Below, in pieces: positions 1-64,000 of a DNA stretch of 64,000 nucleotides. Below the pieces are notes generated by a model. That model had not been told where the DNA came from. It was given only the letters and a program-made list of their open reading frames with translations, and searched no databases. The DNA comes from Brachyspira pilosicoli P43/6/78 (GTDB lineage: Bacteria > Spirochaetota > Brachyspiria > Brachyspirales > Brachyspiraceae): positions 1,054,001 to 1,118,000 of the forward strand of contig NC_019908.1 in NCBI RefSeq assembly GCF_000325665.1, in the 5' to 3' direction. The position numbers and the translations under genes are program-made. Position 1 is the stretch's first letter. Each line of letters starts with the position of its first letter.

Positions 1-399
1 GGTGATTATATGAACCACTGGCTTGAAATGGGAGATAAATTAGGCGATAAAGCTCCTAGAATCTTCTATGTAAACTGGTTTAGAAAAGATGCTGACGGTA
101 AATGGTTATGGCCTGGATTTGGTGATAACTCAAGAGTATTAAAATGGATGTGTGAAAGAGTTGAAGGTAAAATTGATGCTGTTGACACTCCTATAGGTAA
201 AATGCCTAAAGACGGCGATTTAGACCTTAAAGGTTTAGATATTCCTGAAGCTGATTTCAAAGAGCTTATGAGAGTAGATGTTGAAGCTTGGAAAGATCAA
301 GCTAATCAGATTGAAGCTCATTATGCTAAATTTGGTTCAAGACTTCCAGCTAGACTTAAAAAACAATTAGAAGAATTAAGAGCTAGATTAAGCAAATAA
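1..399 (+). CDS. pckG: Phosphoenolpyruvate carboxykinase (GTP), C-terminal part
   Basis: This is the 3' end of a gene that begins before the window; the frame is open from base 1, so the in-frame ATG at 10 is internal. The 132 visible residues match the C-terminus of GTP-dependent PEP carboxykinase, with the family segment PRIFYVNWFRKDADGKWLWP and then GFGDNSRVLKWM. The enzyme interconverts oxaloacetate and PEP with GTP/GDP in the cytoplasm. In a fermentative anaerobe it may run toward oxaloacetate, which is inference. A strong hairpin terminator follows the stop codon. The identification rests on this conserved block; the catalytic N-terminal part is not visible. Confidence 0.9.
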   Translation, partial: GDYMNHWLEMGDKLGDKAPRIFYVNWFRKDADGKWLWPGFGDNSRVLKWMCERVEGKIDAVDTPIGKMPKDGDLDLKGLDIPEADFKELMRVDVEAWKDQANQIEAHYAKFGSRLPARLKKQLEELRARLSK

Positions 400-427
400 T
401 TTAGTTAATAATTTTTCTTAGAAATAT

Positions 428-467
428 AGCCAATAGTTTAATTTAATATTAAGCTATTGGCTTTTTT
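428..467 (+). terminator. Rho-independent terminator of pckG
   Basis: The arms AGCCAATAG (428-436) and CTATTGGCT (454-462) pair perfectly. The stem extends inward by five more pairs, one of them a wobble, and a run of T follows on the + strand. Confidence 0.9.
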
Positions 468-470
468 AGT

Positions 471-513
471 ATATATAAAAATAGGCTCGAATTTATTATT
501 AAAATCCAAGCCT
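471..513 (-). terminator. Rho-independent terminator of the oppA-like gene
   Basis: On the minus strand a 12-pair stem (arms 502-513 and 483-494, including two G-T pairs) is followed by a T-rich tract at 482-471. It lies just past the stop codon of the binding-protein gene. Together with the pckG terminator it separates two convergent genes. Confidence 0.85.
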
Positions 514-537
514 AATATCATTTACAAATTATTAAAA

Positions 538-2145
538 CTATTCTAAATAACAGTGATGGAATCTGTGGAAACCCAAAGAGTCATAATATACACCTTTAAG
601 TTTTGGAGATACTAAAAGAGGTTCTGTATAGAAATATATTGGTATTATAGCCTCCTCTTTCATGAGCATCTCTTCTGCCTTATGCATAGTCTCCATTCTA
701 AACTTTTGGTCTCCTGAAAGCATAACTTCATTTATCATATCATCATAAGCTTTATTGCTGTAAACACTATAATTGTTTGGAGAATAACTAACACATAAAG
801 TCATAAAGTTAATAGGATCATTAAAGTCTCCATTCCACCCTCCCCTAGCCATTTCTATATTTCTATCATATCTAGTTTGTAAAAATACAGCCCACTCTTC
901 TTGGGTTAAACTAACATCAATACCTAAATTTTCTTTCCACATCTGCTGAACAGCTTCAAATATTTTTACATGAAGTCCAGGGTCTGCCTTAAACTCCATA
1001 ACAGGAAAACCTTCACCATTAGGATATCCAGCCTCAGCCATTAACCTTTTAGCTTCTTCTACATTAGATTTATATGCTTCTTTGCTTACATCTATATATT
1101 CACCGCCATTTTCTCTAAAATCACCTTCATAATCTGATATGCCATAAGGAACTAAAGCACCAGCAGGTTTTTCTCCGCCTCTTGTTATTTGCTCAACTAT
1201 ATAGTTTCTGTCAATTGCAAGAGATAATGCTCTTCTTACTCTTACATCTTTCAATATATCATTTGTTAAATTCAAACAATAGTAATATGATGATATTCTA
1301 GGTTTAATTACTATAAGTCCTTCATCATTTAATGTTTGTATATCTTGTCTAGGAAATGACCTAGCAAAATGCAAACTTCCTGCTTTGACACCAGCTACAG
1401 AAGCAGTCTCATTTTCCATAAGAACAAATGTTATTTTATCAGGTATAATAGTATCTATATTCCAATAGTTTGTATTTTTTACCATTATAAGGCTTTCATC
1501 TCTATTTCTCTCTACAAGCTTAAAAGCTCCATTTCCTATATAACTTTCTGCATTTAAAGTCCATTGGTCACCATATTTTTCAATAATATCTTTTCTTAAA
1601 GGATAGAAAGTAGGAAAACTTAAAAGCTCTAAAAAATATGCAGCAGGTGCTTCTAATTGAACTTCTAATGTAAAATCATCTATTGCTTTTACTCCTAAAC
1701 TTTCTTTTGGCATATTTCCAGCTGTTATAGCTTTTGCATTTTTTACAGGTTCATGTTGATATCCATACTGGCTTCCTGTTGCAGGGTCTACTACTCTCTG
1801 CCAAGAATAAACAAAATCATTTGCTGTAACTATTTTACCATCAGTCCATTTTGCATTCGTTCTAAGTTTAAATGTATATATAAGTCCGTCATCACTTACT
1901 TCCCAGCTTTCTGCAACTCCTGGTATCAATTTACCATTATCATCTTTTTCTACTAATCCCTCAAATGTATGAGTTAAATAAAATACTGCATCTGATGTTA
2001 CATTTATACTAGGGTCTATAGTGTTTGGTTCAGGACCAGTGTTTATAAATATCGATATTCCTTCTTCTTTCTTATTACCGTTTGAACATGATATAACAAA
2101 TAAAAAGATAAAAAAAGATATGATTATTTTATTTAGTTTTGCCAT
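538..2145 (-). CDS. oppA: Peptide ABC transporter substrate-binding lipoprotein (OppA-like)
   Basis: This is a family 5 extracellular solute-binding protein of about 535 residues, which captures peptides outside the cell for an ABC importer. The N-terminus is a lipoprotein signal with lipobox VISC. Family landmarks include GPEPNTIDPS near the start, LRTNAKWTDGKIVTANDF, GNGAFKLVERN and VRRALSLAIDRNYIV. The start was set at 2145 because AGGAGG (2150-2155 on the complement) sits 4 bases upstream; the longer frame from 2163 would translate the ribosome binding site. No permease or ATPase gene is adjacent, so it is an orphan binding protein here. Peptide specificity (Opp versus Dpp) is inferred only from family resemblance. 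Confidence 0.88.
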   Translation of the reverse strand: MAKLNKIIISFFIFLFVISCSNGNKKEEGISIFINTGPEPNTIDPSINVTSDAVFYLTHTFEGLVEKDDNGKLIPGVAESWEVSDDGLIYTFKLRTNAKWTDGKIVTANDFVYSWQRVVDPATGSQYGYQHEPVKNAKAITAGNMPKESLGVKAIDDFTLEVQLEAPAAYFLELLSFPTFYPLRKDIIEKYGDQWTLNAESYIGNGAFKLVERNRDESLIMVKNTNYWNIDTIIPDKITFVLMENETASVAGVKAGSLHFARSFPRQDIQTLNDEGLIVIKPRISSYYYCLNLTNDILKDVRVRRALSLAIDRNYIVEQITRGGEKPAGALVPYGISDYEGDFRENGGEYIDVSKEAYKSNVEEAKRLMAEAGYPNGEGFPVMEFKADPGLHVKIFEAVQQMWKENLGIDVSLTQEEWAVFLQTRYDRNIEMARGGWNGDFNDPINFMTLCVSYSPNNYSVYSNKAYDDMINEVMLSGDQKFRMETMHKAEEMLMKEEAIIPIYFYTEPLLVSPKLKGVYYDSLGFHRFHHCYLE

Positions 2146-2201
2146 ATTTCCTCCTAACATCAATTAAACAAAAAATAACTTTGTAAAGTATTATTATAAA
2201 C

Positions 2202-2230
2202 AGTATACACTTTATATATATTAAAGTCAA
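2202..2230 (-). promoter_or_regulatory. Promoter of the oppA-like gene
   Basis: On the minus strand TTGACT (2230-2225) and TATACT (2207-2202) are separated by 17 bases. They lie about 60 bases upstream of the chosen start, a good match to a housekeeping sigma promoter. Confidence 0.7.
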
Positions 2231-2414
2231 TTTAATATCAGTAATAAGTTTTTTATTATATTAAAAACTATATTTATTTAATTTTTATATATAATAAAAA
2301 AATTCAAAAATATTATTTACAAATAAAAAATAATTGATATCATAATAATACCTAAATGAGTAACTATTAATGTTTATCATGAAGGAATATTTTAAGTTTT
2401 ATATTATCTAATTT

Positions 2415-2666
2415 ATGGAAAATAATAGAATTGCTGTTATAGGTATAATAATTGAAAATACTAATAATGTTTCAAAGGTAAATGAAGTTTTGCATGAATA
2501 CAGCGACTTTATTATAGGAAGAATGGGAATTCCTTATAGAGAAGAGAATATAAATATAATCAGCATAGTCTTAAATGCTCCTAATGATAAAATTAATAGT
2601 TTGACTGGTAAACTAGGTATGCTTGAAGGTGTTTCTGCAAAAGCACTTTATGCAAACAAAAAATAA
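2415..2666 (+). CDS. TM1266-family iron-only hydrogenase system regulator
   Basis: This 83-residue protein matches the TM1266 family of small ACT-like proteins found beside [FeFe]-hydrogenase maturation genes. Visible family features are the first strand RIAVIGIIIEN, the segment FIIGRMGIPYREENINIISI and the end LGMLEGVSAKAL. The family is called a putative regulator of the hydrogenase system on the basis of context; a DNA-binding mechanism is not established. It lies 30 bases upstream of hydG on the same strand, which supports both the call and an operon. No clear Shine-Dalgarno sequence precedes the ATG. Confidence 0.85.
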   Translation: MENNRIAVIGIIIENTNNVSKVNEVLHEYSDFIIGRMGIPYREENINIISIVLNAPNDKINSLTGKLGMLEGVSAKALYANKK

Positions 2667-2696
2667 TAAGCAGTTTAATTATTAGGAGTTTATATT

Positions 2697-4121
2697 ATGT
2701 CTTCTGAAACTTTATTTAAGTACGATTCAAAATCAAAAAATGCAAACGAATTTATTAACGATGAAGAAATATTAAAAACAATATCTCAAGTTGAAAGCGG
2801 TAATTACAATATAAGAGATATACTAAACAAAGCTAATGAAATGAAAGGGCTTGAACCTAACGAAGCATTGGCTTTACTTCTTTGCGATGACAAGAAAATA
2901 GAAAATGAAATGTTTGAAATAGCAAAGAAAATAAAATTAGAAATATATGGAAAGAGAATTGTATTATTTGCTCCGCTTTATTTATCAAATTATTGTATTA
3001 ATGGATGCGTTTACTGTCCTTATCATGCTAAAAACAAACATATAGCAAGAAAGCAATTAACTCAAGATGAGATTAGAGCAGAAGTGATAGCATTGCAGGA
3101 TATGGGACATAAAAGGCTTGCATTAGAAACAGGAGAAGACCCAGACTATGCAAGCATGGAATATTTACTTGAATCAATAAAAACAATATACAGCATTAAA
3201 CATAAAAACGGTGCAATTAGAAGAGTTAATGTTAATATTGCTGCTACTACAGTAGAAAATTACAGAAAATTAAAAGATGCCGGCATTGGTACTTATGTAT
3301 TATTTCAAGAAACTTATCATAAACCAACCTATGAGAAAGTTCACCCAAGCGGTCCTAAAAGCAATTATGAATATCATACCGAAGCAATGGACAGAGCTAT
3401 GGAAGGCGGTATTGATGATGTTGGTATAGGAGTATTATTTGGGCTTTACAATTATAAATATGACTTTACTGCTATGCTTTATCATGCCAAACATTTAGAA
3501 GAGACTTTCGGGTGCGGACCTCATACAATAAGTGTTCCGAGAATAAGACCTGCTGATGATGTTGATGTGAAGAGCTTCCCTAATGCTATAACAGACAGTT
3601 TATTCAAAAAGATTGTTGCTGTTTTAAGAATTGCTGTTCCTTATACTGGAATAATAGTTTCTACAAGAGAAAGCCAAAAATCAAGAGAGGAAGCTTTAGA
3701 AGTTGGAGTTTCACAGATAAGCGGAGGCTCAAGAACAAGTGTGGGCGGATATGTTGAAGAGGAAGAAGAGAACTCTAAACAATTTGAAATTTCTGACAAC
3801 CGTTCACTTGATGATATTATAAAATGGCTTTGTGATATAGATTATCTTCCAAGTTTTTGTACAGCTTGTTATAGAGAAGGGAGGACTGGCGACAGGTTTA
3901 TGTCATTTGCTAAAAGCGGACAAATAAAAAATTTCTGTCAGGCTAATGCTATAATAACTTTGAAAGAATATGAGAATGATTATGCCAAAGAAGAAACTAA
4001 AAAATCAATAGACAAAGTTATGAATAATGAAATAGAACGTATACCTAATGAAAAAGTTAAAGCTAAATTGGCAGAAGCTTTAAAAGGAATAGACGAAGGA
4101 AGGAGAGATTTTAAGTTTTAA
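2697..4121 (+). CDS. hydG: [FeFe]-hydrogenase H-cluster radical SAM maturase HydG
   Basis: HydG cleaves tyrosine to p-cresol and supplies CO and cyanide as an iron complex for the H-cluster of [FeFe] hydrogenase. The radical SAM motif CX3CX2C is at C100, C104 and C107 (CINGCVYC). The HydG-specific C-terminal cluster motif CX2CX22C is at C388, C391 and C414. The length of 474 residues fits the family. The start at 2697 has TAGGAG about 8 bases upstream. It follows the TM1266-like gene closely, but about 400 bases of mostly repeat sequence separate it from hydF, so hydF may need its own promoter. No hydrogenase structural gene is in the window. Confidence 0.96.
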   Translation: MSSETLFKYDSKSKNANEFINDEEILKTISQVESGNYNIRDILNKANEMKGLEPNEALALLLCDDKKIENEMFEIAKKIKLEIYGKRIVLFAPLYLSNYCINGCVYCPYHAKNKHIARKQLTQDEIRAEVIALQDMGHKRLALETGEDPDYASMEYLLESIKTIYSIKHKNGAIRRVNVNIAATTVENYRKLKDAGIGTYVLFQETYHKPTYEKVHPSGPKSNYEYHTEAMDRAMEGGIDDVGIGVLFGLYNYKYDFTAMLYHAKHLEETFGCGPHTISVPRIRPADDVDVKSFPNAITDSLFKKIVAVLRIAVPYTGIIVSTRESQKSREEALEVGVSQISGGSRTSVGGYVEEEEENSKQFEISDNRSLDDIIKWLCDIDYLPSFCTACYREGRTGDRFMSFAKSGQIKNFCQANAIITLKEYENDYAKEETKKSIDKVMNNEIERIPNEKVKAKLAEALKGIDEGRRDFKF

Positions 4122-4204
4122 TTTAGGATTATTCTTTTATGATTGATTTAGTTTTTTTATTATACTGGAGTAAATATATTTTGTAAAAAATATATTTCTT
4201 AAAT

Positions 4205-4490
4205 TTAAAATAATTTGCAGGGCTTTGCCCACCTGCGAAGCGTGCCCTTAGGGTAGCACCACACTTCTTTTGCGACCAAAGGGAGTCCTTCAGGGCGACC
4301 GAAGGAAGTGCCGGAGGCGTAACCCAAAGAAGCAAAAGGGCTATGTTTTAGCTTAAATTAATAATTTATATTACATGTAAAACAAAATTAATATGATTTA
4401 TTACTAATTTTATACTTGCACTTTTTGGTTCTTTTTGCTGCGGAAAAAGAACAACAAAAAAATTACAAACTTAAAAAATTTTTATATATT
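4205..4490. repeat. GC-rich intergenic repeat, copy 1 (between hydG and hydF)
   Basis: The 407-base gap between hydG and hydF holds a GC-rich patch (about 4217-4340) that stands out from its AT-rich surroundings. It contains GCAGGGCTTTGCCC, also seen inverted in the copy near 32.3 kb. Further on lies ACTTGCACTTTTTGGTTC and a perfect 9-bp hairpin, GTTCTTTTT (4428-4436) with AAAAAGAAC (4444-4452). The end (about 4461-4480) carries the ACAAACTTAAAAA-type arm seen at other copies. A 68-codon minus-strand frame over the patch is not considered a gene. Confidence 0.75.
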
Positions 4491-4528
4491 AAAAAGCATA
4501 AATTAATTTATTTATAATAGGAAAAAAT

Positions 4529-5707
4529 ATGAATGATACACCAAATTCAAATAGAACTCATATTGCAATATTTGGAAGAAGAAATGTAGGTAAATCAAGC
4601 ATCATCAATGCAATTGCAAATCAAGATGTTGCAATAGTTTCTGATACTGCAGGGACAACTACCGACCCTGTTAAAAAAGCTATAGAAATAAACAAAATAG
4701 GAGCATGCACTATTGTTGATACTGCGGGCTTTGATGATGAGGGGGAACTTGGTGAACTAAGAATAAAGAGAACTAAAAAAATAATGGAGGCAGCTGATAT
4801 TGCTTTGCTTGTTTTTGATGCTAATTTTAATGATTATTTACTTGAGTTAAAATGGAAAAATGAACTAACAAGTTTAGAGATACCTGTTGTAGCAGTTTTA
4901 AACAAAATAGATTTAAATAATAATTATAAACAAGCAGAACAAAATATAAAAGACATATTTGATATAAAAACTGTCTCAATAAGTGCTAGTAACAAAATTA
5001 ATATAGATTTGTTAATTGACACTATAAAATTAACAATCCCAAAAACAGAAGAAATAAGTATAACAGGACATCTAATAAAAGAAGATGATATAGTAATGCT
5101 CGTTATGCCTCAGGATATTCAAGCTCCTAAAGGTAGACTCATTCTTCCGCAGGTTCAAACTATAAGAGATATTTTAGACAATAAAGCTATAATTATTGCT
5201 TCTACATTTGATAAATTTGAAAATGCATTAAAAGCATTAAGCAAATCTCCTAAAGTTATAATAACAGATTCTCAAGTATTCAAAGAAGTAGAAAGATTGA
5301 AACCAAAAGAGAGTTTACTTACTTCTTTTTCAGTTCTTTTTGCCCGTTACAAAGGAAATGAAGAAGTATACAAAAGAGGTGCTGAGTTTATAGATAAATT
5401 AAATAAAAATAGCAAACTATTAATAGCAGAAAGCTGTACTCATATACCTCTTGAAGGAGATATAGGCAGAGTAAAAATTCCTAATCTGTTAAAAAAGAAA
5501 TTCGGTTTTGATTTTGATATAGATTATGTGGCAGGAAATGATTTTCCAGATGATTTATCAAAATATGATTTGGTGATACACTGCGGAGGGTGCATGGGTA
5601 CTAGAAAACATATTTTAAATAGAATAAGAATATGCGAAGAGCAGAATGTACCTATCACTAATTATGGTATGACTATAGCGAAAATTAATGGCGTTCAATA
5701 TATATAA
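4529..5707 (+). CDS. hydF: [FeFe]-hydrogenase maturation GTPase HydF
   Basis: HydF is the scaffold on which the two-iron subcluster of the H-cluster is assembled before transfer to the hydrogenase. The N-terminal GTPase domain has Walker A GRRNVGKS (residues 16-23), the switch DTAGTTTDPV, DTAGF and NKID. The C-terminal domain has iron-sulfur ligands in the order C303-T-H305 and, 45 residues later, H351-C352-G-G-C355, matching the family CxHx(44-53)HCxxC pattern. Its 392 residues are typical. AGGA precedes the ATG at 4529, and hydE starts 23 bases after the stop codon. Confidence 0.96.
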   Translation: MNDTPNSNRTHIAIFGRRNVGKSSIINAIANQDVAIVSDTAGTTTDPVKKAIEINKIGACTIVDTAGFDDEGELGELRIKRTKKIMEAADIALLVFDANFNDYLLELKWKNELTSLEIPVVAVLNKIDLNNNYKQAEQNIKDIFDIKTVSISASNKINIDLLIDTIKLTIPKTEEISITGHLIKEDDIVMLVMPQDIQAPKGRLILPQVQTIRDILDNKAIIIASTFDKFENALKALSKSPKVIITDSQVFKEVERLKPKESLLTSFSVLFARYKGNEEVYKRGAEFIDKLNKNSKLLIAESCTHIPLEGDIGRVKIPNLLKKKFGFDFDIDYVAGNDFPDDLSKYDLVIHCGGCMGTRKHILNRIRICEEQNVPITNYGMTIAKINGVQYI

Positions 5708-5730
5708 TAATTTTAAGAGGAAATATAAAC

Positions 5731-6852
5731 TTGATTAATATAAATAAAGCAAAAGATATTATTAACAAAATAGAAAAAAAAGAAAAAATATCAAGAAAAG
5801 ATGCTTTTACTCTTCTCTCTTCTTTTGAATATGACAATAATATCAATATCAAAAATTTAAATAATGAAGAAAAAGAAGAAGTAAAAAAATTAAAAGAATA
5901 TTTGAGAATTAAGGCAAGAGAGAAAGCTGACAGAGTATTTGGCAAATATGTTTTTATGCGTGGGCTTATAGAGTTTACTAATTATTGTAAGAATGACTGT
6001 ATATACTGCGGAATAAAAAAGAGCAACAAAAATTCTGAACGCTATAGACTAAGCAAAGAAGATATTTTATCATGCTGTGAACTTGGTTATGAAATAGGCT
6101 TTAGAACTTTTGTATTACAAGGCGGAGAAGACCCTTATTATAATATAAATATAATGTCTAATATAGTTGATGCAATAAAAACTAAGTTTCCTGACTCTGC
6201 TTTAACATTATCAATAGGAGAAAAAGAAAAAGAGTATTATAAAGTCTTAAAAGAAAAAGGAGCTAACAGATTTTTACTTAGACATGAAACAGCTGACAAT
6301 ATACACTACTCAAAACTTCACCCTAAAAATATGAGTTTAGATAATAGAAAAGAATGCTTAAGAACTTTAAAAAAATTAGGATATCAAACAGGAACAGGCA
6401 TAATGGTTGGAAGTCCTTATCAAACTTTAGAAAATATCGCTGATGATTTAATGTTTATGCAAGAGATTAATCCTGAAATGATAGGTATAGGGCCTTTTCT
6501 TCCTCATAAAGACACGCCATTTGCCAAAGAAAAAAAAGGAGAGTTGGAATTAACTTTAATACTCATAGCAATACTTCGTTTAGTTTTTCCATTAGCACTG
6601 ATACCAGCTACTACTGCTTTAGGAACTATTAAAGAAGGAGGAAGAGAGCTTGGAATACTTTATGGAGCTAATGTTGTTATGCCTAATTTATCTCCTCTTG
6701 ATGTGAGAAAAAAATATTCGCTTTATAACAATAAAATATCAACAGGTACAGAATCAGCTGAAGGTGTTGAAAGCCTTAGAAAAAATATGTTAGACATAGG
6801 CTATATACTCACAGGAGAAAGAGGAGATTTTGACATCAATAGAGCCAAATAG
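5731..6852 (+). CDS. hydE: [FeFe]-hydrogenase H-cluster radical SAM maturase HydE
   Basis: HydE is the second radical SAM maturase; it acts with HydG and HydF to build the dithiolate-bridged diiron unit of the H-cluster. The SAM-cluster motif CX3CX2C is at C86, C90 and C93 (CKNDCIYC), followed by the family segments VLQGGEDPYY and IGIGPFLPHKDTPF. The 373 residues include a charged N-terminal helix somewhat longer than in many relatives. The start is a TTG at 5731 with AGAGG about 10 bases upstream; no better ATG precedes the conserved region. It is co-directional with hydF and probably co-transcribed. Confidence 0.95.
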   Translation: MININKAKDIINKIEKKEKISRKDAFTLLSSFEYDNNINIKNLNNEEKEEVKKLKEYLRIKAREKADRVFGKYVFMRGLIEFTNYCKNDCIYCGIKKSNKNSERYRLSKEDILSCCELGYEIGFRTFVLQGGEDPYYNINIMSNIVDAIKTKFPDSALTLSIGEKEKEYYKVLKEKGANRFLLRHETADNIHYSKLHPKNMSLDNRKECLRTLKKLGYQTGTGIMVGSPYQTLENIADDLMFMQEINPEMIGIGPFLPHKDTPFAKEKKGELELTLILIAILRLVFPLALIPATTALGTIKEGGRELGILYGANVVMPNLSPLDVRKKYSLYNNKISTGTESAEGVESLRKNMLDIGYILTGERGDFDINRAK

Positions 6853-6901
6853 TTTTTATAATTTTCATTGTAGTAATTAATTATATATTTTAAAAGTTAA
6901 A

Positions 6902-7243
6902 TTAAAAATCCAAATTAAATCTATCATTTATTAATGGTATAATATTTATAACAGGCTCTTCATATGGGTGAACTTCTTTTATCACTTTTACAGCATTTTC
7001 AACATTATTTATATCTGTAGCAAACTCTATCTTGTCTTCACTAGCCTTTGATAATTTATTAACTTCTCCATCAAAAGGATTAGCATTTTTTAAAGGCCTC
7101 CAATAACCAGTTACTTTTGTTACAGACATTACATTATCATAATTTCCAACTCCCAAAACGCCTATATCATTTAATGCCTCTCTTAATTTATCTCTATATT
7201 CTTCAGGTATATATACTTCAATTTTTACTTTTTTAAAGTCCAT
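6902..7243 (-). CDS. YqfO-like protein (NIF3/CutA-type fold)
   Basis: This 113-residue protein resembles the stand-alone form of the domain inserted in YqfO/NIF3 proteins (COG3323). Visible hallmarks are VKIEVYIPEEYRDKLREALN, the glycine-rich turn GVLGVGNYDNV and the terminal VIKEVHPYEEPVINIIPL. The biochemical role is not settled for the family; a CutA-like trimeric fold is expected. AGGAG precedes the ATG at 7243. It lies 22 bases downstream of the GNAT gene on the same strand, suggesting a two-gene operon. Confidence 0.75.
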   Translation of the reverse strand: MDFKKVKIEVYIPEEYRDKLREALNDIGVLGVGNYDNVMSVTKVTGYWRPLKNANPFDGEVNKLSKASEDKIEFATDINNVENAVKVIKEVHPYEEPVINIIPLINDRFNLDF

Positions 7244-7265
7244 TATATGCTCCTTATTTAATTAA

Positions 7266-7748
7266 TCATAAATCTATATAATAAAGAACTATATCCTCAT
7301 ACTCATTATTTTTATTAAGATAGCCTTTTTTTACAATACCTATTTCATTAAAGCCTATTTTTTTATATAACCTATGAGCAGCTTCATTAGACAATACAAC
7401 AGCATTAAACTGAAGTATTTTATAACCCAATTTAGCACCCTGTTTAATACAATCTCTTACTAATGCCTCCCCTATTCCTTTACCTCGAATATTTTTATCT
7501 ACAGCATAAGAAGCATTACATATATGTCCGCACCTTCCTATATTATTAGGGTGAAGTATATAAACACCATAAACTTTTTCTTCTTCTATCGCTAATCCAG
7601 TATAATCTTGAGAAGAAAAATATTTATCTGCTTCTTCTAAATCTTTTAAAACATCTATTTGAGGAAAATAAATACCATCTTCTATAATATTATTCCATAT
7701 ATTCATAGCCTCTTCAAGATATTTTTTATTATATTTTATTATTTCCAT
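7266..7748 (-). CDS. GNAT family N-acetyltransferase
   Basis: This 160-residue protein has the GNAT fold signature. The acetyl-CoA-binding motif A appears as YAVDKNIRGKGIGEALVRDC (R/Q-x-x-G-x-G/A pattern), and FNAVVLSNEAAHRLYKKIGF forms the following helix and strand. Such enzymes transfer an acetyl group from acetyl-CoA to an amine of a small molecule or protein; the substrate cannot be told. The start at 7748 has AAGGAG at suitable spacing. It is probably co-transcribed with the YqfO-like gene and divergent from the MATE gene. Confidence 0.85.
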   Translation of the reverse strand: MEIIKYNKKYLEEAMNIWNNIIEDGIYFPQIDVLKDLEEADKYFSSQDYTGLAIEEEKVYGVYILHPNNIGRCGHICNASYAVDKNIRGKGIGEALVRDCIKQGAKLGYKILQFNAVVLSNEAAHRLYKKIGFNEIGIVKKGYLNKNNEYEDIVLYYIDL

Positions 7749-7787
7749 ATTATCTCCTTTATATTATTATATATTATATATACACTA

Positions 7788-7815
7788 TTGACAAATAAAC
7801 AAAAATATTTATACT
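7788..7815 (+). promoter_or_regulatory. Promoter of the MATE transporter gene
   Basis: TTGACA (7788-7793) and TATACT (7810-7815) are separated by 16 bases, a near-consensus promoter. It predicts a leader of about 50 bases before the ATG at 7875. Confidence 0.75.
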
Positions 7816-7874
7816 TGGTATCAGTCTGAAAACGTACTTCTAATTTTTTTATTTTAAATAAATAGACATACAAA

Positions 7875-9215
7875 ATGGAACTTAATAATAAAACTTTAAT
7901 AGAAAATAGCAGTATAAAACTATTTTTTAAATTCGCTATACCTAGTATTTTGGGTATGATTATGGGAAGTGCTGCAGTATTTGTAGACGGTTTTTTTGTG
8001 GCGCATTTTATTTCTGCTAATGCATTTACTGCAATTAATATAGTTTGGCCAATCACTGCTTTATCATTTGGTATTTATGTAATGCTTACAATAGGCTCTA
8101 TTGCTCTCGCTGGTAAATGCATAGGAGAAAACAATATAAGAAGAGCAAATTTAATATTTACTCAAACTTTAATAGTAGTTCTTACAATAGCAACTTTGCC
8201 TCTTATAATAGCATATATATTTAGAACTAGTTTACTTCCATTATTTGGAGCTCATGGAGAGATATATCAATTATCATTAGATTATATTGAGGGAGTATTA
8301 TTTGCCACATTTTTTTGGGGTATTGCTTATGTACTTAGCCAATTTGTAAGGCTTAATGGTTCTCCTAAGTTTGCTTCTTTAATGTTTATAATATCTTCTA
8401 TAGCAAATATGATATTAGACCCTATTTTTATCGTGGTTTTTAAGTTAGGAATTTCCGGGGCTGCTTGGGCTACTGCAATATCTCAAATGATTGCATTTAT
8501 TATGGGGCTATTATATTTCTTTAAGCCAAATTGCAAATTAAAAATTATAAAAGTTTATGGAGGCTGGATTTATATATTAAAAGCATCATTCAATGGATTT
8601 TCAGAGTTTTTAAGCAATCTCTCTTCAGGACTTATACCTTGGCTATTTAACATTACAGCATATAATATTTCTGGTAATAACGGTATACTTGTTTATTCAG
8701 TTGCTAATTATGCTATAATGTTTTTTATAATGCTAGCATATTCTATTGGTGAAGCATTAGAGCCATTAGTAAGCGTTTCATACGGTGCCAAAAACAAAAA
8801 TAGAATGAAAGATTTTCTCAAAATATCAATATTCTTAATTTCTATTATATCAATATTAATATCAATTGTATTATTAATAAATCCAAGTTCACTAGTAAAA
8901 ATGCTTTTACAAGATATTGATGTAAAAACATTTGAAGAGGCTAATTTTTTTGTAAGAGCATCAATACCCACTTTTATAGGTGTAGGAATAAATATTATAA
9001 TGAGTGCCTACTACACATCTGTACAAAAGGCAGGAGCTTCAGCAATAGTTGCAGCCTTAAGAAGCACAATACTTCCAATAGCTTTAGTATTAACTTTACC
9101 TAACATAATAGGATTTCTTGGTTTAATTTTAGTTCTTCCTATAAGCGAAGTATCAACCTTAATTGTTTCTGCCCTACTATACAAAAAAAGAAAACCAGAT
9201 GTTTTAATTAGTTAG
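7875..9215 (+). CDS. MATE family efflux transporter
   Basis: This 446-residue integral membrane protein has about 12 hydrophobic segments in two similar halves, as in MATE exporters. The first half starts with FAIPSILGMIMGSAAVFVDG, the usual MATE opening, and the middle has FVRLNGSPKFASLMFIISSI. These proteins export drugs or metabolites in exchange for sodium or protons. The second-half motif SIGEALEPLVSVSYGAKN is also typical. No clear ribosome binding site is seen before the ATG, although a strong promoter lies upstream. The natural substrate is unknown. Confidence 0.9.
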   Translation: MELNNKTLIENSSIKLFFKFAIPSILGMIMGSAAVFVDGFFVAHFISANAFTAINIVWPITALSFGIYVMLTIGSIALAGKCIGENNIRRANLIFTQTLIVVLTIATLPLIIAYIFRTSLLPLFGAHGEIYQLSLDYIEGVLFATFFWGIAYVLSQFVRLNGSPKFASLMFIISSIANMILDPIFIVVFKLGISGAAWATAISQMIAFIMGLLYFFKPNCKLKIIKVYGGWIYILKASFNGFSEFLSNLSSGLIPWLFNITAYNISGNNGILVYSVANYAIMFFIMLAYSIGEALEPLVSVSYGAKNKNRMKDFLKISIFLISIISILISIVLLINPSSLVKMLLQDIDVKTFEEANFFVRASIPTFIGVGINIIMSAYYTSVQKAGASAIVAALRSTILPIALVLTLPNIIGFLGLILVLPISEVSTLIVSALLYKKRKPDVLIS

Positions 9216-9278
9216 ATAATATTTAAAAACTCTTTTAAACTATAAAAAATATTATTTATTTTAATTTTATATATACTG

Positions 9279-9540
9279 AAAATTTTTGAGTTTGTCAATT
9301 TTGAGTTCTTGAATTTTATTGTTTTAGGGGGCTAGCCCCCGGCCCCCTAGTTCTTTTACCGAGTAGGTACCTTTCGGTATTGGTATAAAAGAACCAAAAG
9401 AACTGCATTTTTAGCTCAAATTTATGTTTTACATTATATTTAAATACATATTCCAATATATAAAGTTAAAACATTTGCATTTTTTACAACTTTTTTCGAT
9501 GGGAAAAAGTTGAATAAAATAAAAACTTTTATAAAAAAAT
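9279..9540. repeat. GC-rich intergenic repeat, copy 2
   Basis: The 357-base gap between convergent genes is filled by this element. It has the 14-base palindrome GGGGGCTAGCCCCC (9327-9340), then a hairpin with arms GTTCTTTTA (9350-9358) and TAAAAGAAC (9386-9394), followed by CAAAAGAACTGCATTTTTA. A second hairpin of the ACTTTTTTCGATGGGAAAAAGT type is at about 9487-9515. An AAATTTTTGAGTTTGT arm marks the left end. Confidence 0.75.
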
Positions 9541-9572
9541 ATAGTTGTTTATCTATATGCTATCAAACAAAT

Positions 9573-10088
9573 TTATACGGCTTCTAAAGCATTAAGCAAA
9601 ACATTGCCAAACTCTTTTGCAGATTGAGGTCCGTTAGCTGTTATTATATTGCCAGATACTACAACATTCTCTTCTACAATATTAGCATTATTATGTCTTA
9701 CAGGAGATTCATTTTCTTTTAAACAAGTAACATTAATATTTGCCAATATACCAGCATTAGCCATTATAACAACTCCGCTTCCGATACCAGCTACTATTTT
9801 TCCATTGTCAAGAAATAACTTAGCAAGCCCTTGTGTACGCCAATCGTCCCAAAGCTTTATAGAACCAACTCCTCCAACAAAAACTATAGCATCAAAATCA
9901 TCTGTACTCACTTCGCTAAACAAAAGCTCTGTATTAACAGTACTTCCTAATTTTCCATGTGCTTCGCCTATTATGCTAGAAGCTAGTTTTATACTATATC
10001 CTTTAGATTCTAAAATCTTTTTACTTTCAAAAAACTCTTCATCTTGAAAATTCTCATTCGCAACTACGTACAATACACTTTTAGACAT
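9573..10088 (-). CDS. DJ-1/PfpI superfamily protein lacking the nucleophile cysteine
   Basis: This 171-residue protein has the DJ-1/PfpI domain: SKSVLYVVANENFQDEEFF at the start, DDFDAIVFVGGVGS in the middle, and the elbow segment GKIVAGIGSGVVIMANAGIL at 96-115. In active members the elbow reads A-I-C-H/G-G; here the residue at the cysteine position is Gly103 and the next is Ser104. Members include glyoxalases, deglycase-like proteins, chaperones and proteases that depend on this cysteine, so this one is probably not a cysteine hydrolase. It could bind a ligand or act as a regulator. A neighbouring gene (glgA) lies 20 bases downstream on the same strand, but there is no evident functional link. 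Confidence 0.8.
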   Translation of the reverse strand: MSKSVLYVVANENFQDEEFFESKKILESKGYSIKLASSIIGEAHGKLGSTVNTELLFSEVSTDDFDAIVFVGGVGSIKLWDDWRTQGLAKLFLDNGKIVAGIGSGVVIMANAGILANINVTCLKENESPVRHNNANIVEENVVVSGNIITANGPQSAKEFGNVLLNALEAV

Positions 10089-10108
10089 TTTTTAAATATT
10101 CTCCTTTA

Positions 10109-11602
10109 TTATAGTCCGCAATTTTTATCATAATTTTTCTTATTTTCTATAGCAATATTATATGCTTTTACATATTCCTTAGCACTCTTCTCCCAAGAAT
10201 TATCTATACCCATAACACGTTTTTGCATAGCTTCAAATTTATCTCTATGGTCATAATAAACACTAATAGCCCAGCCAATAGTATTATATAAAGCAGAATC
10301 ATTAGAATCATAAAACTTAAATCCAGAGCCTTCTCCCGTAGATTCATTATAATTTTCAACAGTATCTTCAAGCCCTCCAGTAGCATGCACTATAGGAATG
10401 GTTCCATATCTTAAAGAATACATCTGATTAAGTCCGCAAGGCTCAAACAAAGAAGGCATTACAAACATATCAGCACCAGCCTCTATTAAATGTGATAATT
10501 CATTACTATAGCCTATATAAGAGCCAATTCTGCCAGGATATCTCTTAGGCAAATCACCAAAGAAACTTTCAAAACCTTTATCACCCGTACCAAGTATACA
10601 AAATTGAAACTTCATATTAGCCATCAAAGGCTCAATAACAGAAGCAAGTAAATGATACCCCTTCTGATCAACAAATCTTCCTATAGCACCAATTAAAGCT
10701 ACATCATCATCTTCTTCAAGTAAAAATCTCTTCTGTAACTCTCTCTTACAAGTTTTTTTACCTTTCATGTCTTTAGAAGAGAAATGTGCTGGTATTATAC
10801 TATCTTTTTCTGGAGACCAAACATCTTCATCTATTCCGTTTAATATACCAAAGAAACTTGTTGTTTTATTGTTTAAATAAGGTGCTATGCCATGACCTCC
10901 ATAAGGAGAAGCTATTTCTCTTGCATAAGTTGGGCTTACTGTTGTAACTAAATCAGAGAAAAATATTCCGCCCTTTAGTAGATTAATATTGCCATGGTCT
11001 TCAAAAGTGTCCGGGCTAAAATTATTCCAACCTAAACCTAAATAATTATAAGTGCTTGTTGCATTATAAATACCTTGATAGTTAGCATTATGTATAGTAA
11101 GTACGCTTGCTGCCTTACCTACTTCATCATTCCAGTGCCAAGTTTTTATATATGCTGGTATTGCTGCTGTTTGCCAATCGTTAGCATGAATTACATCTGG
11201 TTTTAAATTTAAATCCTTACATAATTGAAGCACTGCCCTTGAAAAAAATCCAAATCTCCAAGCATTATCCTGATAGTCATTAAAAGCATTATCATGATAA
11301 AGCCCTTCTCTGCTAAAGAAATGATGATGCTCTATAAAATAAAAATCTATACCATTATATACAGTTTTAAAAACACTGCACCACTCTTCACCTGTACCCA
11401 TCCATACTCCCATAGTAGGAAGTACATTTTCTAAATGACAGCCCTTAAAATCAATATCTCTGTATTTTGGAATAACAACCGAAACCTCTACATCTAGCTT
11501 TTTTAAATATATTGGTAAAGAGCCTGCAACATCTGCTAAACCTCCTGTCTTTATAAAAGGAACAGCCTCTGATGAAGCTATAACTACTCTCATTTTTGAC
11601 AT
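10109..11602 (-). CDS. glgA: Glycogen synthase (ADP-glucose type)
   Basis: This enzyme is a GT5 glycosyltransferase that extends alpha-1,4-glucan from ADP-glucose. The N-terminal K18-T-G-G loop (VPFIKTGGLADVAGSLP) binds ADP-glucose. The C-terminal domain has GAIGRFVDQKGYHLL and MFVMPSLFEPCGLNQMYSLR with the retaining-enzyme E-x7-E region. Start 11602 was chosen because AGGAG lies about 8 bases upstream and the family begins right there; the frame is open back to 11662 but those 20 residues are not family-like. At 497 residues the length is slightly above the common size of about 480. The DJ-1-like gene follows closely. Confidence 0.93.
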   Translation of the reverse strand: MSKMRVVIASSEAVPFIKTGGLADVAGSLPIYLKKLDVEVSVVIPKYRDIDFKGCHLENVLPTMGVWMGTGEEWCSVFKTVYNGIDFYFIEHHHFFSREGLYHDNAFNDYQDNAWRFGFFSRAVLQLCKDLNLKPDVIHANDWQTAAIPAYIKTWHWNDEVGKAASVLTIHNANYQGIYNATSTYNYLGLGWNNFSPDTFEDHGNINLLKGGIFFSDLVTTVSPTYAREIASPYGGHGIAPYLNNKTTSFFGILNGIDEDVWSPEKDSIIPAHFSSKDMKGKKTCKRELQKRFLLEEDDDVALIGAIGRFVDQKGYHLLASVIEPLMANMKFQFCILGTGDKGFESFFGDLPKRYPGRIGSYIGYSNELSHLIEAGADMFVMPSLFEPCGLNQMYSLRYGTIPIVHATGGLEDTVENYNESTGEGSGFKFYDSNDSALYNTIGWAISVYYDHRDKFEAMQKRVMGIDNSWEKSAKEYVKAYNIAIENKKNYDKNCGL

Positions 11603-11683
11603 ATTAAAAACTCCTAAATATAGAATACTTTTTAAATATACTACTTTATGAAAAAACTTCAAGTAAAAATAATAATATATTTT

Positions 11684-12343
11684 TTAGTTATTTAAATAAT
11701 GTTTAAATAATAATTGCTTTGTAGAATAAAGACTCACTCCCTTAATAGGGCTAATTTTTAAAGTGATAGTTGCTATTTTTATTTTTTTATTTTCTATAAT
11801 AATATATCTTTCACGAACGGCATTAATAATCTCTTCTGACAAATTTAAAATATTTTTCTCTTCGCTTTCAATTAAATTATATTTTATATTATTGTCATTT
11901 AATATTTTAAAAAAATTATTCTCCGTAAATCTGCTTGTAAAAATTATGAGCTTTATTATTTTTTATAATATCAACAATTAAATTATTATATTCTACTACA
12001 ATTAAATCAGTATCTTTAGAGCTATTTTTTATTTTTTCTTTTGCATGTATAAAACACATCTGCTATAGCTATTTTCTTTATCATAAAAAAGTTTTTTCTT
12101 TAATTCTTTAGAAACTAAAAAATCTTTATTATCAATATCAAAACTATATGCAATTAATTTCCAAAACTCACTTTTTTTGCTCGAATAATACCAAGAATTA
12201 TTTTTCTCTTCATCATTAAGCAAATTAAATTTTTCTTCTTGCGTATATAACGGCACAGGAAAACTTCCTAATATGAGTATATCGCTATCATCAAAAAAGA
12301 AATTTGTATCACTAAAAAGATGTGTTTCTATATTATTTTCCAT
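11684..12343 (-). pseudogene. Decayed uracil-DNA glycosylase superfamily gene (hypoxanthine-DNA glycosylase-like)
   Basis: The intact N-terminal frame (12343-12029, 104 codons) contains ILILGSFPVP and SEFWKLIAYSF, like the LxLGSxP and N/S-x-FW motifs of hypoxanthine/uracil-DNA glycosylases. Removing one A near 12075 gives EIAIADVFYTCKRK. Removing one A in the A6 run near 12035 continues to SSKDTDLIVVEYNN, and removing one T near 11955 restores a frame to a TAA at 11684. The repaired protein would be about 220 residues with FTSRFTENNF and LKISPIKGVS. Such enzymes excise deaminated bases. The family call is inference from motifs; that the region is one broken gene is well supported. Confidence 0.65.
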
Positions 12344-12349
12344 AATAAA

Positions 12350-14272
12350 CTATTCTAATATTTTAAGCATTTCAGCTTCTATAGCTTTAATATCGCCTTT
12401 TTTATCTTGAATAGCTTTTATTTCTGCTCTTCTTTGCTCCAATAATTCTTCTTGTCCTTGTTTATCCAAACTATCCTTTTTAGCAAAATATGAATCACTT
12501 ATAAGTTTGTCAGCCATTCTCAAAGTTCTGTCAGACACTATTGCTTTATCTGATGCATTTTCTGCCTTAGACATATCAAAACTAGCATCAGTTTTTAAAG
12601 CTCCTTCAGGTACTCCATTAACTATACTTCCTTTCCATTCCAATTTTGGCTGATAAGTATATATAATATAATCAAAATAATCTGCATTCTTTATTTCATT
12701 ATTATCAATGAATATATCAAGTGCTTTATTATAAGATTTATCTAATAAAAACATTTTATTTTTACCGTCTTCAGTATATATTTTTTGAATACATTCCAAA
12801 TCTTGAAAATCTTTATTATTAATAAGCTGTCCTATTTCTGAATCAAAATCTATTTCCAAATTCTCTTTCAAAAGTAAAGTAAAATTCACTGTACCGCCTC
12901 TTCCTCCGCCATAATCATAATCCCCTGAAAGCATTAATTCTTCTTTGCCGTCATTATTGATGTCGCATAAAAAGAAAGATGGAAAATATATACGCCAATC
13001 CATTGTTTCATCTATATATTCCAAATATTTTTCTTCATCAAATTTACCGAAACTTATAAATTTAGAGCCTTTAGTATAATCTTTCAAATCATTTGTAGAA
13101 ATTGACTTGATTTCAGCAGATTCTAGGTTATCTATATTTCCAAGTCTAAAATTATAAGTTTTTGTCTCTTCAAATGAAGCATATATATGATTATTCATAA
13201 ACTCAGGATTATAATAATGCATATTTACTTTTGATTCAATTAAAAATGTATTTTTCTTAAACTGAAGAAAACTAAGTCCATTCCATCCGTCATAATACTC
13301 CATTAAATCAATTCCGTAATAATTTCTAAAATACTCCGCATCATCAAAATATAATTTATCATTGCTGAGTCTATTTGTAACATATGTTTTTAAATATTTA
13401 TTTATTATATTTGTATTAAGTATTTCCGGTACTATATTTACTGCAGCTACATGAGCTGTACCTTCCAATTCAATTGAACTTAAAGAATAATTATTTTCAT
13501 TAAACAAATCTATATATCCATTATTTTTTGCAATATATCTAGAGAAACCATTGTTATAAGCATCAGCAACTAATTTTTCTGCCCTTAAAGAATCAGGAGC
13601 TTCTATTATATAGTCAACTAATTTCATTTTATTACTATAAGCATTATCATCATCATACTTTGATATCATCATAGATATGTTACTGCCGCCTGCTTTTTTC
13701 CATTCTGTTAAATACTTTTTTTCTTCTTCAAAATAGTAAAGCGAATCGCAAGCAAAATGAGATAAGAACAAAGCTAAATAAACATCAGCATCTTTTTTAT
13801 TTAATTTTAATAATTCCTCTCTTGCCTTTTTTAATGCTAAATTCTGCTCTACATATAAATATTCATCAGCATAATAATCTGTCAAATCTTCATTATATCT
13901 ATCCCAACTTGAGAATGTTTCACTAAACGGATCATAATTAACATTTGATATAAACTCTATAGAATATTTTTTTCTTTCATTATCATTTGCAAATTTCCTA
14001 TTAAGAAAATCAAAATTTCTTTTTGCATATCCATCATTTTCTCTTATATTTTTAACCTCTTCATCAAATTTAGCTTTATCTACTCTAACACCTTTATAAA
14101 CATATTTCATATCAAAGAATTCTTTTTTAGTTTCTGTTTTTTGACTATCTGATGAAGCAGTTTTTTGTTCATTAGTATTTTGTGATGTTTGATTTGCTTC
14201 TTTATTACCGCCGCAGGAAATTACAGCAATCATTAAACTAAACGCTGTAAGCATTGAAATAATTTTTTTCAT
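12350..14272 (-). CDS. Large lipoprotein with LprI-like C-terminus
   Basis: This 640-residue protein starts with a lipoprotein signal peptide ending in lipobox VISC and a low-complexity N/Q/T/S linker. The long middle part is not recognised; near residue 450 it has CDINNDGKEELMLSGD, a D-x-N-x-D-G calcium-binding-like loop as in FG-GAP/VCBS repeats. The end (about 570-640) is a charged helical region, ASDKAIVSDRTLRMADKLIS and on, that resembles the LprI/DUF1311 lysozyme-inhibitor domain but without its cysteines. A paralogue with an in-frame stop lies two genes upstream. It is presumably anchored in a membrane facing the periplasm or outside. The LprI relation is inference. Confidence 0.7.
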   Translation of the reverse strand: MKKIISMLTAFSLMIAVISCGGNKEANQTSQNTNEQKTASSDSQKTETKKEFFDMKYVYKGVRVDKAKFDEEVKNIRENDGYAKRNFDFLNRKFANDNERKKYSIEFISNVNYDPFSETFSSWDRYNEDLTDYYADEYLYVEQNLALKKAREELLKLNKKDADVYLALFLSHFACDSLYYFEEEKKYLTEWKKAGGSNISMMISKYDDDNAYSNKMKLVDYIIEAPDSLRAEKLVADAYNNGFSRYIAKNNGYIDLFNENNYSLSSIELEGTAHVAAVNIVPEILNTNIINKYLKTYVTNRLSNDKLYFDDAEYFRNYYGIDLMEYYDGWNGLSFLQFKKNTFLIESKVNMHYYNPEFMNNHIYASFEETKTYNFRLGNIDNLESAEIKSISTNDLKDYTKGSKFISFGKFDEEKYLEYIDETMDWRIYFPSFFLCDINNDGKEELMLSGDYDYGGGRGGTVNFTLLLKENLEIDFDSEIGQLINNKDFQDLECIQKIYTEDGKNKMFLLDKSYNKALDIFIDNNEIKNADYFDYIIYTYQPKLEWKGSIVNGVPEGALKTDASFDMSKAENASDKAIVSDRTLRMADKLISDSYFAKKDSLDKQGQEELLEQRRAEIKAIQDKKGDIKAIEAEMLKILE

Positions 14273-14340
14273 ATTTTACCTCTATATGTATTATAGTTTT
14301 TTATAATAAAAGAAAATTAACAAAATTTCAATTGGAAAAT
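14209..14340 (-). repeat. Duplicated leader plus signal-peptide module, copy A
   Basis: About 130 bases, covering the upstream region with a TATAAT (14290-14295 on the complement), the ribosome binding site GAGGT and the first 20 or so codons, are nearly identical to 15989-16118. The coding sequences beyond the lipobox are unrelated, so the module has been shared between different lipoprotein genes. Confidence 0.75.
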
Positions 14341-14348
14341 AATAAAAT

Positions 14349-14380
14349 AAAAAGTGATACATATAATGCATGCACTTTTT
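14349..14380 (-). terminator. Terminator-like hairpin after the ankyrin lipoprotein gene
   Basis: The arms AAAAAGTG (14349-14356) and CACTTTTT (14373-14380) pair across a 16-base loop. On the minus strand the hairpin ends in T-rich sequence. A very similar hairpin follows the paralogue gene at 16127-16159. Confidence 0.6.
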
Positions 14381-14394
14381 TATTTTATTATTTT

Positions 14395-16050
14395 TTATAT
14401 AGTAAGATAGTATTCTAAATCGTCAGGATTATTTAAATGATGAAGTGCTGCTTTGTCATCTTTTTCTATAACAATATCCATAGCTGTTTTTCCTTCTTTG
14501 TTTTTAATGTTATAATCAGCACCCATATTTATAAGTACTCCTAAGATACCATAACTTCCAACAACATTTTCTACGGCAACTATTAATGGAGTATCTCCGT
14601 CTTTATTTTTTTTATTTATATCAGCACCATTTTTTATTAAATAATAACAAACATCTGTTCCAAACCAAACTTCACGCACTAAATATGTTAAAGGAGTATC
14701 ACCTGTTGCTGAGCATATAGCATTTAAATCAGCTTTCAAATCAACAATATTTTTAGCTAAACCAATATTACGATACTTCATTGCTATTATTAAAGGAGTA
14801 TATCCGTATCCATCTTCTAAATTTATATCAGCACCATTTTCTACTAAAAATTTAACCATTTCTTTATCATTTCTAGCAGCAGCTAAACCAAGAGGTGTAA
14901 TCTTACTATATTGTTTATTTAAATCAGTATCATCTTTTATAAGTTTTTCTAATGCCTTCATATCGCCTTTTGATACAGCATTCATTAATTCATCATATCC
15001 GTCTATATTGTTGGAATCTTTGCTTGATAATAATTTTTCTAATTCATAATATTTTTGATTCTTTGATAATTCTATAGCTTCTTCTCTAGTTGTATTAGTA
15101 TTAAGATTAAAAACATCATTATCCACTAATAATTTAGCTATATCATAATTACCAGAATTTATTGCATAATACATATAATCATCAGCTGAGTTTAAATTTG
15201 CTCCTTCATCAATTAAAAATTTAGCCATTTCTATATATCCGTTTTCTGCAGCTACTTTCAAAGGAGAATCTACCCAAAATCCGTCATAAAATATTTGAGC
15301 ATCTATATCTTGTCCTATAGATAATAAATATTTAACCATTTCTATATTATTTTCTTGTACTGCTTTTGGAATTAAAGTTTCTTTTGAATCTCCTTTTTTT
15401 ACAAGAAGTTTAAGTACATCAAGATTATTGTTGCCAATAGCAATATCTGTCAAATAATAAGAATACTCGTAACCATAATCTCTATTTTTATCAAGCCCTT
15501 TATCGATTAAGATTTTAGTCATTTCAGGATTATTATTTTTAACAGCATAATAAAGCATATCAATACCGTCTTCTGTTTCCATATCGCTTGCTCTGGCATT
15601 AACATCTGCACCTTCTTTTATAAGCTCTTTTGCCAAATCATTGTATCCGAATTGTACTGCCAAAAACAAAGGTGTAGAATCTTCAAATATGTATTTATCA
15701 CCAAAATTTGTATATTCAGTAATTTTTCCTTCTAGTCCTTCCTCTGCTATTAGTTTTGATATTTCGTATATTGGTGCTTTATATTTATGCTCATTAAGTA
15801 TTTCATCTATTTTTTTATATCCTGTAGGTATAGGGTCTAATTCTGTACCTTTAATATATTCATTAGTATATTGAGTTTCATCAAAATTAATATCAATATC
15901 TGTATTATTAGTTGTAGGATTAACATATACTTTATTAGTTTCTGTTTGATTAGTTTGAATATTTTGTTGTGTTTCTTTGTCAACATTGCCGCAGGAAATT
16001 ACAGCAATCATTAAACTAAACGCTGTAAGTATTGAAATAAATTTTTTCAT
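14395..16050 (-). CDS. Ankyrin-repeat lipoprotein
   Basis: This 551-residue protein has a lipoprotein signal peptide (lipobox VISC), a polar linker of about 60 residues, and then about a dozen ankyrin repeats. Good repeat examples are TPLFLAVQFGYNDLAKELIK, TPLGLAAARNDKEMVKFLVE and TPLIVAVENVVGSYGILGVL. Ankyrin repeats bind protein partners; being exported, this one would act in the periplasm or at the surface, and no partner can be named. The signal peptide and leader DNA are almost identical to those of the downstream 640-residue lipoprotein, while the rest is unrelated. It lies between two paralogues of that other family. Confidence 0.88.
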   Translation of the reverse strand: MKKFISILTAFSLMIAVISCGNVDKETQQNIQTNQTETNKVYVNPTTNNTDIDINFDETQYTNEYIKGTELDPIPTGYKKIDEILNEHKYKAPIYEISKLIAEEGLEGKITEYTNFGDKYIFEDSTPLFLAVQFGYNDLAKELIKEGADVNARASDMETEDGIDMLYYAVKNNNPEMTKILIDKGLDKNRDYGYEYSYYLTDIAIGNNNLDVLKLLVKKGDSKETLIPKAVQENNIEMVKYLLSIGQDIDAQIFYDGFWVDSPLKVAAENGYIEMAKFLIDEGANLNSADDYMYYAINSGNYDIAKLLVDNDVFNLNTNTTREEAIELSKNQKYYELEKLLSSKDSNNIDGYDELMNAVSKGDMKALEKLIKDDTDLNKQYSKITPLGLAAARNDKEMVKFLVENGADINLEDGYGYTPLIIAMKYRNIGLAKNIVDLKADLNAICSATGDTPLTYLVREVWFGTDVCYYLIKNGADINKKNKDGDTPLIVAVENVVGSYGILGVLINMGADYNIKNKEGKTAMDIVIEKDDKAALHHLNNPDDLEYYLTI

Positions 16051-16118
16051 ATTTTACCTCTATATGTATTATAGTTTTTTATAATAAAAAAAAATTAACA
16101 AAATTTCAATTAGAAAAT
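15989..16118 (-). repeat. Duplicated leader plus signal-peptide module, copy B
   Basis: Nearly identical to 14209-14340 over the upstream region and signal peptide. A more diverged relative covers the start of the next gene upstream (about 18080-18210), where the CAACAAAATTTCAATT stretch and the signal peptide are recognisable. Confidence 0.75.
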
Positions 16119-16126
16119 ATTAATAA

Positions 16127-16159
16127 AAAAGTGCATACATACATAATGCAAGCACTTTT
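16127..16159 (-). terminator. Terminator-like hairpin after the broken lipoprotein paralogue
   Basis: AAAAGTGC (16127-16134) pairs with GCACTTTT (16152-16159), with T-rich sequence following on the minus strand. It lies 18 bases past the stop codon at 16177 and resembles the hairpin at 14349-14380. Confidence 0.6.
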
Positions 16160-16176
16160 ATTGAAACTATTAAAAA

Positions 16177-18144
16177 TTATTGTATATTCAAAATTTTAAG
16201 CATTTCAGCTTCTATAGCCTTAATGTCTCCTTTTGCTTCCTGAATAGCTTTTATTTCTGCTCTTCTTTGCTCCAATAATTCTTCCTGACCTTGTTTATCC
16301 AAAGTAGCTTTTTTAGTAAAGTACGCATCGCTTATAAGTTTGTCAGCTACTCTTAAAGTTCTGTCTGACACTATTGCTTTGTCTGATGCATTTTCTGCCT
16401 TAGACATATCAAAACTGGCATCTGTTTTTAAAGCTCCTTCAGGCACTCCGTCAAGTATACTTCCTTTCCATTCCAATTTTGGCTGATAGGTATATATAAT
16501 ATAGTCAAAAACTTATGCATTCTTTATTTCATTATTATCAATAAATATATCATATGCTTTATTATTAAGAGTATCCAATAAAATCATTTTATTTTTACTA
16601 TTTTCTGTGTATATTTTTTGAATACATCCCAAATCTTGAAAATCCGAATTATTAATGAGCTGTCCTATTTCTGAATCAAAATCTACTTCCAAATTATCTT
16701 TTAAAAGTAAAGTATAATGTGCTATACCGCCTCTTCCTGCCGAACTCGTATATTCTCCTGAAAGCATTAATTCTTCTTTGCCGTCATTATTGATATCACA
16801 TAAGAAGAAAGATACGCTATGCAAAGGATAATACATGTTGCTAGCTATATGAGATGAATATTGTTTTATATCAAAGTTACCTGAATCTATAAATTTAGAG
16901 CCTTTAGTATAATCTTTCAAATCATTTGTAGAAATTGAATTAATTTCAGCATATTCTACTTTATCTATATCTCCAAGTCTAAAATTATAATTTTTTATTT
17001 CTTTAAATGAAGCATATAAATTATCTTTTATGAACTCAGGATTGTAATAATGCATATTTACTAATCCTTTCATAGTGCTTTCAATTAAAAATGTATTCTT
17101 TTTAAACTCAAGTAAATTAAGATTGTTCCAACCGTCATAACAATAAACGGCATTAATATTGTAATAATTTTGATAATATTCTAAATGGTCTTGTATATCA
17201 TCATTGCCTAATCTATTATTTATATAAGTTTTTATATATTTGTTCATTATATTTGTATTGCCTATTTCTTCTGCTATTTCTACTGAAGATAAACGGGCTG
17301 TACCTTCCAATTCAATTGAAGTTAAAGAATAATTATTTTCATTGAATAAATCTATATATCCATTATCTTTTACAATGTATCTATAGAAATTATCTTTATA
17401 AGCATCAGCAACTAATTTTTCTGCTCTTAAAGAATCGGGAGCTTCTATTATATAATCAACTAATTTCATTTTATTGCTGTAATCATTATCATCATCATAC
17501 TTTGATAGCATCATAGCAATATTACTTCCACCTGCTTTTTTCCATTCTGTTAAATATTTTTTCTCTTCTTCAAAATAGTAAAGCGAATCGCAAGCAAAAT
17601 GCGATAAGAATAAAGCTAAATAAACATCAGCATCTTTTTTATTTAATTTTAATAATTCCTCTCTTGCTTTTTTTAATGCTAAATTTTGATCAACATATAG
17701 ATATCCAACAGCATAATAATCTTCAACTTCACTATATATGCCCCAGTTACCCCAGCTTATTAAGAATTCTAGATCTAATGTAGCATAATTAACATTTGAT
17801 ATAAACTCTATAGAATATTTTTTTCTTTCATCATCATTTGAAAATTTCCTATTAAGAAAATCAAAATTCCTTTTTGCATATTCATTATTTTCTCTTAATT
17901 TTTTAAGCTTCTCATTAAATTTAGCTTTATCTGCTCTAATACCTTTATAAACATATTTCATATCAAAGAATTCTTTTTGATTATCTGTTTGTTTGCTTTG
18001 ATTAGCTGAAGTATTTGTTTGAATATTTTGAGATTGTGTATTGTTGTTTTGTGATGTTTGATACGTTTCTTTGTTTCCGCCTCCGCATGAAATTACAGCA
18101 ATCATTAAAATGAATGCTGCAAATATAGAAATAATATTTTTCAT
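16177..18144 (-). pseudogene. Paralogue of the large lipoprotein, interrupted by an in-frame TAA
   Basis: It is closely similar to the 640-residue lipoprotein at 12350-14272 from the signal peptide through the LprI-like C-terminus. The frame is continuous, but at 16515-16513 it has TAA where the paralogue has codons for Asp-Tyr (NADYFDYII there, NA-stop-VFDYII here). The first part (543 residues, 18144-16513) could be made as a truncated protein without the C-terminal domain. The second part (16476-16177) has no evident start signal. No frameshift is needed, so this is a point-type lesion rather than a homopolymer error. The signal peptide is intact (lipobox VISC). Confidence 0.8.
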
Positions 18145-18314
18145 ATAGACCCCATGTACGTATTGTTATTTTTGAATAATAAATTCAAATCAACAAAATT
18201 TCAATTATAAAATATTTTAATAAAAATTATTATATCATTTTATATAAAATTCTAATAAATAACTTTATCATTATTACAAATAATAATATTATATATAAAA
18301 TTTTCATAATACTA

Positions 18315-18343
18315 TTGATGAATAGATAATTTAATAGTATAAT
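18315..18343 (+). promoter_or_regulatory. Promoter upstream of the AbgT-PepT operon
   Basis: TTGATG (18315-18320) and TATAAT (18338-18343) are 17 bases apart. Transcription would begin about 160 bases before the abgT-like start, leaving a long AT-rich leader in which no known riboswitch or clear hairpin was recognised. This promoter is the only structure seen in the 368-base gap. Confidence 0.55.
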
Positions 18344-18512
18344 ATGTCTAATTTTAATATAATTGCTTTTTCTTTTATTTTAATCTAATAAAATAAATAA
18401 TACTTTTTTATTTTAAAACCGGCAAATTATGTTATTTATTTCAACTATATAATTATAAATATTTAATTTTATAGTTATTTTATTTATAAAGTTTTATAAC
18501 AGGAGTATTATT

Positions 18513-20069
18513 ATGAATACTAAAGACATGAAAAAGTCAAATAAGTTTGAAAGTTTTTTAAATGTCATTGAGACAGTAGGAAACAAACTTCCAGACATCA
18601 CTATTTTATTTTTAATAGCATTTTTTATAATGCTTATAGTGTCATGGATATTGTCTCATTTTACATTTAATTACTTTCACCCTACCACAGGAGAGCAAAT
18701 AAAAATTATTAATATGCTTGCTCCAGCAGAAATAACAAAGTTTATAACAAAGATGACATACAACTTTATAAACTTCCCTCCTTTAGGTATCACAATTGTA
18801 GCTACACTCGGCATAGGAGCAGCTGAAGGAAGCGGATTTATTAGAATGATTCTTATAAAATTACTAGCTATTATACCAAAAAAAGCAATAGCACCAGCAA
18901 TTATATTTATTTCTGTTGTAAGCCATATAACTTCAGATTCTTCTTATGTAATACTAATGCCTATAGCTTCTATAATGTTTTTTGCAGTAGGAAGACACCC
19001 ATTAGCAGGAATAGCAGCTTCATTTGCAGGGCTTGCCGGAGGTTTTTCTGCAAGTTACACTCCTTCTACAATAGACCCTATAATGCAAGGCTTTACTCAA
19101 GGAGCAGCAAGACTCATAGACCCTACTTATACAGTAAATGTTTTATGTAATTATTTTTTAAGCATATCATCAACTTTTGCTGTAATTTTAGTATGTTGGT
19201 TTATAACAGATAAAATAGTAGAGCCTTTCTTATGGAAAACTATGCCTATTGATGAAGGCATTAAACCAGAAGATACAAGTATTTCTTCAATAACAAAAGA
19301 AGAAAATAGAGCCTTTAAAATAGCATTTTCTGTTTTAATATTAATGATTGTGCTTTTAGTAGTTTTACTTATTCCAGAGAACTCTTTATTAAGATCTCCA
19401 AACGGCGAATTAACTACTCCAGATGCTCCTGTAATGCAAGCAATAGTACCTATACTATTTTTATTCTTAGTAATACCTGGATATATATATGGAAAGCTTA
19501 CTAACAAATTTAGAACTACAAAAGAGTTTAGTTTAGCTATGGCTGGAAGTGTTAAAAATTTAGCTTCATTTTTAACTTTTTCATTTTTCTGTGCTCAGTT
19601 TTTGTATGTATTTGGAAACTCTAATGTTGGAACATTGATAGCTATATCTGGTGCTGAGTTTTTAAAATCTTTAAATATGGCACCGCAAATAACAGTAGCA
19701 GGCATCACTTTACTTACAGCAATACTAAATTTATTAATAACTTCAGCTTCATCAAAATGGGCAATATTAGCACCAATATTTGTACCTATGCTTATGGCTG
19801 TAGGGATATCTCCAGAATTAACTCAAGCAGCATTTAGAGTAAGCGATTCTGCTATAAACGTTGTAACTCCAATGTTTGCATTCTATCCGTTAATAATTTC
19901 TTATTGTCAGAAATACTGTAATAAAACAGGTGTGGGAACATTATCTTCTATGATGCTTCCTTATAGTATAGGTTTATTAATTGTTCTTATGATAATGCTT
20001 TATATATTCTGGGGATTAAATATACCTATAGGATTTAATAGCGGCTATGTTTATCCGCCAGTTCATTAA
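18513..20069 (+). CDS. AbgT family transporter
   Basis: This 518-residue membrane protein has about 12-13 hydrophobic segments and matches the AbgT family, named for E. coli p-aminobenzoyl-glutamate uptake; some relatives export sulfonamides. Landmarks are ETVGNKLPDITILFLIAFFI at the start, GIGAAEGSGFIRM, SHITSDSSYVILMPIASIMF and FSASYTPSTIDPIMQGFTQ. AGGAG precedes the ATG. It is followed after 28 bases by a peptidase T gene on the same strand. The pair suggests import of a peptide-like compound followed by hydrolysis, which is inference. Confidence 0.9.
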   Translation: MNTKDMKKSNKFESFLNVIETVGNKLPDITILFLIAFFIMLIVSWILSHFTFNYFHPTTGEQIKIINMLAPAEITKFITKMTYNFINFPPLGITIVATLGIGAAEGSGFIRMILIKLLAIIPKKAIAPAIIFISVVSHITSDSSYVILMPIASIMFFAVGRHPLAGIAASFAGLAGGFSASYTPSTIDPIMQGFTQGAARLIDPTYTVNVLCNYFLSISSTFAVILVCWFITDKIVEPFLWKTMPIDEGIKPEDTSISSITKEENRAFKIAFSVLILMIVLLVVLLIPENSLLRSPNGELTTPDAPVMQAIVPILFLFLVIPGYIYGKLTNKFRTTKEFSLAMAGSVKNLASFLTFSFFCAQFLYVFGNSNVGTLIAISGAEFLKSLNMAPQITVAGITLLTAILNLLITSASSKWAILAPIFVPMLMAVGISPELTQAAFRVSDSAINVVTPMFAFYPLIISYCQKYCNKTGVGTLSSMMLPYSIGLLIVLMIMLYIFWGLNIPIGFNSGYVYPPVH

Positions 20070-20097
20070 ATAATTAACTTAAAAGAGGTAAAATAAT

Positions 20098-21336
20098 ATG
20101 TTAAACGATGATATTAAAAAATTTCAAATTGACAGTTTTTTTAAATATTCTTCTATACCAAGTCAAAGCAATGCATCTTCAAAAACACTTCCAAGCTCTG
20201 AAGGACAGATGAAGTTAGCAAAAGTTTTAGCAGAAGATTTGAAAGCTTTAGGTTTAATAAATGTTGTTGTAAATGATAATTCTATTGTTACAGCATTGCT
20301 TCCAAAAAATAAAGATAATATACATTCTATTGGATTTGTAGCACATCTTGATACTGTTGATATTGGACTTACAGGAGATGTTCATGCTCAGATACTTAAA
20401 TTTGAAGGCAATGATTTATGCTTAAACAAAGAAAAAAATATAATGTTTAAAGTATCAGAACACCCTGAAATAAAAAATTATATAAACAATGATATTATAT
20501 TTTCTGATGGAACAAGTGTATTAGGTGCTGATAACAAAGCAGCAATATCAACAATAATGTCTGCATTAAAATATATCAAAGATAATAATATAGAGCATGG
20601 CGATATATATATAGCTTTTGTCCCAGATGAAGAGATAGGACTTCTTGGTTCTAAGCAATTAGATTTGAATGTATTTAAGCCGGATTTTGCATACACTATA
20701 GATTCATGCGAAATAGGAGAAGTAGTATATGAAACATTCAATGCTGGAAGTGCTTCTATAGAGATAGAAGGAGTAACTGCTCACCCTATGAGTGCTAAAG
20801 GTGTATTGGTGAACCCTATACTTATAGCAATAGATATAGCTAATGAATTCGATAGAAAGCAAACTCCTGAATGTACAGAAAAAAAAGAAGGATACATTTG
20901 GGTGCAAGGTATTAGCGGAAATCAGAGAAATGCTTCTTTAAAATTAAATATTAGAGACCATAACAAAAAACTCTATGAAGAGAAAAAAGCTAAGATTAGA
21001 GAGGCTGTTGAAAAACATCAAAAATTAGAACCTAGAGCAAAAATAGAACTAACTATTGAAGATGTATACGGCAATATAGCTGACTCTGTTAAAGAAGATA
21101 AGTTTCCTATAGATGTTATTTATGAGGCAATGAAAAACTTAAATATAGAAGCAAAAACTTTATCAATGAGAGGCGGTACAGACGGCTCAGCATTATCTGT
21201 AAAAGGCCTACTAACACCAAACTATTTTACAGGTGCACATAATTTCCACTCTATATATGAGTTTTTGCCTATACCATCATTTCATAAAAGTTTAGAAACT
21301 ACTCTTGAAATAATAAGAATTATATCTTCAAAATAA
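20098..21336 (+). CDS. pepT: Peptidase T (tripeptide aminopeptidase)
   Basis: This is an M20-family dizinc exopeptidase that removes the N-terminal residue from tripeptides in the cytoplasm. Visible metal-site segments are VAHLDTVD (His83, Asp85), SVLGADNKAAIS, the catalytic PDEEIG, and the late FTGAHNFHSIYEFLPI. Its 412 residues are the usual length. AGAGGT precedes the ATG at 20098. It is downstream of and probably co-transcribed with the AbgT transporter gene. A strong two-way terminator follows. Confidence 0.93.
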   Translation: MLNDDIKKFQIDSFFKYSSIPSQSNASSKTLPSSEGQMKLAKVLAEDLKALGLINVVVNDNSIVTALLPKNKDNIHSIGFVAHLDTVDIGLTGDVHAQILKFEGNDLCLNKEKNIMFKVSEHPEIKNYINNDIIFSDGTSVLGADNKAAISTIMSALKYIKDNNIEHGDIYIAFVPDEEIGLLGSKQLDLNVFKPDFAYTIDSCEIGEVVYETFNAGSASIEIEGVTAHPMSAKGVLVNPILIAIDIANEFDRKQTPECTEKKEGYIWVQGISGNQRNASLKLNIRDHNKKLYEEKKAKIREAVEKHQKLEPRAKIELTIEDVYGNIADSVKEDKFPIDVIYEAMKNLNIEAKTLSMRGGTDGSALSVKGLLTPNYFTGAHNFHSIYEFLPIPSFHKSLETTLEIIRIISSK

Positions 21337-21347
21337 TTATAGTTTTA

Positions 21348-21398
21348 TTAATAAAGCAATTGATTATAAATAATCTTTTGCTTTATTAGTAAATTATT
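21348..21398. terminator. Bidirectional terminator between pepT and the ankyrin gene
   Basis: AATAAAGCAA (21350-21359) pairs with TTGCTTTATT (21378-21387), with an inner GATTAT/ATAATC stem. T-rich tracts follow on both strands, serving two convergent genes. Confidence 0.85.
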
Positions 21399-21400
21399 TT

Positions 21401-22492
21401 TTATCTTGTAAGAAGTTTTATAATCTCTTCATTTTTTCCGTATTCTCTTGCATAATACAAGGCATCATAATTACCTCTTTTTATACTTTTATCAGCACCA
21501 GCATCTAAAAGCATTTTTGTCATTTCTAAATTTCCTCTATGACAAGCCCACATCAATGCTGTCATACCATACTTATTTTGAACATTAACATCGGCATTAT
21601 TTTTAAGAAGTATTTTTACAGCATTAATATTGTTATAAGAAGCAGCTTCTATCAATGCAGTTTTGTTATCATAAGTTTTATAATCTACATCAGCACTATT
21701 ATCAATTAACTTCTGTAAAAAAACTTCATTAGTAGAATAATTTACTGCAGTTATCAATGGAACACTATAACTAAGCAAAGTTTCTTGATTAAGATCACAA
21801 ACTTTCAAACTTCTATCCAAAGAATCAGAACCATTTTGAAGTAAAATATCTGCTATATCATCATGTCCATACATATAAGCATAAATCAAAGCATTTGCAT
21901 TATTTCTGTTTCTTTTATTTATATCAGCTTTATTTTCAATTAATATTTTTACAGTTTCTTTATAGCCTTTCATAGCAGCATACATTAAAGGTGTTTCTTC
22001 GTTTTCATCATCTCCGTCATAAGCTATATTAACATCGGCTTTATTTTTTATTAAGAGTTTTACCATTTCAATATTTTCTTTTCTATTATGTTCTAAAGCA
22101 GAAAATAATGCAGTTCTTCCTCTAAAGCCCTGATAATTAATATCAGCACCATAACTTAAAAGAAGTTTAACCATTTCCATATTATTATTATCAATTGCAA
22201 GTATTAATACACTATCTGTAAGATATACTGTCTCATTAACATCTGCTTTATATTTCAAAAGAAGCTTAGCCATTTCTATATTATTATCCATAACGGCAAG
22301 AGATAACAATGTAAATCCCTCATAATTACGATTATTTACATAATCATTATATTTTTTAAGAATATTTTCAGCTTCTTTAATATTGCCTTCATTAACATAA
22401 TCTATTAATTTTTCAGAAACTTTGCTTTTATTATTATTTTGACCGTATAAGCACAGACTAAATAAAAATAAAATAAATATTAACTTTTTCAT
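21401..22492 (-). CDS. Exported ankyrin-repeat protein
   Basis: This 363-residue protein has a short signal peptide (MKKLIFILFLFSLCLYGQ) without a clear lipobox, and then about nine ankyrin repeats. Examples are TLLSLAVMDNNIEMAKLLLK, TPLMYAAMKGYKETVKILIE and TALMWACHRGNLEMTKMLLD. The repeats are closer to consensus than those of the ankyrin lipoprotein at 14-16 kb. It probably binds a protein partner in the periplasm; none can be named. A membrane-protein gene lies just upstream on the same strand (32 bases), so the two may be expressed together. Confidence 0.88.
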   Translation of the reverse strand: MKKLIFILFLFSLCLYGQNNNKSKVSEKLIDYVNEGNIKEAENILKKYNDYVNNRNYEGFTLLSLAVMDNNIEMAKLLLKYKADVNETVYLTDSVLILAIDNNNMEMVKLLLSYGADINYQGFRGRTALFSALEHNRKENIEMVKLLIKNKADVNIAYDGDDENEETPLMYAAMKGYKETVKILIENKADINKRNRNNANALIYAYMYGHDDIADILLQNGSDSLDRSLKVCDLNQETLLSYSVPLITAVNYSTNEVFLQKLIDNSADVDYKTYDNKTALIEAASYNNINAVKILLKNNADVNVQNKYGMTALMWACHRGNLEMTKMLLDAGADKSIKRGNYDALYYAREYGKNEEIIKLLTR

Positions 22493-22523
22493 AATTCATA
22501 AACCTCTTTAAATTATTAAACTT

Positions 22524-23721
22524 TTATTTATTTTTTAGAAATATCATTACAATAGGAGCTATAAAAGAAAAAATAAATGAGTAAATTCCATAAACATAAA
22601 TAAAACTATATATTTTATTATTTCCAATTATTGCTTCATTTATATTCACATTGTTTTTTAAAGTTGTTATTATAGATTTTATATTTTGTACTATTATGTA
22701 TGTTAAATTAACAGCTATTATAGTATTAAGAACTGTAATAGAAACTTCATTTATTTTCACTTCAGAAATAATCACTCTGTATATGCTTGCACCTAATACT
22801 AATATATTAAATAAAAATGCTAGTATTGGAAATATTATATAAATTGCTTTTGTTATTATTCCAGCCTTATAATCAGCCCTCACAAAATATAAAGTAAATA
22901 CAAATAAATATAATAATATATTATAAACTATAAAAGACTTCATATTTTCAAAAGGTCTTATAGGTTCATATAATAATGCAAAAAACAAAATAAATATTAA
23001 AAATGAATATATAAATAATAAGACTCTAGAAATATATATTGACAAAACAGTTTTAAATCTCTTTTGAATAAAGAAAAATATAAAAGGTATTATAGAAAGA
23101 ACAAATATAATAGACATAAAAATGAGCTTTTCAATTAACGGTTCTAAATCACTTGCTATATTAGTTCTAAAAATAAATCTGTCATATAAAAAAACAATAA
23201 ATATACAAAATACAAATGCAATAATTGCAGCTATTGCAGAAAAGAAAATTATATCTCCTAATTTAGTAAAACTATTAGATATATTATTTTTAAAATTGTT
23301 ATCTGCCAAAACTATTATAATAAAAAATATTATATATGATAGTATGCTTTTATTAATCATTATATTAGACATAAAAAAATCGAGCATATTAGGTATTTCA
23401 TCTTTTAACGGAGCTGAAGTAAATATACCAAGTAAAAGCACAAGTAAAAATGATAAAAAATGTTATTAATACAGTTCTTTTATTAACATTTTCAAAATTA
23501 CTGTTTATACTAAATAAAAATGAATAACAAAAAAAGTAAAATACTTGAAAATAAAAACTATTAAAAATTATATTATAAATTAATTTTTCAGAATCATATG
23601 TAGTATCAAACAATAATATTTGTATATCCATAGGAATAGAAGAAAACATCATAAGAGTAAATACTAATAAAAAATATAATATCTTTTTAGTACTGTTATT
23701 AATTAATTTATTTTCAGACAT
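22524..23721 (-). pseudogene. Multi-spanning membrane protein, frameshifted
   Basis: Two overlapping minus-strand frames (23721-23398, 107 codons, and 23441-22524) together form one hydrophobic protein. Removing one T from the T6 run at 23460-23455 joins NKRTVLITF to LSFLLVLLLGIFTSAPLKDE, completing a membrane segment. The second frame on its own would have to start at a GTG with no ribosome binding site inside that segment. The joined product would be about 398 residues with roughly nine or ten membrane segments. The family is not recognised. The lesion may be a sequencing error, a real mutation or a slippage site. Confidence 0.65.
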
Positions 23722-23825
23722 ATTGAGATAGCCTCTGTAGGTATATTAATGTTTGAAAGTGAATTATAAATGATAATAGAAAATTGTAAAGCATTTATGG
23801 ATTATGATTATATTTTATAATTTTT

Positions 23826-24080
23826 TTATTGTTCTTTTTCCCGCCGCTCGCGGTGCGGACTTCGTCAAAAGAACCAAAAAGTGCAAGTGTTTTAATTTTA
23901 TATGATTGAATATTTATAAAATGTAAGATTACACATATATTTTGATTCACCTAAAGGTATACTTTATTAAAATGCAGTTCTTTTGGTTCTTTTATATCAA
24001 TAAAAGAACTGGGGGTGTGGTGGCTAGTCCCCACAAATTACAAGACTAAAAAATTAAAAATTGCCAAATTTAAAAATTAT
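23826..24080. repeat. GC-rich intergenic repeat, copy 3
   Basis: This fills most of the 432-base gap between divergent genes. It has two hairpins: GTTCTTTT (23831-23838) with AAAAGAAC (23867-23874) around a GC-rich loop, and GTTCTTTTAT (23986-23995) with ATAAAAGAAC (24000-24009). The modules CAAAAAGTGCAAGTG and TGCAGTTCTTTTGG match copies 1, 2 and 5. GGGGGTGTGGTGGCTAGTCC takes the place of the GC palindrome. It is the only copy not at a gene 3' end. Confidence 0.75.
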
Positions 24081-24153
24081 TACAATATAACAAAAAATTG
24101 ACTATTGTTCATTTTATTGTAAAATAAAAATATAGGTTTATGGAAAACTGCTT

Positions 24154-26598
24154 ATGGAAAAAATAATTAGAAGAATATCATTAGCTATAATATATATTTT
24201 ATTAATTTCTGTTTTAGTATTATCAGTAATATTTATTCCAAAGGGATATGATTTTTATAAGTTTTGTAAGGATTATATAAATATACCATTTACAAAAGAT
24301 GAATTAAATTTAGACGAAGAGAGAGTATTAAAAATATATGACAGAAACAATATTTTAATATCAACACTCTTTCCAAAACAAGGCGGTTTTTATAGTGAAG
24401 TAAAATACAACGACATATCAACAAACCTCATAAATGCAGTCATAAGTGCTGAAGACAAAAACTTTTTTAAGCATAATGCAATAGATTATAAAGCAATAAT
24501 GAGAGCCTTTTTAGCTAATATAATAAGCGGCAGAGTGGTATCTGGAGGAAGCACTATTACTCAGCAGCTAGCAAAAAGCATAATACCAAGAGAGAGAACA
24601 TATATTAATAAATTCTATGAAGCATTAGACGCCATAAGATTAGAAAGAAACCTATCAAAAGAAGAAATTATTACAGAATATTTAAATAGAGTTTTTTTAG
24701 GCAATAACTGCTATGGAGTGGGAGCTGCCTCTCAAGTTTATTTCAAAAAAGAGCCAAAAGATTTAAATGTAAATGAATCAGCAATACTAGCTTCAATTAT
24801 AAAATCAGGCACAAAGTTTAATCCATACAAATATGAAGAGAGGTTAAATGACAGAAGAATATATGTTATAAACGAAATGAAAAATAACGGCTATATAGAT
24901 GATGCAGAATATCAAAAAAATATTAATGAAAAGATAGATGTATACAACAATAAAGATGAATATACTTTCAAAGCACCGCACTTTACAATGTATGCAAAAG
25001 AATCATTAGCACAATTAAAATACAACAACATAACAGAAATAAAAACCACTCTAGACTATAAACTTCAACAAGAAGCAATAACAGTAATAAGCAATGCAAG
25101 TCAATCACTTCACACATTCAATGTAAGAAATATTTCATGCGTTATATTAAATGCTAAAACAGGTGAAATATTATCTATGATAGGCTCTATGGATTATTTT
25201 GATAAAGAAGTTGATGGGGCTGTTAATGGAGCTACTTCTTTAAGGCAAGCTGGAAGCACCTTAAAACCTTTTTTGTATGGATATTTATTTGATAAAGGTG
25301 AAACTCCTGCCTCTGTTATAGCCGATGTTAAAACTTATATAAACTCACCTGGAGGGGATTATATACCAGAGAACTTTAATCATAAATATCATGGTCCTGT
25401 TACAATAAGAGATGCACTTGCTAATTCTCTAAATATACCAGCTGTAAAATGGCTTGCAAGATACAGTATAAGAGATTTTCAAAATATATTATTAAAATCT
25501 GGTTTAAGCTCTATAAACAAAAATCCAGATTATTATGGTTATTCTCTCGTGCTTGGAAGTGCTGAGGTGAGATTAGTTGATTTGGTTTCAGCCTACACCA
25601 TATTTCCAAATGAAGGCAAATTTATAAATCATTATTCTATAAAATCATTAAAAAAAGAAAATGGAGAAATAATAAATATACCCAAAAAAAGCACAAGGCA
25701 GGTAATATCAAAAGAAAGTGCCTACCTTATAACAAGCATATTATCAGACAGAAATGCAAGAATGGGTTCTTTTAGAAGCTATAGAGGAATTGTTTATCCT
25801 TTTTCTGTTGCCATAAAAACAGGTACATCAAAAGGCTCGAGAGATGCTTGGGGTATTGGATACACTAAAGACTATATAGTTGGTATTTGGCTTGGAGATT
25901 TTAAGGGAAGCGAGATGATAAATATTACAGGCGGAAACGGAGCTGTTCCTATAATATATGATTTATTTATCATGCTTAATAAAAGTCAAAAAGAAACAAA
26001 ATGGAATAAGCCAGAAAATATAGTAAATAGAGATATATGTTTAATAAGCGGAAAACTAAGAGGAGAGTTTTGTAAAGAATATAGAAATGAAGAGTTTTCT
26101 AAAGAACATGTACCAACAGAAGAATGCGATGTTCATAATTTGTATATAAAAAATAATGAAGATGGAAGCATAAGCAAAAAAGTATTTGTAAACCTTCCTT
26201 CAGAATATAATGGCTGGATAAAAGAACAGCAAATAGAAACTCCAACAAGAGATTGGATAAAAGCTGATAATATTTATAATAGAACATTAACTTACAGAGA
26301 AAAAAGTGAATACTCAAAAAATATAATGATTACATCACCTACAGATAACTCCGTATATAAAATAGATTCTACCCTTCCAAAAGAATATCAAAACATATTT
26401 ATAAAAACATATATACCAGAAAATATTGTCTCAGCAAATCTATACTGTGATGATAAAATTATAGCAAGCATAGAAGAATTAAAAAGCGGAAATATTAGAT
26501 GGAAATTAGAAGAAGGAGAGCATAGTTTTTATATAAAAGCACTAAATAAAGAAAATCAAAACTTAAACAGTATAAAAGTAAATATATTTGTACAATAA
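24154..26598 (+). CDS. pbpC: Penicillin-binding protein 1C (bifunctional)
   Basis: This 814-residue class A PBP polymerises and cross-links peptidoglycan. An N-terminal membrane anchor (about 8-32) is followed by the GT51 transglycosylase domain with catalytic Glu100 (SAEDKNFFKH) and GGSTITQQLAKS. The transpeptidase domain has S368-T-L-K, S425-L-N and K555-T-G-T. A C-terminal BiPBP_C-like domain (about 720-814, starting near MITSPTDNSVYKID) marks the PBP1C subgroup. A short GC-neutral leader separates it from repeat copy 3. The ATG at 24154 has only a weak ribosome binding site, but the anchor begins right there. Confidence 0.92.
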   Translation: MEKIIRRISLAIIYILLISVLVLSVIFIPKGYDFYKFCKDYINIPFTKDELNLDEERVLKIYDRNNILISTLFPKQGGFYSEVKYNDISTNLINAVISAEDKNFFKHNAIDYKAIMRAFLANIISGRVVSGGSTITQQLAKSIIPRERTYINKFYEALDAIRLERNLSKEEIITEYLNRVFLGNNCYGVGAASQVYFKKEPKDLNVNESAILASIIKSGTKFNPYKYEERLNDRRIYVINEMKNNGYIDDAEYQKNINEKIDVYNNKDEYTFKAPHFTMYAKESLAQLKYNNITEIKTTLDYKLQQEAITVISNASQSLHTFNVRNISCVILNAKTGEILSMIGSMDYFDKEVDGAVNGATSLRQAGSTLKPFLYGYLFDKGETPASVIADVKTYINSPGGDYIPENFNHKYHGPVTIRDALANSLNIPAVKWLARYSIRDFQNILLKSGLSSINKNPDYYGYSLVLGSAEVRLVDLVSAYTIFPNEGKFINHYSIKSLKKENGEIINIPKKSTRQVISKESAYLITSILSDRNARMGSFRSYRGIVYPFSVAIKTGTSKGSRDAWGIGYTKDYIVGIWLGDFKGSEMINITGGNGAVPIIYDLFIMLNKSQKETKWNKPENIVNRDICLISGKLRGEFCKEYRNEEFSKEHVPTEECDVHNLYIKNNEDGSISKKVFVNLPSEYNGWIKEQQIETPTRDWIKADNIYNRTLTYREKSEYSKNIMITSPTDNSVYKIDSTLPKEYQNIFIKTYIPENIVSANLYCDDKIIASIEELKSGNIRWKLEEGEHSFYIKALNKENQNLNSIKVNIFVQ

Positions 26599-26664
26599 AA
26601 AATATTATGTATATATAAAAAATATTTCCGATAATATACCAAAATGTATTATGGAGTTTTACAA

Positions 26665-27333
26665 ATGTATAAAAAAATAATTGCTATAATATTTGTATGT
26701 GCTTTTGCTTTAAATGCCCAATATAATGCTAATTATATGGAAGTAGTATCAGTTCAAGGTGAAGTAAAAATTACATCAAAAGATATAATAGCTAAACCTG
26801 CTAATATTGGCGATTTATTATTTAGTAATGATAGATTAACATTGCAGGGAAATTCTTACTTAACTTATTATATACAAAATAATTCTTTATTTAAACTAAA
26901 ACAAAATACTTCTCTAAATATAGATGAGTCATTAGATAGAAATAATAATATAAAATTCACATTATCTTCCGGAGAAATTATAGCAATTACAAAACTTGAT
27001 TCAATCAATATAATTACTCCAAATGCTAATATTTCTATGAGAGGTACTGCTATAATAGCCAACAATAATGGTATAACTACTGTTAAAGTATTATCTGGTT
27101 CTGCTAAAATTAATAATAATACAGAACTTAGTACTTTTATGCAGGCTAATATATCAAATACAGAAATAACTACAGGCAATATAGTTTTGAATGCAAATAT
27201 TAAAAGTTATTTAAATGAAATAATTAATATGCCTTATGCTAATAATGTTACTCAAGTAAATTTTTATAGAAGTATAGTAACTTTACCTGATAATACAGTA
27301 ATCAATGTTAATCAATCTACTATAGAAAAATAA
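26665..27333 (+). CDS. Exported FecR-domain protein
   Basis: This 222-residue protein has a signal peptide (MYKKIIAIIFVCAFALNAQ) and a FecR-type domain: VVSVQGEVKI, KPANIGDLLFSNDRLTLQGN, SGEIIAIT and ANISMRGTAIIANNNGITTV. FecR domains outside iron signalling occur as periplasmic beta-rich proteins of unknown role; no sigma factor gene is adjacent, so a FecIR-type system is unlikely. Start 26665 was chosen because GGAG lies 7 bases upstream, while the ATG at 26644 lies before that site. The C-terminal 50 residues are not recognised. Confidence 0.8.
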   Translation: MYKKIIAIIFVCAFALNAQYNANYMEVVSVQGEVKITSKDIIAKPANIGDLLFSNDRLTLQGNSYLTYYIQNNSLFKLKQNTSLNIDESLDRNNNIKFTLSSGEIIAITKLDSINIITPNANISMRGTAIIANNNGITTVKVLSGSAKINNNTELSTFMQANISNTEITTGNIVLNANIKSYLNEIINMPYANNVTQVNFYRSIVTLPDNTVINVNQSTIEK

Positions 27334-27360
27334 ATTAAAAACTTTATATAATATTGCTAT

Positions 27361-27423
27361 CTTCATATAACTTTTGACAAATAAAAAATATTATATATAA
27401 TTATAGAAGAAAGTTATATGAAG
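27361..27423 (+). promoter_or_regulatory. tetR promoter bracketed by a perfect 14-bp inverted repeat
   Basis: TTGACA (27374-27379) and TATAAT (27396-27401) are 16 bases apart. CTTCATATAACTTT (27361-27374) abuts the -35 box and its exact reverse complement AAAGTTATATGAAG (27410-27423) begins at the expected transcription start. The two arms look like operator sites for the TetR protein encoded right after, so autoregulation is inferred. Confidence 0.7.
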
Positions 27424-27430
27424 GATACAA

Positions 27431-27997
27431 ATGAATCCAAGAGAACAAATTGTTAATGCTGGAAAAAAGCTATTCAAAAAATATGGATTTAAAAAAACAT
27501 CTATGAGTGATATTGCTTTAATGGTTCACAAATCTAAAAGCAGTATCTATCATTATTTTAAAAGTAAAGAAGAAATTTTTTTTGCCATAGCTGAAAATGA
27601 AGCATCAGATTTAAAAAGGTCTATATACGAGGCAATAAAAAAAGAAGATACCGCCGAAGCCAAAATAAGAGCATATATACTTACAAGGCAAAAGGGATAT
27701 ATTAAATTAGCTAATCTTTATGAGGCACTTCATAGTGAAATATTTGAAGATTTTACATTAATAGAACATATGAGAGCTAAATATCATAAAGAAGAATATG
27801 ATACTATCAAAATGATATTAAGAAGCGGTGTAAAAAAGGGTTTATTTAATATAGATTTAAGACTTGCCACAGAATCAATACTAGCAATCATTAAGGGTTT
27901 TGAAATGGAGTGGGCAAAAAATAAAAATATAGAAAATAATGAAAAAGATTTAGATATCATAATTAATATTATCTTCTATGGAATAGTAAAAAGATAA
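27431..27997 (+). CDS. TetR/AcrR family transcriptional regulator
   Basis: This 188-residue protein has the N-terminal TetR helix-turn-helix: REQIVNAGKKLFKKYGFKKT followed by SMSDIALMVHKSKSSIYHYF and KSKEEIFFAIAE. The C-terminal ligand-binding and dimer domain is less conserved. Such proteins repress promoters until a small ligand binds. GAAGGA precedes the ATG. The gene ends 6 bases before the comEC-like gene, so the two probably form an operon. The inverted repeat around its promoter is the likely operator. The ligand is unknown. Confidence 0.92.
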   Translation: MNPREQIVNAGKKLFKKYGFKKTSMSDIALMVHKSKSSIYHYFKSKEEIFFAIAENEASDLKRSIYEAIKKEDTAEAKIRAYILTRQKGYIKLANLYEALHSEIFEDFTLIEHMRAKYHKEEYDTIKMILRSGVKKGLFNIDLRLATESILAIIKGFEMEWAKNKNIENNEKDLDIIINIIFYGIVKR

Positions 27998-28003
27998 TTA
28001 TTA

Positions 28004-29551
28004 ATGATGAAAATACCCTATCCTATTACATATATACTTTATATTACAACAAGCTTTGCTTTTGGTATATCTATTGCATTAAAGTTTAACAGCAATTATT
28101 TTTTTTATATATCATTAATAATATCTTTTATTCTAATAGTAATATCAATAATTCTTGCTGTATGCAACAAAAATAGCTTTTTTATTTTAATAATTTCAGT
28201 ATTTTTTTTGGGTTATAGTTATACAATTTCTAGATATTACAATATATTTTTATCGCCATTAAAAGAATTTAACAAAGAAATTAAAGGATATAATTGCAAA
28301 ATAATAGATTATGATGGAGTGATTAATTTTAGAGACAGATATATTGCCTATGTTGATAAAGTTTATGACGGAGAGAATTGGTATAATTATGCTGGAAAAA
28401 TTAGACTATATCATAACTCAGCAAAACCAATATATATAAATGATACTATTACAGTATACACAAAAATTAATCTATATAAAAATTTACTTACAAATAACAT
28501 CAATATAGTAAAAGCATTAGAAAATCAAATGCTCTATGGTGTAAGCAGTATTTATCCATATATTAATTTTACTGTACAAAAAGAAGCTTTTTCAATATTA
28601 AACTTTCTAAATAGAATCGGTCTATATTTTAGAAATACAATAAAAAAATCTTTAGCTGAACATATAGAACCAATAAGCTATTCAGTTGCTCAATGCATAA
28701 TTACAGGAGATAAGAATATTATACCGGCAGATATTAATCAATACTTTATAAACTCTGGAATATCTCATATATTATCAATATCTGGTCTTCATATATCTAT
28801 GATACTTTTTATATTATTTACAGCATTATCTTTTTTTCCAATAAACTTTTATAACAAAATATTCATCTCTACAATCATAACTATAATAATATACCCAACT
28901 GTAAGCATATTCTCTGTTTCAATAGTTCGTTCAAGTATAATGGCTCTTTGTATATTAATATCCTACTACTTTGACAGAAACAGAAACAATGTAAACTCTC
29001 TATTTTTGGCAGCATTAATAATATTACTGATAGAACCAAACTCTATAAAAGAAATAAGTTTTCAATTTTCATTTTTAGCAACATTAGGCATAATATTATA
29101 CTACCCTATTTATAATTTTTATATAATATCAAAAATTAAAAACTTGAAAATAAATACTTTTTTAAAAAATATATTTATAACCATATTAGGATTTTTGGCA
29201 ATTAATATAATATCACTTATATCAATACTTCCATTAAATATATACCATTTTAAAATTTTAAATCTTAACTCAATAATAGCAAATATATTCGCTGTACCAT
29301 TATCTTTTATTATACTCTCATCATCATTAATAACTATATTCACATATCAAATATTTAATAGTCTATCAATATACCCAGCAAAAACAACAGAGTTTGCTGC
29401 AAATCTTTTAATAGAATTATCTAAAGGAATTTCTGATTTTCAATACTTAAGATATAATTTTGAATTAAATATGTATATAGCAATATTTATTACTTTTGTC
29501 ATTATGCTAATAGGATTATTATTAAATATAAAAATAAATAAAAGTATATAA
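28004..29551 (+). CDS. comEC: ComEC/Rec2-family channel protein without a metallo-beta-lactamase domain
   Basis: This 515-residue membrane protein has an N-terminal DUF4131-type region: three membrane segments, then an OB-like stretch with GYNCKIIDYDGVINFRDRYI. The Competence domain follows from about residue 220 with CIITGDKNIIPADINQYF and SGISHILSISGLHISM, then more membrane segments. ComEC forms the inner-membrane channel for DNA entry in transformation. Many full-length ComEC proteins end in a metallo-beta-lactamase-like domain, which is absent here. It is read after a TetR gene, with start ATG 28004 or 28007. No other competence gene is in the window. Confidence 0.85.
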   Translation: MMKIPYPITYILYITTSFAFGISIALKFNSNYFFYISLIISFILIVISIILAVCNKNSFFILIISVFFLGYSYTISRYYNIFLSPLKEFNKEIKGYNCKIIDYDGVINFRDRYIAYVDKVYDGENWYNYAGKIRLYHNSAKPIYINDTITVYTKINLYKNLLTNNINIVKALENQMLYGVSSIYPYINFTVQKEAFSILNFLNRIGLYFRNTIKKSLAEHIEPISYSVAQCIITGDKNIIPADINQYFINSGISHILSISGLHISMILFILFTALSFFPINFYNKIFISTIITIIIYPTVSIFSVSIVRSSIMALCILISYYFDRNRNNVNSLFLAALIILLIEPNSIKEISFQFSFLATLGIILYYPIYNFYIISKIKNLKINTFLKNIFITILGFLAINIISLISILPLNIYHFKILNLNSIIANIFAVPLSFIILSSSLITIFTYQIFNSLSIYPAKTTEFAANLLIELSKGISDFQYLRYNFELNMYIAIFITFVIMLIGLLLNIKINKSI

Positions 29552-29553
29552 AA

Positions 29554-29581
29554 AAAGTGTATTCATATTTGAATACACTTT
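29554..29581. terminator. Bidirectional terminator between comEC and the FMN-binding protein gene
   Basis: AAAGTGTATTCA (29554-29565) pairs perfectly with TGAATACACTTT (29570-29581) around a 4-base loop, with A-rich sequence on the left and T-rich on the right. The genes on either side converge. Confidence 0.88.
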
Positions 29582-29610
29582 CTAATACAATTTTTCACCT
29601 ATTTTTAAGA

Positions 29611-29967
29611 TTATTTTGCTGGAGTTAATTTAGTTAAAGCATCTTCAACAAGAGCTTTCCAAGTAGCACCAGTAACACCATCAACATAAATGTTGTTAGC
29701 TTTAATCATTTGGTCATAAGCTGCTTTAGCTCTAGCAGGACCGCTTGAATGAGCACATTTAGTCATTACAACTTTAGTTAATTTACCACCTTGAACTGTT
29801 ACTTTAGCTTGGTAGTCACCTTGTTTAGTTTTGTAAGTAGCTTTGTAATTGCCCAAATAAGTACCATCAGGTATCTTAGCCAAATCAATTTGAGTTTGAG
29901 CAAAAGCTATCATACCAAATAATAATGCAATTGAACCTACAAATGCAATCAATTTAGTAGACTTCAT
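29611..29967 (-). CDS. Small exported FMN-binding-domain protein
   Basis: This 118-residue protein has a signal peptide (MKSTKLIAFVGSIALLFGMIAFAQ) and an FMN_bind domain: IPDGTYLGNYKATYKTKQGD, YQAKVTVQGGKLTKVVM and the terminal VDGVTGATWKALVEDAL. The last segment fits the family's (S/T)GAT flavinylation motif, where FMN is linked to a Thr by an ApbE-type enzyme; whether this one is modified is not known. Periplasmic flavoproteins of this type carry electrons outside the membrane. TAGGAGA precedes the ATG. The codon use leans to frequent codons, which may mean high expression. Confidence 0.85.
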   Translation of the reverse strand: MKSTKLIAFVGSIALLFGMIAFAQTQIDLAKIPDGTYLGNYKATYKTKQGDYQAKVTVQGGKLTKVVMTKCAHSSGPARAKAAYDQMIKANNIYVDGVTGATWKALVEDALTKLTPAK

Positions 29968-30050
29968 ACTTTTCTCCTATTGTATATATTTTTATTCTTA
30001 TAAAAACTCATATTTAATTTAAAAGTAAAATAAAAACAAAAAAATTTACA

Positions 30051-30446
30051 CTATTTTGTTATTTTTTTACCTTTTCTTAAATTATCTAATAAATTATCAT
30101 ATTCTATAGAAACCATTATATTATAGTATCTATTATCTACATAATTTGCATATTCTACTTTCACATTATTAGATATAAAACTTTTTAAATCATCATAATA
30201 TTTATAATTTTGAGGCAATTCTTTTGAAAAAGCATTCTCAATTTTAACAATAGAAAGAGATAAAGCAGCATTATAAGCACTATTTTTATTTTCTTCTAAT
30301 GTGGCATTATTATCACTATTTGGATAGCCTATAGAATTAATGCTAAATTTATTTTCATTAATCCAACCATTATTAAGAGTTTTAGAATTAGTATTTACAG
30401 AGCTGCAAGAATAAATAAAAAGCAATATTATAATAAAATATCTCAT
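30051..30446 (-). CDS. Small lipoprotein, possibly LPP20-like
   Basis: This 131-residue protein has a short signal peptide with a lipobox-like YSCSS. The segment NKNSAYNAALSLSIVKIENA and the later NNVKVEYANYVDNRYYNIMV have the general look of LPP20-type lipoproteins, which have an Ala-rich helix followed by strands, but the match is weak. GAGGT lies 4 bases upstream of the ATG. It is a single gene between the FMN-binding protein and a divergent propeller-like protein gene. Function unknown. Confidence 0.6.
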   Translation of the reverse strand: MRYFIIILLFIYSCSSVNTNSKTLNNGWINENKFSINSIGYPNSDNNATLEENKNSAYNAALSLSIVKIENAFSKELPQNYKYYDDLKSFISNNVKVEYANYVDNRYYNIMVSIEYDNLLDNLRKGKKITK

Positions 30447-30588
30447 AACAACCTCAAGTATTTTATATAAAAAATAATCGTAAAAATTTAGTTTTTTTAA
30501 TAAGATAATTTTGTATATTATTAATTTTAGTTTATAATATTACCGAGTATATAAATAATTTTCTTTATAAAAACAATTGGAATTTACT

Positions 30589-32151
30589 ATGAAAAAATAC
30601 ATACCTATTTATTTTATATTAATAAGCAATTTACTATTCCCTCAAATATACACATTACAAAACAATGAAACTCTAAAGAATGCTCATATATTAAATGATA
30701 CAAACTATGCTATAATCATAGAGAAAAATAACGCTAATAACCAAACATATGATATACTCTATAAAAACAGCAGATTAGAAGGATACAAAGATTCTGGTAT
30801 AATAAAAGTATTACCAAATGGCACATTAGTTGCTACTATGCTAAAACCTTCTATTGGTAAAGATATGTGGGTTGTTATATACGGCAATAAAGAACAGGAA
30901 TTTGATTCTATAGAAGCTTCTGCTTTTGCTGAGAACAATTCTATAATATTTGCAAGACTTATGGATTATGGTATTGCAGTTATTAATGGAGAAGCAGCAA
31001 CTCAATACTCTGAATTATATGAATATGTTATAAATAATAATAACTATGCATTTTCTTATTCTAGAGACGGAGAATATTTTGTTAATATCAATGGAGAAGA
31101 AAAATCCGTTTCGGGAAAAGCAGAAAAGATGAAATATGGTATTGACGGAAGAACTTTAATGTATGTTATAAACAGTGAAGGAAGTGCTGTTATATATAAT
31201 GGAAATAATGATACAGAGAGTTTTATATCTGTTGATGATTTAGCTTCATACAGCTTACAAAATCAAGCCTTTGCTGTAAAATTAATGCCTCAAATAGACA
31301 CTAATTTAATAACAACAAATGATAATATGATGTCTACAAATATTAACACAAACGATACTATTCTTACAAATATATCTACTGTTACAAATTATAATCTATC
31401 TAATATAAGTGTTTATACAAATGAAGAAGGAATAACTGTAAAAGGTCAATCAAACACTATAGCATTAATGATGGTTACAAATATTATTACAAACATAGTA
31501 GAAAACACATTGAATTTCGGAGATACAAATATTATTACAAACGAATTTATAAACACAAGCATATTAATAAACAATAGAAATATAGGAGAGTTTAATTTAA
31601 TTACAAATATGAGTTTTTCTCCAGACGGTCAAAGTTTAGTATTTATTAATATAGACACAAACAATATGATGCAATTATATGTTAAAGGAAATATGCTAGG
31701 TAGCTATGATAATATATATACTTATCAATATTCCAAAGACTCAAAAAACTTTGCCTATGGAGTAAGCAGCAATAATATATCTTTTATAATTTTTAATAAC
31801 AAAAAAATTAATGAAGAATACAATAAAATAAATAATATATACTTCTCTGACAATAATGAATTAGTATACAACGCTTCAAAAAATGACAGAGAATATATTA
31901 TATCCGACAACTTTGAAAGCCCTTCATACAACACTGTAACTTCATTTAAGTTTTATGGAGATTCTTTTGCTTTTACAGCAGAGAGACTTGGAAGAAAGTA
32001 TTATTTTATATGGAATAAAGAAACAGCTACAAGAAAAGAGTTAGGCGGCTATGATTATATATCAGAAATAGATGCCTACAGCAGCGAAGCTATATCAATA
32101 GCCTCAGACGGCAAGAATGTATTTATAATAAAGAACGGTTTTATATACTGA
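30589..32151 (+). CDS. Exported propeller-like protein with Asn/Thr-rich insert
   Basis: This 520-residue protein has a signal peptide (MKKYIPIYFILISNLLFPQ) and repeated strand-turn units such as FSYSRDGEYFVNINGEE, FSPDGQSLVFINIDTNNMMQ and IYFSDNNELVYNASKNDREY. These resemble the PD40/TolB-type beta-propeller blades. A region near residues 225-340 is rich in Asn, Thr and Ile (TNIITNIVENTL, TNIITNEFINTS) and interrupts the blades. No catalytic motif is visible. Start 30589 was chosen because the signal peptide begins there and a GGA lies nearby; a TTG four codons upstream is less likely. Role unknown. Confidence 0.65.
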   Translation: MKKYIPIYFILISNLLFPQIYTLQNNETLKNAHILNDTNYAIIIEKNNANNQTYDILYKNSRLEGYKDSGIIKVLPNGTLVATMLKPSIGKDMWVVIYGNKEQEFDSIEASAFAENNSIIFARLMDYGIAVINGEAATQYSELYEYVINNNNYAFSYSRDGEYFVNINGEEKSVSGKAEKMKYGIDGRTLMYVINSEGSAVIYNGNNDTESFISVDDLASYSLQNQAFAVKLMPQIDTNLITTNDNMMSTNINTNDTILTNISTVTNYNLSNISVYTNEEGITVKGQSNTIALMMVTNIITNIVENTLNFGDTNIITNEFINTSILINNRNIGEFNLITNMSFSPDGQSLVFINIDTNNMMQLYVKGNMLGSYDNIYTYQYSKDSKNFAYGVSSNNISFIIFNNKKINEEYNKINNIYFSDNNELVYNASKNDREYIISDNFESPSYNTVTSFKFYGDSFAFTAERLGRKYYFIWNKETATRKELGGYDYISEIDAYSSEAISIASDGKNVFIIKNGFIY

Positions 32152-32169
32152 AATAAATATATTTTGCAG

Positions 32170-32420
32170 TAGATTTTTTATTTTATTCAACTTTTTCCCG
32201 CAGCAAAAAGTTTTTTGTCCTTCGGACACGCTTTGCGAAAATGCAAATTGAATATTTTTATATAAAGTAAATATATAAATAATACCATATATTTTTAGCT
32301 ATATTTCATAAAAATGCAGTCTTTTTGGTTCTTTGTGCCAACAAAAGAACTGGGGTGCGGGGCAAAGCCCTGCAAATAATTAAAATAAAAATATATTTTT
32401 TAACGAACTTAAAAATTTTC
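32170..32420. repeat. GC-rich intergenic repeat, copy 4
   Basis: This fills the gap between two convergent genes. It begins with CAACTTTTTCCCGCAGCAAAAAG. Then come CTTCGGACACGCTTTGCGAA, the module TGCAGTCTTTTTGGTTCTTT with hairpin arms 32328-32334 and 32344-32350, and GGGGCAAAGCCCTGCAAATA. The last is the reverse complement of a module in copy 1. It ends in an ACTTAAAAATTTTCAC arm. Confidence 0.75.
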
Positions 32421-32421
32421 A

Positions 32422-33414
32422 CTATATGCTAACAATAAAATCTTTTAAGTCTTTTGGTATTTTTGCCTTTACTTTTATACGTTCATTGGTAATTGGGTGA
32501 TTAAACTCTAACATATAAGAATGAAGTGCCTGCCTATAAAAAAATCCTTCTGGTATAATACTTTTTTCTATAAAAGAATTAAAAACTTTAGGACCGTATT
32601 TACCATATATTTTATCTCCAACCATATAGAGATTCTTTGAATGAAGATGCACCCTTATTTGATGCATTCGTCCTGTGTAGAGCCTTATTTTTAGTATGGC
32701 ATAATCGCCTATTTTTTTTACAGTTTTAAACTTTGTCTTTGAATATTTTGAATCTTCAACATTTTCTTTATGAAGTATTTGATATCTTCTATAAAGTTTA
32801 TCGCCTACCTCTTGCATATATCCTTCAACGGTAAAAGAATCTTCTATATCTTTAGCATTCTCCACTATGGCAATATAAGTTTTTTTTATATTATTATTAT
32901 TTTTATTTGCAAGCATAGCACAAAACTTTGAAGCAACTAAAGAACCGCGAGAAAGTATTACACACCCGCTCGTCTCTCTGTCTATTCTGTTAATCATATT
33001 TAAATGACATCTTAATCTCTCTTGCATAATAGTATGCAAAGTATTGTAATAATATTTTCCAGAAGGAATAACAGGCAAATTAGCAGGCTTATTCACTATA
33101 ATTAAATCGCCATCATCATAAATTATCTCTATATCTTTATTTACTTCAGGCTCTTTCATATCTTTAAAATAGTATGATATCTCATCGCCTTTTGAAATAG
33201 TTCTAGTATATTTTATCTTCTCTCCGTTTACTAATACAAGCCCCTCACCTATCAAATCCTGCCACTTGTTTCTGGAATAATAAGAAAATCTGTTTCCCAT
33301 ATATTTATCTAATCGCATAGATTCAATATCTTCTTCGATACGGCACTTCCTTATAACAGCACCTTCATATAATTCTTTATTAGTAGAATTGAGTTTATTT
33401 TTAGATTTTTTCAT
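32422..33414 (-). CDS. RluA-family 23S rRNA/tRNA pseudouridine synthase
   Basis: This 330-residue enzyme isomerises uridine to pseudouridine in structural RNA. An N-terminal S4 RNA-binding region (about 30-85, RLDKYMGNRFSYYSRNKWQD) precedes the catalytic domain. There INRIDRETSG holds the catalytic Asp145, and GRMHQIRVHLHS and VGDKIYGKYG are typical of the RluA/C/D group. The target uridines cannot be told. It starts 19 bases after the dCTP deaminase gene on the same strand, so they may be co-transcribed. No strong ribosome binding site is seen. Confidence 0.9.
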   Translation of the reverse strand: MKKSKNKLNSTNKELYEGAVIRKCRIEEDIESMRLDKYMGNRFSYYSRNKWQDLIGEGLVLVNGEKIKYTRTISKGDEISYYFKDMKEPEVNKDIEIIYDDGDLIIVNKPANLPVIPSGKYYYNTLHTIMQERLRCHLNMINRIDRETSGCVILSRGSLVASKFCAMLANKNNNNIKKTYIAIVENAKDIEDSFTVEGYMQEVGDKLYRRYQILHKENVEDSKYSKTKFKTVKKIGDYAILKIRLYTGRMHQIRVHLHSKNLYMVGDKIYGKYGPKVFNSFIEKSIIPEGFFYRQALHSYMLEFNHPITNERIKVKAKIPKDLKDFIVSI

Positions 33415-33433
33415 AATTTGATTTTATTGATAA

Positions 33434-33952
33434 TTATTTAAAATCTTTGTAAAGCATGCTAGGCTGAACATCAGTGTTGTTTTGATATTTACTGCTTGCA
33501 TACTCTTCATATTCACCATCTATAGTGTGATAATAAAGCTGAGCAATTTCTACTTCCGGATATATTATTATAGGCTTAATGCAAAATATCTCTAATGTCC
33601 AATAACCCGCAAAACCAACATCTCCAAATCCAGCAGTAATATGTATAAATATGCCAAGCCTTCCTATAGATGACCTACCCTCTATCATAGGCACATATTT
33701 TTTTGTTTTGGTATATTCTAAAGTTCTTCCCAAATAAAGCTGATTAGGCTCTAACTGATATCCTGTTTCTGGTATAATTATTTCTTTAGTTTCATTAGGC
33801 TTCTTCATATCTAGTACATTATCTTTATATACTAAAAGTTTATTATGCAGCCTTACATTATAACTATTTGAGTTTAATTGTTTTCTGTTAAAAGGCTCTA
33901 TTATAATATTTTTATTTAAATTCTTTTCTATTTCAAGTCCAGACAAAATCAT
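33434..33952 (-). CDS. dcd: dCTP deaminase
   Basis: This 172-residue enzyme of the dUTPase/Dcd fold converts dCTP to dUTP for thymidylate synthesis. The start (MILSGLEIEKNL), the N-x-Y-N-V-R-L segment (NSNSYNVRLHNKL), EGRSSIGRLGIFIHITAGFG and DVGFAGYWTLEI with the likely catalytic Glu121 are all as in the family. Bifunctional forms that also hydrolyse dUTP exist and cannot be separated here by eye. It is divergent from pgi and followed by the pseudouridine synthase gene. Confidence 0.92.
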   Translation of the reverse strand: MILSGLEIEKNLNKNIIIEPFNRKQLNSNSYNVRLHNKLLVYKDNVLDMKKPNETKEIIIPETGYQLEPNQLYLGRTLEYTKTKKYVPMIEGRSSIGRLGIFIHITAGFGDVGFAGYWTLEIFCIKPIIIYPEVEIAQLYYHTIDGEYEEYASSKYQNNTDVQPSMLYKDFK

Positions 33953-34051
33953 TTTATTTGTACCTTATTTTTTTATATTTATTTTCTTTATTTTTCGGTA
34001 TTATTATTGTATAATTTATGTATTATAAAACTATAATATGAGGTGTAAAAA

Positions 34052-35383
34052 ATGCTATCTATAAATTATAAAAATGTATTGAGTTTTTTGCAAGAGCATG
34101 AATTAGAATATTTAGCAAGCTCAGCACAGTATGCTAATGAGCTTTTAGAAAATAAAAAAGGTGCCGGCAATGATTTTTTAGGTTGGGTTAATCTTCCAAC
34201 TGAAGCTATGAAGATGGCAAAAGATATAGAAACTTTAGCAAAAGAAATAAGAGAAAATGCTGAGATTTTAGTATCTGTTGGTATTGGAGGTTCATATCTT
34301 GGAGGAAAGGCTGTTATAGAATCTTTCTTAAATCCTTTTGCTCAAGCTAAAAAAGGTAATACTCAAGTTGTATATGCTGGTCATAATATGAATGGTGAGT
34401 ATTTTAAACATTTATTAGACTATTTAAAAAATAAAGATTTTTATATTAATGTTATATCAAAAAGCGGCACTACAACAGAACCTGCTATAGCTTTTAGAAT
34501 ATTAAAAGAATATGCTGAAAAAAGATATGGCAAAGAAGAAGCTGCAAAAAGAATAATAGCTACTACAGATAAATCAAAAGGTGCATTAAAAACATTATCT
34601 ACAGAAAATAAATACAGAACTTTTGTTATACCAGATGATGTTGGAGGAAGATATTCTGTGCTTACTCCTGTTGGACTTATACCTATAGCTGTTGCTGGAA
34701 TAGATATTAAAGAGTTTATAAAAGGCTTTGATTCTATGGCTAAGGCTACAAAAAAATCAGACTACAAGAAAAACCCTTCTATGCTTTATGCTATGCTAAG
34801 AAACGCACTTTACAGTAAAGGTTTTAATACAGAAATAATGGTAAACTATATACCAAGAATGCATTATATATCTGAATGGTGGAAACAATTATACGGAGAA
34901 AGTGAAGGTAAAGATAAAAAAGGAATATTCCCTGCTTCTGTAGATTTCTCTACTGATTTACACTCTCTAGGTCAATTTATACAAGATGGAAGAAGAGGAT
35001 TATTTGAAACTGTTATAAGAGTAAACGAAGAAGAGATAGATTTGAAAATAAAAAAAGAAGAATCTGATTTAGACGGACTTAACTATTTAAAAGGAAAATC
35101 TTTACATCAAATAAATAAATCTGCATTAGAGGCTACTGTTTTAGCCCATGTTGATGGAGGAGTTCCTAATATTATAGTTGATATAGACAAGATTACTCCA
35201 TTTACTATTGGAGAGCTTATGTATTTCTTTGAGAAAGCTTGCGGTATATCTGGGCATATGCTTGGAGTTAATCCATTTGACCAGCCTGGTGTTGAGGCTT
35301 ATAAGAAAAATATGTTTGCTATGCTTGGTAAAAAAGGCTATGAGAAAATGGGAAAAGAATTAAAGGCAAGATTAAATAAATAA
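34052..35383 (+). CDS. pgi: Glucose-6-phosphate isomerase
   Basis: This 443-residue enzyme interconverts glucose 6-phosphate and fructose 6-phosphate in glycolysis. Its length and motifs match the shorter bacterial PGI form: SVGIGGSYLGGKAVIES, VISKSGTTTEPAIAFR, TDLHSLGQFIQDG and GVNPFDQPGVEAYKKNMF. GAGGTG precedes the ATG. It is a single gene with its own terminator. Confidence 0.96.
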   Translation: MLSINYKNVLSFLQEHELEYLASSAQYANELLENKKGAGNDFLGWVNLPTEAMKMAKDIETLAKEIRENAEILVSVGIGGSYLGGKAVIESFLNPFAQAKKGNTQVVYAGHNMNGEYFKHLLDYLKNKDFYINVISKSGTTTEPAIAFRILKEYAEKRYGKEEAAKRIIATTDKSKGALKTLSTENKYRTFVIPDDVGGRYSVLTPVGLIPIAVAGIDIKEFIKGFDSMAKATKKSDYKKNPSMLYAMLRNALYSKGFNTEIMVNYIPRMHYISEWWKQLYGESEGKDKKGIFPASVDFSTDLHSLGQFIQDGRRGLFETVIRVNEEEIDLKIKKEESDLDGLNYLKGKSLHQINKSALEATVLAHVDGGVPNIIVDIDKITPFTIGELMYFFEKACGISGHMLGVNPFDQPGVEAYKKNMFAMLGKKGYEKMGKELKARLNK

Positions 35384-35406
35384 TCTTTTGTATCAAAAAA
35401 ATAAAT

Positions 35407-35442
35407 AAAGAGGCGTTGTAATTTACAATTGCCTCTTTTTTA
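35407..35442 (+). terminator. Rho-independent terminator of pgi
   Basis: AAAGAGGC near 35407-35414 pairs with GCCTCTTT near 35431-35438, with an inner TTGTAA/TTACAA stem, and is followed by a T run. Confidence 0.9.
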
Positions 35443-35517
35443 TTAGTATAAAAATTTATAAAGCGAATTTAGTATATACCGAAAATATAATATCATAAAT
35501 AAATGGAGTAATAAATT

Positions 35518-36312
35518 ATGTTACGTTCTTTATGGACTGCTGCAAGCGGTATGAATGGTATGCAATTTAAAACAGATACAATAGCAAATAACCTTGCTAA
35601 TGTTAACACTATTGGATATAAAAAAGTAAGAGCAGATTTTGAAGATTTAATATATCAAAACTTAAAAATACAGGGCACTCCTGCAACAGAAGATACTGTA
35701 ACACCTGTTGGACTTCAAACTGGTTTGGGTGTAAAAAGTGCTGCTACACAAAAGATGTTTGACCAAGGTTCATTGCAGGCTACTGGAAATAAGTTAGATT
35801 TAGCATTAGAAGGAGAAGGATTCTTTCAAGTACTTATGCCAGATGGAAGCGTATCATATACTAGAGATGGTTCTTTTAAAGTAGATGCTAATGGTCAGCT
35901 TGTAACTTCTAATGGATACAAATTAGTACCAGAAATTATTTTTCCAGAAAACTTCCTTGTAGAAAAAATTAATATATCAAGAGAGGGAGTTGTTTCTGTT
36001 ACAATAGGAGATGAAAATGAACCTGTTGAATTAGGAAACATAACATTACATAGATTCATAAACCAAGCCGGACTACTTTCTATAGGTGATAACTTATATA
36101 AAGAAACTATAGCAAGCGGCCCTGCTTTTGAAGGTGAAGCTGGTTCTAAAGGTTTCCCTAGAATACATCAAGGTTTTGTTGAGATGTCTAATGTTAAAGT
36201 AGTAGATGAAATGGTAGATATGATAGTTGCACAGAGAGCTTATGAAATGAACTCTAAAGCTGTACAAACTAGCGATAATCTATTAGCTACTGTTGTAAAT
36301 TTAAAAAGATAA
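35518..36312 (+). CDS. flgG: Flagellar basal-body rod protein FlgG
   Basis: This 264-residue protein forms the distal rod of the flagellar basal body; in spirochaetes the flagella lie in the periplasm. The N-terminal motif MLRSLWTAASGMNGMQFKTD, then IANNLANVNTIGYKK, and the C-terminal HQGFVEMSNVKVVDEMVDMI and QRAYEMNSKAVQTSDNLLAT are diagnostic for FlgG-type rod proteins. GGAG precedes the ATG. It stands alone here, without flgF or flgH. A lytic transglycosylase gene converges on it. A hairpin terminator follows the stop codon. Confidence 0.96.
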   Translation: MLRSLWTAASGMNGMQFKTDTIANNLANVNTIGYKKVRADFEDLIYQNLKIQGTPATEDTVTPVGLQTGLGVKSAATQKMFDQGSLQATGNKLDLALEGEGFFQVLMPDGSVSYTRDGSFKVDANGQLVTSNGYKLVPEIIFPENFLVEKINISREGVVSVTIGDENEPVELGNITLHRFINQAGLLSIGDNLYKETIASGPAFEGEAGSKGFPRIHQGFVEMSNVKVVDEMVDMIVAQRAYEMNSKAVQTSDNLLATVVNLKR

Positions 36313-36333
36313 TTTAATTCTATAACAAAAAAT

Positions 36334-36367
36334 AAAGAGAGTTTTTAAATTTTTAAAAGCTCTCTTT
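36334..36367. terminator. Terminator after flgG, overlapping the end of the lytic transglycosylase gene
   Basis: AAAGAGAG (36334-36341) pairs with CTCTCTTT (36360-36367), with a T run on the + strand. The minus-strand gene ends at 36353, so the right arm lies inside its last codons; the element can serve both directions. Confidence 0.8.
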
Positions 36368-36910
36368 TTTATATATATCACCATATACATCTTTTTTATT
36401 AACATAAAGAGATGTAAGCATATCATACTCTTCTTTAATATCTTCAGAATAAGAAAGCCTTGTTTCATCATAATTGCTTCCGGCATTATAATATCTAAGA
36501 GTCTGTATTATATTTCCATTAAATCTGTCTAAAAGTTTAGCTATAAATCTAGTGCCAAGTATGATATTTTCTCTATGATTATATCTATTAAGAGTAGGGT
36601 CAACATCTTCATTAGCTATAGGCGTAATTTGACAATAACCATAGGCATTTTTCTTAGACAATGCAGTCGGTATAAAATCACTTTCTATTTTTATTAATGC
36701 TACCATGAGCAGCGGGTCTATATCATAGCTTTGAGATATGTCGAAAATATCTTTAATAAACCAAAAATCTTGATTGTAATGATTAGAAATGTCTTGTATT
36801 AAATTAACCCAATTATTTGTAACAAAAGAATAATTATTGATATTGAAACTATGTGTTTCCAAATTGGCAGCACACAGTATTATACTAAAAATGATAACAA
36901 TCCTTTTCAT
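36353..36910 (-). CDS. Lytic transglycosylase (SLT domain), exported
   Basis: This 185-residue protein has a signal peptide (MKRIVIIFSIILCAANLETH) and an SLT domain with IDPLLMVALIKIESDFIPTA (catalytic Glu76), AYGYCQITP in place of the common GLMQ-x-x-P, and RYYNAG. Such enzymes cleave the glycan chain of peptidoglycan. Being convergent with flgG, it may open the wall for rod assembly as FlgJ-type enzymes do; this is inference from position only. The ATG at 36910 has AGGGGAG upstream. Confidence 0.87.
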   Translation of the reverse strand: MKRIVIIFSIILCAANLETHSFNINNYSFVTNNWVNLIQDISNHYNQDFWFIKDIFDISQSYDIDPLLMVALIKIESDFIPTALSKKNAYGYCQITPIANEDVDPTLNRYNHRENIILGTRFIAKLLDRFNGNIIQTLRYYNAGSNYDETRLSYSEDIKEEYDMLTSLYVNKKDVYGDIYKKESF

Positions 36911-37061
36911 AATTCTCCCCTATAAATAAAAGTTTTTTTCGCTCCTTTAACTATTTTTTAAAAATAGTAGCCATAAATCAAAAAGTCATAAAATTATATA
37001 TTATTTTTCATATAAATCAATACCCTATTATATATTTAATACATATAAAAAATATTTTTAG

Positions 37062-37089
37062 TTGACATAATATACATATATACTATACA
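37062..37089 (+). promoter_or_regulatory. Promoter of the TPR protein gene
   Basis: TTGACA (37062-37067) and TATACA (37084-37089) are 16 bases apart, about 45 bases before the ATG at 37131. Confidence 0.65.
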
Positions 37090-37130
37090 ATATAATATAT
37101 TATTATTTTATAATTTTTGAGGTTTTACGC

Positions 37131-39374
37131 ATGCAAAACTCTATGGATAATATTTTAAATCATATATCCTATAATATAAAAAATGAAGATTATGAAGGTA
37201 CTTTAGAAGCATTAGATAATATTCTAAAAAAAGTACCAAAAAATTATAGAGCCAATTTATACAAAGGACAATTATGTGTTGAGATAAAAAAATTTGATGA
37301 TGCTATTAAATATTTTGAAGAAGCGAAAAGAGTAGATATTAACACATTTAAATCATACAACTTACTTGGCATAAGCTATCATGCAATAGGCAACTATGAT
37401 AAGGCAATAGAATGCTTTTATGAAACATTAAAAATAATTCCAAAATCTTATACCGCATACAATTTACTTGGTATAAGTTATTACAAAAAAAACGAACATG
37501 ATAAAGCTATAGAATGTTTTAATAAAGCAATAGAAATTAATCCTAAATATGATAAAGCTTACAACAACTTAGCATTATACCACTATAGAAGCAAAAATTA
37601 TGAAGCAGCAATAAATTTCTTTGAAAACTCAAAAAGTATGGACGAAATGCTTTTTAAAGCTTATGATATGCTTGGAATGTGTTATTATAATATTGGAAAT
37701 TATGATAAAGCAATAGAATGTTTAAACAGATATTTACAAAGCAATAGCCGCTCTTATAAAATATCAAATACATTAGGAGCAATATATTCTTATCTAAAAA
37801 ATTATGATAAAGCAATAGAGTATTTTAATAAAGCAATAGAAATTAACCCTAAATACGCCAACGCTTATAATAATCTAGCATTAATATTTTTTAAACAAAA
37901 AAATTTCGACAAAGCAGCATTATATTTTGATAAAGCAAGAAAGTTTGATTTGGATTCTTTTACAGATTATTATAAATTGGCAATTAGCTATTATTCAAAA
38001 AAATATTATTATGAAGCAATAGAGTATTTTAAAAAAGTTATAGAAAGAAACTCTAATTCATATAAGGCTTATAATTTTATCGGGCTTTGCTACTTATCAA
38101 ATGAAGAATATGACAAATCTATAGAATATTTTAAAAAGGCTATAGAAATAAATGATATGTATTATAAGGCTTACAATAATTTAGCTAATGCATATTTAAA
38201 TTTAAAAGATTATGATGAAGCTATAAAATATTTTAAATCTTCCATAGATATTAATGATAGCGATGAGGCTTATTATGGAATAGCTATTTGTTATTATAGT
38301 AAAGGCGAAAAAGAGACTTCTGCATATTATTTAAATAAAAACATTGATAATATAAATGAAAATTATATAGATATGCTTTTTAATATTTATATAGATTTAG
38401 AAGATTATGATAAGGCAATTGTATGCGTTAGAAAAAATAATAAATATTATGATAAGCTTATAAATATTTTGTATGATAAAAAAGAATATTCAAAAATAAT
38501 AACTTTATTTGAAGAAAACAATAATAATCTAGTTAATAATGAGATTATAGCTAATTCATACTTCTACACAAAAAATTATGATAAAGCCATAGAATACTAT
38601 AAAAAACTTTTAGAAACAAACAAAGATAATTTTATTTATTATAATAATATTGCTATTTTGTTTTTCTTAAAAAATGACTACCCTTCTATTGTAGAAACTT
38701 ATTTAAAATATTTAGAGAATAATAGTTTAGCAAGTTATAGTATATTTTTGCTTTCATATAGTTTACTTGCAAACAAAAAAATTAGCTATAATGATTTTTT
38801 AAAACTAGCAGATAAATGTTTAGAGAAAAGTATCACATATACAAATTATATAAAAACAATATATCAAACTTTCAAATATGATACAAACACTTTAAAAACC
38901 ATATTCGAAAACAGAATACAATTTGAAGATATCAATACTATATTAAAAGACAACTTTACAGAAAATCATTTAAGGGCATTAAAACCTATATTAGAAAAAA
39001 CAAATATAATTTCGTTTTATAAAAATATAGATGATATTAATAATTGGAATACTGATACTATATGCGTAGAATATGAATTATTAAACCATAATATATGCAT
39101 TGCTCATAAAAACGATAACACTAACATATACGGTAAAAAGGCTAAATTTTTATCATCTAATGAAAATATAGAATACGGCAATTTACTTTCTATTTTTTAT
39201 AAAGATAGAGATAAAATAATATCATATAAAAAAGAGTTACAATTAAAAGTAAAAGCGGTATATTTATCATATAGCTTTGATGATTCTGATATAAACCTCA
39301 TGAAATGCATACTAAAAAATGAAAACATAAAACTATATAAAATGAATAATGATAATTCATATAATGAGATTTAA
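37131..39374 (+). CDS. Large tetratricopeptide-repeat protein
   Basis: This 747-residue protein has no signal peptide or membrane segment, so it is probably cytoplasmic. From about residue 20 to 400 it has about a dozen regular 34-residue TPR units, for example AYNLLGISYYKKNEHDKAIE, AYNNLALIFFKQKNFDKAAL and AYYGIAICYYSKGEKETSAY. Weaker repeats continue to about 520. The last 200 residues are not recognised. TPR arrays hold protein partners, and the partner here is unknown. GAGG precedes the ATG. Neighbours give no clue to its role. Confidence 0.88.
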   Translation: MQNSMDNILNHISYNIKNEDYEGTLEALDNILKKVPKNYRANLYKGQLCVEIKKFDDAIKYFEEAKRVDINTFKSYNLLGISYHAIGNYDKAIECFYETLKIIPKSYTAYNLLGISYYKKNEHDKAIECFNKAIEINPKYDKAYNNLALYHYRSKNYEAAINFFENSKSMDEMLFKAYDMLGMCYYNIGNYDKAIECLNRYLQSNSRSYKISNTLGAIYSYLKNYDKAIEYFNKAIEINPKYANAYNNLALIFFKQKNFDKAALYFDKARKFDLDSFTDYYKLAISYYSKKYYYEAIEYFKKVIERNSNSYKAYNFIGLCYLSNEEYDKSIEYFKKAIEINDMYYKAYNNLANAYLNLKDYDEAIKYFKSSIDINDSDEAYYGIAICYYSKGEKETSAYYLNKNIDNINENYIDMLFNIYIDLEDYDKAIVCVRKNNKYYDKLINILYDKKEYSKIITLFEENNNNLVNNEIIANSYFYTKNYDKAIEYYKKLLETNKDNFIYYNNIAILFFLKNDYPSIVETYLKYLENNSLASYSIFLLSYSLLANKKISYNDFLKLADKCLEKSITYTNYIKTIYQTFKYDTNTLKTIFENRIQFEDINTILKDNFTENHLRALKPILEKTNIISFYKNIDDINNWNTDTICVEYELLNHNICIAHKNDNTNIYGKKAKFLSSNENIEYGNLLSIFYKDRDKIISYKKELQLKVKAVYLSYSFDDSDINLMKCILKNENIKLYKMNNDNSYNEI

Positions 39375-39379
39375 AATAT

Positions 39380-41968
39380 TTATTGTAATATAAAGTTTCT
39401 TGTTTCTATATAAGGCGTTTCATCGGCAATATAGGACTCTATTACAACAATATAATTTCCTTTTGGAAGAGCCATTAATTCCTCTTTTGCTATAGTGAGC
39501 TTAAACACATCATCTTCTAAAACTGCATTATACTCTCTTTCTCCTCCATTTTGTAATTGAAGAAGCACTTTTACTTTTGTATTAGGGTCTGGCATCTCTA
39601 AAGCATTATTAGGATAATTATATGATGAAACATAAATATCTATACTCATATCATTGTTTTTATTTACTATTGCAGGCATTTCAATATCTTCTATTCTGCT
39701 CATTTTTGTTGATAATTTTTCTATCCAATATTCAGCAGTGTAAGCATAATCCTTAAAAGCAGTTAATTCTATATAATTAGCCTTTGAATCTATTCTTGAA
39801 ATAAAGAAAGGTCCGTTTGATATATAAGCATGTCCATATTTATCTATAAAGTCAATAGCAGCCTGATATCTTTTAACAGCCTCTTCTTTTGTAATAAAAT
39901 CTTCTATTCCAAGAGGTATATATTCGCTGTCTCTCATCTCAATTAATTTTTCTTTTATATCAGACACGCATATAGGATTTTTTACATCTATAGCAGTCAA
40001 TGATTGGTCTTGTGAAATAGTATAAACATTACCAGATTTAGAACCCTCAAGAACCATTTTCATTATAGCTTCATTTATCTCAAAAGGAATGACTGTGTTT
40101 CTATTAGGGTTACCTATTTTTGGTCCAACGGCAGCAATAGCAATTTGCCTATTCATATCCATTGGCCAATAATAGTTACCATAAAGTGTAAAACTTCCAT
40201 CTTCATTTATTACACTTCCAACGGCATTATCCATAGCAGAAGTATATCTTCCAGCCATAGCAGAATCATAATACTTATCATTTTCATTTGTCTTTGTTAT
40301 TATATTTGCAATAAACACGCTTCCATACATCAAATCAACTAAAGACGAATCTATGCCATGATGCCATTTAAAACTTTTAGGCTTAAAATCACATTTTACA
40401 TAAGCAGTAAGATTATCAGCTTTTTTATAAATTATCTCACCATTTTCAACTTTTGTAGTTAAACCTTCTTCCCATTTTTGAGTATAAGGGTTATACATTT
40501 TAGCATTATTAGGAACTTTTACAGTGCCTACTGGTATGCCATTATCTCCTGCAGTTACACCTATCTCCAAACTATTAGTATCAGCCTCGCCAAGTATAAA
40601 CTCTGTCTTTGCGGTGGAAGGCGATTCAAATGTAGCACCCGCATCAGAACAAGGGCCTATCATTATAGCAGAATATGCATCAGAAAATCCTCCTACACCT
40701 ACAGGGTCCCATGGGCTTATAAATAATGAACCTTGTGCAGAATGCTGAAGGACTCTTAATACTTTTTCACCGTTTCTATTTGGCTTTATGTCGGCACTTC
40801 TTATAGACCAATCATTAACACCATCGCCAACACCGTAAAGCATTCTTCTGTTAAATCTTTCTTTGTTTGCTACAAAAAACTGTGTTTGAGAGTTTAAATA
40901 TATTCGCACAGCATCTTCAAGCCCAATCTCTTGCAAACGCATATTACCATTCCAATATTCATCAGCAGTTAAAAACCAGCCGTTTGAATTTTTATCGCTT
41001 ATTTTAGAAGCTTCTTTGTTGTCATAATTCCAAAACTCTGCAATGTTTCCGCCAGGCATATAGTTTCCTTCTCTTACATACATTTGCCTAAGCGTAACGT
41101 CCCACCAAGCTCTTGTTGCTCCTGCCCCCCAAGCTTCGGTTATAATATTCCATTCATAATCTTTTGGGTTTGAACCATACACAACTTGGGTGGATTTGTT
41201 TCTGTCGTATAATAGTTTTTCTACTTTTATGCCTGTCTTTTCTATTAAATCAGATATTGCATTGCCTGCAGGAAGTCTTCCTGTTGGGTCATCTACTCTT
41301 ATAACAAATTTAATAGTTACTACTTCACCATTATATTTCCACCAGCCATTTTCTTTTTTTAGCTTTCCTCTGTTTTCTGGAAGATTAGCAGCTTTTTCCA
41401 TAGCTTTATTTATATCATTAATTGCTTTTTCTTCATTGCCGTTTGCTGTCATACCCATTTTTGAAGGAATGAGATTATATCTATAAGTGCCTGGCTGACC
41501 TGGTGTTGCCTGAGTAAATGAAGGCTCCCCTGCCCCTCTTAAAATTTCATCAACAAGCTTTTTTCTGTCTATCAAAAAATTCATTGCAAATCTTACTTCT
41601 TTTATAGCTAAAGGATTAAAATGAGTTTTGCCGTCTCTTGTAGTAACAGTATAAGGAGCTTTATTTGGAACAGGATTAAAAAGCAAAGACCAAGAACCAG
41701 AAGGCACAGCATAAGTATCAAGTTTCTCCAAATCACTTTCACTTAATGATAAATATGTGCTTCCATCTATTCCGCTAGCCATTAAATCAGCACGTCCATC
41801 TGCCACATCTTTAATAGCTATTGTCATATCGGTTCTCACTTCATATATTATCTTATCTATTAATGCCCCGCCTCTATCTATCTCGCTTATTTCTTCTTGA
41901 TTATTATTAGAACATGAAATTAATATAGTGAATATTATTAAAAAAAAGAATTTATTATTATATTTCAT
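39380..41968 (-). CDS. Very large solute-binding lipoprotein with swapped halves
   Basis: This 862-residue lipoprotein (lipobox ISCS) belongs to the family 5 solute-binding proteins by motif, but in unusual order. Right after the signal come the segments normally found mid-protein: LIDKIIYEVRTDMTIAIKDV, GRADLMASGI and VRFAMNFLIDRKKLVDEILR. The segments normally near the N-terminus come later: LRVLQHSAQGSLFISPWDPV and FKPKSFKWHHGIDSSLVDLM at about 395-535, then SNGPFFISRID near 720. This suggests a circular permutation or fusion. The last 110 residues look like an extra beta domain. Start 41968 has GGGGA upstream. The ligand is unknown and no permease is adjacent. Confidence 0.75.
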   Translation of the reverse strand: MKYNNKFFFLIIFTILISCSNNNQEEISEIDRGGALIDKIIYEVRTDMTIAIKDVADGRADLMASGIDGSTYLSLSESDLEKLDTYAVPSGSWSLLFNPVPNKAPYTVTTRDGKTHFNPLAIKEVRFAMNFLIDRKKLVDEILRGAGEPSFTQATPGQPGTYRYNLIPSKMGMTANGNEEKAINDINKAMEKAANLPENRGKLKKENGWWKYNGEVVTIKFVIRVDDPTGRLPAGNAISDLIEKTGIKVEKLLYDRNKSTQVVYGSNPKDYEWNIITEAWGAGATRAWWDVTLRQMYVREGNYMPGGNIAEFWNYDNKEASKISDKNSNGWFLTADEYWNGNMRLQEIGLEDAVRIYLNSQTQFFVANKERFNRRMLYGVGDGVNDWSIRSADIKPNRNGEKVLRVLQHSAQGSLFISPWDPVGVGGFSDAYSAIMIGPCSDAGATFESPSTAKTEFILGEADTNSLEIGVTAGDNGIPVGTVKVPNNAKMYNPYTQKWEEGLTTKVENGEIIYKKADNLTAYVKCDFKPKSFKWHHGIDSSLVDLMYGSVFIANIITKTNENDKYYDSAMAGRYTSAMDNAVGSVINEDGSFTLYGNYYWPMDMNRQIAIAAVGPKIGNPNRNTVIPFEINEAIMKMVLEGSKSGNVYTISQDQSLTAIDVKNPICVSDIKEKLIEMRDSEYIPLGIEDFITKEEAVKRYQAAIDFIDKYGHAYISNGPFFISRIDSKANYIELTAFKDYAYTAEYWIEKLSTKMSRIEDIEMPAIVNKNNDMSIDIYVSSYNYPNNALEMPDPNTKVKVLLQLQNGGEREYNAVLEDDVFKLTIAKEELMALPKGNYIVVIESYIADETPYIETRNFILQ

Positions 41969-42079
41969 TTTAATCCCCAATTAGATGCAATAATACAACT
42001 TAACATAATATATAACATAAGAAATAAATGTCAATAAAATAATAAATTTATATATAAAGAAAAAATTTTTAAATCAAAT

Positions 42080-42481
42080 TTAAATTCTATCTATAATAGC
42101 TTTTTGAATTTCAGGATTAAACTCTTCATAAAAACTATTATTAACTACATTATGCTTACCTTGAGGATTTTTTATTGTAAAAGTTTTCTTATTAAGCCAT
42201 TTAATATTTCTTCCAATTCCTATTTTATGTTCTCCAATAGAGAATTTTTTAACAATTTTATCATCAATTATTATTCCAATAGCTTTGATTGTAATCATCT
42301 GACTTTTTGGAGCAAATGATTTTATATAAATAATATCACCAACTTTTAAAGACTGTATAAATTGATATAAATCAGGAGCATATTTTTCACCCCAACCTAT
42401 TCCAGCAATATTATTATCGATAAAGTCTTTACTTACATCTTCAGTATTATTAAAAGTAGCACCTACTCCAAAAATCCCCAT
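42080..42481 (-). CDS. Small protein with EVE/PUA-like features
   Basis: This 133-residue protein starts MGIFGVGATF and has AGIGWGEKYAPDLYQFIQSL followed by KVGDIIYIKSFAPKSQMITI. The tryptophan-containing loop and the strand after VGD resemble PUA/EVE-type domains, which bind modified bases in RNA or DNA, but the match is weak. The start was set at 42481 because GGAG lies 8 bases upstream and an upstream TTG would overlap it. It has no signal peptide. It is separated from the upstream lipoprotein gene by a terminator. Confidence 0.55.
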   Translation of the reverse strand: MGIFGVGATFNNTEDVSKDFIDNNIAGIGWGEKYAPDLYQFIQSLKVGDIIYIKSFAPKSQMITIKAIGIIIDDKIVKKFSIGEHKIGIGRNIKWLNKKTFTIKNPQGKHNVVNNSFYEEFNPEIQKAIIDRI

Positions 42482-42540
42482 TTTATACTCCAATATTTTT
42501 ATAATAATAAAAATTATAGTATAAAAATATCAATTGTCAA

Positions 42541-42577
42541 TAAAAATAGGCATACAGATAAAAAATCTATATGCCTG
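42541..42577 (-). terminator. Terminator of the 43-kb lipoprotein gene
   Basis: On the minus strand AGGCATATAGAT (42576-42565) pairs with ATCTGTATGCCT (42559-42548) through a T5 loop, with one G-T or A-C position, and is followed by a T run. Confidence 0.85.
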
Positions 42578-42610
42578 CTTTTATATTCTATTATTTAATC
42601 TTTTATATTT

Positions 42611-43117
42611 TTATTTATTTTTATTCCAGTGTATAGACTTGATATAAAGCGATGAAAGATTAGTTAAATCCTTATCATCTTCTGCCTGTGTTGACAATAT
42701 ATAATAAATATCATCTACTCTCCATAATGTAAACTTTTCATTATTTGAAGTGGTATTATATTCTACAACAATGTTATTTTCTTCTTCTGTAAAGTTTTTT
42801 CCGCTATTAATATAATCACCATAAAAAGAAAGTAAATTATTAGTATTTTTTGAAGCTCTGTAAGTATAATTATTATTCATATAGTCAAAATTAACTTCGG
42901 CAACATCTTTATTAGCTATAAAATATTTAGCATTTTGTCCGTGTTCTGGAGGAGCTACTGTAATTCCTATGCCTAAAGGAATAAAAGAGTTTGGAGAATC
43001 CACTTGAACATAATCAGCAACAACTTCTGAAACAGCATTATCTTCTTCTTTCTTGTTTGAAGCTGTACAAGAAGCTAAAAACAAAACTGTAACTAAACTA
43101 ATAAACAATCTCATCAT
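42611..43117 (-). CDS. Lipoprotein of unknown function
   Basis: This 168-residue protein has a lipoprotein signal (MMRLFISLVTVLFLASC) and a mature part with SFIPLGIGITVAPPEHGQNA, VAEVNFDYMNNNYTYRASKN and LLSFYGDYINSG. The Y-x-x-R-x-S/A-K then GDY pattern resembles a strand pair common in small secreted beta proteins of Firmicutes (DUF4367-like), but this is only an impression. Start 43117 was preferred because AGAGG lies 8 bases upstream; the ATG at 43114 is also possible. It is divergent from pyrG. Confidence 0.7.
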   Translation of the reverse strand: MMRLFISLVTVLFLASCTASNKKEEDNAVSEVVADYVQVDSPNSFIPLGIGITVAPPEHGQNAKYFIANKDVAEVNFDYMNNNYTYRASKNTNNLLSFYGDYINSGKNFTEEENNIVVEYNTTSNNEKFTLWRVDDIYYILSTQAEDDKDLTNLSSLYIKSIHWNKNK

Positions 43118-43262
43118 AACTAACACCTCTTAAAAATAATTATTTTTTATTTTTAATATATAACAAAAAATATTAAAATTAATAAAAAATTTACCTTGAT
43201 TTTATGTTTTTTTAATGATATTGTTTATAATCAAAATTATTAAAGGAATAACAGAGGAAACT

Positions 43263-44882
43263 ATGGATACTAAATACATATTTGTAACAGGCGGAGTTGT
43301 ATCTGGACTTGGTAAAGGTATAACAGCTGCTTCACTTGGAAGACTATTAAAGGCTCGCGGTTTAAGTGTAACTATACAAAAATTAGACCCTTATATCAAT
43401 CTTGACCCGGGTACTATGAGTCCTTTTCAGCATGGTGAAGTTTTTGTTACTGATGACGGAGCTGAAACAGATTTGGATATTGGGCATTATGAAAGATTTA
43501 TTGATGAAAATTTAAATAAATACAGCAATGTTACTACTGGTAAAATATATCAGCATGTTATAAATATGGAAAGAGAAGGTAAATATCTTGGAGAAACTGT
43601 TCAGGTTATACCTCATATTACAAATGAAATAAAAAGAAGAATATACAGAGAAAATGATACTAAAAAAACTGATATAGTAATCACAGAAATAGGCGGAACT
43701 ATTGGAGATATAGAATCATTGCCGTATATTGAAGCTATAAGACAAGTAAAAACAGAATTAGGACAGGATAATGTTTTATATATACATGTTACGTTAATAC
43801 CTTTTATAAGTTCATCTGAAGAGATAAAAACAAAACCAACTCAGCATAGTGTAAAAGAACTTATGCAAAGCGGTATTATACCTGATATATTAGTATGCAG
43901 AACAAATAAACATTTAGAAGAATCTCATAAATCTAAAATAGCATTATTCTGTAATTTGCCTAAACAAAATGTATTTGAGAATTTTGATGAACCTAATATA
44001 TATGCAGTACCACTAATGCTTGAGGCACAAGGACTTTCTGATGTGGTATGCAAACATTTCAAATTGGAAACAGCTAAAATAGATTTATCTCATTGGACAG
44101 AATTGGTAGCTAAACAAAAAAATATAGCTATACAAAATGAAAAAGTTACTATTGCTGTTGTTGGAAAATACATATCTATGAAAGATGCTTATATATCATT
44201 AATAGAGGCATTAAATCATGGCGGAATATATAATGATATTAATGTTGATATAAAATGGATAAATGCTGAAGAATTAGAACACAAAGATGATATATCTGAA
44301 TATTTCAAAGATGTTAATGGACTTATTATACCTGGCGGATTTGGTGAGAGAGGACTTGAAGGTAAAATGAAGGCAATAAAATATGCTAGAGAAAATAAAA
44401 TGCCTTATTTTGGAATATGTTTGGGTATGCAGCTTATGAGTATAGAATATGCAAGAAATGTATTAAAGCTTGAAGATGCAAATACTATAGAAGTGAATGA
44501 AAATTGCAAAAATCCAATAATCACTATGATGGAAGAACAAAAAAAGATTATGCTTAAAGGCGGTACTATGAGACTTGGTGCTTTTGAGTGTAATATAAAA
44601 GAAGGTTCTTTAGCTCATAAACTTTATAATTCTACAACAATAAGTGAAAGACATAGACATAGATATGAGTTTAATAATAAATATATAGATAAAATGGAAA
44701 AAGCAGGATTTATGATTACAGGTAAAACAAAAGATGCTGATTTAGTTGAAATAGCGGAAGTAAAAGACCATCCATTTATGATAGGAGTTCAGTTTCACCC
44801 AGAATTAAAATCAAGAATAACAAATCCACACCCTATATTTGTTGGCTTTATTGACGCTGCTAAAAAATTTAAAAATAAGTGA
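43263..44882 (+). CDS. pyrG: CTP synthase
   Basis: This 539-residue enzyme makes CTP from UTP, ATP and glutamine. The N-terminal synthase domain begins [20 protein letters not shown] and contains [20 protein letters not shown]. The C-terminal class I glutamine amidotransferase domain has the nucleophile Cys386 (GICLGMQ) and a terminal FHPEL with the catalytic His and Glu. Start 43263 was chosen because AGAGGA lies 5 bases upstream and the family begins there; the frame extends back 16 codons without support. It is a single gene with no clear terminator. Confidence 0.97.
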
Positions 44883-44904
44883 TTTTTGATTTGAATTATA
44901 AATA

Positions 44905-45027
44905 CTAACAATTTTTAAGTTTGTTTAAATTTAGTTTTTATATTATTAATGTTTTCAGATACTAGTCCTAGAAAATAATAAAATATAAAAATTCTAAAAT
45001 TAACAAGCTTAAAAATTTTCAATGTAT
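44905..45027. repeat. Possible remnant of the intergenic repeat family
   Basis: The gap between convergent pyrG and tyrA holds only two arms. AATTTTTAAGTTTGTT near 44912 and AACAAGCTTAAAAATT near 45003 are reverse complements at 15 of 16 positions. The same arms flank repeat copies 1, 2, 4 and 5, but the GC-rich middle is missing. Confidence 0.5.
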
Positions 45028-45034
45028 AAAAAAA

Positions 45035-45871
45035 TTATTTGCTTTTAAAATTATTCCATTTCTCTTTTATGCTATTAGAACTTAGCATTAATTCTCTAAG
45101 TTTTTCTCTGTCTTTACTTTGCAATGCATTTTGAAAATCTTCTAATCTTTTTATATATTCACCTAAAGATAAAGATAAATACTCTGAATTTCTTGCAAAA
45201 AGTTCACTCCACATATTAGCATCTATTGTACCTACTCTTGTATGATCCCCCAAACTATTTCCTTCAAAACCAAGTGAAGCTAAAAAATCTTTATGATTAA
45301 CTATAGAACAAGCTATTATATGCATAAGCTGACTAGTGAATGCTATCATTTTATCATGTTCTTTTTCTGTTGATACAATTATATTTTTACAGCCTATATT
45401 TAAAGCCAAATCTTCTATTTTTTTTATGTCTTCTTTATTAGCATTGTCATTAGCTATTATTATTGCATTAGAGTTTTTAAATAATGATTCGCTTGAGTTG
45501 TTATAGCCGCCTTTCTCTTTACCCGCCATAGTGTGAAGTGATACATACTTTTTTGTTTTTGCAGCATTAAATATATCAGTCTTAACCCCGCAGAAATCTG
45601 ATAGTATTTTATCATCTGTTATAAATGAAGAATATTTGTTTATTATATCCAAAGCTATAGAAGGCAAAGTACATATCATAATAATATGAGCCCAAGAAAA
45701 CATCTCTTCTATATTTGAATAATCATAACTTCCTTTTTGTATATATTTATCTTTCAAAGCATTATCTACTGCTTCTTTATTAGTATCCAAAGCCCATACA
45801 TTATAACCATTTAAAGCCTTAACTAAAGAGCCCCCCATTAAACCCAAACCAATAACAGCAATATTAATCAT
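45035..45871 (-). CDS. tyrA: Prephenate dehydrogenase
   Basis: This 278-residue NAD(P)-dependent enzyme converts prephenate to 4-hydroxyphenylpyruvate in tyrosine synthesis. The dinucleotide motif is INIAVIGLGLMGGSLVKAL, and later come SDFCGVKTDIF, SLHTMAGKEKGGY and KEHDKMIAFTSQLMHIIACS with the family His. No chorismate mutase domain is fused. Start 45871 was chosen because TTAGGAG lies upstream with good spacing; the frame extends back two codons to a TTG. No other aromatic pathway gene is near. Confidence 0.9.
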   Translation of the reverse strand: MINIAVIGLGLMGGSLVKALNGYNVWALDTNKEAVDNALKDKYIQKGSYDYSNIEEMFSWAHIIMICTLPSIALDIINKYSSFITDDKILSDFCGVKTDIFNAAKTKKYVSLHTMAGKEKGGYNNSSESLFKNSNAIIIANDNANKEDIKKIEDLALNIGCKNIIVSTEKEHDKMIAFTSQLMHIIACSIVNHKDFLASLGFEGNSLGDHTRVGTIDANMWSELFARNSEYLSLSLGEYIKRLEDFQNALQSKDREKLRELMLSSNSIKEKWNNFKSK

Positions 45872-46054
45872 AAACAAATCTCCTAATATATATTATAACT
45901 TCATTGATAATAAACATCTCAATAATATCTAATCTAAACTTCTAAAAAAATAGTGAAGCTTTTCAATATCATCTATACTAAAATAATCTCTATCTACTTT
46001 TATATCTATATCATTTTCTATTAAATACTTAAATAACTTTTTATTCTTTTTAAA

Positions 46055-46711
46055 TTAAAGTCTTTTCTTATAGCACTCTCTCCCTCGCTCTAATTTAAAA
46101 TCCATATTTACTTTATTGCATATATCAGATATAGAAAATTTCTTATTTTCTGTATTATTATAAACTTCAATAACCCTGTTATAAAAAAACTTTAAATACT
46201 CTAAACTATATTCATCTAATTGATTAGTTTTATCATTTTCTTTAGCTTTATATTTCTCTATCTTAAAAATCTTATTAGAAACATTTTGAAAAATATCTCT
46301 ATTAGCATTAGTAATAGTTGTAACTATAGCAGCTATAGCACCATGCCTTTTTAATCTCTCCATCACAATAGTATAATCAACATCTCTGCTTACAAATACT
46401 ATTATATCTATGTTCTTATTAAAAACAAAATCTTCAAAAGCATCTATAGAAGAAATCATATCAGACATATTTTTTGCTTTATTTATATGCACAGAATGAA
46501 TTATATCTATATGCAAATCTCTAAGTTCTTTTTCGTATAGCTTTATAGATTTATTATCTCCATAGGCTTTTTTTATTGAATAGTAAATATCTTTATCTTT
46601 TAAATTGCTTCTATAAAACTTTATTATATCTTCAAGAATCAATTTAAAATTAACATTAAATTTTAAATGAGCAATATTTTCTAAATCTATATAAATACCT
46701 ATTCTTTTCAT
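46055..46711 (-). CDS. NYN-domain (PIN-like) protein, probably cut short by an in-frame TAA
   Basis: The N-terminal 150 residues form an NYN domain of the LabA/DUF88 type: RIGIYIDLENIAHL, then NMSDMISSIDAFEDFVFNKN, and IIVFVSRDVDYTIVMERLKR with the acidic residues expected of a nuclease-like site. A C-terminal helical part begins at about 165 (YSLEYLKFFYNRVIEVYNNT and on). The annotated stop is TAA at 46057-46055. The same frame then runs 41 more codons (FKKNKKLFKYLIENDIDIKV and on) to TAG at 45929, and this looks like the natural end of a winged-helix tail. So the gene may be truncated. RNA cleavage is the family's expected activity. Confidence 0.75.
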   Translation of the reverse strand: MKRIGIYIDLENIAHLKFNVNFKLILEDIIKFYRSNLKDKDIYYSIKKAYGDNKSIKLYEKELRDLHIDIIHSVHINKAKNMSDMISSIDAFEDFVFNKNIDIIVFVSRDVDYTIVMERLKRHGAIAAIVTTITNANRDIFQNVSNKIFKIEKYKAKENDKTNQLDEYSLEYLKFFYNRVIEVYNNTENKKFSISDICNKVNMDFKLERGRECYKKRL

Positions 46712-46836
46712 AAATTATCCATAGCAGTATAATTTTATTATATTTTATAAATTAATTTCAAAAAAAACAATACTATAAATAGAATAATTAATATAACATA
46801 ACTTGAGTTTTTTTATTGTTTTGATAATATATATTT

Positions 46837-47836
46837 ATGATTAGTGTAATTATACCAGTATACAATGTAGAAAAATATTTGAGAGATTGTTTGAATAGTG
46901 TAATAGGTCAAACATATAAAGATTTAGAAATAATATGTATTAATGATGGTTCTACAGATAACTCACTTTCTATACTTGAAGAATATGCAAAAATAGATAA
47001 AAGGATAACAATAATAAATAAAAAAAATAGCTGGAGTTTCCGCTGCTAGAAATGACGGAATAGAAAAATCAGCTGGTGAATACTTATTTTGTTTAGATAG
47101 CGATGATTATATAGATAAAGATTTTTTGGAAGTATTTTATAATAATGCCAAACAAAACAACAGTGATTTGGTTATACTAAGTAATTTTTGGGGACTTGAT
47201 AAAAGAGCTACAAACAAATATCATTCAGCTCTTCCTACTTGTTCTATGTTTATAAAAACAAGTATTCTTAAAAATAATAATAATTTAAGATATCCTCTAA
47301 ATGTTCAGCCTGGAGAAGACGGTATATTCTCTCATAAACTTTTAATGTATGCAAAAAATATAAGTTATGAATATAATACTCATTATCATTATATTAAAAG
47401 AGAAGGACAAGATTCATCAAAAGCAGTAAAAGAACCAAAAATATTATTAAACGCTATAAAGCAGTGGTTTGATATCTTAGATGAATTTTATACTAAGTAT
47501 AATTTTTGGCAAACTAAATCATTATCTTTTGCTAAGTTTGTAGAGCAAGAGGCTTTCTTGGCATTTAGAACAAAAAACTTTACTCAAGATGATGAGAGAA
47601 AAGTTTTTGATATGATGAAAAATATATTAAAAAAAATAATGATTAATATTAATAAAGATGATTATCAATATTTTTCTAAAGAGTTTATATGTTTAATAGA
47701 ATCAAATACAATTAAAGAATACTACTCTATTATCAAATACAAATACAACTACATAAGATTTAGATTTTTCAAGCAAAATGTTTCAATTAGGTATAAAGAA
47801 AACAGATATAAATTATACAAAAATGATAATATTTAA
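46837..47836 (+). pseudogene. GT2-family glycosyltransferase, frameshifted at an A8 run
   Basis: The first frame (46837-47049) is a typical GT-A start: MISVIIPVYNVEKYLRDCLN, QTYKDLEIICINDGSTDNS. It leaves frame at the A8 run (47020-47027). Removing one A gives IINKKIAGVSAARNDGIEKS and EYLFCLDSDDYID with the metal-binding DxD, and reading continues to the stop at 47836. The whole would be about 332 residues. Such enzymes transfer sugars to surface polysaccharide or lipid; the substrate is unknown. An A8 run is long enough for slippage, so phase variation is possible, as is a sequencing error. Confidence 0.85.
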
Positions 47837-47848
47837 CATAATATAATA

Positions 47849-47876
47849 TTGATATAATAAATTAATATTGTATAAT
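47849..47876 (+). promoter_or_regulatory. Promoter of the flavin reductase-rubredoxin gene
   Basis: TTGATA (47849-47854) and TATAAT (47871-47876) are 16 bases apart, about 35 bases before the ATG at 47911. AAGGAG serves as ribosome binding site. Confidence 0.65.
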
Positions 47877-47910
47877 TAATAATAATTATTACTAATAAGG
47901 AGTAAAAGCT

Positions 47911-48579
47911 ATGAATACATTTGCATTAACAAAACTATCTTATGGAATGTATATTTTAACTACAATGGACGGTGATAAGCCAGTAGGCTGTACTATAAAC
48001 ACCTCTACACAAATAACATCAACTCCAACTACAATTATGATTAGTGTAAACAAAAATAATTATACCAATGAATGCATTAAAAAAAGCGGTAAATTTGCTT
48101 TATCAGTTCTTTCAGAAAAAAGCGACCCTGCTTTAATAGGCGGATTTGGTTTTAGAAGTTCAAGAGATGCTAATAAATTTGAAAATGTTAATTATGAGAT
48201 GAAAGAAGGTTTGCCTGTTATAAAAGATACTAATGCTTATTTTGTATGTAAAGTTGTAAATAGTTTCGATGTATTTACTCATACTTTATTTATAGGTGAA
48301 TTGGTAGATGCTGACATATTTGATAATAATACTAACTCTATGACTTATTCTTATTATCATACAGTAATAAAAGGAAAAACTCCTCCTAACGCTTCTACTG
48401 CAAATGCATACGAAAACAAAGAAGAAAAAAAAGAAGAAGCAGAAAAACCTAAAGCAGTTTATAGATGTAAAACTTGCGGATTTGAATATAAAGGAAGTGT
48501 TCCATTTGAAGAGCTTCCTAGCGATTGGAAATGCCCTATATGCGGAGAGCCTAAAAGCAATTTTGAAAAGGTAGAATAA
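47911..48579 (+). CDS. Flavin reductase-rubredoxin fusion (high-molecular-weight rubredoxin)
   Basis: This 222-residue protein has an N-terminal flavin-reductase-like FMN-binding domain (about 1-155; [40 protein letters not shown]) and a C-terminal rubredoxin (about 183-222) with iron ligands C186-x-x-C189 and C208-P-I-C211. A charged E/K-rich linker joins them. The same arrangement is known as Hrb in Moorella, where it passes electrons from NADH to flavodiiron proteins that reduce NO or O2. A role in oxygen or NO defence in this anaerobe is inferred; no flavodiiron gene is in the window. Confidence 0.92.
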
Positions 48580-48582
48580 TTG

Positions 48583-48649
48583 TTATAGTATTAAAACATT
48601 GAAATTTATTTTTATAGTATTATAATATCCAAACATTATAATACTATAA
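48583..48649 (+). promoter_or_regulatory. znu promoter with a 15-bp perfect inverted repeat (candidate metal operator)
   Basis: TTGAAA (48599-48604) and TATAAT (48621-48626) are 16 bases apart. TTATAGTATTATAAT (48612-48626) covers the -10 box and pairs exactly with ATTATAATACTATAA (48635-48649). A third half site, TTATAGTATTA (48583-48593), lies 29 bases further upstream. No T run follows, so it is not a terminator. A zinc-responsive repressor such as a Zur/Fur homologue is the likely binder, by inference from the genes it controls. Confidence 0.7.
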
Positions 48650-48661
48650 GGATAAATACAG

Positions 48662-49516
48662 ATGAAAAATGTTTTTTATTTATTACTAATATTACTTTCT
48701 TTAATCTCTTGTAACAATAATAATAATCAAAACACAACTGACAAACTTCAAGTATATGCAAGTATATATCCTATTTATGATTTCGCTAAAAAAATTGGCG
48801 GAGAGAAAATAGATATTTATAATATAACTTCAGCAGGTTCAGAGCCTCATGACTTTGAGCTTACATCAAAAGATATGGCTAATTTAAGCAAGGCTAATCT
48901 ATTTATATATAATGGTGCTTCAATGGAGCATTGGGCAGACACTGTTAAAGATACAATAAAAGATTTAAAATATTTAGAGGCTTCTTCAAATATCAATAAC
49001 GAAGAATTAGACCCTCATTTTTGGCTTTCACCTAAAAAAGCAAAAGTTCAAATGGAAAATATAAAAAATGTACTTGCAGAATTAGACAGTAAAAACGCTG
49101 ATTATTATAATTCTAATTACAATTTATATGCTGCTAAATTAGATGAGCTTGATAAGAGTTTTAGAGATAATTTACAAAACATAAAAAATACTAATTTGGT
49201 TGTAACTCACCCTGCATTCGGACACTTTTGTAAAGAATATAATCTTAATCAAGTTGCAATAGCAAGAGATGAAGCTGACGCTAAAGCCATGGCTCAAACA
49301 ATTAATTTCATAAAAAACAATAATATTAAAACTATATTTTATGAAGACTTCTCAAGTTCTAAGCTTGTAGATTCTATTGCAAAAGAAACAGGAGTAAAAG
49401 TGAGTGCATTAAACCCTATAGAGTCTTTAAGTGAAGAATATATTAAATCTGGAGAAGACTATTTCTCTATAATGCAGAAGAATCTAGAAGCTATAACAAA
49501 TGGTCTTAATAATTAA
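48662..49516 (+). CDS. znuA: Zinc ABC transporter substrate-binding lipoprotein
   Basis: This 284-residue cluster A-I solute-binding protein (lipobox ISCN) captures a divalent metal outside the membrane. Likely ligands are His63 (SEPHDFEL), His119 (DPHFWLSP) and His183 or His188 (THPAFGHFC), plus an acidic residue near the end (FYEDFSSS). The His-rich loop of many ZnuA proteins is missing. Zinc is favoured over manganese by the NPIESLS ending and overall look, but manganese cannot be excluded. It heads an operon with ATPase and permease genes, spaced by 17 and 23 bases. Confidence 0.9.
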   Translation: MKNVFYLLLILLSLISCNNNNNQNTTDKLQVYASIYPIYDFAKKIGGEKIDIYNITSAGSEPHDFELTSKDMANLSKANLFIYNGASMEHWADTVKDTIKDLKYLEASSNINNEELDPHFWLSPKKAKVQMENIKNVLAELDSKNADYYNSNYNLYAAKLDELDKSFRDNLQNIKNTNLVVTHPAFGHFCKEYNLNQVAIARDEADAKAMAQTINFIKNNNIKTIFYEDFSSSKLVDSIAKETGVKVSALNPIESLSEEYIKSGEDYFSIMQKNLEAITNGLNN

Positions 49517-49533
49517 ATAATTAAGGTTCTATA

Positions 49534-50271
49534 ATGGAAAATATAATAAGTTTTAAGAATGTGCATTTCGGATACACTCAAGAGGATATATTAAAGTGCA
49601 TAAGTTTTGATATAAATAAAGGAGACTTTGTTTCTATTATAGGTTCTAATGGAGCAGGAAAAAGCACTATATTAAAACTTATTTTAGGTGAAATTAATCA
49701 ATACAGAGGCGAAATAAAACTATACGGTGAAGATATTAAGAAATTTAAGAATTGGCAGCAGATTGGATATTTAGAACAGAATGCATACTACAAAATATTA
49801 AATTTCCCTGCAACTGTTTATGAGATAGTAATGTCTAATATGTTTGCAGATATTGGTTTATTTAAGTTTCCAAATAAAAAGCATAAAGAAAAAGTATTTG
49901 AAGCATTAAAACTTTTAGGTATGTATGATTATAAAGATAGACTTATATCAAAACTTTCAGGCGGACAGATACAGAGAGTTTTTTTGGCAAGAACTTTAGT
50001 ACAAAACCCTAATATATTAATATTAGATGAGCCCACTAATGGTGTTGATATTGAAACTATTAATTTTTTATATGATTTGCTTCAAACTCTAAATAAAAAT
50101 AAAAAAATAACTATTGTAATGGTTACACATGATATTGAGAGAATGTCAAAAATCTCAAATAGAGTGTTCTGTTTTGAAAACGGCACATTAGTAGAACTTG
50201 ATAAAAATCAAATAAACATGGAATTATCACATAAGCACAAGCATCCAGATGGAAGCAGTTGTTCTTGTTAA
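49534..50271 (+). CDS. znuC: Zinc ABC transporter ATP-binding protein
   Basis: This 245-residue ABC ATPase energises metal import. It has Walker A GSNGAGKST (about 37-45), signature LSGGQIQRVFLARTL, Walker B LILDEPTNGVD and switch VTHD. The C-terminus is unusual: it ends in SHKHKHPDGSSCSC, a short tail rich in His and Cys that could bind zinc and sense or buffer it. The ATG at 49534 follows TAAGGTTC. It lies between the binding-protein and permease genes. Confidence 0.93.
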   Translation: MENIISFKNVHFGYTQEDILKCISFDINKGDFVSIIGSNGAGKSTILKLILGEINQYRGEIKLYGEDIKKFKNWQQIGYLEQNAYYKILNFPATVYEIVMSNMFADIGLFKFPNKKHKEKVFEALKLLGMYDYKDRLISKLSGGQIQRVFLARTLVQNPNILILDEPTNGVDIETINFLYDLLQTLNKNKKITIVMVTHDIERMSKISNRVFCFENGTLVELDKNQINMELSHKHKHPDGSSCSC

Positions 50272-50294
50272 TATATATAAAGGGTTGTTTATAA

Positions 50295-51098
50295 ATGGAA
50301 ATATTTCAATATGAGTTTATGCGTAGGGCTTTTTCGGTGGGAGTACTTTTAGCTATTATAATACCTTCTATTGGGGTTGTAGTTGTATTAAAAAGGCTTT
50401 CTATGATAGGAGATGCTATATCACATACTTCTCTTGCGGGAGTAACTTTTGGGCTTGTGTTTAATATTAATCCAATACTTGCTTCTATGATATTTTGTGT
50501 TTTATCTGCTTTATCTATAGAGTTTATAAGAAAAAAAATTGCAAGATATGGTGAGATGTCTATAGCGATAATTATGTCTTTTGCTATTGGTCTTGCTGGG
50601 TTGTTATCTGGTTTCGTTTCTAATAATGCTAATTTTAATAGTTTTTTATTTGGAAGCATTGTAGCTATTAGTGATTTTGAATTAAAGCTAGTCGTAATTA
50701 TAAGTATTATTTCTATATTGATATTTATATTTTTATACAAAGAGATTTTTTATATAACATTCAATGAAAGGCTTGCAAAACTCTCTGGTGTTCCTGTAAA
50801 CAGGATAAACTTTATTTTTACAATACTTACAGCAATAGTAGTTTCTATATCTGCGAGGGCTGTTGGTGCTTTGATTGTATCATCTATGATGGTAGTTCCT
50901 GTTGCTTGTTCTATGCAGCTTGCTAATAGCTATAAAAAAACTATTATTTATGCTGTGTTATTTAATTTAATTTTTACTATTTTAGGAATATTTATTTCAT
51001 ATTATCAAGGATTAAAACCGGGCTCTACTATAGTTTTAATAAGTGTGATAAGTTTTGTATTAATTGCGATAATAAAATTTTTCTTAAACAAAAAATAA
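50295..51098 (+). CDS. znuB: Zinc ABC transporter permease
   Basis: This 267-residue ABC-3 family permease has about eight membrane segments. Landmarks are FMRRAFSVGVLLAIIIPSIG, the DA-H-T-S-L segment (GDAISHTSLAGVTFGLVFNI), YKEIFYITFNERLAKLSGVP and VGALIVSSMMVVPVACSMQL. It forms the channel of the metal importer with ZnuA and ZnuC. It is the last gene of the operon. The intergenic stretch after it has a distant CCGCACG/CGTGCGG pair but no clear terminator. Confidence 0.92.
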   Translation: MEIFQYEFMRRAFSVGVLLAIIIPSIGVVVVLKRLSMIGDAISHTSLAGVTFGLVFNINPILASMIFCVLSALSIEFIRKKIARYGEMSIAIIMSFAIGLAGLLSGFVSNNANFNSFLFGSIVAISDFELKLVVIISIISILIFIFLYKEIFYITFNERLAKLSGVPVNRINFIFTILTAIVVSISARAVGALIVSSMMVVPVACSMQLANSYKKTIIYAVLFNLIFTILGIFISYYQGLKPGSTIVLISVISFVLIAIIKFFLNKK

Positions 51099-51229
51099 AA
51101 ATTATTTATATTTAAATAATACTTGTATCCCGCACGCAGAGTAAAATTTAAAATATAAACAATATTTTAATTATAATCTAAACAATAAATAAGAATATGT
51201 TTACCGTGCGGTTAAAAAATTAAATAAAT

Positions 51230-53041
51230 TTATTTGTTATTATCATCAGTTTTAAGTACGCTAATAAATGCATCCTGCGGAATCTCTACACTTCCAATAG
51301 CTTTCATTCTCTTTTTACCTTCTTTTTGTTTCTCTAATAATTTTCTTTTCCTTGTGATGTCTCCGCCGTAACATTTAGCTGTAACATTTTTTCTTAATGC
51401 ACTTATATTTTCTCTTGCTATTATGCGTCCTGCAATTGCTGCTTGCAAAGGAATCTGGAACATATGCTTTGGTATAAGATGTTTTAATTTTTCTATAATT
51501 TGTCTTCCTCTGCTTTCTGCATTGCTTCTATGAGCCATAAATGATAAGGCATCCACTACTTCGCCATGAACAAGTATGTCTATTTTTTCTATTTGGCTTT
51601 CTCTAAAATCTGAAAAATCATAATCGAAAGAAGCATAGCCTCTTGATATAGATTTTAATTTATCATAAAAGTCATACACTACTTCTATTAAAGGCAAGTC
51701 AAATTTTATTTCTGCTCTTTTATCATCTAAATAAGTAAGAGAAGTTTGAGTGCCTCTTCTGTCTATACAAAGAGATATAATATTTCCTAAATAATCAGTA
51801 GGCACTATTATAAGAGCATTAATAAAAGGCTCATAACATTTTTCTATATATTGTGCAGAAGGAAAATCTGCAGGGTTATCAATTAGTTTTTCTTCTCCAT
51901 TTGTGAGTTTTAATTTAACTTCTACAGAAGGGCTAGTTATTACAAGGTTAAGATTAAACTCTCTTTCAAGGCGTTCTTGTACAATCTCTAAATGTAAGAG
52001 TCCTAAGAAACCACATCTGTATCCAAATCCTAAAGCTATAGAACGCTCTGGCTCATAAACCAAAGAAGCATCATTAAGTTTTAATTTTTCTAATGCCTTT
52101 TGTAGATTTGTATAATCTTCATCTTCTGCAGGGAAAATACCAGCAAATACCATTGGTAAAACTTCTTTATATCCTATCAAAGGTTCATCAGAAGGATTTT
52201 CTTCAAGTGTGATAGTATCTCCTATTTTTATGTCAGATATATTTTTAATACCTGCAATAATATATCCTACTTCACCGCTTTTAAGTTCATTAGCAGATTT
52301 AAGCCCAAGCAAAAGTGTGCCGCATTCTTCAACTTCATACTCTGCTTTAGTCTCCATTAAAAGAAGTTTATCATCTTTCTTTATAGAGCCGTCAAATATT
52401 CTCACTATCATAACAGCACCGCGAAAAGGGTCATAATAAGAATCAAATATCAAAGCCCTTGTTTTTTTATTAGTATTATCCTTAGGAGCTGGTATCATCT
52501 TAACAACCGCTTCAAGTATCTCATCTATTCCAATATCATTTTTTGCACTTGCTAAAACTATATCATCTTTATTAACACCAAACTCTTTTTCCATCTGCTC
52601 TTTACAAAGTTCAATATTAGCAGCAGGTAAATCTATTTTGTTTATAACAGGTACAATCTCCAAATTATTTTCAAAAGCAAGATAAAAATTAGAAATAGTT
52701 TGAGCCTCAACCCCTTGAGCAGCATCAACAACAAGTATAGCACCCTCACAAGCAGCAAGCGAACGAGAAACCTCATAGTTAAAGTCAACGTGTCCTGGTG
52801 TATCAATCAAATTGAGAGTATACACTTCTCCGTCTTTTGCCTGATAAGAAAGTTTTACAGCTTGGCTTTTTATTGTTATTCCTCTCTCTCTTTCTATATC
52901 CATAGAGTCCAAAATTTGTGCTTTCATCTCTCTGCTTGATACTGCTTTAGTATGTTCTATAATTCTATCGGCTAAAGTGCTTTTTCCATGGTCAACATGT
53001 GCTATAATACAAAAATTCCTAATTTTCTCTGCGTATGACAT
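51230..53041 (-). CDS. lepA: Elongation factor 4
   Basis: This 603-residue translational GTPase back-translocates or remodels stalled ribosomes. It has the G1 motif AHVDHGKST (residues 13-21), [16 protein letters not shown], and the LepA-specific C-terminal domain with [20 protein letters not shown]. Length and end match the family closely. The gene is single and convergent with the znu operon. The start at 53041 begins the conserved [20 protein letters not shown]. Confidence 0.97.
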
Positions 53042-53156
53042 TTATTAAAATATATCCTTATATTATTAAAATATTTTTGATAATAAAATTATATTTAGAT
53101 GATATATTATAATATAGCAAAGGGCTTTTTGCAAATAGTTTTGTATAGTAAAATAT

Positions 53157-53618
53157 CTATTTAAAATTTCTGTCTATATCTAGATTTCTTAATGTTTCTA
53201 TCATCTGTATTTGCATCTGTATTCTAAAATTATCATTAACAGCACTATTTACAGAATTATTATTTGGAGATTTCTGATATATTTCTGATAGTATTTTAGA
53301 ATTATTTAGTCTCATTCTATCTTCAAGCATTCTAATTCTTGGAGAATATCTGCCGTCTATTGCTTTTAGTTTTTCTCTCTCCTGATAAGTCATATATCCG
53401 TTTCCAAATTTATAGAATCTTCCATTTTTATAATATGTTTTTGTGTATCCATAATTTTTATATCTTTGATTATACAAATCATAACGAGGCTGATACATTG
53501 GTATTCTCTGATTAGGTATTAATGGTTTTACATTGCCTACTCTTGGTGTTGGAGAATAATAATATTGTGAAAATAAATTAATTGATAGTATAAAAAATAT
53601 ACAAAATAATTTCTTCAT
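53157..53618 (-). CDS. Exported Tyr/Arg/Asn-rich protein of unknown function
   Basis: This 153-residue protein has a signal peptide (MKKLFCIFFILSINLFSQ), then a Tyr- and Pro-rich basic stretch (YYYSPTPRVGNVKPLIPNQR, YKNYGYTKTYYKNGRFYKFG) and a helical C-terminus (about 80-153). No family is recognised. GGAGGT, a strong ribosome binding site, lies upstream of the ATG at 53618. The signal peptide and composition suggest a periplasmic or surface protein. Confidence 0.65.
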   Translation of the reverse strand: MKKLFCIFFILSINLFSQYYYSPTPRVGNVKPLIPNQRIPMYQPRYDLYNQRYKNYGYTKTYYKNGRFYKFGNGYMTYQEREKLKAIDGRYSPRIRMLEDRMRLNNSKILSEIYQKSPNNNSVNSAVNDNFRIQMQIQMIETLRNLDIDRNFK

Positions 53619-53669
53619 TGTTTTACCTCCGTATATATTAATTATACAAATAGTAAAAATAAATTCAAT

Positions 53670-53702
53670 AACTCCGCATAATGAAAAACATTACACGGAG
53701 TT
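53670..53702. other. Hairpin between divergent genes
   Basis: AACTCCG (53670-53676) pairs with CGGAGTT (53696-53702), with an inner TAATG/CATTA stem and an A5 loop. It lies upstream of both neighbouring genes, so it is not an obvious terminator for either. It may be a regulatory site, or a terminator for a short transcript. Confidence 0.4.
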
Positions 53703-53818
53703 TCTGAGTAAATTATGAGTAATTATTCTTAAGTTGTGTATTATATTAGACGATTGATATTACAAAAAAAGTTCCCGAAAAATTATTTTTTTTATATTTT
53801 TTTATGTTTTTTAATACT

Positions 53819-53847
53819 TTGACAAATGAAGCATTTTATTATATTCT
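53819..53847 (+). promoter_or_regulatory. Promoter of the B3/B4 protein gene
   Basis: TTGACA (53819-53824) with TATTCT (53842-53847) at 17 bases, or TATATT (53840-53845) at 15 bases. It lies about 40 bases before the ATG at 53888, which has AAGGA upstream. Confidence 0.6.
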
Positions 53848-53887
53848 TTATGAGATTATAATAAATATAATTACATAAAGGATTAAT

Positions 53888-54592
53888 ATGAAATTCAAAA
53901 TAGAAGAAAAAGTATTTAACACTCTAGACAATTTATGCATAGCATTTGTTGTAGCTAAAAATATAGACAACAGAGAAAATGATAAGTATGTTATGGATTT
54001 GCTTGATAATAACTTATCAAAAGCTCAAAAAGAATTAGAAAATATAAAGATAAAAGAATACAGCGAAATATTATGTTATAGAAATGCTTTTGAAAAATTA
54101 TCTATTAACCCTAATAAGTTTTTATCTTCAATAGAGGCTATACTTACAAGAGTTTCAAAAGGTAAAGGTTTCCCTCATATAAATAAAATAGTAGATTTAG
54201 TTAATGCTTTATCTATAAAATACAGGCTTCCTATGGGTTCGCATGATATTGATTCTATGAATGATGATTTTTGTGTGAGATATTCTGTTAAGGGTGATAA
54301 GTTTTTACCTTTTGGGGAGACTGAAATAGAATTATTAGAAGATAATGAACTTGTATACACATCTGGTAACGATATAAGAACAAGAAGATGGATATGGAGA
54401 CAAAGCGAATACGGAAAGATTGTAGAGACTACAACTAATATTATTTTTCCAATAGATGGCTTTGTTGGGGTTAACGATAAAAAAGTAATAGAGGCTAGAG
54501 ATGAGCTTGAAAGTATTTTAAAAGAATTATTTAATTGCACCACTACAAAAGGTTTTTTAAGCAAAGAAAATAATGAATCTGAAGAGTTTTAA
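53888..54592 (+). CDS. B3/B4 tRNA-binding-domain protein
   Basis: This 234-residue protein is a stand-alone B3/B4 domain (COG3382), related to the editing part of the phenylalanyl-tRNA synthetase beta chain. Features include YRNAFEKLSINPNKFLSSIE, LTRVSKGKGFPHINKIVDLV and NALSIKYRLPMGSHDIDSM. Stand-alone forms are thought to bind or proofread aminoacyl-tRNA, but this is not firmly established. It ends 13 bases before the radical SAM gene on the same strand. Confidence 0.85.
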   Translation: MKFKIEEKVFNTLDNLCIAFVVAKNIDNRENDKYVMDLLDNNLSKAQKELENIKIKEYSEILCYRNAFEKLSINPNKFLSSIEAILTRVSKGKGFPHINKIVDLVNALSIKYRLPMGSHDIDSMNDDFCVRYSVKGDKFLPFGETEIELLEDNELVYTSGNDIRTRRWIWRQSEYGKIVETTTNIIFPIDGFVGVNDKKVIEARDELESILKELFNCTTTKGFLSKENNESEEF

Positions 54593-54605
54593 TTAAAGGG
54601 TATTT

Positions 54606-57030
54606 ATGAATAATAATTTAAACAGCAGCATGAGAGAAGAGATATTAAATCTTGTAAAAAGCGAGGACATAGTAAAACCTACCAGATATTTAGGCGGTGA
54701 GATAAACGCTATAATAAAACCTAATATGCCTTTTAAATTTGTTATGTGTTTTGCGGATATGTATGAAGTAGCCATTAGCAATTTGGGGCTTTCTATACTT
54801 TATGAGGTTATTAACTCTATTGAATATGCTTCTTGCGAGAGAGTGTATGCTGTTGCAGAAGATTTTGAAAAACTTTTAAGAGAAAAAAATATACCGCTTT
54901 ATACTTTGGAGACTTTCAGCAAAGTAAAAGATGCTGATGTTTTGGGATTTACTTTGCAGTATGAGCTTATATATACGAATATACTTCAAGTTTTGGAATT
55001 AAGTCAGATACCTATACATAGAGATGAAAGAGGAGAAGATGTATCTATAATAGCTGCAGGCGGACCAAGCGTATTTAATCCTTTTCCTTTGGTTGACTTT
55101 ATTGATGTATTTTTATTTGGTGAATTTGATTTTGAGATGAAAAACTTTGTGGATATAATTTATAATCTCAAAAAAAACGGAGCTAAAAGAGATGATATAT
55201 TAAAAGAGCTTTCAAAACTTGAATATGCTTATGTACCAAAATATCCAAGAGAGCATGTAAAGAGAATATTTGTTGAAAACATTAATGAAATGCCTTATGT
55301 GAAGAAACCTTTAGTTCCTCTTGTTGAAGGTATACAAAACAGAATATCTGTTGAAATAGCTAGAGGCTGTACTCATAGCTGCAGATTCTGTTTGGCAGGA
55401 ATTACTTATAGACCTGTAAGAAACCGCACTATAGAAAAAATTGTTGATATAGCAATGGAGTCATTAGAAGCCACTGGTGCAAACACTTTAAATTTATTCT
55501 CTCTTTCTGCTGATGATTATCCGCATATTGGTGAATTAATAGAATATTTGCAAACACTTGGAGAGCATAAAGGTTTTTCTCTATCTCTTCCTTCATTAAG
55601 AATTGATTCATTTGATAAAGAAACTGCCGAGAGAATAGCACAGTTTAGAAAAACAGGTTTAACATTTGCATTAGAAGTTGGAAGCCATGAACTTAGAGAA
55701 AAGATAAACAAATCAATGGACGAAGATGCAATTTATAATATACTTGCAGATGTTCAAAAAATGGGCTGGAAGATAGTAAAGATTTATTTTATGATAGGTT
55801 TTACTGATAACCCAGAAAAAGAGGCCGATGAAATAATAGAAGCATTAGAAAAAATGCTTGAAGTATACAAAAAAGAAAGTAAAAATAAATGCTGCTATTA
55901 ATGTGTTTATACCAAAGCCTCATACACCTTTAGAAAATAATAATCAGCTTACAGATGAAGAAGCTATTTACTATATAGGAAAGGTAAGAGACCATTTTAG
56001 AGGAAGTAAGGTAGCTATAAAATATCACCCTCCAAGAATGGCAGAAATTGAAGGAATAATATCAAGAGGCGATGAAAAAATAGGAGAGATTATTTATAAG
56101 GCATATAAAAAAGGTGCAAGATTTGATGCTTGGGTTGAACATTTCAAATATGATGTTTGGAAGGAAGTGATAGAAGAGAGCGGATACACCATAAAAGAAC
56201 TATTAAGCAAAAAAATAAATATGCCTTGGAAATGCATTGACACTCTTGTAAGTCAGCAATTCTTTGACAAGGAATACGAAAGATTTCAAAACGGAAAGTT
56301 TACAGACTACTGCTTTACAGGAAACTGCCAAAACTGCGGTATAGATTATAAACAATATTGCCATAAATACAAAAAAGAAGTTTTAAATACAAACTTTACT
56401 CAAATGGTTGAAGAATTAAAAACTCTAAAGAAAAGAGATATATTTGCTGTAAACTATAAAGTATTTATGAAGTTTAAAAAAGAAGGCATATCATCTCTTT
56501 TGGGTATGCATGATTTATCACGTGTTATGGTTTGTGCTTTTAAAATCGCAGGGGCTAGTATATCTTTAAGCAGAGGCTTTCACCCTCTTGAAAAAATAGT
56601 GTTTACTCCCCCTACTCCTTTTGCCTGCGAAAGTGATGCTGAATATATGGAAGTAAGTTTAACAGATAATATAGACATAGATTTATTAAAAAATAAAATT
56701 AATAATTTACTTTCTCATATAGGAATAGAAATATTAGAAGCTAATTTTATAGCTACGAACTTAAAAAAAATACAAACTCTTCCAAAAAATATTTTATATA
56801 AAATGAATACGAATGATAATGATAAAGCATTTAATTTACTTTCAAATAAAGAAACACTAAAAGAAAGTGAAGAGCGTTTGGGAGATTATATATTAAACAA
56901 AAAAGATAATGAAATATTTATAACTATACTTCAAAATGATAATAAACCTATAAGAATCAGAGATATTAAGAGCTATCTTTTAAAGAATACTATTAATATA
57001 AAAAATATTAGAAAGCTGAAGTTAGTATAA
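54606..57030 (+). pseudogene. B12-binding radical SAM protein with DUF2344 (TIGR03960-type), frameshifted
   Basis: Two overlapping frames (54606-55901 and 55858-57030) together give one protein of the usual architecture. The N-terminal part is a B12-binding-like domain with FADMYEVAISNLGLSILYEV. The radical SAM domain has C255-x3-C259-x2-C262 (RGCTHSCRFCLAG). After the break come NVFIPKPHTPLENN and a C-terminal DUF2344 domain (VFMKFKKEGISSLLGMHDLS). The break is at the A6 run 55869-55874: removing one A joins the frames. The second frame would otherwise need a TTG start with no ribosome binding site. The joined length is about 807 residues. Its reaction is unknown; tRNA or rRNA modification is often suspected. 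Confidence 0.88.
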
Positions 57031-57084
57031 TCATTGTTTTTATTGGGGTATTAATTTTTTATTAATATTTCACTGTATAATAAA

Positions 57085-57425
57085 AAATAATATGTGCTTT
57101 TGCAACTTTTGCCACGGGAAAAGTTGATATAAAATTACATACCTAAACAACTACATTTTGTCAAAAATAAATTTATATTCTTGTTTTTATATCTGGGGCT
57201 TTGCCCCAGACCCTAGTTCTTTTATTGGTATAAAAGAACCAAAAAAACTGCATTTTTAGTATAAATTTAGGTCATATCCTACATTTAATACATATATTTT
57301 TAATATAAAATTCTAGTAATTGAGTTTTTCGCAAAGCGTACCCATAGGGTAAAAACTTTTTTGTGTGGCAAAAAAGTTGATAATTCTATTAAAGTGCATC
57401 AATTAAGAAACTTAAAAATTTTTAC
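57085..57425. repeat. GC-rich intergenic repeat, copy 5
   Basis: This fills the 411-base gap between two convergent genes. It has CAACTTTTGCCACGGGAAAAGTTG (about 57103-57127), GGGGCTTTGCCCC (57195-57207) and the hairpin GTTCTTTTAT (57216-57225) with ATAAAAGAAC (57230-57239), followed by CAAAAAAACTGCATTTTTA. A second hairpin, AACTTTTTTGTGTGGCAAAAAAGTT, is at about 57355-57380. An ACTTAAAAATTTTTAC arm marks the right end. Confidence 0.78.
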
Positions 57426-57441
57426 TATAAATAGATTTAAT

Positions 57442-58077
57442 TTAATAATCTATAAACACAGAAAAATCGTTTTGTAAATATTTATCTTCTATGTGTATTT
57501 TATAACTTAAATTAAGCTTTTTTAATATATCTTGAGTAAGCAGAAGTATATCATCTTTTTTATAATAATAATATTTATCTCCGTATTTTTCTTTGCAAGA
57601 TATATCAAGTAAATTAAAGCAAACTCCCTTTCTTGCTGCCAACAAAAATGCTTCTATAGCCTCTTTTAAAAACTCTTCATTGTTTCCCAAGTTTAAATTA
57701 AATATTCCAGAAGTGTATATATAATCAACATCATCTTTTATATCAGTCTTTTTAAAGAAATCCATAGTCATAAACTGCGGGCTAATATTTTTATAAGTTT
57801 TTGATTTAGCTCTCTCAACCATCTCTGGCATAATATCTATACCTATGTAGTATAAGTTGATATTGTTTTTATCTATATATTCAGCCAAACTTCCAACTCC
57901 GCACCCAACATCAAGCAAAACATTGCCACTCATATTAAAATGCTCTATTAATGCCTTAAATCTTAAATTCTGTGCTTCTTCAGACTCCCAATCAACTACT
58001 TTATAATCTGGTATATTTAAATCATTTACTCTATTTATATAATGATCAACTATTATAGATTTTCTGCTTTCTTCCAT
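57442..58077 (-). CDS. Class I SAM-dependent methyltransferase
   Basis: This 211-residue protein has motif I LLDVGCGVG (residues 54-62) and the acidic motif II GIDIMPEMV. The region from 125 on (DDVDYIYTSGIFNLNL) is typical of a Rossmann methyltransferase core. Such enzymes transfer a methyl group from SAM; the substrate cannot be told. It starts 36 bases downstream of galM on the same strand, so they may be co-transcribed. AGAGAG lies before the ATG. Confidence 0.85.
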   Translation of the reverse strand: MEESRKSIIVDHYINRVNDLNIPDYKVVDWESEEAQNLRFKALIEHFNMSGNVLLDVGCGVGSLAEYIDKNNINLYYIGIDIMPEMVERAKSKTYKNISPQFMTMDFFKKTDIKDDVDYIYTSGIFNLNLGNNEEFLKEAIEAFLLAARKGVCFNLLDISCKEKYGDKYYYYKKDDILLLTQDILKKLNLSYKIHIEDKYLQNDFSVFIDY

Positions 58078-58113
58078 AAAATATAATCTCTCTTTATTTA
58101 TAAATTTATGTAA

Positions 58114-59112
58114 TTATTTATTTAAACTTAATTTATATATAGTTCTCTCTTTATAATCCTTATCAGGAGAATATATTATACTAGGAAAATGTAAAAAATT
58201 CAAAGCACCAGGTAAATACTCACTCTCAAAACAAAAAGCCATATGTTTATTTAATACAGTGTTTCTCACTTCTCTATTATTAAGCATGTTTCCAGAATAA
58301 AAATGCATAGCAGGTTGTGTTGTGTAAAACTCTAAACTTATACCCGTTTTTTCACTATAAGCCTTGGCCTTTAATTTGTTTATATCATTATTAGCAAATA
58401 TAAAACAATTATCATATCCTCCGCATTTTTCTATATCTAGCCCTACTTTTTTATTTTTTGTAAAGTCAAAAGGAGTGTTCTCTGTTTTTAAAATCTCTCC
58501 AGTAGATACGCATTCATCTGTTACAGGAAGGTAATATTTTGAATCTATAAATAACTCATGCTCATATATAGTGCCGTCTCCATTTAGATTCCAATAAGCA
58601 TGATTAGTAAAGTTCAAAGGAGTTTTTTTATCTGTATTTGCAAAATAATCTATTATTATTTCGTTATCATCTGTAAGAGTATAAGTAATATTAATATTTA
58701 CGTTTCCTGGGTAGCCCTCTTCACCGTCTTTTGAAAAATAAGAAAATAATACGCTTTTATCATTAATGCATTTAGAATCAAATTTCTTAAATGATATACC
58801 CTCAACACCACCATGAAGATGATGTTTATTGTTATCATTTTTAGCTAATTTATATGTTACACCGTCTAATGTAAACTCTGCATCTATAGTTCTATTTGCA
58901 ACTCTACCAACAGAAGCACCTATATAATCATGAGGTTGAAGATAAAAATTAATATCATCGCTTCCAAAAGAAACCTGAACATCATTATTATTTTTATCCT
59001 TTACAAACACACCAACTATTGAAGCTCCAATATCTGTGAGTTTTAATACCATATCATTTTTATTTTTTAATTCATAAAGTAAATAGCCATTGTTAAAGTT
59101 TTTTACTTGCAT
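58114..59112 (-). CDS. galM: Aldose 1-epimerase
   Basis: This 332-residue enzyme interconverts the alpha and beta anomers of aldoses such as galactose. Motifs are NKHHLHGG (about 95-102), LNFTNHAYWNLNGDG with the catalytic His, GGYDNCFI, and FESEYLPGALNFLHFPS with the catalytic Glu. TTGGAG precedes the ATG. It is divergent from glyS and no other galactose gene is near. Confidence 0.93.
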   Translation of the reverse strand: MQVKNFNNGYLLYELKNKNDMVLKLTDIGASIVGVFVKDKNNNDVQVSFGSDDINFYLQPHDYIGASVGRVANRTIDAEFTLDGVTYKLAKNDNNKHHLHGGVEGISFKKFDSKCINDKSVLFSYFSKDGEEGYPGNVNINITYTLTDDNEIIIDYFANTDKKTPLNFTNHAYWNLNGDGTIYEHELFIDSKYYLPVTDECVSTGEILKTENTPFDFTKNKKVGLDIEKCGGYDNCFIFANNDINKLKAKAYSEKTGISLEFYTTQPAMHFYSGNMLNNREVRNTVLNKHMAFCFESEYLPGALNFLHFPSIIYSPDKDYKERTIYKLSLNK

Positions 59113-59266
59113 CTTTTATATTCTCCAATTTATTATAAAGAAAATTATATAAAAAAAATCACTAGTTTTCAAGATAATTTTAATTTATATTTGTGATAAA
59201 AAATATTGTTTTTTTTACATAGTGAATATAAAATATAGAACATAATTATTTTTAAGGATTATAGAA

Positions 59267-61354
59267 GTGAAAGATTTACTTATTGAAATATTAGTTGAAG
59301 AGATACCTGCAGATTTTGCTTATCCTGCAAGTATGAGTTTTAAGAAAATTATGGAAGATACTCTAAAAAATAATGGTATAAGTTTCAAATCCATAATAGC
59401 CTACACAACACCAAGAAGATTATCAGTTCTTGTTGAAGAAGTAGAAGAAAAGTCAAAAGATGAAATTGTAGAGTCAAGAGGACCTTTACTAGAAAGTGCT
59501 ATAAAAGACGGCTCTTTAACAAAAGCAGGAGAAGGATTTTTAAAATCTCATAATATTGACAACATTAAAAACATAGACGAAAAAGAAGATTTTAATAAAG
59601 CATATATAAAAGAAGTTGGCGGAAAGAAATATTTATTTGTAAAGAAAGAAAAAAAAGGCGTAGATACTAAAAAATTATTTGAAGAAGTATTGGAAGATAT
59701 TGTATCTAAAATAGACTTTAAAAAGAAGATGAGATGGGGAAATAAGGACTTTGCATTTGTACGCCCTATTAGAAATGTGTTAGCTTTATTTGGAAATGAA
59801 GTGATAAAAACAACTGTTGCTGGAATAGAAACTAACAATAAAGTAACAGGGCACAGATTACTCTCTCCAGACTTTAAAGAAATTAATAACCCTAAAGATT
59901 ATGAAAAAACTTTAGCTGAAAAACATGTTATTGTTTCAAGAGAGAAAAGATTAGAAAATATAGTAAGTCAATTAGAAAAAATAGAAAATGAACTTGGATT
60001 TGAAGCTGTATCAAAGAAAAAAGTTTCTGAAATAGTTGTGGATTTGGTAGAAGAGCCTTATTTGCTTACTGCTGAGTTTGATTCTAAATTTTTGGAAGTG
60101 CCTAAAGAAGTTTTAACAAGTGAAATGATTGAGCACCAGAAATACTTCCCATTATGTAAAAAAGACGGCTCTTTAACTAATATATTTGTAATAACTGCTA
60201 ATCAGCCTAAAACTCCTCAAATAATAGCAGGAAACATAAGAGTATTAACAGCAAGACTTTCTGACGGAAGATTCCTTTATCAAGAAGATATTAGAAAAGG
60301 AATGGATGAGATGAATGAAAGACTTGAAATGCTTATGTTTAGAAAAGAGCTTGGAAGTGTTGCTGATAAAGTAAAAAGACTTGAGAAAAACTCTGAACTT
60401 TTAATTAAGCTTTTAGGCTATGAGAAGAATAAAGAAAATATACTTAAAGCTATAAAATATATGAAATCTGATTTGGTAAGTAATATGGTTTACAACTTCC
60501 CAGAGCTTCAAGGTATAATGGGAGGATATTTTGCTAAGTCTATGAATCTTAATGATGATGTGGCTTTAGCTATTAATGAACAGTATAGACCTTTGTTTGC
60601 AACAGACAATATACCTTCAAATGATACTGGTAAGGCTATAGCTATACTTGATAAGATGGATAATATTGTAGCTGGTTTTTATGTTGCTGATATACCTACT
60701 GGCTCTCAAGACCCTAATGCTTTAAGAAGACAGGCTCTTGGTATTGTAAACATTCTTATAAAATCTAAAAAGCATGTTAATCTTAAAAAATTAATAGAAG
60801 ATTCTATTAACTCTATGCCTAAAGATGCTAGAGTAAACAAAAGTAATGATTTACTAAATGATATATTTGAGTTCTTTAAATCTCGTTTTGAAAATGATAT
60901 TGACTTTGCAAAAGATTCTGTTGCGGGTGTTCTTTCTACTGGTATAGATGATATGTATGATGCTTACTTAAAGATAGAAGCTATTGATGCATTTAGAAAG
61001 AAAAATGAAGAACTATTCTCTAATCTTTTATTAGTGTTTAAGAGAGTAAAAAATATGATTAAATCTGCTAAAGAAGTTAATTTAGATGAATCATTATTAA
61101 AAGAGGAAGCAGAAAAATCTTTATACAATATTTATAAAGAGAAATTAAATGAAGTTAATAAGCTTATGGAAAAGAGAGAATACGAAAAAACATTTGCTTT
61201 ATTAGCTAGTCTTTATGAGCCATTAGACAAGTTCTTCAAAGATATTATGGTAAATGTAGATGATGAGAAAATAAAAAATAACCGTATAGCTTTACTTTCA
61301 TCAGTAGATAAGATTTTCAAGAATATGCTTGACTTCTCTAGTTTGGTAAAATAA
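59267..61354 (+). CDS. glyS: Glycyl-tRNA synthetase beta subunit
   Basis: This 695-residue protein is the beta chain of the alpha2beta2 bacterial glycyl-tRNA synthetase. Landmarks are LLIEILVEEIPADFAYPASM at the start, RWGNKDFAFVRPIRNVLALF, VTGHRLLSPD, HQKYFPLCKKDG and TGSQDPNALRRQALGIVNIL. The start is a GTG at 59267 with AAGGA upstream. The alpha chain gene glyQ is not adjacent and must lie elsewhere. A hairpin terminator follows. No T-box leader was seen in the 154 bases upstream. Confidence 0.95.
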   Translation: MKDLLIEILVEEIPADFAYPASMSFKKIMEDTLKNNGISFKSIIAYTTPRRLSVLVEEVEEKSKDEIVESRGPLLESAIKDGSLTKAGEGFLKSHNIDNIKNIDEKEDFNKAYIKEVGGKKYLFVKKEKKGVDTKKLFEEVLEDIVSKIDFKKKMRWGNKDFAFVRPIRNVLALFGNEVIKTTVAGIETNNKVTGHRLLSPDFKEINNPKDYEKTLAEKHVIVSREKRLENIVSQLEKIENELGFEAVSKKKVSEIVVDLVEEPYLLTAEFDSKFLEVPKEVLTSEMIEHQKYFPLCKKDGSLTNIFVITANQPKTPQIIAGNIRVLTARLSDGRFLYQEDIRKGMDEMNERLEMLMFRKELGSVADKVKRLEKNSELLIKLLGYEKNKENILKAIKYMKSDLVSNMVYNFPELQGIMGGYFAKSMNLNDDVALAINEQYRPLFATDNIPSNDTGKAIAILDKMDNIVAGFYVADIPTGSQDPNALRRQALGIVNILIKSKKHVNLKKLIEDSINSMPKDARVNKSNDLLNDIFEFFKSRFENDIDFAKDSVAGVLSTGIDDMYDAYLKIEAIDAFRKKNEELFSNLLLVFKRVKNMIKSAKEVNLDESLLKEEAEKSLYNIYKEKLNEVNKLMEKREYEKTFALLASLYEPLDKFFKDIMVNVDDEKIKNNRIALLSSVDKIFKNMLDFSSLVK

Positions 61355-61375
61355 TAATAAATAAGATTATAAATT

Positions 61376-61413
61376 AAAAGGGGCTTTATTAATAACAATA
61401 GAGCTCCTTTTTT
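61376..61413 (+). terminator. Rho-independent terminator of glyS
   Basis: AAAAGGGGCT (61376-61385) pairs with AGCTCCTTTT (61402-61411) with one G-T pair, followed by a T run. Confidence 0.85.
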
Positions 61414-61460
61414 ATATAAAAAATAATTGATTAGGATAAATGGAATTATATTAAAATATT

Positions 61461-62120
61461 TTACGATAACAAATACTTCTCTTCTAAGGCTTTTAAAGGC
61501 TTACTAAATTGCTTAGCCAATAAACCTACAAACACAGCACCCGCAATAGTACCTTCTCTTACTCCTTCTAAATGTCCTAAAAATGATAATACTGTAACAA
61601 TTGATACTGCAACTAAAAATATATCAAATGCCATTTTTGTATTGCCAAATTTGAAAGGAAATATTTTACAAATAGCTAAAACAACTCCCTCTCCAGGTGT
61701 AGTAACCAACTTCGCCATTACTTCTATGCTTACGCCCAAACCAACTAATATTATACCTAATATACATAAAGCCCATTGCTGAAAATAATTTGTATATGTT
61801 ATATCTTTTATTAGATAAGCAGAAAAATCAATCATAAGTCCAAATAAAATAAGTGCCGGTATTTGAAATAGCTGAAATAAATCATACTTTTTTCTAAGAA
61901 GTAATATTTGTATCAATATAAAAACAAGATTGATAATAATAGTTGTTGCTCCTACTGATAAACCAGATATTGTACTTGCAACATACGGCACACTAGAAAT
62001 TGGAGAAGTGCCAAGTGCAGCTTTAATAGAAAAAGCTATACCTAAGGACATAATATAAAGCCCTATTAATAATATTATACATCTTTCAATAAAATGATTT
62101 TTAAAAATTTCTCTCTTCAT
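61461..62120 (-). CDS. YczE/YitT-like integral membrane protein
   Basis: This 219-residue protein has five to six membrane segments and the opening RCIILLIGLYIMSLGIAFSI followed by KAALGTSPISSVPYVAST, as in the YczE group. The late VTTPGEGVVLAICKIFPFKF is also typical. The transport or other function of this group is unknown. AGGGGAG inside the end of the marR gene serves as ribosome binding site; the gap is only 2 bases, so the pair is an operon. MarR probably controls it, by inference. Confidence 0.85.
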   Translation of the reverse strand: MKREIFKNHFIERCIILLIGLYIMSLGIAFSIKAALGTSPISSVPYVASTISGLSVGATTIIINLVFILIQILLLRKKYDLFQLFQIPALILFGLMIDFSAYLIKDITYTNYFQQWALCILGIILVGLGVSIEVMAKLVTTPGEGVVLAICKIFPFKFGNTKMAFDIFLVAVSIVTVLSFLGHLEGVREGTIAGAVFVGLLAKQFSKPLKALEEKYLLS

Positions 62121-62122
62121 AA

Positions 62123-62539
62123 TTAAACTCCCCTAAGCGACTGACACATTTTCATTAACAGTTCTTTTAATTTTTCCTCATCTTCTTTTGATATTTCATT
62201 AACAGCAATACTTTCTATATCTTCAAAAACTTTATCCATATAGTTTGAAGCTTCTACTCCTTTTTCTGTTAGAGAAACATAAAGAGAACGCCTATTACCA
62301 TTATGCTGTTTCCTTACAATAAGCCCAGCATTTTCCATACCTAGTAATATGCTTCCTACAGTTGTCTGCTCTATTTCCAAATAATTGGCTATAGTTTTCT
62401 GGTCTGCTTCTTTGAATTTAGATAAAAAGTATAATACTTTAGGCTGACCAGATGTAAGCCCTATTTTGTTTGCTTCCAGCATTACTCTTTTTGCAAACAT
62501 AGAATTAGCTTTCATTAGTAAATAGTGTAGATTCTCCAA
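62123..62539 (-). CDS. MarR family transcriptional regulator
   Basis: This 138-residue winged-helix regulator has KFKEADQKTIANYLEIEQTT, then VGSILLGMENAGLIVRKQHN and GNRRSLYVSLTEKGVEA, the MarR core. Start: a TTG at 62539 with AAGGA 8 bases upstream. The frame stays open back to 62635, but that part would translate through the promoter, and the resulting length of 170 is too long for the family. It is co-transcribed with the membrane-protein gene and probably regulates itself through the inverted repeat at its promoter. Confidence 0.87.
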   Translation of the reverse strand: MENLHYLLMKANSMFAKRVMLEANKIGLTSGQPKVLYFLSKFKEADQKTIANYLEIEQTTVGSILLGMENAGLIVRKQHNGNRRSLYVSLTEKGVEASNYMDKVFEDIESIAVNEISKEDEEKLKELLMKMCQSLRGV

Positions 62540-62551
62540 TGTGAGTATCCT

Positions 62552-62610
62552 TATAATAAGTATTGTTATAATGAGATAGCTTATTATATACCTACTAAAA
62601 AAAATGTCAA
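62552..62610 (-). promoter_or_regulatory. marR promoter and candidate operator
   Basis: On the minus strand TTGACA (62610-62605) and TATAAT (62588-62583) are 16 bases apart. TATAATAAG (62588-62580), starting with the -10 box, pairs exactly with CTTATTATA (62560-62552) across 19 bases. The second arm lies just before the ribosome binding site, a layout suited to repression by the encoded MarR protein. Confidence 0.68.
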
Positions 62611-62748
62611 ATGAATTATTATTACCTATAAGCATTATAAAAAACAGGATATTTTGATTTTGGATAGTAAAAAATTACATACAAACAAAAAAGACTACAA
62701 ATATTTTGTAAAAATAATTTACTTTTTTACAAAAAACTGTAAAAAAAC

Positions 62749-62777
62749 TTGACAAAAAATTAATAATATACTATACT
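62749..62777 (+). promoter_or_regulatory. Promoter of the PepSY-like protein gene
   Basis: TTGACA (62749-62754) and TATACT (62772-62777) with the ideal 17-base spacer, about 38 bases before the ATG. AAGGAG is the ribosome binding site, so expression is expected to be strong. Confidence 0.78.
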
Positions 62778-62814
62778 ATTATTATACTTAAATATAACCG
62801 TTAAGGAGAATAAA

Positions 62815-63249
62815 ATGAAAAAACAAGTAAAACAAATTATTCTAATTGCTTCTATTATGATGCTCTCTATAGCTACAGTATTTGCTGCAGATATGCCTAT
62901 ACAGGCTAATCAGCTTCCAAAAAAAGCACAAGATTTTGTATCAGCTAATTTCGCAAACGACCAAATAGTTTATGCTGAACAAGACAGAAACAGCTTTAAA
63001 GTGGAATTAGCTAGCGGAGTTGAAATAGACTTCGATAGAAATGGAGATTGGACTGATGTATCTGCTAAAATGCCTTTGCCTACAAAATTCATACCAACAA
63101 CTGTAATGAAAGCAGTAGAAACTAAATATCCTCAAGTTCCTGTTTTAGAAATAAGCAAAGAATATAATAGCTACAAATTAAAACTAGGAAACAATAGAGA
63201 AGTTTATGTAGATAATAGCGGTAAAATTGTAGGAGACAAATTAGATTAA
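62815..63249 (+). CDS. Exported PepSY-like (DUF2874/BLIP-type) protein
   Basis: This 144-residue protein has a signal peptide (about 1-24, ending VFAAD) and two PepSY-like repeats. The first is LPKKAQDFVSANFANDQIVY with VELASGVEIDFDRNGDWTDV. The second is IPTTVMKAVETKYPQVPVLE with LKLGNNREVYVDNSGKI. Proteins of this type are periplasmic and of unknown function, sometimes linked to protease inhibition. It has a near-consensus promoter, a strong ribosome binding site and its own terminator, so it is a well-expressed single gene. Confidence 0.87.
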   Translation: MKKQVKQIILIASIMMLSIATVFAADMPIQANQLPKKAQDFVSANFANDQIVYAEQDRNSFKVELASGVEIDFDRNGDWTDVSAKMPLPTKFIPTTVMKAVETKYPQVPVLEISKEYNSYKLKLGNNREVYVDNSGKIVGDKLD

Positions 63250-63271
63250 TAGAAAATAGAAATTAAACATT

Positions 63272-63307
63272 AAAAAGAGAGAGGTTTTTATGCTTCTCTC
63301 TTTTTTT
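63272..63307 (+). terminator. Rho-independent terminator of the PepSY-like gene
   Basis: AAAAAGAGAGAGG from 63272 pairs with CTTCTCTCTTTTT (63293-63305), and the T run continues. Confidence 0.85.
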
Positions 63308-63384
63308 ATTAAAATTTCAAAAATATTTTATTTTTTTTGTATATAATATATAATAAATCAAAAATACATATAAGGATAATATTC

Positions 63385-64000
63385 ATGAAACATTTAATAA
63401 TTTTAGCACTCTCTATTTTTATTATATCATGCGGAGGCAATACAGAAACAAATAATAAAACAGAGCCTGCAACACTTACTATAGACTTTAAGGCTATATT
63501 TGGTGATAAAGCAAATGATGATAATACTATAATGGAAAACTCATATTTAAAAGTTACAGGAAGTTATGGGGATATTGATGCTAAAGTAGATGCTGTTACA
63601 GGAGCTTCAACACCTACAGGAGCTACAAAATCTTGGGATTCATATAGATATCAAAATAAACAATTTGCTAACAATAAAATTGAAAGAGGATTAGGTTTCT
63701 TTGTATTATATGGGGTATCACCATCTAAAACATATAACTTTGACGGTATGACAGGAACTGGTATATCACAAAAAACTTTAGACGGCACTAATGGACCAAA
63801 AGTTACAGGAACAGGCGTTACAAAAGATGAAACTGGTGTTATCACTATCAGATATGCACATGCAGGAGGTCCTACTGTTTATCCTTGGGCTTATGAATTA
63901 AAATCAGACACTAATGGAATATTTAAAATTGGTTATGGTTTAGAAAACAACAAAATGAGTAAATTACAAATTTCTAATGATATTGATTTTGCAAATATAG
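63385..64000 (+). CDS. Lipoprotein, cut off by the window end
   Basis: The ATG at 63385 has AAGGA 8 bases upstream and opens a frame with no stop through base 64000 (205 codons seen). The signal peptide ends in the lipobox IISCGG. The mature part has YLKVTGSYGDIDAKVDAVTG, ASTPTGATKSWDSYRYQNKQ and repeated Gly/Thr-rich strands (TGTGISQKTLDGTNGPKVTG). The DAVTGAST segment recalls both FMN_bind and DUF2271-type proteins, but neither match is firm. It is probably a periplasmic or surface beta-rich protein. The C-terminal end is not visible. Confidence 0.75.
   Translation, partial: MKHLIILALSIFIISCGGNTETNNKTEPATLTIDFKAIFGDKANDDNTIMENSYLKVTGSYGDIDAKVDAVTGASTPTGATKSWDSYRYQNKQFANNKIERGLGFFVLYGVSPSKTYNFDGMTGTGISQKTLDGTNGPKVTGTGVTKDETGVITIRYAHAGGPTVYPWAYELKSDTNGIFKIGYGLENNKMSKLQISNDIDFANI

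Follow-up and report, generated by a model that had tools for sequence, protein, structure and literature searches.

Members of Brachyspira are spirochaetes that inhabit the gut of pigs, birds and humans. The stretch of DNA analysed here (the window, 64,000 nucleotides from B. pilosicoli P43/6/78) carries a znuACB-like operon on the + strand, with genes for a znuA-like substrate-binding lipoprotein (48662-49516; PF01297, 3e-76), a znuC-like ABC ATPase (49534-50271; PF00005) and a znuB-like permease of the ABC-3 type (50295-51098; PF00950). The operon in the window contains no regulator gene. The ZnuA of the window is 94-96% identical to that of two named B. pilosicoli strains and, as judged from its sequence, is without a His-rich loop. 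A second ZnuA relative is present in most other Brachyspira and is His-rich in the four that were read; in G001, G023 and all five B. pilosicoli-group genomes it had no match. Upstream, on the same strand, lies a flavin reductase/rubredoxin gene (47911-48579), which ends 32 bp 5' of the palindrome described below. Two adjacent + strand frames further upstream (46837-47049 and 47126-47836) look by eye like fragments of one glycosyltransferase.

The -35 box TTGAAA (48599-48604, aligned across znu promoters) and the -10 box TATAAT (48621-48626) are separated by 16 bp and make a good promoter, with transcription predicted from the sequence to start at about 48633. AAGGAT (48648-48653, + strand) is the likely ribosome-binding site. 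TATAAT lies 16 or 17 bp 3' of a -35-like hexamer in 24 of 25 znu promoters.

The palindrome TTATAGTATTATAAT-8-ATTATAATACTATAA (48612-48649) sits on this -10. Its left arm (48612-48626, 15 bp) includes the -10 box, the inferred transcript start falls in the spacer ATCCAAAC (48627-48634, 8 nt), and the right arm (48635-48649) lies in the 5' leader with an operator-like core. A sequence-only reading had described this exact 15-bp palindrome and a third copy of its half site 29 bases upstream, and both are as described: the 11-mer TTATAGTATTA is found at 48583-48593, 29 bp from the left arm measured start to start. With both strands counted, there are three copies of it within 67 bp and two more elsewhere in the window. 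If two G-T (G-U) pairs are allowed, a hairpin of 23 pairs can be drawn from 48604 to 48657, covering the ribosome-binding site.

Perfect inverted repeats of at least 13 bp with a spacer of 3-14 nt were searched for in the window, and the znu repeat was the sole case; 20 Markov-1 copies of the window, with the same spacers, yielded 23 repeats of 11-13 bp but nothing above 13 bp. The second-longest perfect inverted repeat of the window (29554-29581) has 12 bp and a 4-nt loop; this loop differs in G016, where an inversion is doubtful. Among 92 other promoters of the form TTGnA-15..18-TATAAT, the top pairing score was 10/15, vs 14-15 at znu. This sample of 634 kb consisted of the window, 200 kb each of G000 and G009, and 170 kb homologous to the window, so that the same promoters were partly counted again.

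Within the window the exact 15-mer is confined to the two arms, one per strand. A genome-wide search for it, as the sequence-only reading had proposed, yielded no regulon: among the + strand matches listed in the 2.56-Mb genome, the only exact place was znu, and counts with up to two mismatches (172/179) were only modestly above the reversed control (152/129). A regulon defined by the 15-mer was accordingly rejected.

The dyad O1 and a motif of Brachyspira

A different dyad, O1 (TGTTATAGTATTAAAACA, 18 bp, 48581-48598, + strand), abuts the -35 box and includes the upstream copy of TTATAGTATTA. A matrix was built from 23 chosen sites outside znu, which themselves score 17.8-27.6 bits. With this matrix O1 scored 18.8 bits and ranked first of 63,983 window positions. 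The left arm with its flank (O2, 48610-48627) is a weak operator-like site of 6.7 bits (rank 5 in the window), and the right-arm site (O3, 48634-48651) scored -5.5 bits (rank 193). A site of 13.6 bits lies at 46888-46905, within a frame named glycosyltransferase-like by eye. TGTTA-N6-TAAAACA or a near version precedes the -35 in most of the 25 aligned znu promoters. O1 reached at least 8.3 bits in 21 of the 25 and was absent in four; its scores in genomes beyond the B. pilosicoli group (8.3-14.6 bits) were under the range of the training sites. O1 thus combines a high matrix score at a promoter with conservation in relatives.

O1 belongs to a motif, TGTTAGA-N4-TCTAACA, that is present in 26/26 Brachyspira genomes. 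A four-genome search with the znu-promoter dyad returned the znu site in each genome and one extra site in G000, before a copZ-like HMA gene. Upstream of the copZ-like gene, an 18-bp dyad TGTTA...AACA lies 3' of TATAAT in 24 of 25 genomes (in G003 loosely; G019 was left out). A wider and a tighter motif pattern were drawn after the znu and copZ sites had been seen, so their specificity has to be judged by the control and the remaining genes. With the tighter pattern TGTTAKANWRNTVWAACA, 185 strand-hits were obtained in the 26 genomes vs 8 for the reversed control, each palindromic place being counted twice. Among the matches listed for the wider pattern, near-exact sites stand before copA, a BFD ferredoxin gene and DUF3793 in G000 and before a DUF1858/DUF438/hemerythrin gene in G009; matches with two mismatches were more numerous in the reversed control than for the pattern. 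DUF3793 in G000 has a znu-like layout, with one site 5' of the -35 and a second adjoining the start codon.

Forty stretches were taken from the listed matches to the tighter pattern, and ten proteins were assigned by Pfam. Further copies of the genes named above recur in these stretches, and new among the neighbours are a nitroreductase, two methyltransferases, a glyoxalase, a pyridine-nucleotide oxidoreductase and an HMA protein whose FeoB-associated match is sub-threshold. Of the 40, at least 7 are intragenic or face no clear gene. In the 200-kb sample of G000, three places reached at least 12 bits (the DUF3793 pair and one intragenic place). The corresponding sample of G009 held two, one of 12.9 bits lying 14 bp before a flavodoxin gene and one of 21.6 bits without a clear gene. 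By Pfam, the neighbours of the motif therefore include copA, HMA (copZ-like), BFD, DUF3793, DUF1858/DUF438/hemerythrin, nitroreductase, methyltransferase, glyoxalase and flavodoxin genes. Coevolution of the znu and copZ operators in the B. pilosicoli group was also considered and was given up, since TGTTAGA is retained at copA and DUF3793 in that group.

A lineage-specific metal/redox operator thus probably exists in Brachyspira, with its best site at O1 and not at the palindrome. The proposal of a lineage-specific metal operator made by the sequence-only reading is upheld in kind, as the motif is common to znu, copA and copZ-like genes, but not in place, and its remark that the sequence departs from the Bacillus Zur box holds. 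A literature search for the motif letters gave only unrelated work among the first 12 of 1,966 matches, and among the matches listed from the open-licence literature none described a metal regulon of Brachyspira.

The palindrome in other genomes

ZnuA was found in 26/26 genomes, and the promoter was readable in 25 (the G003 locus ends within the gene). The core GTATTATAAT-N2..12-ATTATAATAC occurred in 5/26 genomes (G000, G012, G016, G002 and G020), at one place each and always in the znuA promoter, with zero matches for the reversed control; a looser core matched in 24/26 genomes with some excess over its control. Promoters were then scored by 15 pairs outward from the -10 against shuffled leaders, leaving out G001, in which no -35/-10 pair was found. 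Ten of 24 were palindromic at p<=0.005 (the five of the B. pilosicoli group, G002, G020, G018, G009 and G024) and 14 were not; 14 or 15 of 15 pairs formed in all five B. pilosicoli-group genomes. The ten palindromes do not share one sequence: the arms differ by clade (TTATAGTATTATAAT, TTATTAAAGTATTATAAT, AATTATTATATATAAT) and the spacers measure 8, 6 and 4 nt (6 with the inner pair open). A tree of 1,620 DNA columns, which start inside znuA and run downstream, places G009, the B. alvinipulli group (G018, G020, G002) and the B. pilosicoli group in separate supported clades. Recurrence at one promoter in three clades may mean that a palindrome is selected for. The upstream flavin reductase/rubredoxin gene is replaced by a divergent lipoprotein-like gene in B. 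alvinipulli (G002), G009 and G015.

The B. pilosicoli-group arms hold the 14-bp core TTATAGTATTATAA of a complete operator, TGTTATAGTATTATAACA, which precedes a nitroreductase-type gene in G008, G010 and G015. An auxiliary role is therefore possible in that group, where the arms may act as weak sites beside O1. The arms of the B. alvinipulli-type and G009 palindromes misfit the operator motif.

The spacer is ATCCAAAC or ATCCGAAC in G000 and G016 and GTTTCGAT in G012, G011 and G013. Apart from one change, GTTTCGAT equals ATCCAAAC read on the opposite strand, so that the spacers differ at 1/8 positions after inversion and at 6/8 without it; the repeats are otherwise equal. Across the five genomes of the group, three of which are 91-95% identical to the window (aligned blocks of at least 800 bp), 6/8 spacer columns vary, compared with 1/30 in the arms and 1/36 before the left arm. 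The arms are conserved no better than the promoter just 5' of them. The inversion counts as a single event that three related genomes share. G009 has ATTA in its left arm where G024 has CTCG, and all three changes complete the pairing (from 12 to 15/15). The nearest relative of G009 in the znu tree is G022 and not G024, so this clustered change may involve recombination. Repeats of at least 8 bp in the window were compared with three relatives. Twelve comparisons had a changed loop, of which two were clear inversions, both at the znu palindrome, and one 4-nt loop was doubtful; loop inversion as a general feature was rejected on these counts.

Homogenization of the arms and complete inversion of the spacer are among the outcomes of template switching between the arms of an inverted repeat that are reported in PMC8604942, and such switching is also treated in PMC8794818. 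The cases that these sources set out concern yeast coding genes and RNA genes, whereas here the repeat belongs to a bacterial promoter and one of its arms contains the -10. The palindrome would be better read as a template-switching repeat than as the main operator. Dyad symmetry in a promoter can then arise by a mutation process and does not at once denote an operator.

Candidate regulators and competing explanations

The Fur family has exactly one match over the cut-off in 24/26 genomes; a further match in G023 and the sole match in G015 are sub-threshold. The Fur protein of G000 scored 100.6 bits for PerR (cut-off 180) and 22.7 for Zur (cut-off 167) in NCBIfam, where no model was over its cut-off. 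The Fur-family search of the 26 genomes and the scoring of the G000 protein turned up no Zur, and the G000 gene is PerR-like. The perR promoter (L021 1300-2000) has its own conserved block, ACTAAATAAGATTAATTATTAATT and variants, in most genomes compared. This block differs from O1 and from the palindrome arms, and a PerR box was rejected as their identity. The perR -10 carries a 17-bp palindrome, TTAGTATATTATACTAA, in three of the five B. pilosicoli-group genomes. One gene of the DtxR family was found in 25/26 genomes, and that of G000 is most like MntR. Its helix-turn-helix region is nearly identical in the 22 of 25 proteins that were aligned, so clade-specific palindromes are hard to explain as an MntR-like operator. 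The PerR-like and MntR-like loci that were fetched contain two places of at least 10 bits, which tie neither gene to the motif: one lies inside perR of G018, and the other, a motif site of 21.6 bits in G001 (L131 146-163), is more than 1.3 kb from the MntR-like gene.

Three known systems resemble parts of this arrangement. Zur operators of Bacillus and E. coli are likewise dyads at zinc-uptake promoters, and the E. coli half site TGTTATA resembles O1, but Zur boxes have a centre spacing of 1 vs 4 in the Brachyspira motif. The CopR/CopY copper regulons of lactic acid bacteria place the same mix of copA, copZ, nitroreductase and glyoxalase genes under one operator; their cop box, TACANNTGTA, is unlike TGTTAGA-N4-TCTAACA. 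Another spirochaete, Treponema, has an operator of TroR (DtxR family, troABCDR) that is likewise an 18-bp dyad and belongs to a metal ABC transporter promoter, but the T. denticola operator, ATTTTGATATATCAAAAT as given by an oligonucleotide in PMC2628430, matches by eye neither O1 nor the arms, and the znu operon of the window, unlike troABCDR, holds no regulator gene.

The palindrome could instead be the main operator, each arm (14-bp quasi-dyad TTATARTAYTATAA) binding one dimer over the -10 and start with O1 as a third site. Its placement over -10/+1, the identity of the arm core with the centre of the operator before the nitroreductase-type gene, the three copies of TTATAGTATTA in 67 bp (two others elsewhere in the window) and the single change that in G011 and G013 gives a right arm TGTTATAATACTATAAGG of 8.0 bits all speak for this. 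We nonetheless consider it rather unlikely, given the 6.7 and -5.5 bits of O2 and O3 against 17.8-27.6 for training sites, the off-motif arms of the B. alvinipulli-type and G009 palindromes, and spacers of 8, 6 and 4-6 nt. A supercoiling-dependent switch, in which the AT-rich repeat is extruded as a cruciform or hairpin and occludes the -10, would account for the strong single-strand fold (DNA z -6.1) and for pairing kept although arm sequences differ between clades; with just 10/24 promoters palindromic, such a switch is improbable.

A hairpin in the RNA leader, or a terminator of the upstream gene, is less probable again, despite an RNA z of -4.4 and G-U pairs that could extend the stem over the ribosome-binding site. 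The -10 lies in the left arm, so a transcript from the znu promoter should lack that arm; no T-run follows 3' of the palindrome, and in B. alvinipulli the palindrome is present with the upstream gene divergent. Both forms were rejected on these grounds, and an Rfam search of 401 bases gave two matches, both far under the gathering score. Chance in an AT-rich promoter is very improbable. Base composition and the perfect 13-17 bp repeats elsewhere in the sampled sequence would allow it, but it has to be set against the pairing in 5/5 B. pilosicoli-group genomes, the Markov copies, the 92 other promoters, and a core search that led to the znu place alone in each of five genomes.

The explanation that we favour, at a probability of roughly 0.55, is that two features overlap here: O1, an operator under one metal/redox regulator, and a template-switched palindrome on the -10. 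O1, abutting the -35, would be one site of the Brachyspira operator TGTTAGA-N4-TCTAACA. A single regulator would read it, also controlling copper export, a copper chaperone-like protein and iron-sulfur/redox genes, and when bound at O1 it would gate znu transcription. The motif, its positions and its neighbouring genes are observed; from them we infer one regulator, its binding, the sign of its effect and its ligand. The palindrome would be an inverted repeat able to form a hairpin. Its left arm would be kept constant by the -10, and replication with template switching from arm to arm would rewrite the partner arm and spacer. This mechanism is proposed for three observations: the spacer inversion, the clustered arm-completing change, and arms that still pair although their sequences change from clade to clade. 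The arms of the B. pilosicoli group also contain the operator core and may act there as weak auxiliary sites next to O1.

More tentatively, one regulator may run a Brachyspira-wide metal and redox regulon through this motif, linking zinc import, copper export and iron-sparing genes, with the operator cores at znu in the B. pilosicoli group having arisen by hairpin-templated mutation. The znu promoter would then itself generate additional operator sites and invert the spacer that is transcribed first. Several neighbour genes of the motif are conserved, which offers a direct handle for finding the regulator. The copZ-like and copA promoters also have in common ATACCC or a variant of it, placed close to the -35 or 5' of it, an element that we take to be reminiscent of a CsoR half site, and a second copper regulator may act at these two promoters.
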